Shown here: in pieces, positions 1-35,693 of the stretch | Numbering within the stretch: the first letter of the stretch is position 1 | How the letters are laid out: every line of letters begins with the position of its first letter | Assembly: GCF_944388875.1 (NCBI RefSeq) | Contig: NZ_CALXKQ010000028.1 | Location: 1-35,693, forward strand | From: an uncultured Brachyspira sp. | GTDB taxonomy: Bacteria; Spirochaetota; Brachyspiria; Brachyspirales; Brachyspiraceae | Reading direction: 5' to 3' | Length of the DNA stretch: 35,693 nucleotides | Program-made: the position numbers and the translations under genes | The notes under the pieces: generated by a model | The model's input: the letters and a program-made list of their open reading frames with translations, nothing else | The model's database searches: none | What the model was told of the DNA's origin: nothing

Positions 1-189
1 TATGAAAGAGAGGAAGGATTCAAACAAGGTATGGAAAGAGGTATAGAAAAAGGAAGGCAGGAAGGTATAGAAAAAGGTAAAAAAGATGAGCAAATTGCAA
101 TAGCTATAGAAATGAAGAAAGAGAATATGAGTTTAGAACTTATAAGCAGATTTACGGGATTAAGTGTAGAAGAAATAGAAAAGTTATAA
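1..189 (+). CDS. Rpn/PD-(D/E)XK nuclease-transposase family protein, 3' tail (partial)
   Basis: Only the last 62 codons are in the window; the frame is open to base 1 and ends in TAA at 187-189. The tail has repeats of about eight residues (GMERGIEKGRQEGIEKG) followed by a short helical end, ENMSLELISRFTGLSVEEIEKL-like. Such charged repeat tails with a terminal 'LI..LTGLS.EEI..L' helix are typical of Rpn-type recombination-promoting nuclease/PD-(D/E)XK 'transposase' proteins. The nuclease domain lies outside the window, so the family call rests on the tail alone. The same tail occurs inverted at the right edge (35350-35693), and an eroded copy sits at 23627-23695. Confidence 0.6.
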   Translation, partial: YEREEGFKQGMERGIEKGRQEGIEKGKKDEQIAIAIEMKKENMSLELISRFTGLSVEEIEKL

Positions 190-214
190 TAAGAAATTTT
201 TAATTTAATTTAAT

Positions 215-1878
215 TCCTCGCCCTTCATATTTTCTGCTTTAATATGCAATTTCTACACTATTTTTCTTTTTAGTTAGAAATAGTCATGGCACTACCCACC
301 CAAGCGTTTTTTTAATTTATAGAAAACTAACCGCACGCAGAACGAAGTTAAAAATATATAATTATTTGCAATTCAAATTTATGTTATATTAAAAATTAAG
401 TTCAGCGTGCATTAATGAAAATTCTCAATTTAATAAAAAATAGGGCGGGTATAATTTTGTAATTAGATAGTAAAATTAATTAAAATTATATTTTTAATAA
501 AAGCAATAAATTTATAAGGGCGGGGTATGTAATAAAATTTAAAAATTTATTTTCATTTTCCCCCTCTATATTTTCTGCTTTAATCTGTAATTTTGTGTTA
601 TTTTTCCTTTTAGTTAAAAATAGTTAAAGCACTACCCACCCAAGCGTTTTTTTAATTTATAGAAAACTAACCGCACGCAGAACGAAGTTAAAAATATATA
701 ATTATTTGCAATTCAAATTTATGTTATATTAAAAATTAAGTTCAGCGTGCATTAATGAAAATTCTCAATTTAATAAAAAATAGGGCGGGTATAATTTTGT
801 AATTAGATAGTAAAATTAATTAAAATTATATTTTTAATAAAAGCAATAAATTTATAAGGGCGGGGTATGTAATAAAATTTAAAAATTTATTTTCATTTTC
901 CCCCTTTATATTTTCTGCTTTAATATCTTATTTCTATATTATTTTTCTTTTGGGTTAAAATAGTCATAGCACTACCCACCCAAGCATTTTTTTAATTTAT
1001 TATCAACTCACCGCACGCTTAATTGATTTCTGATTATGAATAAATTGAGTAGTATAATTTTGTCTATATATAAAGCGTATTTACCGTGCGTTAATGAAAA
1101 TTCCAAATTTAATAAAAGCTAGGGAGGGTGTACTTTTGTAATTAGGCAGTAAAATTAATTAGAATTCTATTTTTAATAAAAGCAGGAAATTTATAAGGGT
1201 GGGGTATGTAATAAAATTCAAAAAATTTACTTACATTTTCCCACCCTTTATATTTTCTGCTTTAATCTGTAATTTTGTGTTATTTTTCTTTTTGGTTAAA
1301 AATAGTTATAGCACTGCCCACCCAAGCATTTTTTTAATTTATTATCAACTCACCACACGCTTAATTGATTTTTTATTATGAATGAATTGATTATTAGAAT
1401 TTTATTTATGTATAAAGTGTATTTACCGTGCGTTAGATAAATTTTTAACTTACTTACATTCCCCACCCTTGAGATTTAAAATCTAATTTGTTATTTCTGT
1501 ATTATTTTTCTTTTTAGTTAAAAATAGTTATAGCATTGCCGACCCAAGCGTTTTTTAAATTTATAGTTAACTAACCGCACGTTTGATTAATTTTTTATTA
1601 TAAATGGATTGAGTAGTATAATTTTGCCTATGTATGAAACTTTATTTACCGTGCGTTAAATAAAGTTTTAATTTAATTCCCCACCCTTTAGGTTTAAAAC
1701 ATAATTTGTTATTTCTGTATTATTTTTATTTTTAGTTAAAAATAGTTAAAGCACTACCCACCCAAGCCTTTTTTAAATTTATAGTTAACTAACCGCACGC
1801 TTAATTAATTTTTAATTATGAATGAATTGATTATTAGAATTTTATTTATGTATAGAGCTAAGTTTACCGTGCGTAGAA
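215..1878. repeat. Tandem array of long noncoding repeats (about 340 bp, then about 220 bp units)
   Basis: The marker ACTACCCACCCAAGC recurs with small changes at 291, 631, 971, 1313, 1535 and 1753. Spacings are therefore 340, 340, 342, 222 and 218 bp. By eye, 291-565 is identical to 631-905, so that duplication is recent; later copies are more diverged and the last two are shorter. Each unit carries G/C-rich islands in very AT-rich DNA: a CCCACCC box, a CCGCACG box paired with a CGTGC(G) box 70-100 bp later, and in the long units GGGCGGG boxes that can pair with the C-rich boxes. In unit 1, GCACGCAGAAC faces GTTCAGCGTGC, ten of eleven positions complementary. I see no credible gene in this stretch: the longest frames only follow the repeat and have no ribosome-binding site. 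Function is unknown. Confidence 0.85.
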
Positions 1879-1884
1879 TAATTA

Positions 1885-1921
1885 TAAAAAAACCCCTTCA
1901 CTTGAGAAACAAGCAAAGGGG
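1885..1921 (-). terminator. Rho-independent terminator (minus strand)
   Basis: CCCCTT at 1893-1898 pairs with AAGGGG at 1916-1921 and CTTG pairs with CAAG inside, across a two-base internal loop and a short AGAAA loop. Read on the minus strand the hairpin is followed by a run of T (1884-1892). It would end transcription coming from the lipoprotein gene at 2142-2657, or a separate small transcript, just before the repeat array. Confidence 0.65.
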
Positions 1922-2020
1922 CAGCACAGTATTATATTATTCAATCAAACCCACTATGATAGCAGAGAAAAGGCTTGAGTAAATATATTGGCATATCTGT
2001 AAGTATTATAAGCTATAAAT

Positions 2021-2108
2021 TAGTTTTTATGTTATAATGTGTTCGGGTAACGGGTATATAGAGGAGGAGTAACGCCTACCCCTATATACTCTACAAACGT
2101 AAAAACTA
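2021..2108. other. 88-nt imperfect palindrome, possible structured RNA
   Basis: TAGTTTTTATGTT (2021-2033) pairs with AACGTAAAAACTA (2096-2108) with a single G-T wobble. Inside, GTATATAG (2054-2061) pairs with CTATATAC (2082-2089), enclosing a GC-richer loop GAGGAGGAGTAACGCCTACC. It lies between the lipoprotein stop and the minus-strand terminator, so it could be a 3' UTR structure, a small RNA or a miniature mobile element. I recognise no known RNA family in it. Confidence 0.4.
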
Positions 2109-2141
2109 TATTGAATACAAATTAAAAACAATTATAAATTT

Positions 2142-2657
2142 TTAATCCGCTATTAAAGCTAATTTAACATATATATCAACATTTTTAGAATTATAACCAT
2201 CTGCTGATACAGCAATAGTTACTTTATAATAATCAGTTTTACTATTATCATTATTAGATACAGAAGCAGCAGTTAATTTAATATCAGTTCCATCATAAGA
2301 AAAAGCATTTATATTTCCATTTAGTCCAGTATCTACTTGATTACCGCCATCATTATCACCACCCTTATTGGCTATTCTTTCTACAGCAACTACAGAATAT
2401 TTAAGTGTTAAGCTGTCTGATGGATCAACTGCTAAAGCTACAGCTACTTTCATAGCGCCAGAATCTACTGGATTTTTCACTGAAGAAATTGCCGCAAAAG
2501 TATTCTCATCTTTTCCTGTACCATTAACTGTTACACTAGTAAAATTTTTTTTAGGTGTAGTATCTCCTGCATCTGTTTTGTCTTTGTTATTACAGCTCAC
2601 GCCTAGTAATGATAAAGCCATTACCATTACGAAAATAGATAAAATCTTTTTGTTCAT
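2142..2657 (-). CDS. Putative outer-surface lipoprotein of unknown function
   Basis: This 171-residue protein starts at the ATG with an AGGAG box just upstream; the open frame continues further 5' but that part has no ribosome site. Residues 1-24 form a lipoprotein signal peptide (MNKKILSIFVMVMALSLLGVSC), with the lipid-anchored Cys at about 24 and a relaxed spirochaete-type lipobox. A flexible linker rich in K, D and T follows, then a chain of short beta-prone segments. I recognise no enzymatic motif; the body could be one Ig-like or beta-sandwich fold. A hairpin and terminator lie downstream, and nothing suggests an operon partner. The lipoprotein call is firm, the function unknown. Confidence 0.75.
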   Translation of the reverse strand: MNKKILSIFVMVMALSLLGVSCNNKDKTDAGDTTPKKNFTSVTVNGTGKDENTFAAISSVKNPVDSGAMKVAVALAVDPSDSLTLKYSVVAVERIANKGGDNDGGNQVDTGLNGNINAFSYDGTDIKLTAASVSNNDNSKTDYYKVTIAVSADGYNSKNVDIYVKLALIAD

Positions 2658-3171
2658 AAGTTGAACTCCTTTTAATAAATTTTTTTTATTATAAACATTA
2701 TTTCTAATGCTTATTTCTGAGTGAATGGAATAAGAACATTCCAGTATTATGTTAAGTTTATTTATTGAAAAATTATTTAATGTTTTAGAATATACTTTGC
2801 CTAATGTATTAATTAATTTATGCAACACAAAAAGAGATTGCAGAGTTATTGTAGTTAGTATTACGTTAGGCTTGTTTTTGTGATTAGAATATTTTTTATT
2901 GTTTAAAGAATGATTATGAGTGCTGAGTTTCAGCTATATGAATAGTGTTTGTTAATAAGTTTTTCATGCCTCTATGATAGGCTCTTTTATATTTTATGTC
3001 AATATTTTTTTTACATTTTTTTATTATTTTTTAATTTTTTTACTTAAATACTCAAAACATATATATAAGATAGATTTATATTTTTCTATTACAATTAAAT
3101 TATACATATTGAAAAAATATTTTAACAATTATTTACAGTAATTTTAAATTATGTATGTAATAAAAATTATA
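2658..3171. other. Gene-free AT-rich spacer
   Basis: This stretch of about 500 bases holds the leader of the lipoprotein gene and the 3' flank of ackA. A small perfect inverted repeat TGGAAT-N6-ATTCCA lies near 2725-2742. I find no credible coding region; the frame continuing upstream of the lipoprotein start lacks a ribosome site and reads as random AT-rich sequence. Confidence 0.5.
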
Positions 3172-3208
3172 AATAAAAATAGGGCATCTTCAGTAAAGAC
3201 ACCCTATT
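3172..3208 (-). terminator. Rho-independent terminator of ackA
   Basis: AATAGGGCATCTT (3178-3190) and AAGACACCCTATT (3196-3208) form a 13-bp stem with wobble pairs and a five-base loop. On the minus strand it is followed by T-rich sequence. It begins about 18 bases past the acetate kinase stop. Confidence 0.85.
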
Positions 3209-3225
3209 ATATTAATTATATAAAA

Positions 3226-4416
3226 TTATTTTAAAGCAATATTATAAGTATCCATTGCTATAGCTTTTTCTTCATCAGTAGCTATAACATAAAGCTTAAT
3301 AGCAGCACCGTCTTTTTCAAAACTAGCACATCCTCTAGCCTTAGAGTTTTTATCAGCATCGCATTTAATTCCAAGCTCATCTAAACCTTCAAGTATTCTT
3401 CCTCTGATAGAAGCACTGTTTTCACCAATACCCCCTGTAAATACGATACCATCAAGATGTCCAAGAGCAGCCATATAAGAACCTATATATTTTTTTACTC
3501 TGTAGCAGAACATCTGTATAGCTAATTCAGCTTTAGGGTTAGTTTTAGAAGCTTCATCTAAATTTCTCATATCATTGCTAAGACAAGAAACACCTAAAAG
3601 ACCGCTTTTTTTGTTTAAAATATTATCCATTTCTTTTGGAGATAAATTTTCCTTAGCCATCATAAAAGTAGCAACTGCAGGATCCATATCTCCAGACCTA
3701 GTACCCATTACTAAACCTTCTAACGGAGTTAAACCCATACTTGTATCTACTGATTTGCCTTCTTTTATAGCTGTTACGCTTGCTCCATTACCCAAGTGGC
3801 AAACTATAACATTAGCATTTGGTTTATTAACAGCTTTACAGAACTCACCGTAAACATATTTATGTGAAGTACCATGGAATCCGTAACGGCGTACTTTATA
3901 TTTATCATACCATTCATGCGGAACCGCATACATATAAGCATGTTCAGGTATTGTTTGATGGAAGCTGGTATCAAAAACGGCAACCATTTTCACATCTTTT
4001 AATATTTCCTGACAAGCTCTTATACCTTGTAATCCTGCTGGATTATGAAGAGGTGCTATATCGCAGCAGTCTTCAATAGCTTTTATAGCTGCATCTGTAA
4101 TTAATGTGCTGTTGCTGAAAGATTCTCCTCCATGTACAACTCTGTGTCCTACGCCTGAGATTTCTTTCATATCAGATATAACTCCAACTTCTTTATCTGT
4201 TAAAAGTGAAAAGATTAAAGACATGCCTGCTTTATGATCTGGTACTTTTTGTTCTAATTTTTTTTCTTTTCCTTTTTCTACTGCTGTATGCTTTAAAGCA
4301 CTAGTTTCTTCTCCTATTTTTTCCAATAGACCTTTTGCTAAAACTTTAGCTTCAGGCATAGAAAATAATTGATATTTAATACTTGAACTGCCTGAATTTA
4401 TTACTAAAACGTTCAT
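3226..4416 (-). CDS. ackA: Acetate kinase
   Basis: Cytoplasmic enzyme of 396 residues (usual family length about 400) that interconverts acetyl phosphate plus ADP with acetate plus ATP, the ATP-yielding last step of acetate fermentation. The protein opens with the ASKHA-fold phosphate loop MNVLVINSGSSSIKY. It has the substrate-site run VHGGESF, the block FDTSFHQTIPEHAYMY, RRYGFHGTSHKYV, the second phosphate loop HLGNGASV, the GTRSGDMDP motif and GIVFTGGIGENS near the C terminus. The start has a GGAG box. It is a single-gene unit here with its own promoter and terminator; the usual partner phosphotransacetylase gene (pta) is not in the window. Confidence 0.97.
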   Translation of the reverse strand: MNVLVINSGSSSIKYQLFSMPEAKVLAKGLLEKIGEETSALKHTAVEKGKEKKLEQKVPDHKAGMSLIFSLLTDKEVGVISDMKEISGVGHRVVHGGESFSNSTLITDAAIKAIEDCCDIAPLHNPAGLQGIRACQEILKDVKMVAVFDTSFHQTIPEHAYMYAVPHEWYDKYKVRRYGFHGTSHKYVYGEFCKAVNKPNANVIVCHLGNGASVTAIKEGKSVDTSMGLTPLEGLVMGTRSGDMDPAVATFMMAKENLSPKEMDNILNKKSGLLGVSCLSNDMRNLDEASKTNPKAELAIQMFCYRVKKYIGSYMAALGHLDGIVFTGGIGENSASIRGRILEGLDELGIKCDADKNSKARGCASFEKDGAAIKLYVIATDEEKAIAMDTYNIALK

Positions 4417-4451
4417 AAAATAACTCCATAATTTATAATTAAACTTAGTTG

Positions 4452-4479
4452 ATTATATCATAATGAACAGATTTAGCAA
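4452..4479 (-). promoter_or_regulatory. Sigma-70-type promoter of ackA
   Basis: On the minus strand TTGCTA (4474-4479), a 16-bp spacer and TATAAT (4452-4457) lie about 35 bases before the ackA start codon. It is divergent from the promoter at 4502-4530. Confidence 0.6.
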
Positions 4480-4501
4480 TTAATTTTTTATATAGAATAT
4501 T

Positions 4502-4530
4502 TTGACTTTTACCCTTTTATTTTTTACAAT
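4502..4530 (+). promoter_or_regulatory. Sigma-70-type promoter of the CAP-domain gene
   Basis: TTGACT (4502-4507), a 17-bp spacer and TACAAT (4525-4530) lie about 50 bases before the start at 4582. It probably also drives the ExbD gene that follows closely. Confidence 0.6.
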
Positions 4531-4581
4531 ATATTATAAAATAGGCTTTTAATATAGTAATAATAAAATTTGGAGAAATAA

Positions 4582-5355
4582 ATGAAAAGATTCAGTTTTG
4601 CAATTATACTAATATTTTTATCAACATTAATATTAAGTGCCAACACCATTGAGGATGAAGTATTCAGATTAATTAATTTAGAAAGAAGCAAAGCATCGCT
4701 TCCTCCTCTTCCAAACAATCAAAGACTTCATTCTTTAGCATTATATCATGCTGATAACATGGCTAAGAAGAAATTTTTCAGCAATATAGACTTGGACGGT
4801 TTAGATTCTAAGGCAAGACAGGTAAAATTATACCCTGAAATGGTAGGAAACATAAGCGAAAGTTTGGGAAAATTGGATGTAATACCTTTTACCGATAAAA
4901 AGGCTGCTGAAACTATAGTTAAAAATTTAATGGCTACTCCAGACAGCAAAAAAAATATATTAAATAATAATTTTAATGCTATAGGCGTAGGAGCAGTAAA
5001 AAGAGGCGTAGGAGTATATGTTACAGTAACATTCGCTGATATAGTAGCTGAGTCAGTTGATTTTAAGCCTACTGCTAAATATGGAGATGATATCACTGTA
5101 AAATACAGAATACTAAATAAAGCAGCATTCACTGATTTTAAAATAGCTGTTGAAATGGCTGATAAAGAAGCACGCATTACAGGAGATGACGGAAAAACTT
5201 ATATAGGAAATATTATATACGATGTAACTGATATGGGAAACAGCATACTAGGAAGAAAATTCAAAGCAGAATACGGAAAAGGAGATTACAAAATTTCTAT
5301 ATTATATAAAGGTCAGCATTTCCTAAGCAATGTAAGAACAATAAATGTACAATAA
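4582..5355 (+). CDS. Secreted CAP-domain (SCP/YkwD-like) protein
   Basis: A 257-residue exported protein. Residues 1-20 are a signal peptide (hydrophobic IILIFLSTLILSA, cleaved near SA-N). Residues about 23-150 match the CAP fold: VFRLINLERSKASLPPL opens as in YkwD-like proteins, then LHSLALYHADNMAKKKFFS and a VGNISESL segment. The usual FxH histidine is Asn here (FFSN), so canonical CAP metal binding may be lost. The C-terminal 90 residues form a beta-rich domain with alternating charged strands, perhaps a surface-interaction module. GGAGA precedes the ATG. The gene runs into the ExbD gene 26 bases later, suggesting co-transcription. Domain call good; molecular role unknown. Confidence 0.75.
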   Translation: MKRFSFAIILIFLSTLILSANTIEDEVFRLINLERSKASLPPLPNNQRLHSLALYHADNMAKKKFFSNIDLDGLDSKARQVKLYPEMVGNISESLGKLDVIPFTDKKAAETIVKNLMATPDSKKNILNNNFNAIGVGAVKRGVGVYVTVTFADIVAESVDFKPTAKYGDDITVKYRILNKAAFTDFKIAVEMADKEARITGDDGKTYIGNIIYDVTDMGNSILGRKFKAEYGKGDYKISILYKGQHFLSNVRTINVQ

Positions 5356-5381
5356 TAGTATATTGGCAATAGCGGAATAAA

Positions 5382-5792
5382 ATGAAATTCAGAAGAAGAT
5401 TTGAAATCAAAAGCGGAATAGATTTAACCCCCATGATAGATATAGTATTTAATTTGCTTATTTTCTTCATGGTGGGTTCCACTATTGTTGAAACTCCTCA
5501 AATAGAAATAAGCCTTCCTAAATCAAGCTCTGCTGTTGGAGCTGAAAAAAATGAGAATATAGTTATAAGCATATCCAAAGACGGACAAAAATATATAAAT
5601 GGGTATTTAGTTGAAGATTTGGATGCTAATCTCGCCGATTTGGCAAAAACAGAAGGCGAATTAGAAAAGCCTGTGGAAATAAGATCTGATGAAGATGTCA
5701 GAACTCAAATATTAATATCTGTTATAGACAGTGTTAAAAATGCAGGATTTACAAGATTAAGCATAGCTACAGACTCTAAAGAAAATGAATAA
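5382..5792 (+). CDS. ExbD/TolR-family biopolymer transport protein
   Basis: At 136 residues this is the normal length for ExbD/TolR. A short basic cytoplasmic N terminus (MKFRRRFEIK) precedes the single membrane helix GIDLTPMIDIVFNLLIFFMV, whose Asp is the proton-path residue of the family. The periplasmic domain has the usual ISLPKSS start and a C-terminal fold with VEIRSDEDVRTQ. ExbD works with ExbB as a proton-driven motor energising outer-membrane transport or envelope work. No ExbB/TolQ gene is next to it in this window, which is unusual. The neighbour upstream is a secreted CAP protein. Confidence 0.85.
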   Translation: MKFRRRFEIKSGIDLTPMIDIVFNLLIFFMVGSTIVETPQIEISLPKSSSAVGAEKNENIVISISKDGQKYINGYLVEDLDANLADLAKTEGELEKPVEIRSDEDVRTQILISVIDSVKNAGFTRLSIATDSKENE

Positions 5793-5810
5793 AACTATAT
5801 AATTTTTTAT

Positions 5811-6738
5811 ATGATATTAATTATAAGCATCATCATATCTATAATAATAGCAGTATTATTTATTATAATACCTAATCATTTTGTAAATAAAATATTTATA
5901 AAAACGAATAAAAAACTTTTTGAAAGAAAAGAGAGCGGCAAAAAAGAAACAGAAGAAGAAAAACAAATAAAAGAAAATAGAAGAAAATGGTTTGAAAGCA
6001 GCCAAAAAGATTTATACACAGTTTCAAGCGATAATCTAAAACTTCATGCTCATATTATCAATAATGATAAAAGCAATATATATAATAATAGCTCATCCTT
6101 ATGAGGGCAGAGGCTCTTATATGAAATATTTTGCCAAAAAATTTTATGATATGGGATTTAATATACTTATGATAGATTTGAGAACACATGGAGATAGCGA
6201 AGGCAAAATATACTCTTTAGGATATTTAGAAAGACTTGATATACTTGCTTGGATTGAATATATAAAAAATAACTATAATAATCCCAAAATAATTTTATAT
6301 GGTATTTCAATGGGAGCAAATGCAGTTATGATGTGCAGCTGTGAAAATATAGATGACAAAGTTAAAGCTATAATAGAAGATGCAGGATTTACAACTGCCA
6401 AAGAACAGCTTAAAGAAAGGCTTGATATATCATATAAACTTCCGTTCCTGCCAGTAATACCTCTTACCTCATTTATGACAAAGATAAGACTTGGTTTTTC
6501 ATTTGATGATATTAATATTATAAATGCAGTATCTAAATCTAAAGTACCTATTCTTTTTATACATGGTTCTAAAGATTCATTAGTAAATCCAAATATGGCT
6601 GATAAATTATACGATGCATGCTCATCAGAAAAAGAAAAACTAATAATAGAAAATGGAGAACATATAAAAGCTGTATTATCGGATGAAAAATTATATTGGG
6701 ATACTATTAATAACTTTATAAAAAAATATACAAATTAA
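5811..6738 (+). pseudogene. Membrane-anchored alpha/beta hydrolase, frameshifted
   Basis: Two overlapping frames make one hydrolase. The first (from 5811) gives an N-terminal membrane helix (ILIISIIISIIIAVLFIII), a charged linker and SSDNLKLHAHIINNDKSN. The second (to 6738) continues with IIIAHPYEGRGSYM, the Ser nucleophile elbow GISMGAN, the acid region HGSKDSLVNP and the His in NGEHI. The switch falls in the AT-rich tract near 6075-6090 (AATATATATAATAATAG), where one extra or two missing bases break the frame. The second frame has no ribosome site of its own. A slippage mutation, phase-variable tract or sequencing error are all possible. The catalytic half is intact, so an unbroken allele would be a serine hydrolase facing the periplasm or the membrane. 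It ends overlapping the convergent ketoreductase gene by four bases. Confidence 0.7.
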
Positions 6739-7469
6739 AACATACCGCCGTCTACACTTATAACCTGCTTAGTAATATAATTAGCTTCATCAGACAGCAA
6801 AAAGTTTACCAAATTAGCAACATCATCAGGCTTTCCTATTCTTTTTAAAGCTATCATATTTTTTGCATGCTCTATTATTTCATCATTTATCATTTCACTT
6901 TCTATAATACCAGGTGCTATGCAGTTTACAGTTATATTTCTCTTGCCCAATTCTATAGCCAAAGATTTTACAGCCCCTATAAGTCCAGCCTTAGAAGCAG
7001 AATAATTAACCTGCCCCCTATTTCCTATAATACCTGAAACAGAACTTATTGCTATAATGCGTCCGCCTTTCTTATTTCTTATCATCGGCATGACCAAAGG
7101 GTTAACTATATTATAAAAACTTTTAAGATTAATATCTATAACTTTGTCCCATTCTTCTCCACTCATAGCAGGAAAAGAATTATCCATAGTTATTCCTGAT
7201 GAAAGTACAATACCATAATAAGCAGAATTCTCTTCAATATCTTTTAATAAAATATTCTTAGCCTCATCTCTATTTGAAACATCTAATTTAAGAAATCTTA
7301 TATTAACATCATAACCCTTAGAATAATTTTTTATATCATCAATAAAAGAATCATTTTTATTATAGCACATCACCGCATCATAACCATTAGTTATAACTTT
7401 TTTTGATATTGCAAGCCCTATACTTCCAGAAGCACCTGTTATTAAAATAGATTTGTTTTTATTTTCCAT
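6735..7469 (-). CDS. 3-oxoacyl-ACP reductase, FabG/ApeQ-like (SDR)
   Basis: A 244-residue short-chain dehydrogenase predicted to reduce 3-oxoacyl-ACP to 3-hydroxyacyl-ACP with NAD(P)H. The Rossmann motif TGASGSIG is at 11-18, the LSSG strand at about 89-92, Ser of ISSVSG at about 143, and the Tyr156/Lys160 pair in NYSASK. The tail NYITKQVISVDGGMF is standard FabG. It is the last gene of the minus-strand polyene-like operon, seven bases after the dehydratase, and would do the reducing step of each elongation round. Its stop overlaps the stop of the convergent hydrolase; no terminator is visible between them. Housekeeping FabG is the alternative, but the context argues for the dedicated pathway. 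Confidence 0.88.
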   Translation of the reverse strand: MENKNKSILITGASGSIGLAISKKVITNGYDAVMCYNKNDSFIDDIKNYSKGYDVNIRFLKLDVSNRDEAKNILLKDIEENSAYYGIVLSSGITMDNSFPAMSGEEWDKVIDINLKSFYNIVNPLVMPMIRNKKGGRIIAISSVSGIIGNRGQVNYSASKAGLIGAVKSLAIELGKRNITVNCIAPGIIESEMINDEIIEHAKNMIALKRIGKPDDVANLVNFLLSDEANYITKQVISVDGGMF

Positions 7470-7476
7470 TTTTTGT

Positions 7477-7965
7477 TTACCCGTTTATAAAATTATCTGC
7501 TGAACTCTCCATTACCATAATAGAACAGTCCATAACTTTTACAGCATCATTGCTTTCAATTATTTTTTTATACTCTTCTAAATTAGAAATATTATCATTA
7601 TAAATAATTACTTCTCCGTCATAATAAGCTATATTACCGTCTTTTAAAGTTTCTTTTACAAATACATATACCATATTATTAGATTTAACTTTATCAATAT
7701 AGCAATTAACTTTTTTGATATTTAAAATAAAACCAATCCTTTTATCATCAGTGCTGTCAGACAAAGCCCCATTATAAGCAGCAGAAGTTTGTGCAGCATA
7801 TTCAGTAAATATATACGAATCCACACCGTCATCATAAAATACATTATCTTTATTTATATTAGAAAAACTAAGTATTTCATTATCATCAAAATTAATATCA
7901 ATAATGCCTTCTATTAAAAGCATTTTTCCTTTATGAGGTATATTTAATTTATATTTATCTTTCAT
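7477..7965 (-). CDS. Hotdog-fold 3-hydroxyacyl-ACP dehydratase, ApeP-like
   Basis: A 162-residue protein starting at the ATG of MKDKYKLNIPHKGKMLLIEG. A longer reading from a TTG at 8007 would overlap the upstream ketosynthase gene. The motif NIPHKGKMLLIEGIIDI resembles the 'PH...MLL.D.I' opening of ApeP/FabA-like dehydratases, and FTEYAAQTSAAYNG matches the central helix of that hotdog family. In the type II polyene systems this protein dehydrates 3-hydroxyacyl-ACP to the trans-2-enoyl form, usually with the small ApeI-like partner (here at 13593). It lies between the ketosynthase (20-base gap) and the ketoreductase. The ribosome site is weak, suggesting coupled translation. Confidence 0.75.
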   Translation of the reverse strand: MKDKYKLNIPHKGKMLLIEGIIDINFDDNEILSFSNINKDNVFYDDGVDSYIFTEYAAQTSAAYNGALSDSTDDKRIGFILNIKKVNCYIDKVKSNNMVYVFVKETLKDGNIAYYDGEVIIYNDNISNLEEYKKIIESNDAVKVMDCSIMVMESSADNFING

Positions 7966-7985
7966 AATAATAATCAAACAATAAA

Positions 7986-9158
7986 TTATTTTCCTATAAT
8001 TAAACAAGTATTGCTTCCGCCGAAACCAAATGATACGCTCATGCAGTTTTCAAGCCTATCAGCATTAACTTTACCATTTACTAACCTTATCTTCTCAAGA
8101 CTATCATCATACTCACCGTCATATATATGAGGAGGAAGCACATTTTTTTTATTAATGCTTGAAAGAGCAATAAAACAAACGCCAAGCTCCATAGCTCCAG
8201 CAGCTCCTATTGTATGTCCAAATGATGTTTTACTTGAACTGCAGTATATATCAGAAGCATTAACCTTATTAAGAGTAGTACTTTCCATTTTATCATTTAT
8301 CAAAGTACCAGTTCCATGAAGATTTATATAATCTATATTGTCAATATTCATATCAGCTTTTTTTAAAGCATCATTAATGCATTTGCTTGTTGTATTTCCA
8401 TCTATATCAGGGCTTGTCATGTGATGAGAATCAGAATTGCTATTATAGCCTTTAAAATATAAAGCATCTTTAGAATCAATTAAATTATCCCGAGCAAGCA
8501 CAGTAAAAGCAGCACCTTCTCCCAAATTAATGCCGCTTCTGTTTTTTGAAAAAGAATTAGTTTTATTATAATCAACAACTTCAAGAGAATCAAAGCCGTA
8601 AACTACAGTATCCGTTACAACATCAGCCCCGCCTACTATAGCAGCATCTATAACATTGCTTTTTATAAGCTCATCAGCAGCTATAACCGCATTTGAACTG
8701 GATGTGCATGCTGTAGATATTGTAAATGAAATTCCGCTTACATCAAAATACTTCTGAAGAAAATCGCAGCATATATTCAAACTCTGCATTACAAGTATTC
8801 TTCTTTCATCGGAAACAGTACCTTTTAATATATAGTCTTTTGTTTCATCGCTTCCATTTTCGCATGTACCTACTATAACTGATATTCTATTTTTTCCATA
8901 TCTTTTTTTAGCCTCATCAATTATAGGCTTTAACTGATTTACGGCATGCAAAGCCATTTTATTTATTTTATTATTATAAGGATTATCAAGTTCAAAATTA
9001 AAAAAATCATTATCTATTTTACCAAGAAAAAATTTTTTAGCATAATCATTGTTCTCTTTTAATCCATATTCCCCATTAATAAAATATCTGTTATAAAGCT
9101 CTTCTTTATTTCTAGCCAAACAATTAATAATTCCAAAATCCAATAAAAAATTGTGCAT
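7986..9158 (-). CDS. Beta-ketoacyl-ACP synthase (KAS II-like, ApeO-like)
   Basis: A 390-residue condensing enzyme with the full catalytic set: Cys151 in ISTACTSSSNAV, His281 in NLHGTGTLIND, Lys310 and His315 in SSKTSFGHTIGAAGA. It ends with the usual SFGFGGSN glycine-rich loop. It should condense malonyl-ACP with the growing acyl chain. The N-terminal 100 residues are more diverged than in FabF, as in APE-type ketosynthases. GAGGG lies seven bases before the ATG. It is the only active-looking ketosynthase in the operon; the likely partner is the Cys-less protein at 15592-16296. Confidence 0.9.
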   Translation of the reverse strand: MHNFLLDFGIINCLARNKEELYNRYFINGEYGLKENNDYAKKFFLGKIDNDFFNFELDNPYNNKINKMALHAVNQLKPIIDEAKKRYGKNRISVIVGTCENGSDETKDYILKGTVSDERRILVMQSLNICCDFLQKYFDVSGISFTISTACTSSSNAVIAADELIKSNVIDAAIVGGADVVTDTVVYGFDSLEVVDYNKTNSFSKNRSGINLGEGAAFTVLARDNLIDSKDALYFKGYNSNSDSHHMTSPDIDGNTTSKCINDALKKADMNIDNIDYINLHGTGTLINDKMESTTLNKVNASDIYCSSSKTSFGHTIGAAGAMELGVCFIALSSINKKNVLPPHIYDGEYDDSLEKIRLVNGKVNADRLENCMSVSFGFGGSNTCLIIGK

Positions 9159-9241
9159 AAATTAACCCTCTAAATTCAGTATATAATTCTATAAAAAAAA
9201 TGTCAAATAGTTCTTAATACATAAGTAATATACCATATATA

Positions 9242-11524
9242 TTAAACATTTTTTATCAATTTATTAAATTTAAATAGTATTGGAGAAACTATAAATGATG
9301 ATAAAACCCCTATAAATAAAAATAATCCAAAAGATTTTACAGGTATAAAACCGCTGAAAGCCAATGTTCCAAATGATAAAACAGTTGTCATCATGGATAA
9401 AAATACAGCCAAAAATGTAATCTCCTTATCAGCAGCACTGTTGGAGAAGAATATTGCATAATCTATTGATATTCCTATAGAAAGTATTAAAGCGAATATT
9501 GAAAATATATTTATATTAATAGAAAATATAGAATGAATAGATAAGTTTATAAGTATTGACATAATTTGAACTAATATTATAGCTAAAGCCTGCTTCTTAT
9601 TAAAAAATATTATCATTACTATAAATATTATAATATATGCAATTACCGCCATCTTTACAGCAGTTTTTGCCGTATTATCCAATGCATCATTTATTTCTTC
9701 ATTAAGATTAAATATTTTAACATCGCTTGTACTTAATTTTACAGCATTATTATTAGTATCATAATCGCTTGTTGCTATAAGAAAATATTTATTATTATTT
9801 GTAATTATAATCTTTTTTAAATCATTAAAACTAGGCTCTTCTATTATTTTATTTATATCAAGAACTTCATTTTTTATATTTTCAAACTCATTCATTATTT
9901 TATTATAAGAACTTATATTCAAATCAAGAGATTCTATCTGTTCTTTTAATAAAGGCATTAATTTTTCTTCTGTGAGTTTTATATTTTCTCTTTGTTTTTC
10001 TTCTGAATATAAAACTTTTGATATGGCAGTATAATTATTTGTAAAATAATTTTCTATACTCTCTTCTGCATGCAATGCTTTTGATAATGTATCGCCTCTT
10101 GATATGATGATATTTTTTGAAAGAGATGTATTTAATCTTTTATAAACTTCCCTCTCGCTTTCAAGAAGAAAATCAGGAGTATTGTAAAGCTGATTAGCAG
10201 AAAAATTTACTTTAATTCTAGGTATTGCTATTATTGAAATTATGATAACTGCTGCAAAAAGTATAGATACATTTTTTATATTAATTATTTTAACATAGCT
10301 GTTTAATATATTCCTGCTTCCAATCAACACAGACTGTTTTATTTCTCTTTTATCATTTTTAAAAATAATAGGATACATTATATTCACAGTTAAAAATGAA
10401 CTTATAAGTCCAAATATAGAAAATAATGCTATTTGCTTTAATAATGTAAGAGAAGTTAAAGATAATGATAAATAACTTATCACCGTAGTTAAAAAACCTA
10501 ACAGCATACTTGGAAATATTTTTCTTAATACTTCTTTTTTATTTTTTTCATTATACCATTCTGTTATAAAATGTATTGAATGATCTATTGATATTCCTAT
10601 AAGGCTTGTTCCAAACACAAATGTAAATATATGAATAGATCTGAAAAATATTGATGAAAGCAAGAATGCAGAAATACCCGCTAAACTTATTGTACACATT
10701 GATATTATATACGGCTTTACAGATTTGAATATAAATATAAACATAATACAAATAGCTATTAATGATACTATTGATATAATAGTTATCTCTCTCTTTGCAC
10801 TTTTTTGGCTGTAATATGTGTGAATCGGAACTCCTGATATATATGTCTTTACATTATTATTAACTTCTAAATCATTAAGAAATGCTGTAAGGTTGTTAAA
10901 AAAATTATCGCTGTCTATTTTTTGGGGCATATCTATATTGATTAAAATGTTATATTTGTCATTATAATTAATAAATTGTATCGAATCTCTTGACTGTAAA
11001 TTATTATCTGAAACTAAAATTTCATTTATTTTAGAGTTTACAACAAAAAAAGGATCATCTTCAACATTATCAACTATAGGTATAAAAAAAGGAGAGTAAA
11101 AATTTGCAAGAGAATTTTCTGATACAATATAAGCCTCATCATTTAAAAGATAATCTCTTATCTCCTTTGAAAGAAGCTGATACTTATATTTTATCATTAT
11201 GTTTAATACATCATCATAACTTTTGGAATATAAATTAACTAAAACATTAGAATCTAATTTATTTATATATTCTTCTAATTTTAAAGCATTATCTTTTGCC
11301 GTATCAAAATCTTCGCTTTCTATAAATATTTTTACGCTGCTGGAATTTTTTAAAAAGAAATCCTCCAAAGGCTTCTGAAAATCTTTATCTTCAAGAAATT
11401 TAGGTGTTATAGAGAGAAAATTAGTATCTATTTTAGCCGTATTCTCATGCCTTATTATAAATAAAACAACAGCAAATATATGAAAAAATAGCCATAAAAA
11501 TATAAGAGCTTTTCTCCTATTCAA
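9242..11524 (-). CDS. MMPL/RND-family lipid exporter, ApeM-like
   Basis: A 760-residue inner-membrane protein with the two-fold RND layout. One helix sits at about residues 6-23 before a large periplasmic loop (to about 240), then five helices including GTSLIGISIDHSIHFITEW. The second half repeats this: a helix at about 415-435, a second periplasmic loop with a helical hairpin rich in E, K and N, and a final five-helix bundle with LSIGISIDYAIFFSN. The Asp in each GISIDxxI is typical. It starts at a TTG eight bases inside the end of the LolA-like gene, with GAGGAG ten bases upstream; no in-frame ATG occurs before the first helix. With the LolA-like carrier it probably moves the lipid product towards the outer membrane. 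Confidence 0.85.
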   Translation of the reverse strand: MNRRKALIFLWLFFHIFAVVLFIIRHENTAKIDTNFLSITPKFLEDKDFQKPLEDFFLKNSSSVKIFIESEDFDTAKDNALKLEEYINKLDSNVLVNLYSKSYDDVLNIMIKYKYQLLSKEIRDYLLNDEAYIVSENSLANFYSPFFIPIVDNVEDDPFFVVNSKINEILVSDNNLQSRDSIQFINYNDKYNILINIDMPQKIDSDNFFNNLTAFLNDLEVNNNVKTYISGVPIHTYYSQKSAKREITIISIVSLIAICIMFIFIFKSVKPYIISMCTISLAGISAFLLSSIFFRSIHIFTFVFGTSLIGISIDHSIHFITEWYNEKNKKEVLRKIFPSMLLGFLTTVISYLSLSLTSLTLLKQIALFSIFGLISSFLTVNIMYPIIFKNDKREIKQSVLIGSRNILNSYVKIINIKNVSILFAAVIIISIIAIPRIKVNFSANQLYNTPDFLLESEREVYKRLNTSLSKNIIISRGDTLSKALHAEESIENYFTNNYTAISKVLYSEEKQRENIKLTEEKLMPLLKEQIESLDLNISSYNKIMNEFENIKNEVLDINKIIEEPSFNDLKKIIITNNNKYFLIATSDYDTNNNAVKLSTSDVKIFNLNEEINDALDNTAKTAVKMAVIAYIIIFIVMIIFFNKKQALAIILVQIMSILINLSIHSIFSININIFSIFALILSIGISIDYAIFFSNSAADKEITFLAVFLSMMTTVLSFGTLAFSGFIPVKSFGLFLFIGVLSSFIVSPILFKFNKLIKNV

Positions 11525-12095
11525 AATATTTTATCTCCTCAGAAGTTAAATTATTTGATTTGTATAAAACTTTCATTATATATTCTGTTGTACTGCTGTT
11601 TTTAGAATACATTTTTATTTTTTCTATATATCCAGCTTTAGCAAAAGTTACTTCTATTTTTTCTATAATTTTTTTTAACTCATCGGTTTTAGGCGTATAA
11701 ATGGTAATTCCATTTTCACTGATTTGATTAAATGATTCTTTTATAGTTTTTTCATCATAAGTAAATATAGATTTTATTATATTAGCTATTTGAGAAAACA
11801 TAGCATTGTTTGAATCTGCCATAACTTTCTTTTTTCCATTAGGAAGTATCTGCACAACACTCTTTTCTCCCATAACTGTAATAGACTCTTTAGGCTCTTT
11901 TGTAAGCCAGCATATTCCATATCCACCTGCAATTATAAAATCGCCTGATGATTCAAAACTTCTTCCTTTCTGCGTAACTATTTGAGTATATGTGCCTTTC
12001 AATAGTTTAGCATTTTTATATTCTTCATTTATCTGACTGAATAAAAGAGAATAAACAAATAAATTTAATATTATAAACAAATAAATTCTTTTCAT
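11517..12095 (-). CDS. LolA-like outer-membrane lipoprotein/lipid carrier, ApeL-like
   Basis: A 192-residue periplasmic protein with a signal peptide (MKRIYLFIILNLFVYSLLFS, cleaved near residue 20). The body resembles LolA-type half-barrels: LKGTYTQIVTQKGRSFESSGDFII at the start, the GICWLTKEPKESITVMG strand pair, and late alternating strands ITIYTPKTDELKKII and YIEKIKMYSKNSSTTEY. Family members in APE clusters sit beside the MMPL exporter, as here (eight-base overlap), and are thought to carry the hydrophobic product across the periplasm. Sequence identity to true LolA is probably low; the call leans on fold pattern and context. Confidence 0.7.
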   Translation of the reverse strand: MKRIYLFIILNLFVYSLLFSQINEEYKNAKLLKGTYTQIVTQKGRSFESSGDFIIAGGYGICWLTKEPKESITVMGEKSVVQILPNGKKKVMADSNNAMFSQIANIIKSIFTYDEKTIKESFNQISENGITIYTPKTDELKKIIEKIEVTFAKAGYIEKIKMYSKNSSTTEYIMKVLYKSNNLTSEEIKYFE

Positions 12096-12173
12096 GCTGT
12101 ATTATCCAATTATTACTATTTATATATAAAATACAAAAAATATTCAAATTGTAAAAAATCTATATAAATAGTT

Positions 12174-12614
12174 TTAAAATTTATTAAGCTTTTCTATCCT
12201 TTCAATAAAATCTTTAGGACTATTTAAAAAACCTTTTCTAGTTTCTGAATCTATAGGCATCTGCAATGTAGAAGACTTGGATATTATTTTATTATTTTCA
12301 TCATAAAAAGTATATTCTGTTTTCATTCCATTTAAATATTCTGTAATAGCCGTATGTATTCTCACCTTTTGATTCAATTTAATAGAGTTAATATATTTTA
12401 TTTCCAGTTTTACTATAGGCCACATAACACCTTTGGCAGTCATAATATCATAATCATAATCTATAATAGAAAGCATAGCCTCCCTAGCCTGCTCCATAAA
12501 CTTTATATAATTGCCATGCCAAACAACACCCATAGGATCTAAATCATAAAAAGAAGGCTTTATATAATAATCATTCTCTAAATAAATTTTCTTTCTGTTT
12601 GTATTTTTATTCAT
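12174..12614 (-). CDS. Acyl-CoA/ACP thioesterase, 4HBT hotdog family (ApeK-like)
   Basis: A 146-residue single hotdog domain. The diagnostic motif YDLDPMGVVWHGNYIKFMEQARE (residues about 23-44) carries the Asp of 4-hydroxybenzoyl-CoA thioesterase/YbgC-like enzymes. The rest follows the family in length. It would hydrolyse an acyl or aryl thioester, editing or releasing intermediates. GGGGA precedes the ATG and lies within the end of the acyltransferase gene, three bases away, so the two are translationally coupled. Confidence 0.85.
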   Translation of the reverse strand: MNKNTNRKKIYLENDYYIKPSFYDLDPMGVVWHGNYIKFMEQAREAMLSIIDYDYDIMTAKGVMWPIVKLEIKYINSIKLNQKVRIHTAITEYLNGMKTEYTFYDENNKIISKSSTLQMPIDSETRKGFLNSPKDFIERIEKLNKF

Positions 12615-12617
12615 AAA

Positions 12618-13580
12618 CTAATTCCCCTTATACCAAAAATCATGGAAATTATACCACTGATAAGGATATTCTATAGCCTTTTGTTCAATAATAGAGGCAA
12701 ATTCTCTTGTTAATTCCAATATAATTTCATTCTTTCTCTTTCTGTTTTTAAGCTCTTCATTATCTAATTTTATTTTAGAAGAATGTATATAAAAATTATA
12801 TTTCTTTGAAAGTATTCTGTCTTTTTCTCTTAAAGCAAAAAAATAATAAACAGGATATTTAAGCAAAATAGGTATCAAAAAAGCACCGCATGGAAAAGGG
12901 GCTTCTTCTCCTAAAAAATTTATATAATTAACTTTATCAGTTTTGTTTGATGTTCTATCTCCTGCTATTGCAACTATTTCACCATTATTTAATTTATCTT
13001 CTATACTGATAATAGTTTGAGGACCTATATTTGATGCATCTATAAAATCTATAAAAGAATTATTTTTACCCTTACCCATAAATATATTAACGTTTTTATT
13101 AACTCTGGAATCTATTATTATGTTTATTTTATAATTCTTAATTGGGTTTCCTTCATTTATAACCGCCAATGCCTTTAAAAGTTCAATATTGCCTATATGT
13201 GAAAACAAAATTATCATTCCGTTTTTATCATTAAGCAAATTAACAACTTCATCATAATCTTCTTTAGTTTTTACTATCAAATCTTTTATAGGTATATCTC
13301 CATTCCAAGCAGCTATCTTCTCAGCAATAGAAACAACAAATGAAAGCAGATGTTTATAAGAACAGATTAAATTAGACTTTACTTTCTTATTATATTTTGA
13401 CATTCTTTTAAGGTATTCTCTTGAAGCCTTCATTCTATTTTTAGAATAAAAGAAATAAACAATACTAATAGGAATCAAATATATTATAATAAAAGTTCTT
13501 CCTAATACTCTGTAAACAAAGGCAGAAAATAATGCTTTCCACCTATTGCCTATTTCTTTTTCCTCACTCCAATGACTCAT
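12618..13580 (-). CDS. Lipid A-type acyltransferase (LpxL/HtrB-like, LPLAT)
   Basis: A 320-residue protein with an N-terminal membrane helix (TFIIIYLIPISIVYFF, about 29-44). The catalytic HX4E motif is FSHIGNIE with His128 and Glu133. AGDRTSN near 213-219 is the glycerolipid-binding block, and PFPCGAFLIPILLKYPVYYFF matches the late LPLAT segment. It should transfer an acyl group from ACP to a membrane lipid acceptor. In APE loci the comparable domain is the LPLAT half of ApeJ, fused there to a glycosyltransferase; here no glycosyltransferase part is present. GAGG lies nine bases before the ATG. True lipid A assembly is an alternative role, less likely given the neighbours. Confidence 0.82.
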   Translation of the reverse strand: MSHWSEEKEIGNRWKALFSAFVYRVLGRTFIIIYLIPISIVYFFYSKNRMKASREYLKRMSKYNKKVKSNLICSYKHLLSFVVSIAEKIAAWNGDIPIKDLIVKTKEDYDEVVNLLNDKNGMIILFSHIGNIELLKALAVINEGNPIKNYKINIIIDSRVNKNVNIFMGKGKNNSFIDFIDASNIGPQTIISIEDKLNNGEIVAIAGDRTSNKTDKVNYINFLGEEAPFPCGAFLIPILLKYPVYYFFALREKDRILSKKYNFYIHSSKIKLDNEELKNRKRKNEIILELTREFASIIEQKAIEYPYQWYNFHDFWYKGN

Positions 13581-13592
13581 AAGATAAAACCT

Positions 13593-13928
13593 CTAAGCAA
13601 AATAAATTTTACCATCTGAATATTTCTTATCTTCATCATATATTTTAAATGAAAGTATATTATTTAAGTATGTACCTTCAATAATAATATTAGAATTAGG
13701 AAAAATCATATTAACAAATTTTAATTTTAAAAGTTTTTTAACAGAATGATCTCTGCTAAAAATACTTCTATATATATCAAGAGTAATTTTCACCTGAGCT
13801 ATAGCAGGTAAAAGTTTAAAATTTTCAAAATGCCCGTCAAAATAAGCCATTCTTTCATCTATAAAAACTTTTACTCTAAACATATCGGAAGTTTTTTCTT
13901 CTATCTCATAGTCCTTATAATTATCCAA
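13593..13928 (-). CDS. Small FabZ/FabA-like hotdog dehydratase, ApeI-like
   Basis: A 111-residue single hotdog domain. YFDGHFENFKLLPAIAQV (residues about 29-46) is the 'GHF...P...Q' signature of FabZ/FabA dehydratases, with the catalytic His at 33. The start is a TTG one base after the AMP-ligase stop, with AAGGA eight bases upstream; the next Met would remove the first strand. It would work with the ApeP-like protein (7477-7965) in the dehydration step, since APE systems use a pair of unequal dehydratases. Confidence 0.8.
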   Translation of the reverse strand: MDNYKDYEIEEKTSDMFRVKVFIDERMAYFDGHFENFKLLPAIAQVKITLDIYRSIFSRDHSVKKLLKLKFVNMIFPNSNIIIEGTYLNNILSFKIYDEDKKYSDGKIYFA

Positions 13929-13929
13929 C

Positions 13930-15276
13930 TTAATTTCCTTGCATTACAGCATCAAGTGCTTTTCTGTCTATTTTTCCAATCTCTGTTCTTGGAATACTCT
14001 CTACAAAATATATCTTTTTGGGTAAAACAACATTCTCAAAATATCCTTTTAAATACTCTATAACATATCTTTTCATATGCTCTGCATTTCTTTCATTATT
14101 ACTGAGAACTATAAAAGATGCTATATATTCTCTTTTGTCAGATTTGCAGTATATAGTATAACTGTCTTTAAAATGCTTATCCTGAAGTATTTGCCTGTCT
14201 ATCTGCTGTACGCTTATTCTTTTTCCCTCTATCTTCACTATAGAATCTTCTCTGCCTATAAGCTCAAATTCATTTTCATTTTTCATATTAACAACATCGC
14301 CGACATGAATCCAAACATTATCCCCAGTATAGCCAGAACAGCATTCTATACTTCCCTGTTCATCAACTTTTAATTCAACTACACTAAGTCTAGTCCATAA
14401 CTCATTTTCGCTTCTTCTTCTATAAGCCATAGCACCAGCTTCAGTACTTCCGTAAATCTCAGTAACATCAACACCGAATACATCTTTTGCAAGATCATTA
14501 ACCTTCTTCTCTAATAATCCAGTAGATGAAAATAAATGCCAATCTGCTTTTATTTTTAATGAAGACTTATCTATTCTCTTTAAAAAAGCAGGAGTGGTAA
14601 CTATAGTGATCTTTTTATACTCAGAAAAATTATTAATAGTTTCTAAATAATTAATTCTATTATCTAAAGATTTCAATTCAAGCATATAAGGAACTAACAT
14701 AGCAAAAACAAAACCATAACTATGATAATGAGGAACTGTATACAAAAATATAGAGTCTGCTATCTCATCTTTAAATTGATTAACTATCTTCAAAGCCTCA
14801 GCTTCAAATTGTTTTAATGTTTTTTCTATAAGTTTAGGATATCCAGTAGAGCCTGATGTATAAAAATTAATATTAATATTTTCATCTATAGTTGTTTCTT
14901 TAAGCAGATCAAACCATTTATCATTGCATTCGCTTGAAAACATCTCATCCAAGTTTACAGCTGATTTATTAGTATCAGATATATATACCATAGAATTATC
15001 CAATATACTTTCAACATATTTTGGACTATTATTATTAAGTACATTTACTCTCTTTTTAAGAATAAAACCTGCAGCTGTAACTGCAATAAATCTATAGGCA
15101 TCCTCTATAAATATAGTAATGGTATCCTCTTTGAATTTAGATATATATTCTAAACTTCTTACTATATCATTAATAAAATCTTTATATTTTACAGAATCTT
15201 TATTTTCTTTATGAATAAGAAAAATATCTTCTGAATCTTTTAATAAATAAAAATTTGTATTGCTTAATTTTCTCAT
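13930..15276 (-). CDS. AMP-dependent acyl/aryl-acid ligase, ApeH-like
   Basis: A 448-residue member of the ANL adenylating family, shorter than the usual 500-550. The P-loop is YTSGSTGYPK (140-148), then EIYGSTEAGAMAYRR in the middle and GREDSIVKIEGKRIS before the mobile C-terminal domain. The catalytic Lys lies in IPRTEIGKIDRKAL. It should activate a carboxylic acid as adenylate and load it onto CoA or the ACP encoded three bases upstream. In APE loci this enzyme primes the chain with an aryl acid; since no ammonia-lyase is present here, the substrate may be imported or aliphatic. The ribosome site is weak, consistent with coupling to the ACP gene. Confidence 0.88.
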   Translation of the reverse strand: MRKLSNTNFYLLKDSEDIFLIHKENKDSVKYKDFINDIVRSLEYISKFKEDTITIFIEDAYRFIAVTAAGFILKKRVNVLNNNSPKYVESILDNSMVYISDTNKSAVNLDEMFSSECNDKWFDLLKETTIDENININFYTSGSTGYPKLIEKTLKQFEAEALKIVNQFKDEIADSIFLYTVPHYHSYGFVFAMLVPYMLELKSLDNRINYLETINNFSEYKKITIVTTPAFLKRIDKSSLKIKADWHLFSSTGLLEKKVNDLAKDVFGVDVTEIYGSTEAGAMAYRRRSENELWTRLSVVELKVDEQGSIECCSGYTGDNVWIHVGDVVNMKNENEFELIGREDSIVKIEGKRISVQQIDRQILQDKHFKDSYTIYCKSDKREYIASFIVLSNNERNAEHMKRYVIEYLKGYFENVVLPKKIYFVESIPRTEIGKIDRKALDAVMQGN

Positions 15277-15279
15277 ATA

Positions 15280-15540
15280 TTATTTATGCTCTGAATTTTC
15301 TCTTATGTATTTAGCCAATGTTGCCACAGAATAAAAATGCTGTTTATTATTTTCTTCTATATCCGAAAAACTTATATTGAATTTCTTTCTTATAGCAACC
15401 CCTATCTCTAAAGCATCTATAGAATCAAGACCTAATTCATCACCGAATAAAGGAGCATCAGTATCTATATCATCTATTGTCATGCCTTCTAAATTTGCCG
15501 CCTCTATTACTATTTGTTTTATTTGCTCTTCAATACTCAT
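15280..15540 (-). CDS. Acyl carrier protein, ApeE/ApeF-like
   Basis: An 86-residue four-helix carrier. The phosphopantetheine Ser40 sits in ELGLDSIDALEI, close to the universal DSLD/DSID motif. AAGGAG is well placed before the ATG. It follows the ketosynthase-like gene by 51 bases and precedes the ligase gene by three. APE clusters normally have two ACP genes; only this one is seen here, so either one ACP serves the whole pathway or the second is elsewhere. Confidence 0.92.
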   Translation of the reverse strand: MSIEEQIKQIVIEAANLEGMTIDDIDTDAPLFGDELGLDSIDALEIGVAIRKKFNISFSDIEENNKQHFYSVATLAKYIRENSEHK

Positions 15541-15591
15541 TTTATAAATCTCCTTTAAATTTATTTTATATAAATCTATAAAAATATAGAA

Positions 15592-16296
15592 TCACTCTTT
15601 TATTAATTCGATTTTTCCCAATTTTAAATTAGGAGTATCTGTTGATATAAATTTAATAAAATCTATAATTGAATTTTCATCTTTTTTAATATTGCTGTCA
15701 ATGATATTAATATTTATATCAGCATCCTCCGTAGAAATAATACATGAAAATGCAAAAGAATAGTTTGTATCTTTTGATATTGTTTCATAACTATCAGGCA
15801 GTTTTTCATCGGCTATAATTATAAGTGCCTTATTATGCTCAGAAGTTTTTAAAAAAGAAATAGCCTGTAAAAGAGCTGTATCAATAAAATTATCATAACA
15901 TGTAACAGCAATTGCTCTTTCATGGTTATGATAGAATATTGTAAGCTGTGCTGCTGCTGTATTAAAAACAGAAAAACTAAAATTGGCAGGAGAAACTTCA
16001 TGTTCTGTAACTATTTTTTTGGATATATTGTACTGCTGTTTTATTTCTCCGTATTTTGATACAAAAAATATAGGAATTTGATCATTTTCTTTTAAGATAT
16101 CTTTCACAGCCTCAAATGATAATTTAGTTATTTGACTAAGTCTTCTCTTTTGTGCTCTTGGTATAAAATCCAAATCAGGATTAGTTTCTCCGTAAGAAAT
16201 ATTTATATTTTCATTTAAATTATCTAATATAAATTTTTTATCTATATTAGGGGCAAAGAAATCCCAATCTAATACTTTAAAACATAAACCCGACAT
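15592..16296 (-). CDS. Ketosynthase N-terminal-like protein, chain-length-factor-like (ApeC-like)
   Basis: A 234-residue first gene of the operon. It resembles the Ketoacyl-synt_2 (coronafacic acid synthase-like) family: the opening DWDFFAP, RAQKRRLSQITKLSFEAV, and VFNTAAAQLTIFYHN, which stands where an active ketosynthase has its TACTSS nucleophile. The Cys is absent (Thr/Ala instead) and no HGTGT or FGH motifs follow, so it cannot condense on its own. It probably pairs with the active ketosynthase at 7986-9158 as ApeC pairs with ApeO. AGGA lies seven bases before the ATG. Confidence 0.8.
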   Translation of the reverse strand: MSGLCFKVLDWDFFAPNIDKKFILDNLNENINISYGETNPDLDFIPRAQKRRLSQITKLSFEAVKDILKENDQIPIFFVSKYGEIKQQYNISKKIVTEHEVSPANFSFSVFNTAAAQLTIFYHNHERAIAVTCYDNFIDTALLQAISFLKTSEHNKALIIIADEKLPDSYETISKDTNYSFAFSCIISTEDADININIIDSNIKKDENSIIDFIKFISTDTPNLKLGKIELIKE

Positions 16297-16338
16297 AGCT
16301 TTCCTAATATAAAAATCATAGTTTAATCTTTATATTAA

Positions 16339-16366
16339 ATTATACTAAATTATACTATAAAGTCAA
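16339..16366 (-). promoter_or_regulatory. Promoter of the polyene-like operon
   Basis: On the minus strand TTGACT (16361-16366), a 16-bp spacer and TATAAT (16339-16344) lie about 45 bases before the first gene. The sequence around the -10 is tandemly repeated (AAATTATACT twice, giving a second TATAAT at 16349-16354). It diverges from the MerR-type promoter about 160 bases away. Confidence 0.6.
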
Positions 16367-16523
16367 CTATTAATAATATATCAAATATGCATAAAAATTA
16401 ATAAATTACTATATATATTTAATACTTTTTAATTATATAAATATATAATACATAAGTATTTGATATAATATTATAATAAATTAAACTATAATAATAATTC
16501 TGTTAATATTTTTAAGTTATATA

Positions 16524-16554
16524 TTGACATTGGAGTGCACTCCAATGATATAAT
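16524..16554 (+). promoter_or_regulatory. MerR-type promoter and operator of the regulator gene
   Basis: TTGACA (16524-16529) and TATAAT (16549-16554) are separated by 19 bp, the over-long spacer typical of MerR-activated promoters. The spacer holds a perfect 18-bp palindrome, ATTGGAGTGCACTCCAAT (16529-16546), very close to the CTTGGAGT-N2-ACTC-type box known for NmlR/AdhR regulators. It lies 50 bases upstream of the MerR gene, so autoregulation is expected. Confidence 0.88.
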
Positions 16555-16603
16555 AACCAATAATTAATAGTTATAAATACTTAAATTTTTAAGGAGATAA
16601 ATT

Positions 16604-16996
16604 ATGACAATAGCAGAAGTAAGCAAAAAAACAGGATTATCTACTGACACATTGAGATATTATGAAAGAATAGGAATAATACCTGAAGTAGAAAGAAGCG
16701 AGAGCGGAATAAGAAATTATACAGATAGAGATTTAGGCTGGATAGAATTTTCAAAATGCATGAGAGGAGCAGGAATGTCTATAGAATCAATAATAGAGTA
16801 TATAAAGCTATATAACAAAGGCGACGCTACATTAGAGGCTAGAAAACAGCTTTTAGTAAGTCAAAGAGATGCTATGCAGGAAAAATTAAATGATCTTCAG
16901 GCTACTGTAGATAAACTAAATAAAAAAATAGAAAATTACGGAAATCAAATGTCAGTACATGAAAAAGATATGCTGAAAACTAAAAATAATAATTAA
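16604..16996 (+). CDS. MerR/NmlR/AdhR-type transcription regulator
   Basis: A 130-residue regulator. The N-terminal winged helix-turn-helix is classical: MTIAEVSKKTGLSTDTLRYYERIGIIP, then GIRNYTDRDLGWIEF, then a dimerising coiled coil of about 40 residues (LLVSQRDAMQEKLNDLQATVDKL). Cys52 (SKCMRGAGM) is at the position of the single conserved Cys through which AdhR of Bacillus subtilis senses carbonyl electrophiles. Two promoters with the matching box (16524-16554 and 17499-17529) frame the gene. It probably switches on the nearby reductases under aldehyde or thiol stress. AAGGAG precedes the ATG. Confidence 0.92.
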   Translation: MTIAEVSKKTGLSTDTLRYYERIGIIPEVERSESGIRNYTDRDLGWIEFSKCMRGAGMSIESIIEYIKLYNKGDATLEARKQLLVSQRDAMQEKLNDLQATVDKLNKKIENYGNQMSVHEKDMLKTKNNN

Positions 16997-17008
16997 GGAT
17001 AAATATTT

Positions 17009-17473
17009 ATGAATATAATAAAAATAAAAAAATATTTTTTAAGTTTATTAATTTTTATAACATGCATGTCATGCAATTCAGTTTACGGAGATAATACAAC
17101 TATGGAAAATTTAAATACTTTAAATACTTTAGTTAATGTAAAAATAAAAGATAAAGAATACAAATTAAAATTATATGATAATCAAACAGCAAAATATTTT
17201 TTAGCTCTTCTTCCTCTAACTGTTAATATGAATGATTTAAACAGCAATGAAAAATATTATAACTTGAGTAAAAGTCTTACAACTAAAACTGAGAATATAG
17301 GCAATATAAAAACAGGTGATTTTTTACTATATGGTAATAACTGCATAGTATTATTTTATGAGAGTTTTAGAACTTCATACAGTTATACAAGACTTGGATA
17401 TATAGAAAATATAGAAGGTTTGAAAGAAGCACTTGGAAGAGGAAGCATTGAAATAACTTTTAGTTTAGAATAA
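17009..17473 (+). CDS. Exported cyclophilin-like fold protein (Cyclophil_like2 type), probable lipoprotein
   Basis: A 154-residue protein 12 bases after the regulator and under the same promoter. Residues 1-23 are a hydrophobic signal (YFLSLLIFITCMSC) with Cys at a likely lipid-anchor site. From about residue 40 it matches the cyclophilin-like proteins found beside reductases and flavodoxins: NVKIKDKEYKLKLYDNQTA, LALLPLTVNMNDLN, NEKYYNLSKSL, IKTGDFLLYGNNCIVLFYESF, SYTRLGYIEN. Typical active-site residues of true prolyl isomerases are not apparent, so the role is unknown. AAGGA lies before the ATG. Confidence 0.8.
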   Translation: MNIIKIKKYFLSLLIFITCMSCNSVYGDNTTMENLNTLNTLVNVKIKDKEYKLKLYDNQTAKYFLALLPLTVNMNDLNSNEKYYNLSKSLTTKTENIGNIKTGDFLLYGNNCIVLFYESFRTSYSYTRLGYIENIEGLKEALGRGSIEITFSLE

Positions 17474-17498
17474 AAAATAAAATTTATAAAAATAACTA

Positions 17499-17529
17499 TT
17501 GACATTGGAGTGAACTCTAATGCTATAAT
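17499..17529 (+). promoter_or_regulatory. Second MerR-type promoter and operator
   Basis: TTGACA (17499-17504), a 19-bp spacer and TATAAT (17524-17529). The spacer holds ATTGGAGTGAACTCTAAT (17504-17521), 15 of 18 bases identical to the perfect palindrome at 16529-16546. It lies upstream of the aldo-keto reductase at 17674, linking that gene to the MerR-type regulator. Confidence 0.88.
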
Positions 17530-17588
17530 TAATAAACTAACAATCTTTTAGTAATAAAATTTAAGAGAGTTTATTAATAGCAACAAAT

Positions 17589-17664
17589 AAAAAGTTGTGA
17601 GCATCTGCTAAATTTATTTAGCAGATAATTTGCCAAAGGCACGCAATTTTTATTAGCAATAATA
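17589..17664 (+). repeat. Hairpin repeat copy upstream of an aldo-keto reductase
   Basis: AAAAAGTTGT ... GCAATTTTT forms the outer arms and ATCTGCTAAAT/ATTTAGCAGAT a perfect 11-bp inner stem. The element ends in TTAGCAATAATAGGA, which supplies the ribosome site of the gene at 17674. It lies in the 5' leader downstream of the MerR-type promoter. It belongs to the same family as copies at 19736-20252 and 22269-22361. Confidence 0.8.
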
Positions 17665-17673
17665 GGATCATGT

Positions 17674-18519
17674 ATGAAAACTGTAAAATTAAATAATGAA
17701 ATTGAAATGCCTATATTAGGCTTCGGTGTTTTTCAAATACCAGATTATGAAGAATGCAAAAAATCAGTATTAAATGCCATTGAAGCAGGATACAGATTGA
17801 TAGATACTGCATCAGCATATTTTAATGAAAAAGCCGTAGGTGATGCTATAAAAGAAAGCGGTATTGACAGAAAAGAATTATTTATCACTACTAAATTATG
17901 GATAACAGATGCAGGATATGATAATGCCAAAAAGGCTTTCGAAGTGTCTATGAAAAAACTTGGTTTAGATTATTTGGATTTATATTTGATACATCAGCCT
18001 TTCGGTGATTATTATGGTTCTTGGAGAGCTATGGAAGATTTATATAATGAAGGAAAAATTAAAGCTATAGGTGTATGCAATTTTTATCCAGACAGATTAT
18101 TAGATTTAGTTATGCACAACAAAATAGCTCCTATGATTAATCAAATAGAAACTCATCCATTTTTCCAAAGAGAAGAAGACAATAAACTTATGAAAGAATA
18201 CGGCATTCAAATAGAATCTTGGGGACCTTTTGCTGAAGGAAGAAATAATATGTTTACTAATGAAACTATCACAAAAATAGCAAAAAAATATAATAAAACT
18301 GCTGCTCAGGTTATATTAAATTGGCTTATAAAAAGAAATGTTGTTGTTATACCTAAAAGTGTTCATAAAGAAAGAATTATAGAAAACTTTAATGTATTTG
18401 ATTTTGAATTAGATGATAATGATATGAATGAAATATTAAAGCTAGATACAAAACAAAGTTTATTTTTATCACATACTGATATTAAAACTGTAAAATATTT
18501 ATGCAATTATAAAATTTAA
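17674..18519 (+). CDS. Aldo-keto reductase (AKR5/2,5-diketogluconate reductase-like)
   Basis: A 281-residue cytoplasmic (beta/alpha)8 enzyme that reduces aldehydes or ketones with NADPH. The catalytic tetrad is visible: Asp44 and Tyr49 ([11 protein letters not shown]), Lys74 (ITTKLW) and His107 (LYLIHQPF). The coenzyme-binding end has [23 protein letters not shown], the usual 'IPKS....R..EN' motif. The C terminus is slightly unusual ([17 protein letters not shown]). Transcription should start at the MerR-type promoter at 17499-17529; the leader holds a hairpin repeat. Likely a detoxifying reductase, substrate unknown. Confidence 0.92.
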
Positions 18520-18628
18520 TACTTTGTAATTTAATTATAAATTTCTTCTATAGAAATAAATAAATATTAAAATTGCATTATAGGTGTATAGTTTATAAAT
18601 TAATAAAAAGTATAAATAAGGATAAATA

Positions 18629-19552
18629 ATGAAAAAAATATTTTTTACTTTGTTATTTACTTTTATTTTAATTATCACAATATTTTCATTAAATAAAAAA
18701 GCAGAGGCAAATACTAATATGGAAAACAATAAAAAAATAATTTTTAACTTTAATACAAAAACAGCAAAATTAAACAGCGGATATGAAATACCATTAAATG
18801 GAATAGGAACATATAGTCTATTAAATGACGAATGTTACAATTCTATACTATTTGCTTTACAAAATGGCGTAAGATTAATTGATACCGCCTATATATACAG
18901 AAACGAAAAAGAGGTTGGAAGAGCCATAAAAGATTCAAAAGTTGATAGAAAAGATATTTTTATTATTACAAAATTATATCCTAATCAATACAGCGATGCA
19001 GAAAATGCTATAAATGAAGCATTAAAAAAGTTAGGTGTTGAATATATTGACATGATGCTTCTTCATCACCCAAGCCCAAATGATGTTGAAGCATACAAGG
19101 CTATGGAGAAAGCAGTAAAAGAAGGAAAGATTCGCTCTATTGGACTTTCTAATTGGTACATTAAAGAATTAAAAGAGTTTATTCCTAAAATAAGTGTAAT
19201 GCCTGCTTTAGTTCAGAATGAAATACACCCTTATTATCAGGATACTGATGTTATAGAGTATATTCAAAGTTTGGGGATAGCGGTTCAAGGCTGGTATCCT
19301 TTGGGAGGAAGAGGACATCAAAGAGAACTTTTAAATGATAAAGTATTAAAAGATATTGCTCAAAAATATAATAAGTCAGTTGCACAAATTATATTAAGAT
19401 GGAATTTGCAAAGAGAAGTAATTGTAATACCAGGTTCCAGCAACAGAGAGCATATAATAGAAAATACAAATATATATGATTTTGAATTAAATGATGAAGA
19501 TATGAAAAAAATAGCAGCATTAAACCGTGATGAAAAACATGATTGGTATTAA
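18629..19552 (+). CDS. Aldo-keto reductase with N-terminal signal peptide
   Basis: A 307-residue enzyme of the same subfamily as its neighbour at 17674, preceded by about 28 extra residues: MKKIFFTLLFTFILIITIF, then a basic spacer and AEA as a possible cleavage site. Catalytic residues are Asp85, Tyr90, Lys115 and His146, and VIVIPGSSNREHIIENTN is the cofactor loop. An exported NADPH-dependent enzyme would be odd, because cofactor is scarce outside the cytoplasm; it may instead be membrane-tethered. An internal ATG at residue 31 with AGAGG upstream could give a cytoplasmic form. AAGGA marks the first start. No hairpin repeat precedes it. Confidence 0.88.
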   Translation: MKKIFFTLLFTFILIITIFSLNKKAEANTNMENNKKIIFNFNTKTAKLNSGYEIPLNGIGTYSLLNDECYNSILFALQNGVRLIDTAYIYRNEKEVGRAIKDSKVDRKDIFIITKLYPNQYSDAENAINEALKKLGVEYIDMMLLHHPSPNDVEAYKAMEKAVKEGKIRSIGLSNWYIKELKEFIPKISVMPALVQNEIHPYYQDTDVIEYIQSLGIAVQGWYPLGGRGHQRELLNDKVLKDIAQKYNKSVAQIILRWNLQREVIVIPGSSNREHIIENTNIYDFELNDEDMKKIAALNRDEKHDWY

Positions 19553-19628
19553 AAATTAATTGGAATATGATTGTATATATAGATTTTTTAAGTAAATAAA
19601 AAATTATATAACAAGTTTTGTTAGTAGT

Positions 19629-19735
19629 TAATTTTAAACGAGTTTATTTACAGCAGAAAATATAAAAATTTCGGGCGTCTTTTAAGTTTACTTAAAAGAG
19701 CCTTTAAGCTAGAAATTTTTATTAGCAATAACCAT
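19629..19735 (+). repeat. Second hairpin-repeat type, copy 1
   Basis: AAAATTTC-GGGCGTCTTTTAAG ... AAAAGAGCCTTTAAGC ... GAAATTTTTATTAGCAATAACC. The arms AAATTTC/GAAATTT and CTTTTAAG/CTTAAAAG are inverted. A related second copy lies at 19850-19953. The flanks AGTTTATTxATAGCA and TTTTTATTAGCAA are shared with the other hairpin family, suggesting a common frame with exchangeable centres. Confidence 0.7.
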
Positions 19736-19822
19736 AAAAATTGTGAGCATCTGATAAATTTATTTGTCATATACTATGTCAAAGGAATGCAAAGCGGCAA
19801 ACAATTTTTATTAGCAATAATA
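19736..19822 (+). repeat. Hairpin repeat, single diverged copy
   Basis: AAAAATTGTGAGCATCTGATAAATTTATTTGTCATATACTATG... to AACAATTTTTATTAGCAATAA. The inner stem is imperfect, so this is the most eroded copy of the family. No gene follows it directly. Confidence 0.65.
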
Positions 19823-19849
19823 AAAAAATAAACGAGCTTCTAGTAACTT

Positions 19850-19953
19850 CAGTTGCTAGAAATTTTAAGCGAGTTTATTGATAGCAGTAAATATAAAAAT
19901 TTCGGGCGTCTTTTAAGAGTCTTTAAGCCTGAAATTTTTATTAGCAACAACCA
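19850..19953 (+). repeat. Second hairpin-repeat type, copy 2
   Basis: Repeats the GGGCGTCTTTTAAG ... GAAATTTTTATTAGCAACAACC pattern of 19629-19735 with a short deletion in the centre. It is preceded by a small inverted repeat, TTCTAGTAAC/GTTGCTAGAA. Confidence 0.65.
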
Positions 19954-19954
19954 T

Positions 19955-22252
<2,298 letters not shown>

Positions 22253-22268
22253 AGAATTAATTAAGAAT

Positions 22269-22361
22269 AAGTTTATTGATAGCAACAAATATAAAAATTG
22301 TGAACATCTGCTAAATTTATTTGGCAGATAATTGGAGCGAACAATTTTTATTAGAAATAAT
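22269..22361 (+). repeat. Hairpin repeat copy upstream of the flavodoxin gene
   Basis: AGTTTATTGATAGCAACAAATATAAAAATTGT opens the copy, ATCTGCTAAAT/ATTTGGCAGAT is the inner stem (one G-T wobble) and ACAATTTTTATTAGAAATAATAGGAG closes it and supplies the ribosome site of the gene at 22372. It matches the layout of the copies before 17674 and 20261. Confidence 0.8.
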
Positions 22362-22371
22362 AGGAGCAATT

Positions 22372-22881
22372 ATGAAAATATTAATAGCATATTATTCGCA
22401 TTCAGCAAATACTAAAAAACTTGCTGAAATTATAGCAAAAGTTGTAAAATCAGAATTAAAAAATGTAACAACAGACTTCTTTTATACTGAACCAGAAAAA
22501 CCATACTCATCAAACTATAATAAAGTACTAGACGAAGCTAAAAGAGATATAAAAAATAATCATAAACCAAAATTAAAAAACAGTATTGATAGTATAGATG
22601 ATTATGATGTTATATTTATAGGAAGTCCTAATTGGTGGAATACTATAGCAAGTCCTGTAAGCTCTTTTATAAACAGTTTTGACTTTTCTAATAAAATTAT
22701 TATGCCTTTCTGTACACATGGAGGAGGCGGAGCTGGTACAATAAGAGCAGATATAGAAAAATTAACTAAATCAAAACAGATTGGAAAAATATTAAGCGTA
22801 TACGGAAATACAAGCAGTATAAATAATTCAGAAAACGAAATAAAAAAATGGATTAAAGATATAAAAATAAATGTAAAATAA
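22372..22881 (+). CDS. Flavodoxin
   Basis: A 169-residue FMN protein starting at MKILIAYYSHSANTKKLAEIIA, where SHSANTKK is the phosphate-binding loop. IFIGSPNWWNTIASPVSSFI carries the aromatic residues that stack on FMN, and MPFCTHGGGGAGTI is the late loop seen in long-type bacterial flavodoxins of this subgroup. Reading upstream through the repeat would add 17 residues without a ribosome site, so the ATG after AGGAG is chosen. It could supply electrons for reductive stress defence with the aldo-keto reductases; the cyclophilin-like fold protein at 17009 belongs to a family often seen beside such flavodoxins. Confidence 0.92.
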   Translation: MKILIAYYSHSANTKKLAEIIAKVVKSELKNVTTDFFYTEPEKPYSSNYNKVLDEAKRDIKNNHKPKLKNSIDSIDDYDVIFIGSPNWWNTIASPVSSFINSFDFSNKIIMPFCTHGGGGAGTIRADIEKLTKSKQIGKILSVYGNTSSINNSENEIKKWIKDIKINVK

Positions 22882-22915
22882 AAAAATTAAATAATTAAAA
22901 TAAAGGAGAATAAAA

Positions 22916-23365
22916 ATGTCAGATTATGAATACAAAAAAGCACCAGAAAAAACAGTATTTATAAAAAAAGGAGAAGGGAAAAAATTCAAAGGTTCAAAGG
23001 AATGTTTCACAGGAGATGTTGAAGTAGAATTATTGACAGAGCCTAATGAGGATTCTCATTTTTCTGTAGCTTATGTAACATTTGAAGCGGGTGCCAGAAC
23101 TGCATGGCATACTCATCCTTGCGGTCAGCATTTGATAGTAGTTGAAGGCATAGGACTTACTCAGGAAGAAGGAGGAGAAATTTTAGAGTTCCATGAAGGA
23201 GAAGCACTTTACTGCCCTAAAGATAAAAAACATTGGCATGGAGCCTCTCCAGACTGCAGAATGAAGCATATTGCAATAACAGGCGATAAAGACGGTAATA
23301 ATGTTACTTGGTTAGAGCATGTTACTGATGAAGAGTATAATGCTTATAAAAAAAATAAATCATAA
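22916..23365 (+). CDS. Cupin-domain protein
   Basis: A 149-residue single cupin barrel. The first cupin motif is WHTHPCGQHLIVVEG (two His plus a later His as metal ligands) and the second has LYCPKDKKHWHGASP. The N terminus DYEYKKAPEKTVFIKKGEGKKF matches cupins often found next to carboxymuconolactone decarboxylase-like and aldo-keto reductase genes. AAGGAG precedes the ATG, 34 bases after flavodoxin, so the two are probably co-transcribed. The reaction is unknown: it could be a metal-dependent isomerase, a dioxygenase or a sensor. Confidence 0.87.
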   Translation: MSDYEYKKAPEKTVFIKKGEGKKFKGSKECFTGDVEVELLTEPNEDSHFSVAYVTFEAGARTAWHTHPCGQHLIVVEGIGLTQEEGGEILEFHEGEALYCPKDKKHWHGASPDCRMKHIAITGDKDGNNVTWLEHVTDEEYNAYKKNKS

Positions 23366-23423
23366 ATTATATTTTATATACAAATTAATAAACTTGTTTT
23401 AAAACTAATTTTATTTATTAATT

Positions 23424-23509
23424 GTGTGGACTAGCCCTGCGAAGCGTGACTACGGCAGCCACTTCTTTTGTAACGCTGTCCGCCAGACCACAGCCGTGAA
23501 AGACCGCAT
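23424..23509. other. GC-rich noncoding island, possible structured RNA
   Basis: About 85 bases from GTGTGGACTAGCCCTGCG to GAAAGACCGCAT are much richer in G and C than anything nearby. Inside, AGCGT pairs with ACGCT across a loop, and AGACC occurs as a direct repeat. The minus strand has a short open frame starting MRSFTAVVW, without a convincing ribosome site. No T-loop or cloverleaf is seen, so it is not a tRNA. It could be an RNA gene, a remnant of foreign DNA or a small dispersed repeat. Confidence 0.45.
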
Positions 23510-23626
23510 ATTTATACACTAAAATAATCATTTATACAACATATAAAATATTATTTTTTCATTGGTAAATTATAAAAATTTTATATTTAATCTTGTCAAG
23601 TACTTTTGGAATAAGTCTATTAAAAA

Positions 23627-23695
23627 GAAAATATGAATATAGAATTTATAAACAGATTTAAAGTATTAAGTATATAAGAAATATAGAAATTATAA
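23627..23695 (+). pseudogene. Eroded 3' tail of an Rpn-type gene
   Basis: Aligned by eye without gaps to 121-189 at the left edge, 56 of 69 bases match. Read in the corresponding frame it gives ENMNIEFINRFKVLSI, then two in-frame stops and a final KL, against ENMSLELISRFTGLSV in the intact tail. It is therefore a dead remnant of the same gene family. The upstream repeat-coding part has been lost. Confidence 0.7.
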
Positions 23696-23809
23696 TATAT
23701 CAATATTAGAAAATCAAGTTTTATATAAAAAATGCATCTTATAAACTGTTTATTTATGATAAATAACAATGTATAATTAATGCAATGATAAAAAATTGAG
23801 GATACAACT

Positions 23810-24787
23810 ATGATATATAATATGTGGTATGCTGTACTAGATTCTAAAGAAGTAAAGAAAAATACGCCCCTTTTTGCTAAGAGATTAAATAAAAATCTAG
23901 TATTTTGGAGAGATTCTAATAACAATATATGCTGTATAGATGATAAATGCTGTCATAGAGGAGCTTCATTATCCCATGGAAAAGTATACAAAGATAATAT
24001 AGCATGCTCTTTTCATGGATTTCAATTTGATAAAAATGGAAAAACAGTTATGATTCCAGCTCTTGGTAAAAATACTGAAGTTAACAAAAATTTTTTTGTT
24101 GAAGGTTATGAAGTAAGGGATTTATACGGATTTATTTGGTTTTGGTATGGAGATAAAGACAAAATTAATGATAAAATAATGTTTCCAGATGATCTAAAAG
24201 ATAAAAAGTTTTCTTATTCTACAATAAAAGATGAATGGCATAATCATTATACAAGATGCATAGAAAATCAGCTTGATGTAGTACATATAGCTTTTGTTCA
24301 TTCTAACACTATAGGAAGAGGAAATAAAACAGTTGTCAATGGACCTTTAGTAGAAATAGAAAATGATATTTTAAAATTTTATGTTAATAATGTTATTGAT
24401 AAGGGGCAAAAAGCTCTAAGTGCTTCAGAAATGAACAAGGAAGACTTTAAATATTTTTTATATTTTTATTTTCCTAATACTTGGCAAAATTACATATTTG
24501 AAAAGATGCGTATATTTGGGGTATTTGCACCTGTTGATGATGAAAATACTGTTATATATATGAGATTTTATCAAAAAATAATAAATATGCCTATTGTAAA
24601 ATCAATAATAAATATTATAGGCAAAAAATATTCTGATATTGTATTAAAACAAGATAAAAATGTAGTAAAAACCCAATCAAGCAAAGAATCTTATTTAGGT
24701 ATGAAAGAAGAAAAATTAATATCGGGGGATAAACCTATAATAATATACAGAAGCACAAGGGATAAATTAAAAAAATCTAATAATTAA
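23810..24787 (+). CDS. Rieske [2Fe-2S] non-haem iron oxygenase, alpha subunit-like
   Basis: A 325-residue protein. The Rieske cluster motifs are C-x-H in CCHRGASLSHG (about residues 47-57) and C-x2-H in ACSFHGFQF (about 67-75). The catalytic domain has the mononuclear-iron motif NQLDVVHIAFVHSN, with two His and an upstream Asp linking to the Rieske site. Family members hydroxylate or demethylate aromatic and other substrates using O2; the layout resembles the pheophorbide-a-oxygenase/vanillate-demethylase side. No reductase partner is encoded nearby, though the flavodoxin at 22372 could in principle donate electrons. An O2-using enzyme is notable if the host is anaerobic. GAGG precedes the ATG. 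Confidence 0.9.
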   Translation: MIYNMWYAVLDSKEVKKNTPLFAKRLNKNLVFWRDSNNNICCIDDKCCHRGASLSHGKVYKDNIACSFHGFQFDKNGKTVMIPALGKNTEVNKNFFVEGYEVRDLYGFIWFWYGDKDKINDKIMFPDDLKDKKFSYSTIKDEWHNHYTRCIENQLDVVHIAFVHSNTIGRGNKTVVNGPLVEIENDILKFYVNNVIDKGQKALSASEMNKEDFKYFLYFYFPNTWQNYIFEKMRIFGVFAPVDDENTVIYMRFYQKIINMPIVKSIINIIGKKYSDIVLKQDKNVVKTQSSKESYLGMKEEKLISGDKPIIIYRSTRDKLKKSNN

Positions 24788-24827
24788 AAATAATTTATTG
24801 ACTAAAAATAAAAAATTTGTTAAAGTA

Positions 24828-25211
24828 ATGTATATGGTTAGTAAATCATTTGAAATTAGCTATTCTTTGAAAGATAATTCTGTTATTGTATTATCATTAC
24901 AAAATAATATATATGATGAAAATTTGCCTCAGTTAAAGGAATTATTTTCCGAATTTCTCATAAAAAATATAAACAATATTATATTGGACCTATCTAAATG
25001 CATGTTTATAGAAAAAGAAATATGGGAATATATTATACAGTTAAAAAAAGATTTATCTCAAAATAAAGGGAATATAGTATTATCTAATATGTTTGGTGTT
25101 GTAAAAAGCGATTATAATTTAATGGAATTATCTAATTTTATAGACTCTTTCCAAGACATCAATGATGCTTTATACAATTTCGGTATATTAACTGATATTA
25201 AATCTGCTTAA
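24828..25211 (+). CDS. STAS-domain protein (anti-sigma-factor-antagonist-like)
   Basis: A 127-residue protein from the first ATG; an upstream TTG at 24798 and an ATG six bases later are alternatives, and no strong ribosome site decides. FEISYSLKDNSVIVLSLQNNIYDENLPQLKELF and NNIILDLSKCMFIEKEIWEYIIQL fit the STAS beta-alpha pattern. At the position where SpoIIAA-type antagonists have the phosphorylated Ser (DSSG) this protein has EKE, so it is unlikely to be a switch of the usual kind. The next gene starts about 50 bases later. Confidence 0.65.
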   Translation: MYMVSKSFEISYSLKDNSVIVLSLQNNIYDENLPQLKELFSEFLIKNINNIILDLSKCMFIEKEIWEYIIQLKKDLSQNKGNIVLSNMFGVVKSDYNLMELSNFIDSFQDINDALYNFGILTDIKSA

Positions 25212-25260
25212 TTTTATTTTTATGCTTGAATTTTTCTTCTTATAGATATAATATATAAAC

Positions 25261-26268
25261 ATGAAAATTGTAAAAAACTTAATAACATTAGCATTATTCT
25301 TTATAGCATTTTTTATAATATATTTCTTTATATATTTTCTAAAAGTTTTGGATACTAACAATATATACAGCAATATAAATTTTGAGTCTATAAAAAACTT
25401 AATGGAACATTATTTCTTTGCTATTACAGTAGTTTCTGCAGCATCCACTATGATATTTATAGGAGCATTAAATAAATTTGTAGGAAATATATCTATAATA
25501 CTTACTATAATAATATTATCAGCTTTTGTAACATTATATCCAGCATATACAATAGTATTTGATAAAAATGTTGATTATTTAAGAAATGAACTTACAGATA
25601 AAAGTTCATCATATATAGATGATAATGGTCGATTTTTTTCAAAGATTGATAATTATATAATAAGAGTAGGATATAAATTATTAGACAATACATATAAAAA
25701 CTCAGTATTTATAGATCCTTCTGCAAGCGGAAGATTATATTTTGGAGATTACATATATATTACGGATAAAGAAATAGCATTACATGAAGTAACAGAAGTA
25801 TATGGAGCATTAAGCAGTAAAAAATCTTCAATTATATTTGAAAGAAAATCCTTCAGCAACTATTTATCCAGCTTCACAACAGATGTAATATTTGGTTTTG
25901 AAGTATTCCCAATAATATCAACTTTGTTAAAATTAATAAGCATAACAGATATACCTACATACACTATATTTATATTGTTTGGTAATTTTATATTTTTATT
26001 TTTTAGTTTTTATATGTTAGGTTTATGTCTATTTTCCAAGCAATATCAATACCATAATATATTAAACGCTTTTGTAATATACGGTGTAATAAAAATAATA
26101 CTTGCTATATTAATAGAACATTATAATTTATTAGAAATAATAATTCGCAATGTAAATTTCTGGAATATGTCATTTTCTTTATTTATAGCATCAATAATAA
26201 TTATTATAGTATCATTGATTTTGAAAAAAATATTTAATAATGACAAAAAAGCCAAGAAAGAAATATAA
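25261..26268 (+). CDS. Polytopic membrane protein of unknown function
   Basis: A 335-residue protein I do not recognise. It has about three hydrophobic segments in the first 100 residues (LALFFIAFFIIYFFIYFL; FAITVVSAASTMIFIGAL; ISIILTIIILSAFVTLY), a polar region of about 110 residues rich in Asp, Ser and Tyr that probably lies outside the membrane, then three more (around 220-240, 270-290 and 305-325) and a basic cytoplasmic tail KKIFNNDKKAKKE. It ends 26 bases before ribF. Conservation next to ribF-rpsO-pnp would hint at a housekeeping envelope role; that is speculative. Confidence 0.7.
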   Translation: MKIVKNLITLALFFIAFFIIYFFIYFLKVLDTNNIYSNINFESIKNLMEHYFFAITVVSAASTMIFIGALNKFVGNISIILTIIILSAFVTLYPAYTIVFDKNVDYLRNELTDKSSSYIDDNGRFFSKIDNYIIRVGYKLLDNTYKNSVFIDPSASGRLYFGDYIYITDKEIALHEVTEVYGALSSKKSSIIFERKSFSNYLSSFTTDVIFGFEVFPIISTLLKLISITDIPTYTIFILFGNFIFLFFSFYMLGLCLFSKQYQYHNILNAFVIYGVIKIILAILIEHYNLLEIIIRNVNFWNMSFSLFIASIIIIIVSLILKKIFNNDKKAKKEI

Positions 26269-26294
26269 TTAAGGATATGAAATAAAATACTAAA

Positions 26295-27230
26295 ATGAAT
26301 CAGGTTATAAATGATTTTTGCAAAATAGATTTAAAAAAAGATAGTATTATAACGATAGGAAAATTTGACAGTGTTCATAGAGGACATCAAAAACTTATAA
26401 AGTATACTGTAGATTACGCAAAGAAAAATAATTTAATTTCTATAGCAATAGTAATAAAGAAAAAAAACATATCAATATATAATACAGAAGAAAATAATTC
26501 TTTTATAAAGTCATTAGGTATTAACTACATAATTGTTATTGACTTTTTACCAGAATTTTATACAATGGAAGCTAAAGAGTTCTTTAATAAATTAATAGAA
26601 TATTATCGTATGAAGCATATTGCAGTAGGTGTTGATTTTGCTTTTGGAAAAGACAGAATTGGGGATAGAGATTTTATAGAAAGATATTCTAAAGAATGCG
26701 GTATTGGTGTAAGTTTTATAAAATTTCTTAACTATAAAGGGGATAAAGTATCCAGTTCTCATATAAGAGAATGTTTATCCAACGGCAATATGACAGATGT
26801 AAATAAAATGCTTGGAAGAGAATATTCTATGAGTGGTTTGGTAGTTCATGGCAATGCTTTAGGAAGAAGAATAGGATATCCTACAGCTAATTTGGAAATA
26901 CCTAAAAATATATTTATACCTAAAATGGGAGTTTACAGCTCAACTGTCAAAATAGGTAATACAGATAAAATTTATGAAGCTCTTACTTTTATTGGAATAA
27001 GCAATATTAATAAAGAGCTTAGAGTAGAAAGTCATATATTGGATTTTTCAAAAATGATATATGGTAAAAAAATAACTGTTGTATTACTCAAATATATAAG
27101 AGATAATATAAAAGTTAATTCTATAGATGAAGTAAAAAAATTATTAGAAAATGATGAAAAAAAGATAAGAAAATATTTCAAAAGGAGAACAAAAAAATGT
27201 CTATCACAGCAGACGAAAAAGCAAAAATAA
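26295..27230 (+). CDS. ribF: Bifunctional riboflavin kinase/FAD synthetase
   Basis: A 311-residue cytoplasmic enzyme that phosphorylates riboflavin to FMN and adenylates FMN to FAD. The N-terminal nucleotidyltransferase has [17 protein letters not shown] (the 'FD.VH.GH' motif) and [14 protein letters not shown], and the link [14 protein letters not shown]. The C-terminal kinase domain (from about 175) has [20 protein letters not shown] and GVYSSTVKI. The last 11 codons overlap the start of rpsO by 34 bases, giving an unusual basic tail [15 protein letters not shown]. This is a tight ribF-rpsO coupling. Confidence 0.95.
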
Positions 27231-27466
27231 TCAAAGAGTTTGGTAAAAATGATAAGGATACAGGTTCTACAGAAGTACAAGTAGCACTTTTAACTAATCG
27301 TATAACTTATTTGAAAGGTCATTTTCAAACTCATACTAAAGATAATCATTCTAGAATGGGACTTCTTAAAATGGTAGCTAAAAGAAGAAAACTTCTTAAC
27401 TATTTGAGAAAAACTGATATAGAAGCTTATAAAAATCTTATACAGAAATTAAAATTAAGAAAATAA
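27197..27466 (+). CDS. rpsO: 30S ribosomal protein S15
   Basis: An 89-residue protein of standard length that binds 16S rRNA in the central domain and helps bridge to 23S r[59 protein letters not shown] is the classical S15 sequence. AAAGGAG lies inside the end of ribF, and the start codon is 34 bases before the ribF stop. It is followed by pnp, the widespread rpsO-pnp order. Confidence 0.98.
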
Positions 27467-27495
27467 TTAGGAAAAAGTGACAAGCTATAAAATTT

Positions 27496-27518
27496 AATAC
27501 CCTCTTGGTATTTTTTTC
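27496..27518 (+). terminator. Hairpin with T-run between rpsO and pnp (terminator or attenuator)
   Basis: AATACC (27496-27501), a five-base loop and GGTATT (27507-27512) are followed by T6, a standard intrinsic terminator. It lies only 20 bases before the pnp start. It probably lets only part of the rpsO transcript read into pnp; RNase III-type processing, as at rpsO-pnp of enteric bacteria, is the alternative. Confidence 0.75.
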
Positions 27519-27537
27519 AGCTATAAAGGAGTATAAT

Positions 27538-29691
27538 ATGGTCACAGTTAAGAGTGTTTTTTGCGGAGAGGAATTAATATTAGAAACAGGACTTTTAGCT
27601 AAGCAGGCTCATGGTTCTGTAACTTTAAGACTTGGAAATACTACAATACTTGCTACTGTAGTTGCTGCTAAAGAACCTAATCTAGAATCTGACTTCTTTC
27701 CTCTAACAGTTAATTACAATGAGAAGTATTATGCAGGAGGTAAAATTCCGGGCGGTTTTTTTAAAAGAGAGGCTAAACCTAGAGATAAAGAAATACTTAT
27801 ATCACGTATTATAGACAGACCTTTAAGACCTTTATTCCCAGAAGGTTTTAGAAATGAAGTTCAAATAATACCAACTGTTCTCTCAGTTGATTCGGATATG
27901 CCTACTGATGCTTTGGCTTTGATAGCTTCAAGTGCAGCACTTACTATATCTTGGATACCTTTCGGAGGACCTGTAGCTGCTGTTAGAATAGGATATAAAA
28001 ACGGAGAGTACATAATAAATCCTAAAAACAGCGAACTTCTTTCAAGCGAACTTGATATTATTGTTGCTGGAAGTAAGGATGCTATTTTGATGATAGAAGG
28101 AGAAGCTAGAGAAGTTTCTGAGGAAGTTTTCATTGGGGCTATAGAACTTGCACATAAAGAGATGCAGAAGTATATAGATATGCAAAATGAAATGGCTTCT
28201 CTTTGCGGAACAGAAAAAATAGAACAGGAATTATTTGAATATGATGCTGATTTAGTAAAAATGGTTACAGAATATGGAAGAGAAAAGATAGAATCAGCTA
28301 ATTATAATCCTGATAAAACTAAAAGAAATGAAAGTATGGATAATGCTTTTAATGAAATAGAAGAATACATAAAAACTCAAACTGAAGATGAAAAACTAAT
28401 AGCACAGGTTAAAGGAATATGTCATTCTATAGAAGAAGAAATAGTAAGAGAAGCTATAGTAGAAAAAGAAATGCGTCCTGACGGCAGGGCTTTAGATGAA
28501 ATAAGACCAATAAGCACTATGATAAATTTAATTCCTAGAGTACATGGTTCTGGACTTTTTACTCGCGGACAAACTCAATGTTTATCTATAGTTACATTGG
28601 GAAGTGAAAAAGATGCTCAGCTAATGGATGATATATACGGTAAAGAAAATAAAACTTTCATGCTTCATTATAATTTCCCTCCATTTTCTGTAGGAGAAGT
28701 AGGACGTTATGGTGCTCCAGGAAGAAGGGAAATAGGACATGGTAATTTGGCAGAACGTTCATTTAATGCTGTACTTCCTTCCAAAGATAAATTCCCTTAT
28801 ACTATAAGAGTTGTCGCTGAAATATTAGAAAGCAATGGTTCTTCATCTATGGCTACTATTTGTGCTTCTACTATGTCTTTACTTTCTGCAGGCGTTCCTC
28901 TCAATGCAAGTGTTGCTGGTATTGCTATGGGGCTTGCTACTTATAAAGACGGATATAAAATACTTACAGATATACAAGGTGTTGAAGATCATTTAGGTGA
29001 TATGGACTTTAAAGTTGCAGGCACACGCAAAGGCATTACTGCTTTTCAGCTTGATATTAAACTTACAGGAATATCTGCTCAGATATTAAAAGAGGCTTTA
29101 GAACAGGCTAAAAAAGCTAGATATTTTATACTTGATAAAATTGATGCTACAATATCAAATGCAGGAGAAGTATCTGATTTTGCTCCTAAATACAAAACTA
29201 TGGAAGTAAATCCTGAAAAAATCAGAATATTAATAGGACCTGGAGGAAAAAATATCAAGGCTATTATAGAAGAAACGGGAAGTGATGTAGAAATACAGGA
29301 CAGCGGTATTGTAAATATATTTTCCCCTGATACTCCTACATTGGATAAAACTATAAAACTTATCAATTCTTATGTTAAAGACCCTGAGATTGGAGAAGTT
29401 TATGACGGTGTAGTAAAAGATATTAAAGACTTTGGTGCTTTCATAGAGATACTGCCTGGTATTGAAGGGCTTTGTCATATATCTGAACTTGCTTATAAAC
29501 ATGTTATGAATGTAGAAGAGGTTTTGAAGATTGGAGATGAAGTTAAAGTAAAAATTATAGATGTAAAAGGCGGAAAGTATTCATTAAGCAGAAAAGCATT
29601 GCTTGAAAAACCTGCAGATTACGTTGAAGAAGAACATAACAACAGCGGAAGAAGAGAAAAAAGACATGATAATAGAAAGAAAAGATATTAA
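27538..29691 (+). CDS. pnp: Polyribonucleotide nucleotidyltransferase (PNPase)
   Basis: A 717-residue phosphorolytic 3'-5' exoribonuclease of the RNA degradation machinery, trimeric, phosphate-dependent. Two RNase PH-like domains (about 1-210 and 300-540) enclose a helical linker; FGRREIGHGNLAERS-like GAPGRREIGHGNLAERSF is the diagnostic second-core motif. Then come the KH domain (IRILIGPGGKNIKAIIEE) and the S1 domain (GVVKDIKDFGAFIEILPGIEGLCHISEL). The tail RREKRHDNRKKRY is basic. The start is the ATG after AAGGAG; an upstream extension would begin inside the terminator hairpin and is rejected. Confidence 0.98.
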   Translation: MVTVKSVFCGEELILETGLLAKQAHGSVTLRLGNTTILATVVAAKEPNLESDFFPLTVNYNEKYYAGGKIPGGFFKREAKPRDKEILISRIIDRPLRPLFPEGFRNEVQIIPTVLSVDSDMPTDALALIASSAALTISWIPFGGPVAAVRIGYKNGEYIINPKNSELLSSELDIIVAGSKDAILMIEGEAREVSEEVFIGAIELAHKEMQKYIDMQNEMASLCGTEKIEQELFEYDADLVKMVTEYGREKIESANYNPDKTKRNESMDNAFNEIEEYIKTQTEDEKLIAQVKGICHSIEEEIVREAIVEKEMRPDGRALDEIRPISTMINLIPRVHGSGLFTRGQTQCLSIVTLGSEKDAQLMDDIYGKENKTFMLHYNFPPFSVGEVGRYGAPGRREIGHGNLAERSFNAVLPSKDKFPYTIRVVAEILESNGSSSMATICASTMSLLSAGVPLNASVAGIAMGLATYKDGYKILTDIQGVEDHLGDMDFKVAGTRKGITAFQLDIKLTGISAQILKEALEQAKKARYFILDKIDATISNAGEVSDFAPKYKTMEVNPEKIRILIGPGGKNIKAIIEETGSDVEIQDSGIVNIFSPDTPTLDKTIKLINSYVKDPEIGEVYDGVVKDIKDFGAFIEILPGIEGLCHISELAYKHVMNVEEVLKIGDEVKVKIIDVKGGKYSLSRKALLEKPADYVEEEHNNSGRREKRHDNRKKRY

Positions 29692-29715
29692 TTAAGATTA
29701 TTATAAGATAAAAAT

Positions 29716-29748
29716 AAAAACGAGCCTTAAATAAAGACTCGTTTTTTT
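29716..29748 (+). terminator. Bidirectional Rho-independent terminator
   Basis: AAAAACGAG and CTCGTTTTTTT pair, with CTT/AAG inside. T-runs follow on both strands, so it ends both pnp (plus) and the cyclophilin pair (minus) in this convergent space. Confidence 0.9.
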
Positions 29749-29771
29749 ATTGTATTAATGTTTGCTTTTTA

Positions 29772-30263
29772 TTATTCTACTTCTTTTACATACACTTTAT
29801 TCATAGTAGAATTTTCAATAGGATTATCATTATGATCTCTTTTTAATGCCACTATCTTATCAGCAACATCCATACCATTAACAACCTCTCCCCAAATAGT
29901 ATATTCACCGTCTAAATGAGGTGCATCAGCCACACAAATAAAAAATTGAGAACCAGCACTATCAGGATGCTGACTTCTAGCCATAGAGCATATTCCTCTT
30001 TTATGATGAGCATTACTAAACTCAGCAGGAATATTAAATCCAGGACCTCCTGTTCCATGTAAATGCCTTTTTGTAGCGTCTTTACTTACAGGATCTCCAC
30101 CTTGTATCATGAATCTAGGTATTACTCTATGAAATCTAATTCCGTCATAAAAACCTTCATTAGCTAATTTTTTAATAGCTTCAACATGTTTTGGTGCTAA
30201 TTTTTCATAGAACTCTATTTCTATAGTACCATAATCTGTTTCAATAAATAAATGTTCTTTCAT
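29772..30263 (-). CDS. Peptidyl-prolyl cis-trans isomerase, cyclophilin type (cytoplasmic)
   Basis: A 163-residue compact bacterial cyclophilin that speeds proline isomerisation during folding. Active-site segments are FHRVIPRFMIQGGDP, SMARSQHPDSAGSQFFI and WGEVVNGMDVADKI. It has no signal peptide. It lies ten bases downstream of a second, membrane-targeted copy with which it shares most of the domain, so the pair arose by duplication followed by loss or gain of the export signal. Confidence 0.95.
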   Translation of the reverse strand: MKEHLFIETDYGTIEIEFYEKLAPKHVEAIKKLANEGFYDGIRFHRVIPRFMIQGGDPVSKDATKRHLHGTGGPGFNIPAEFSNAHHKRGICSMARSQHPDSAGSQFFICVADAPHLDGEYTIWGEVVNGMDVADKIVALKRDHNDNPIENSTMNKVYVKEVE

Positions 30264-30273
30264 TTTTTTATCC

Positions 30274-30849
30274 TTAATTAACTGTTTTTACATAAACTCT
30301 ATTCATTCTAGCAGGCTCAAGAGGATTATCATTAGCATCTCTTTTTAATGCCACTATCTTATCAGCAACATCCATACCATTAACAACCTCTCCCCAAACT
30401 GTATACTGACCATCTAAAAAAGTTGAATCAGCTACACAAATAAAGAACTGAGAACCCGCACTATTTACACTTTGACCTCTAGCCATAGAACATATACCTC
30501 TTTTATGAGAAACATCATTAAACTCTGCAGGTATAACAAAATTAGGTCCTCCTGTTCCATGCAAAGATCTATTAGGCTGCTTACTTAAAGGATCTCCGCC
30601 CTGAATCATAAACCCAGGTATTACTCTATGAAAAAGAGTACCATTATAGAAACCTTCATTAGCTAATTTTTTAATAGCTTCAACATGTTTTGGAGCTTTA
30701 TCAGGAAAGAAAGCTATTTCTATAGTACCGAAATTTGTTTCAATGAATAAATGTTCCTTTGAAGCTTTAGGCTTTTGTGCTATCAATACTGCAGCAAATA
30801 CAGCTATTGTTATTACAACTATTAAAACTATTTTTCCTTTTTTTAACAT
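30274..30849 (-). CDS. Peptidyl-prolyl cis-trans isomerase, cyclophilin type, membrane-anchored or exported
   Basis: A 191-residue cyclophilin starting at MLKKGKIVLIVVITIAVFAAVLIAQK, a signal peptide or anchor helix of about 24 residues; a GTG five codons earlier is the alternative start. The domain has FHRVIPGFMIQGGDP and SMARGQSVNSAGSQFFI. AAGAGGTGG lies about 12 bases upstream. It would act on folding in the periplasm while its neighbour acts in the cytoplasm. Confidence 0.93.
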   Translation of the reverse strand: MLKKGKIVLIVVITIAVFAAVLIAQKPKASKEHLFIETNFGTIEIAFFPDKAPKHVEAIKKLANEGFYNGTLFHRVIPGFMIQGGDPLSKQPNRSLHGTGGPNFVIPAEFNDVSHKRGICSMARGQSVNSAGSQFFICVADSTFLDGQYTVWGEVVNGMDVADKIVALKRDANDNPLEPARMNRVYVKTVN

Positions 30850-30949
30850 TAAATAATATACCACCTCTTAAATTATTTTATTTTTTATATATAACCATAT
30901 AAATTAATATTCGTAATTATTTAGTAAAAAATTTATTTATAAATAACAA

Positions 30950-32323
30950 TTATTCTGTTTCTTCATCAGTCATCATTTCATTATCAGCTGGAGTTTCTTC
31001 ATCAGTTATTACTTCATTATCAGCTGCTGCTTCATTTTCATCAGTTATTGCTTCATTATCAGCTGCTGCTTCATTTTCATCAGTCATTGCTTCATTATTA
31101 TCAGATGCTGATGTATTTTCTTTAGCTGTTATATTGTTAATATTATCATATTTTTTATTAGGATCATAAGTTCCCTCTCTAGTTTCACCTTTAAGACTAG
31201 GTATAAGAAGTATCTGTCCGTCAGTGATTATATTAGGGTCTTTTATTTGATCCTTATTAGCTTCATATATTTTTCTCCAAAAATTTCCATCACCGTATAT
31301 GAAATCATAAGAAGCTATAAGCCATAATGAATCTGTATTAGCTTTTCTTAACTGAACAACATAATATTGAGGGAAATTGCCGTCATAAATATAGTTATTA
31401 TTATCCATATTATCAGCATTATTGCCGTTATTATCTGTATTTCCTCCGTTAATATTGTTATTATCAGTATTATTATTACCGTTCATAGCTAAGGCATTAT
31501 TTTCCATTAAATTTACCAAATCAGTAACATTTTTAGAATGCATTAAAGATTCAGAATATTTATTTTCAGATAAAGTTTTAGATGCTGATGCCAATGAATT
31601 AGAAAGTTCATTATAAAGATTAGGGTCTTTTTCATTTAAGCCGTCTTTTCTAGCTTTCTCCATAGCTTCCTGAGCTTTTGCATAAGCTAAAGGAGCTTCT
31701 AATTTATCAAGAATAGCCATAGCATCTCTTGAACTTGTTAAAGAATTAGTATAATCTCCGTCACTGAGTAATTTTTTTGAATCATCTCTTAAAGATGTGA
31801 TTTGCAAATCATTATTATCTCCGTTAGTTAATACTGATTCCTGCATTAAATATTCTCTTCTTAAATCTATAGATAAAACATTATATCCTAATTCAGATTT
31901 ATCTGCAGATTTATTATATTCAAGCATAGTATTTGTATAATCAACACCATTTGTAGCTGTTTTAAACATATTATTTGCTGAATTAATATCATTTACTGAT
32001 AATCCATACAATGTTGTAGTCAATTCATTACTATCTCCGCCTACTCCCTTAAATAAACTTAATTTTTTCTCAGCATCTTTCTGACTATTTAATACATATT
32101 GATAAAAACCATATCTAGATATAATTTTATCAGAATATTCTTTACTTAATTGAGAATATTCTATACTCTTATTATAATCACCTGCCTCATGTGCTTCTAT
32201 AGCCATTTCTCTATATCTTTGTGCCAATTTATAATCATCAGTTTCAGAAATATTATTAGTATCCTGTCCGTATAAGAAACATGATAAATACAAAGTAATA
32301 AATAAAAATAATCCTTTTTTCAT
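30950..32323 (-). CDS. Exported LysM-domain protein with acidic repeat tail
   Basis: A 457-residue protein with a signal peptide (MKKGLFLFITLYLSCFLYG). Residues about 20-270 are helical, with TPR-like segments such as LAQRYREMAIEAHEAGDYNKSIEYSQLSK. An Asn/Asp-rich linker (NNNTDNNNINGGNTDNNG) leads to a LysM domain at about 325-385 (YVVQLRKANTDSLWLIASY ... ILLIP), which would bind peptidoglycan. The C terminus carries tandem 13-residue acidic repeats (NEAITDENEAAAD-like) encoded by repeated DNA near 30960-31095, prone to length change. The ATG after GGGAG is chosen; a TTG five codons earlier is not. It follows a lipoprotein gene by 29 bases; likely one transcript. Confidence 0.82.
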   Translation of the reverse strand: MKKGLFLFITLYLSCFLYGQDTNNISETDDYKLAQRYREMAIEAHEAGDYNKSIEYSQLSKEYSDKIISRYGFYQYVLNSQKDAEKKLSLFKGVGGDSNELTTTLYGLSVNDINSANNMFKTATNGVDYTNTMLEYNKSADKSELGYNVLSIDLRREYLMQESVLTNGDNNDLQITSLRDDSKKLLSDGDYTNSLTSSRDAMAILDKLEAPLAYAKAQEAMEKARKDGLNEKDPNLYNELSNSLASASKTLSENKYSESLMHSKNVTDLVNLMENNALAMNGNNNTDNNNINGGNTDNNGNNADNMDNNNYIYDGNFPQYYVVQLRKANTDSLWLIASYDFIYGDGNFWRKIYEANKDQIKDPNIITDGQILLIPSLKGETREGTYDPNKKYDNINNITAKENTSASDNNEAMTDENEAAADNEAITDENEAAADNEVITDEETPADNEMMTDEETE

Positions 32324-32352
32324 TTTATAAGCTCCCAATTTCTATAAAATTG

Positions 32353-32943
32353 TTATTTTTGAGATGATTTTCTTAATTCATCCAATTCCTGCATTTTTGC
32401 TTCAGCCTCTTTTAAAGCTTTAGCACTTTCATCATATCTTTGTTTAGTTGTAAAATATGCTTTATGATGATATTTTTTTACATTTAAGAAACAATTAACT
32501 GCCTCTTCATAATTATTTGTACTTAAAGCAGACAATGCATTTAAATAATTTAATTCAGCAAACTCATAATTATCTTTATCTACTCTATAGGCTTTTATAT
32601 CTTTAGAATATTCTCTTTCTAATGTTGTTTCCTGTTTTAGAACTTCAGCATATTGAGGAAGCCCTTCATTTAATACTGTTTGATAAGAATTTGATGCTGC
32701 TGTAAGAAGTTCTTTTACCTTTTCTGGCTCTTTATCTTCATCTATAAGTATTATAGCTTCAGAATAATTTGCTTCTGCTATATCGAACTGTTCTTTGGAA
32801 TAGTTTTGCAAATCATACTTAATTGTTTTATCTCTTAATGCTGTGGCATCCTTATATTCTTTTAAGGGCATTGTAGTACCAGAGCATGATATTATAAAAA
32901 ATAAACTTAATGATAATGTTGAAACATATTTTATTAATTGCAT
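32353..32943 (-). CDS. Helical lipoprotein, partner of the LysM protein
   Basis: A 196-residue protein with a lipoprotein signal (MQLIKYVSTLSLSLFFIISC, Cys at 20) and an all-helical, TPR-like or coiled-coil body: SKEQFDIAEANYSEAIILIDEDKEPEKVKELL and SALSTNNYEEAVNCFLNVKKYHHKAYFTTKQRYDESAKALKEAEAKMQELDEL. It probably sits in the inner or outer membrane next to peptidoglycan and works with the LysM protein encoded 29 bases downstream. GGAG precedes the ATG. Function not known. Confidence 0.75.
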   Translation of the reverse strand: MQLIKYVSTLSLSLFFIISCSGTTMPLKEYKDATALRDKTIKYDLQNYSKEQFDIAEANYSEAIILIDEDKEPEKVKELLTAASNSYQTVLNEGLPQYAEVLKQETTLEREYSKDIKAYRVDKDNYEFAELNYLNALSALSTNNYEEAVNCFLNVKKYHHKAYFTTKQRYDESAKALKEAEAKMQELDELRKSSQK

Positions 32944-33052
32944 AATTACTCCAAACTATTTTATAAACATAATATGATAATAATATACCTCAATATTATA
33001 CTACTAAATATAAAAGTCAATAGTAATTAAAAAAATTATATTTAAAATAAAA

Positions 33053-33087
33053 AAGACAAGATAATAAAATATATATTATCTTGTCTT
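33053..33087 (-). terminator. Strong Rho-independent terminator
   Basis: AAGACAAGATAATA (33053-33066) pairs perfectly over 14 bp with TATTATCTTGTCTT (33074-33087) around a seven-base loop; T-rich sequence follows on the minus strand. It ends the META-domain lipoprotein transcript. Confidence 0.9.
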
Positions 33088-33109
33088 GATAATTCAAAAT
33101 CAAATAATA

Positions 33110-33610
33110 TTAATTATTTGTAGCTGTTTGATTAGTATCTGCAGCAGCAACTTCACCTTTATAAGTATAAATCAAATTTGTACCTGAAGCTGTAGTTATA
33201 GTTAATACATCTCCATTCAAAGAAATTGTATCAGCACCATTTAATATTTGTAAATATTCATTTTCTACTGCCATATCTTCTTCAGGTCCAGCCATTTTAG
33301 TAGAAGCTAATGCAGTAAATACAATTTTATCACCGTCTAAAGAAAACTCACTCATATAACTATTGAGAGCTGATTTTCCTCCTACCATATTAGTTTCTGG
33401 AAAAGCTATAGTTACTTCTTTTCCTTCATACATATTAGTAAGTGCATATTCTTTTCCTACTAAATCAGTTACTGTTACTGTAACTGCTGATATAGAAGCA
33501 TTAGTATCTGCGGCATTTGAAGCAGTATCTGTTGATTGTGCATTGTTACCGCATGACACTGCAAATATAGTTCCCATTACAATAAGAACCAAAGACAATA
33601 ATTTTTTCAT
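33110..33610 (-). CDS. META-domain (HslJ-like) lipoprotein
   Basis: A 166-residue protein with a lipoprotein signal (LVLIVMGTIFAVSC, Cys near 20), a Ser/Thr/Ala/Asp-rich linker, then a META-type domain: LVGKEYALTNMYEGKEVTIAFPETNMVGGKSALNSYMSEF, a late FTALASTKMAGPEEDMAVENEYLQILN (the 'T.maC......E..f...L' element of the family) and LNGDVLTITTASGTNLIYT. HslJ of E. coli is linked to heat and drug tolerance, but the role here is open. It is a single-gene unit between its own promoter and terminator. Confidence 0.82.
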   Translation of the reverse strand: MKKLLSLVLIVMGTIFAVSCGNNAQSTDTASNAADTNASISAVTVTVTDLVGKEYALTNMYEGKEVTIAFPETNMVGGKSALNSYMSEFSLDGDKIVFTALASTKMAGPEEDMAVENEYLQILNGADTISLNGDVLTITTASGTNLIYTYKGEVAAADTNQTATNN

Positions 33611-33641
33611 ATCATTTTCCCCAAAATAAAATTTTATGAAA

Positions 33642-33669
33642 ATTATATTATAATTATTCTTTTTATCAA
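33642..33669 (-). promoter_or_regulatory. Sigma-70-type promoter of the META lipoprotein gene
   Basis: On the minus strand TTGATA (33664-33669), a 16-bp spacer and TATAAT (33642-33647) lie about 32 bases before the start codon. The region is very AT-rich, so chance matches are possible. Confidence 0.5.
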
Positions 33670-33736
33670 TGTTATAAACAGTAATATTTACAAAAAAACT
33701 AATTTTTTTTACAATTTTTTTATTTTTTATTAAAAA

Positions 33737-34177
33737 TTATTTTGCACCTGCTTTTTTTAATATTTCTACGATATCTTTATGCCCTCTTTGAACTGCATAA
33801 GTTAAAGCACTTTTTCCATATTTATCTTTAATATTTAAATCAGCACCAGCATCAACTAATATGCTTACTATCTTTGAATAACCTCTTAAAGAAGCACATA
33901 TTAAAGCAGTTCTATTTCTAACATTACCGATATTCAAATTGTCTCCTTTTTTTACTAAAAGATCAACAACCTCTGTAAGTCCCTCTTCAGATGCTTCTAT
34001 CAGAGGTGTTTCTCCCATTCTGTCTTTTGTATTAAGCTCAGCACCAGAATTAATAATTTCTATAGCTCTTCTTGTATCTCTTTTTTCTAAAGCATCCATT
34101 AATGGAGTTCTTTTCTGCTGAGAAAATAAGGATAAACTAAAAGCCATTATAAAAATTAAAACTATAATTTTTTTCAT
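33737..34177 (-). CDS. Exported ankyrin-repeat protein, copy 3
   Basis: A 146-residue protein with signal peptide MKKIIVLIFIMAFSLSLFS and about four ankyrin repeats, visible as TPLMDALEKRDTRRAIEIINSGAELN, ETPLIEASEEGLTEVVDLLVKKG, TALICASLRGYSKIVSILVDAGADLN and SALTYAVQRGHKDIVEILKKAGAK. AAGGAG lies before the ATG. The 36-base spacer to the next copy and its ribosome site are nearly the same as those before that copy, so the duplication includes the leader. Role: protein-protein contact in the periplasm or at the surface; partners unknown. Confidence 0.92.
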   Translation of the reverse strand: MKKIIVLIFIMAFSLSLFSQQKRTPLMDALEKRDTRRAIEIINSGAELNTKDRMGETPLIEASEEGLTEVVDLLVKKGDNLNIGNVRNRTALICASLRGYSKIVSILVDAGADLNIKDKYGKSALTYAVQRGHKDIVEILKKAGAK

Positions 34178-34213
34178 AAAATATATCTCCTTAAAAAATT
34201 TATATAATTAATT

Positions 34214-34654
34214 CTATTTAGCACCTGCGGATTTTAAAATTTTTACTATATTCTGATGTCCCCTTTGATTAGCATAACTTAATGCCGTTTTACCGTATTT
34301 ATCTTTCATATTTATATTAGCTCCTGCATCAATCAATAATTTAACTATATCATAATATCCTCTTGTAGAAGCTCTCATTAAAGCCGTTCTTTTATTATTA
34401 TTAACATCATTTAAATTAACTTTTTTGCTTATAAGTAATTTTACAACTTCAGGCAACCCTTCTTCTGCGGCTTCTATCAATGGAGTTTCACCTCGTCTAT
34501 CTCTTACATTAAGGTCAGCTCCTGAGTTTATTAATTCTATGGCTTTTTTAGTATCTTTCTTCTCCAAAGCATCCATTAAAGGATTTCTTTTTTGCTGAGA
34601 AAATAAAGATAAACCAAAAACCATTATAAAAATTAAAATTATAATTTTTTTCAT
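34214..34654 (-). CDS. Exported ankyrin-repeat protein, copy 2
   Basis: A 146-residue protein very close to copy 3: signal peptide MKKIIILIFIMVFGLSLFS, then four repeats ending TALSYANQRGHQNIVKILKSAGAK. The outer edges of the repeats (VRDRRGETPL, VNNNKRTALM) are where the copies differ, as expected if each binds a different partner. AAGGAG precedes the ATG; 38 bases separate it from the upstream copy. Confidence 0.92.
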   Translation of the reverse strand: MKKIIILIFIMVFGLSLFSQQKRNPLMDALEKKDTKKAIELINSGADLNVRDRRGETPLIEAAEEGLPEVVKLLISKKVNLNDVNNNKRTALMRASTRGYYDIVKLLIDAGANINMKDKYGKTALSYANQRGHQNIVKILKSAGAK

Positions 34655-34692
34655 AAAATATATCTCCTTAAAAAATTTTTATCTAATTAATT

Positions 34693-35148
34693 TTATTTAG
34701 CACCTGCAGATTTCAAAATTTTTACTATATTCTGATGTCCTTTCTGATTGGCATAAGTTAATGCTGTTCTTCCTCTGTTGTCTTTAATATTAACATCTGC
34801 TCCTGCATCTATTAAAACTCTTACTATATTTGTATAGCCTTTTGAAGACGCTCGCATCAAAGCTGTTCTTCCCCATTTACTTTTAAGATTTAAATTTACT
34901 CTATTTTCTATAAGCAATTCTACAATCTTTATATGTCCGCCTTCTGCAGCTTCTATTAATGCATTCTCCCCAGCTCTATCCTGCTGATTAATATTAGCTC
35001 CTTCTTTTATAAGAGTTCTCACTTTATTTATGTCACCCTTTCCAGCAGCATCAACAATAGGTATATCACTTTTTGAAAATGCATTACTATAAACTAAAAG
35101 TGTTAAAAAAATAGAAAATATCAGCATTTTAATTTTAAAAATATTCAT
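34693..35148 (-). CDS. Exported ankyrin-repeat protein, copy 1
   Basis: A 151-residue protein starting MNIFKIKMLIFSIFLTLLVYSNAFS (signal peptide); a longer reading to 35214 lacks a ribosome site, while GGAGA precedes this ATG. Four ankyrin repeats follow (IPIVDAAGKGDINKVRTLIKEG, NALIEAAEGGHIKIVELLIENRV, TALMRASSKGYTNIVRVLIDAGAD, TALTYANQKGHQNIVKILKSAGAK). The last repeat is nearly identical to that of copy 2, while the N-terminal third is the most diverged of the three. It is the first gene of the tandem trio. Confidence 0.92.
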   Translation of the reverse strand: MNIFKIKMLIFSIFLTLLVYSNAFSKSDIPIVDAAGKGDINKVRTLIKEGANINQQDRAGENALIEAAEGGHIKIVELLIENRVNLNLKSKWGRTALMRASSKGYTNIVRVLIDAGADVNIKDNRGRTALTYANQKGHQNIVKILKSAGAK

Positions 35149-35349
35149 AAAATCTCCATAGCTTATTATTTTATCTGTCAAGAATAGTATAATAAATATG
35201 CAGAAGATTGTCAATTTTTTGTAAATAAAATTTATATAAATTTACACTTTTTATTCTTTATGTAAACTAATTTTATAAAAAATGATTTATAGGATGTTTA
35301 AAAATAAATATACTATGTTTTTCTAAATAAAAAATATATTGATATATTA

Positions 35350-35693
35350 TTATAAATTTTCTATTTCTTTTATGCTTAAACCTGTCAATTCACTTATGAG
35401 GTTTAAATCCATATTTTTATTTTTCATATTTTTTGCTGTTAATATTTGATTTTCTTTTATGCCTTTTTCTATACCTTCCTGTCTTCCTTTTTCTATACCT
35501 TCCTGTCTTCCTTTTTCTATACCTTTTTCCATACCTTGTTTGAAGCCTTCCTCTCTTTCATACTGAAGCATTACAGCTTGTCCGTAAAGAAAAGTATCTC
35601 TCTCATTATAGGCTGACATCTCTTTTTCATCTGCTACAAATCTTTTATATTTATCTATTACTTTACTCATAATTTCATTACCTCCTATTAACT
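35350..35693 (-). CDS. Rpn/PD-(D/E)XK nuclease-transposase family protein, C-terminal part (partial)
   Basis: The frame is open to the window end. An internal ATG at 35670 with AGGAGG ten bases upstream looks like a start, but the AGGAGG itself reads in frame as I-G-G-N-E-I, so this Met may be internal and the nuclease domain may lie outside. Visible are KVIDKYKRFVADEKEMSAYNERDT, YGQAVMLQYEREEGFKQG, repeats GMEKGIEKGRQEGIEKGRQEGIEKG, and the end helix MDLNLISELTGLSIKEIENL. It has one more eight-residue (24-base) unit than the left-edge tail at 1-189, to which it is nearly identical over the shared part. Confidence 0.6.
   Translation of the reverse strand, partial: LIGGNEIMSKVIDKYKRFVADEKEMSAYNERDTFLYGQAVMLQYEREEGFKQGMEKGIEKGRQEGIEKGRQEGIEKGIKENQILTAKNMKNKNMDLNLISELTGLSIKEIENL

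Follow-up and report, generated by a model that had tools for sequence, protein, structure and literature searches.

In bacteria other than the genus considered here, the aryl-polyene (APE) gene set builds yellow aryl-polyene membrane lipids. The closest described systems are the APE operon of Escherichia coli CFT073 (c1186–c1204) and the ApeA–R systems of Xenorhabdus doucetiae and Acinetobacter baumannii, and the roles of the Ape proteins have been described (PMC8253772; PMC8358021). Within the Spirochaetota, an APE cluster has already been published for a Treponema (Treponema_D sp., PMC8863827). Flexirubin (flx) clusters of Bacteroidetes are also similar, and the families matched best by the proteins analyzed here include NCBIfam FlxB and LolA2_flexi, with scores under the curated cut-offs; however, these clusters contain dialkylresorcinol-forming enzymes of the DarA/DarB type, none of which occurs among the ORFs of the operon described below.

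In this study, a stretch of 35,693 nucleotides (the window) was analyzed, for which a preliminary description had proposed a type II PKS/FAS operon of a reduced, aryl-polyene-like kind in a probable spirochaete. The host belongs to the genus Brachyspira, and we conclude with good confidence that the locus is a reduced APE-type biosynthesis and export operon. A spirochaete APE locus is not new in itself; the new part is the reduction.

Results

Gene content of the operon

An ORF check of the window confirmed eleven ORFs on the minus strand at 6735–16296, and Pfam and NCBIfam domain calls agree with the identities assigned to their products. The domains across the operon are CLF PF13723, ACP PF00550, AMP-binding, ApeI-like PF22818, Lip_A_acyltrans, 4HBT, LolA, RND/MMPL, ketoacyl-synt and SDR/FabG. 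No Rfam family and no tRNA gene was found when the window was scanned for them.

The gene at 15592..16296 encodes an ApeC-type chain-length factor of 234 amino acids, a half-size ketosynthase partner with no Cys at the nucleophile position (PF13723, E = 3.6e-36; best E. coli match ApeC, E = 9e-16), the only PDB matches of which are 7f28_A (Acinetobacter ApeC) and 6qsp_B (Xenorhabdus ApeC). Next to it lie an 86-residue acyl carrier protein (ACP) of the ApeE type (15280..15540; PF00550) with a DSI phosphopantetheine motif, which is 55% identical to E. coli ApeE (E = 4e-28, versus 1e-3 for ApeF), and a 448-residue ApeH-type AMP-forming acyl-ACP synthetase (13930..15276; PF00501; E. coli ApeH, E = 6e-33) that was aligned with spirochaete ApeH. 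The small hotdog dehydratase at 13593..13928 is of the ApeI type, with an invariant catalytic His in its GHF motif (H33; PF22818 ApeI-like at the cut-off; E. coli ApeI, E = 1e-10). It is followed by a lipid A-type acyltransferase (12618..13580; PF03279), which corresponds to the C-terminal half of ApeJ (E. coli ApeJ residues 248–549, E = 6e-51) and not to ApeD, and by an ApeK-type 4HBT thioesterase (12174..12614; PF13279; E. coli ApeK, E = 1e-30). The export genes encode ApeL, a periplasmic LolA-like lipid carrier (11517..12095; PF03548; top NCBIfam match LolA2_flexi; E. coli ApeL, E = 8e-14), and ApeM, a 760-residue RND/MMPL-type exporter (9242..11524; PF03176/PF00873) that matches E. coli ApeM over its full length (E = 8e-37).

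The ApeO-type ketosynthase (7986..9158; NCBIfam PRK09185, 322 bits; E. coli ApeO, E = 3e-66; top PDB match 6qsp_A, an ApeO, E = 1e-62) has an intact Cys-His-His set, and these catalytic residues are invariant in the alignment. The second hotdog protein, an ApeP-type dehydratase partner (7477..7965), has no Pfam match of its own and is the weakest assignment among the eleven: E. coli ApeP is matched at E = 9e-7 and the solved ApeP structure 6qsr_B at E = 0.0027 by sequence, and 6qsr_B is also the top VIA-align match of its AlphaFold model (Z = 18.3), with FabZ chains within one Z unit. A 176-residue version with a TTG start at 8007 is probably wrong, the conserved ATG at 7965 giving 162 residues. 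The last gene (6735..7469) encodes an ApeQ-type ketoreductase of the FabG family (48% identity to E. coli ApeQ, E = 1e-87; NCBIfam FabG/FabG2). Catalytic residues are retained in the ketosynthase and in the ApeI and ApeP homologues.

Comparison with described APE operons

Each of the eleven proteins has as its best match the corresponding collinear protein of the E. coli CFT073 operon, and the common gene order is C-E-H-I-J(acyltransferase half)-K-L-M-O-P-Q. Together with an arrangement kept in 14 Brachyspira genomes, that of the window included, this agreement is far beyond chance. As in the CFT073, X. doucetiae and A. baumannii systems, the operon pairs a ketosynthase with a half-size chain-length factor (ApeO:ApeC) and two hotdog dehydratases with each other (ApeI:ApeP), accompanied by the ApeQ ketoreductase and by no enoyl reductase among the operon ORFs. 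The ApeH acyl-ACP synthetase with its ApeE ACP and the set for membrane attachment and export (ApeJ acyltransferase, the LolA-like ApeL and the RND exporter ApeM) are likewise present, as expected of an APE operon. Reduction and APE character, as first proposed, are thus borne out by the gene-by-gene match, and the named Brachyspira loci agree.

The same comparison upheld the earlier list of absences. ApeA, ApeB, ApeD, ApeF, ApeG, ApeN, ApeR and the glycosyltransferase half of ApeJ, all found in those systems, are missing. No operon ORF encodes ApeA, ApeB, ApeD, ApeG, ApeN or the ApeJ glycosyltransferase domain; apeG and apeN have been described as parts of the export machinery (PMC8253772). 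A genome search for ketosynthases gave two genes, ApeO-like and FabF, and no ApeR; in vitro, ApeO–ApeC alone yields a fully elongated polyene (PMC8358021). The genome also has two ACPs, that of the operon and one on contig C12 beside FabF/FabG, and no ApeF, the deletion of which in E. coli leaves pigment partially retained (PMC8253772).

Distribution within Brachyspira

The operon was found in 17 of 26 Brachyspira genomes. All eleven genes are under purifying selection, with dN/dS mostly between 0.04 and 0.25. Two deep-branching loci, L045 and L191, lack the thioesterase gene, and L045 also lacks the ketoreductase gene, which suggests that the complete set may be dispensable or that the housekeeping FabG may contribute to it. 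Brachyspira sp. G79 has a broken exporter gene, and a frameshift splits the apeP homologue of B. alvinipulli. B. innocens has the operon. A link with haemolysis is not supported: the weakly haemolytic B. murdochii carries the operon, which is therefore no marker of the strongly haemolytic phenotype.

Two promoter-like sites share the best minus-strand score. P1 (TTGACT-16-TATAAT; minus strand, 16339..16366) lies 43 bp upstream of the chain-length-factor gene, and its core is nearly constant across the 17 Brachyspira loci while the flanking sequence diverges. P2 (TTGACA-17-TATACT; minus strand, 9178..9206) lies within the 83-bp intergenic stretch that precedes the ketosynthase gene and is kept in all aligned Brachyspira loci except the rearranged L045. 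From these motifs, the operon probably forms two transcription units rather than one. The divergent MerR gene (16604–16996) was rejected as a dedicated regulator: it is also present in four Brachyspira genomes that have no operon (G007, G008, G015 and G019) and is unlinked to the operon in G022, and is therefore a neighbour, not a part of the system.

Relationship to other spirochaete loci

Beyond Brachyspira, the top-scoring relatives of most operon proteins are in full-size APE loci of two Spirochaetota genomes, G353 (L080 and L099) and G368 (L081 and L100). In the ketosynthase tree, Brachyspira joins these loci as a sister group with support of 100/100 (alternative, AU p = 7e-5), and the acyltransferase tree gives the same grouping; the Brachyspira operon shares descent with full-size spirochaete APE loci. 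Those of G353 and G368 retain ApeB, ApeD, ApeF, ApeR, a glycosyltransferase, an ammonia-lyase and a phosphopantetheinyl transferase, none of which is in the Brachyspira operon, and they have ApeH fused with ApeI, whereas the two are separate genes in Brachyspira.

The preliminary description had placed APE systems mainly in Proteobacteria and Bacteroidetes. Spirochaete APE loci are in fact not rare, since a strong ApeC-type match was found in 47 sampled non-Brachyspira Spirochaetota genomes and a Treponema cluster is already on record (PMC8863827); what stands as new is the reduced form. APE-type loci are widespread among Treponema relatives (e.g. T. bryantii and the published Treponema_D sp.). 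They have the same core enzymes as Brachyspira, but are mostly complete sets, often with an ApeG–ApeH fusion, and they are more distant relatives, with an acyltransferase ∼28–37% identical to that of Brachyspira.

Discussion

Most likely, the operon would make a polyenyl acyl chain on the ApeE-type carrier, attach it to a membrane lipid and move it to the outer membrane. Each step, as well as the polyene nature of the product, its lipid anchor and its location, is drawn by homology from the Xenorhabdus, Acinetobacter and E. coli systems. The ApeH-like ligase would activate a carboxylic acid and load it onto the ApeE-like ACP, after which the ApeO:ApeC pair would add malonyl units; with no ApeF present, these probably ride on the housekeeping AcpP. 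In every round, the ApeQ-like ketoreductase would reduce and the ApeI:ApeP heterodimer dehydrate; as no enoyl reduction would follow, a conjugated polyenyl chain would grow. Release of the chain and its attachment to a lipid may then fall to the ApeK-like thioesterase and the acyltransferase that corresponds to half of ApeJ, and the ApeM exporter and the LolA-like carrier ApeL would take this lipid to the outer membrane. Protection against oxygen, suggested in the preliminary description, would be a hypothetical role of such a lipid. In the literature searched, no report of a pigment or polyene in Brachyspira was found, and the Brachyspira papers there do not mention aryl polyenes.

FabG, FabZ-like, LpxL-like and 4HBT domains occur singly in fatty acid and lipid A pathways, and an ordinary second gene set of that kind, unrelated to APE, might be imagined. 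This is extremely improbable and is refuted by synteny and phylogeny: the collinear best matches cover all eleven proteins, the half-size chain-length factor finds only ApeC structures, the ketosynthase is far from FabF in the tree and does not group with FabF/FabB, and the genome's own fatty acid synthesis genes are elsewhere, on contig C12. The genomic outcome that the preliminary description had named as refuting it did not occur: synteny is conserved, and the closest homologues are APE genes. The many lost APE genes, the broken exporter of G79 and the frameshift in B. alvinipulli could instead suggest a decaying relic without present function; however, this was rejected on the purifying selection acting on every gene, and the catalytic residues, which are intact, and the genus-wide conservation of the promoter-like sites also argue against it, leaving a relic very unlikely.

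Within the preferred reading, a functional reduced APE operon, two sub-cases differ in the starter. The usual genes for aromatic-starter supply and for the sugar linker are missing, and the product is therefore probably a related polyene lipid. A canonical APE lipid, the aryl starter of which is scavenged from the gut (benzoate, 4-hydroxybenzoate or cinnamate) or derived from chorismate by an unrecognized enzyme, is plausible at somewhat under an even chance; the product would then be an ordinary APE that lacks the additional methylation of the head group and the sugar. The ketosynthase residue F189 is invariant and equivalent to Phe205 of AbApeO, which stacks on the aryl ring (PMC8358021), the ApeH-type ligase is closest to those of G353/G368, the cluster of which holds an ammonia-lyase, and chorismate synthase occurs in all 26 Brachyspira genomes. 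However, searches of the 26 Brachyspira genomes found neither an ammonia-lyase (PF00221) nor a chorismate lyase of the UbiC type (PF04345), and the ApeB-type methyltransferase, which modifies the aryl head, is missing from the operon. Loading of a short aliphatic or hydroxy acid by the ligase, giving a polyunsaturated (polyenyl) fatty acyl lipid, is proposed tentatively. To our knowledge, this product type has not been assigned to APE loci. All aryl-supply and aryl-modifying genes have been lost while the remainder is under purifying selection, and a position of the FSS-T-G motif that is Gly or Ala in other ApeH proteins is Thr in the Brachyspira ligases, a change that may bear on the pocket. 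The ApeO residue His138, which in AbApeO lies at the far end of the aryl pocket, is Leu in Brachyspira, but G353/G368 have the same Leu together with an ammonia-lyase, so that the His-to-Leu change does not track aryl loss. It is a possible but rather doubtful proposal that an APE pathway shared with other spirochaetes has in Brachyspira been freed from the need for an aromatic starter and yields an outer-membrane lipid with a conjugated polyenyl chain and no aryl group. If true, this would be a kind of product that APE-type operons are not known to make, found in some Brachyspira species and absent from others.

Through the operon, a genus of intestinal spirochaetes with poorly known outer-membrane chemistry would gain a probably unrecognized envelope lipid. 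It also represents a natural minimal APE set of eleven genes, with one ACP and one elongating ketosynthase, which raises questions about the roles of ApeF, ApeR, ApeG and ApeN. The presence or absence of the operon across Brachyspira species, together with the strain with a broken exporter, provides natural variants that can be compared directly. Should the starter prove to be non-aromatic, the range of products of APE-type enzymes would be widened.

Gene content of the operon

Eleven minus-strand open reading frames are present at 6735-16296, as the preliminary description had claimed, and their domain content matches Pfam and NCBIfam. The proposed likeness to the core of the aryl-polyene (APE) operon was borne out by comparison with the operon of Escherichia coli CFT073 (L078, 15728-30749), which was read from its record and lettered according to PMC8253772. 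All eleven proteins best match the CFT073 Ape protein of the same position, and the gene order is exactly collinear in sequence and profile comparisons. The E-values are 9e-16 (ApeC), 4e-28 (ApeE, the ACP), 6e-33 (ApeH), 1e-10 (ApeI), 6e-51 (ApeJ, C-terminal acyltransferase half only, residues 248-549), 1e-30 (ApeK), 8e-14 (ApeL), 8e-37 (ApeM), 3e-66 (ApeO), 9e-7 (ApeP) and 1e-87 (ApeQ); the ACP is of the ApeE and not the ApeF type. Seven genes of the E. coli operon (A, B, D, F, G, N and R) have no counterpart in the Brachyspira operon, nor does the glycosyltransferase half of J, and the parts described earlier as missing (ApeR, the second ACP, glycosyltransferase, methyltransferase, ApeG and ApeN) are indeed absent. 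Elsewhere in the window, a Rieske [2Fe-2S] protein (23810-24787, plus strand), whose C-terminal domain is that of a vanillate O-demethylase oxygenase, is unexpected for an anaerobic spirochaete, and three small ankyrin-repeat proteins lie in tandem at 33737-35214 on the minus strand.

Ketosynthase, chain-length factor and dehydratases

The ketosynthase (KS) and the chain-length factor (CLF) find their best PDB sequence matches in entries 6qsp and 7f28, the KS:CLF complexes of the Xenorhabdus and Acinetobacter APE systems. In the alignment, Cys151, His281 and His315 of the KS are invariant, as are Ala150, Phe189 and Phe379, and the CLF lacks Cys at the position of the nucleophile, in line with the Cys-less partner noted earlier. 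The Cys of 7f28_B lies at residue 167, agreeing with the AbApeO number in PMC8358021; by the roles given in that paper, Phe379 is the gating Phe, and Phe189 is equivalent to AbApeO Phe205, which lies close to the aryl ring in the model.

The GHF histidine (H33) is retained in the ApeI homologue, as are H11 and E55 in the ApeP homologue. This second hotdog protein had no Pfam match of its own in the Pfam search; it matches the solved ApeP chain 6qsr_B by sequence (E 0.0027). For its AlphaFold model (mean pLDDT 85), 6qsr_B is the top VIA-align match (Z 18.3) with FabZ chains at most 1 Z unit away, and a FabZ chain ranks first in Foldseek. Its relatives begin at the ATG at 7965, and its start is better placed there than at the TTG at 8007.

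Transcription

The two best-scoring sigma-70-like sites on the minus strand are TTGACT-16-TATAAT (16366-16339), just upstream of the CLF gene, and TTGACA-17-TATACT (9206-9178), within the 83-bp gap that precedes the KS gene. A consensus match alone is no evidence, as 99 were found against 89 expected. Since the cores of both sites are kept across Brachyspira while the AT-rich surroundings diverge, they would fit two transcription units, C-E-H-I-J-K-L-M and O-P-Q. The divergent MerR gene upstream (16604-16996) was rejected as part of the system, as it persists in genomes without the operon. A perfect palindrome, CATTGGAGTGCACTCCAATG (16530-16550), lies between it and the operon, is also found in the Brachyspira genome G011, and is likely a MerR operator.

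Distribution and conservation in Brachyspira

The locus occurs in 17 of the 26 Brachyspira genomes by its exporter and CLF genes, and the KS in 16; the acyltransferase alignment matched contigs of B. alvinipulli, B. innocens, B. hampsonii, B. catarrhinii and others. Synteny is conserved, and in 13 further genomes a single contig carries the full set of eleven in order. Two of these are flawed: apeP is frameshifted in B. alvinipulli (L032), and several stops and frame changes disrupt the exporter gene of Brachyspira sp. G79 (L033, 9676-12139), whose other ten operon genes are full-length. In G011 one contig has C to M and another O to Q, and in G022 O-P is directed away from C to M, with the thioesterase and ketoreductase absent at the locus; both splits coincide exactly with the M/O boundary between the proposed units. 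At the edge of the rearranged G022 locus (L045, 10385-11365), the reading frame of ApeP continues, without a shift, into sequence resembling the N-terminal part of a chromate transporter. The thioesterase is also absent in B. catarrhinii (G006). Against five other species, dN/dS lies mostly between 0.04 and 0.25 across the eleven genes and is highest for the two dehydratases, reaching 0.54 in one comparison.

Spirochaete relatives and origin

The earlier statement that APE systems are known mainly from Proteobacteria and Bacteroidetes should be softened, as far as it suggests rarity in spirochaetes: PF13723 was found in 87 of 393 Spirochaetota genomes, 64 of them (17 Brachyspira) with a strong stand-alone ApeC-type match (at least 59 bits). 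Treponema-type loci usually have the full set, often with ApeG and ApeH fused. Nearest to the Brachyspira genes are the full-size loci of two other Spirochaetota genomes, G353 and G368, which have ApeB, D, F, R, glycosyltransferase, ammonia-lyase and phosphopantetheinyl transferase; in G353 the last gene (L099, 14311-14967) lies on the opposite strand between exporter and ketosynthase.

The KS tree groups Brachyspira with G353 and G368 (support 100/100), and the acyltransferase tree agrees. A tree with all these other spirochaetes as one group excluding Brachyspira was rejected (AU p 7e-5); that group was chosen only once the tree was known, and the amino-acid composition of Brachyspira is unusual. 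Because G353 and G368 (family f19) pair with Brachyspira (f1) and the other f19 loci (G261, G364 and G181) fall outside, the APE locus was likely transferred between spirochaete families; about half of the genes would then have been lost by Brachyspira or its donor. Another Spirochaetota genome (G038) has a divergent APE-like locus (L098, 5-11305) with two KSs, ACPs, dehydratases, an exporter and split ApeJ parts. An APE ketosynthase on a Desulfovibrionaceae MAG contig (L181) is nested among Treponema sequences in the KS tree, reflecting either transfer or misbinning.

Discussion

The reduced gene set is chemically plausible because ApeO-ApeC alone gives a fully elongated polyene in vitro, ApeR adding throughput (PMC8358021), and E. 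coli apeF and apeR deletions retain partial pigment and the final lipid, respectively (PMC8253772). The feature hardest to reconcile with this view is the absence of ApeG and ApeN, since ApeGLMN is regarded as conserved transport machinery (PMC8253772).

As to the starter, neither an aromatic ammonia-lyase (PF00221) nor a UbiC-type chorismate lyase (PF04345) was found in any of the 26 Brachyspira genomes, in searches that detected their controls in named genomes, so an aryl starter would need scavenging or an unrecognised route. Chorismate synthase is present in all 26, and one phosphopantetheinyl transferase in the window's genome. The Brachyspira ligases carry Thr in the FSS/TSG motif where other ApeH proteins carry Gly or Ala, and Leu takes the place of AbApeO His138 in the KS; these residues do not settle the starter, because the same Leu occurs in loci with ammonia-lyase. 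A scavenged aryl acid is slightly favoured.

A search of open-access journal papers found none that links Brachyspira to aryl polyenes; a Treponema_D genome already has a published APE cluster (PMC8863827). What sets the Brachyspira operon apart is its reduced gene set, and Brachyspira sp. G79 is a natural exporter mutant.
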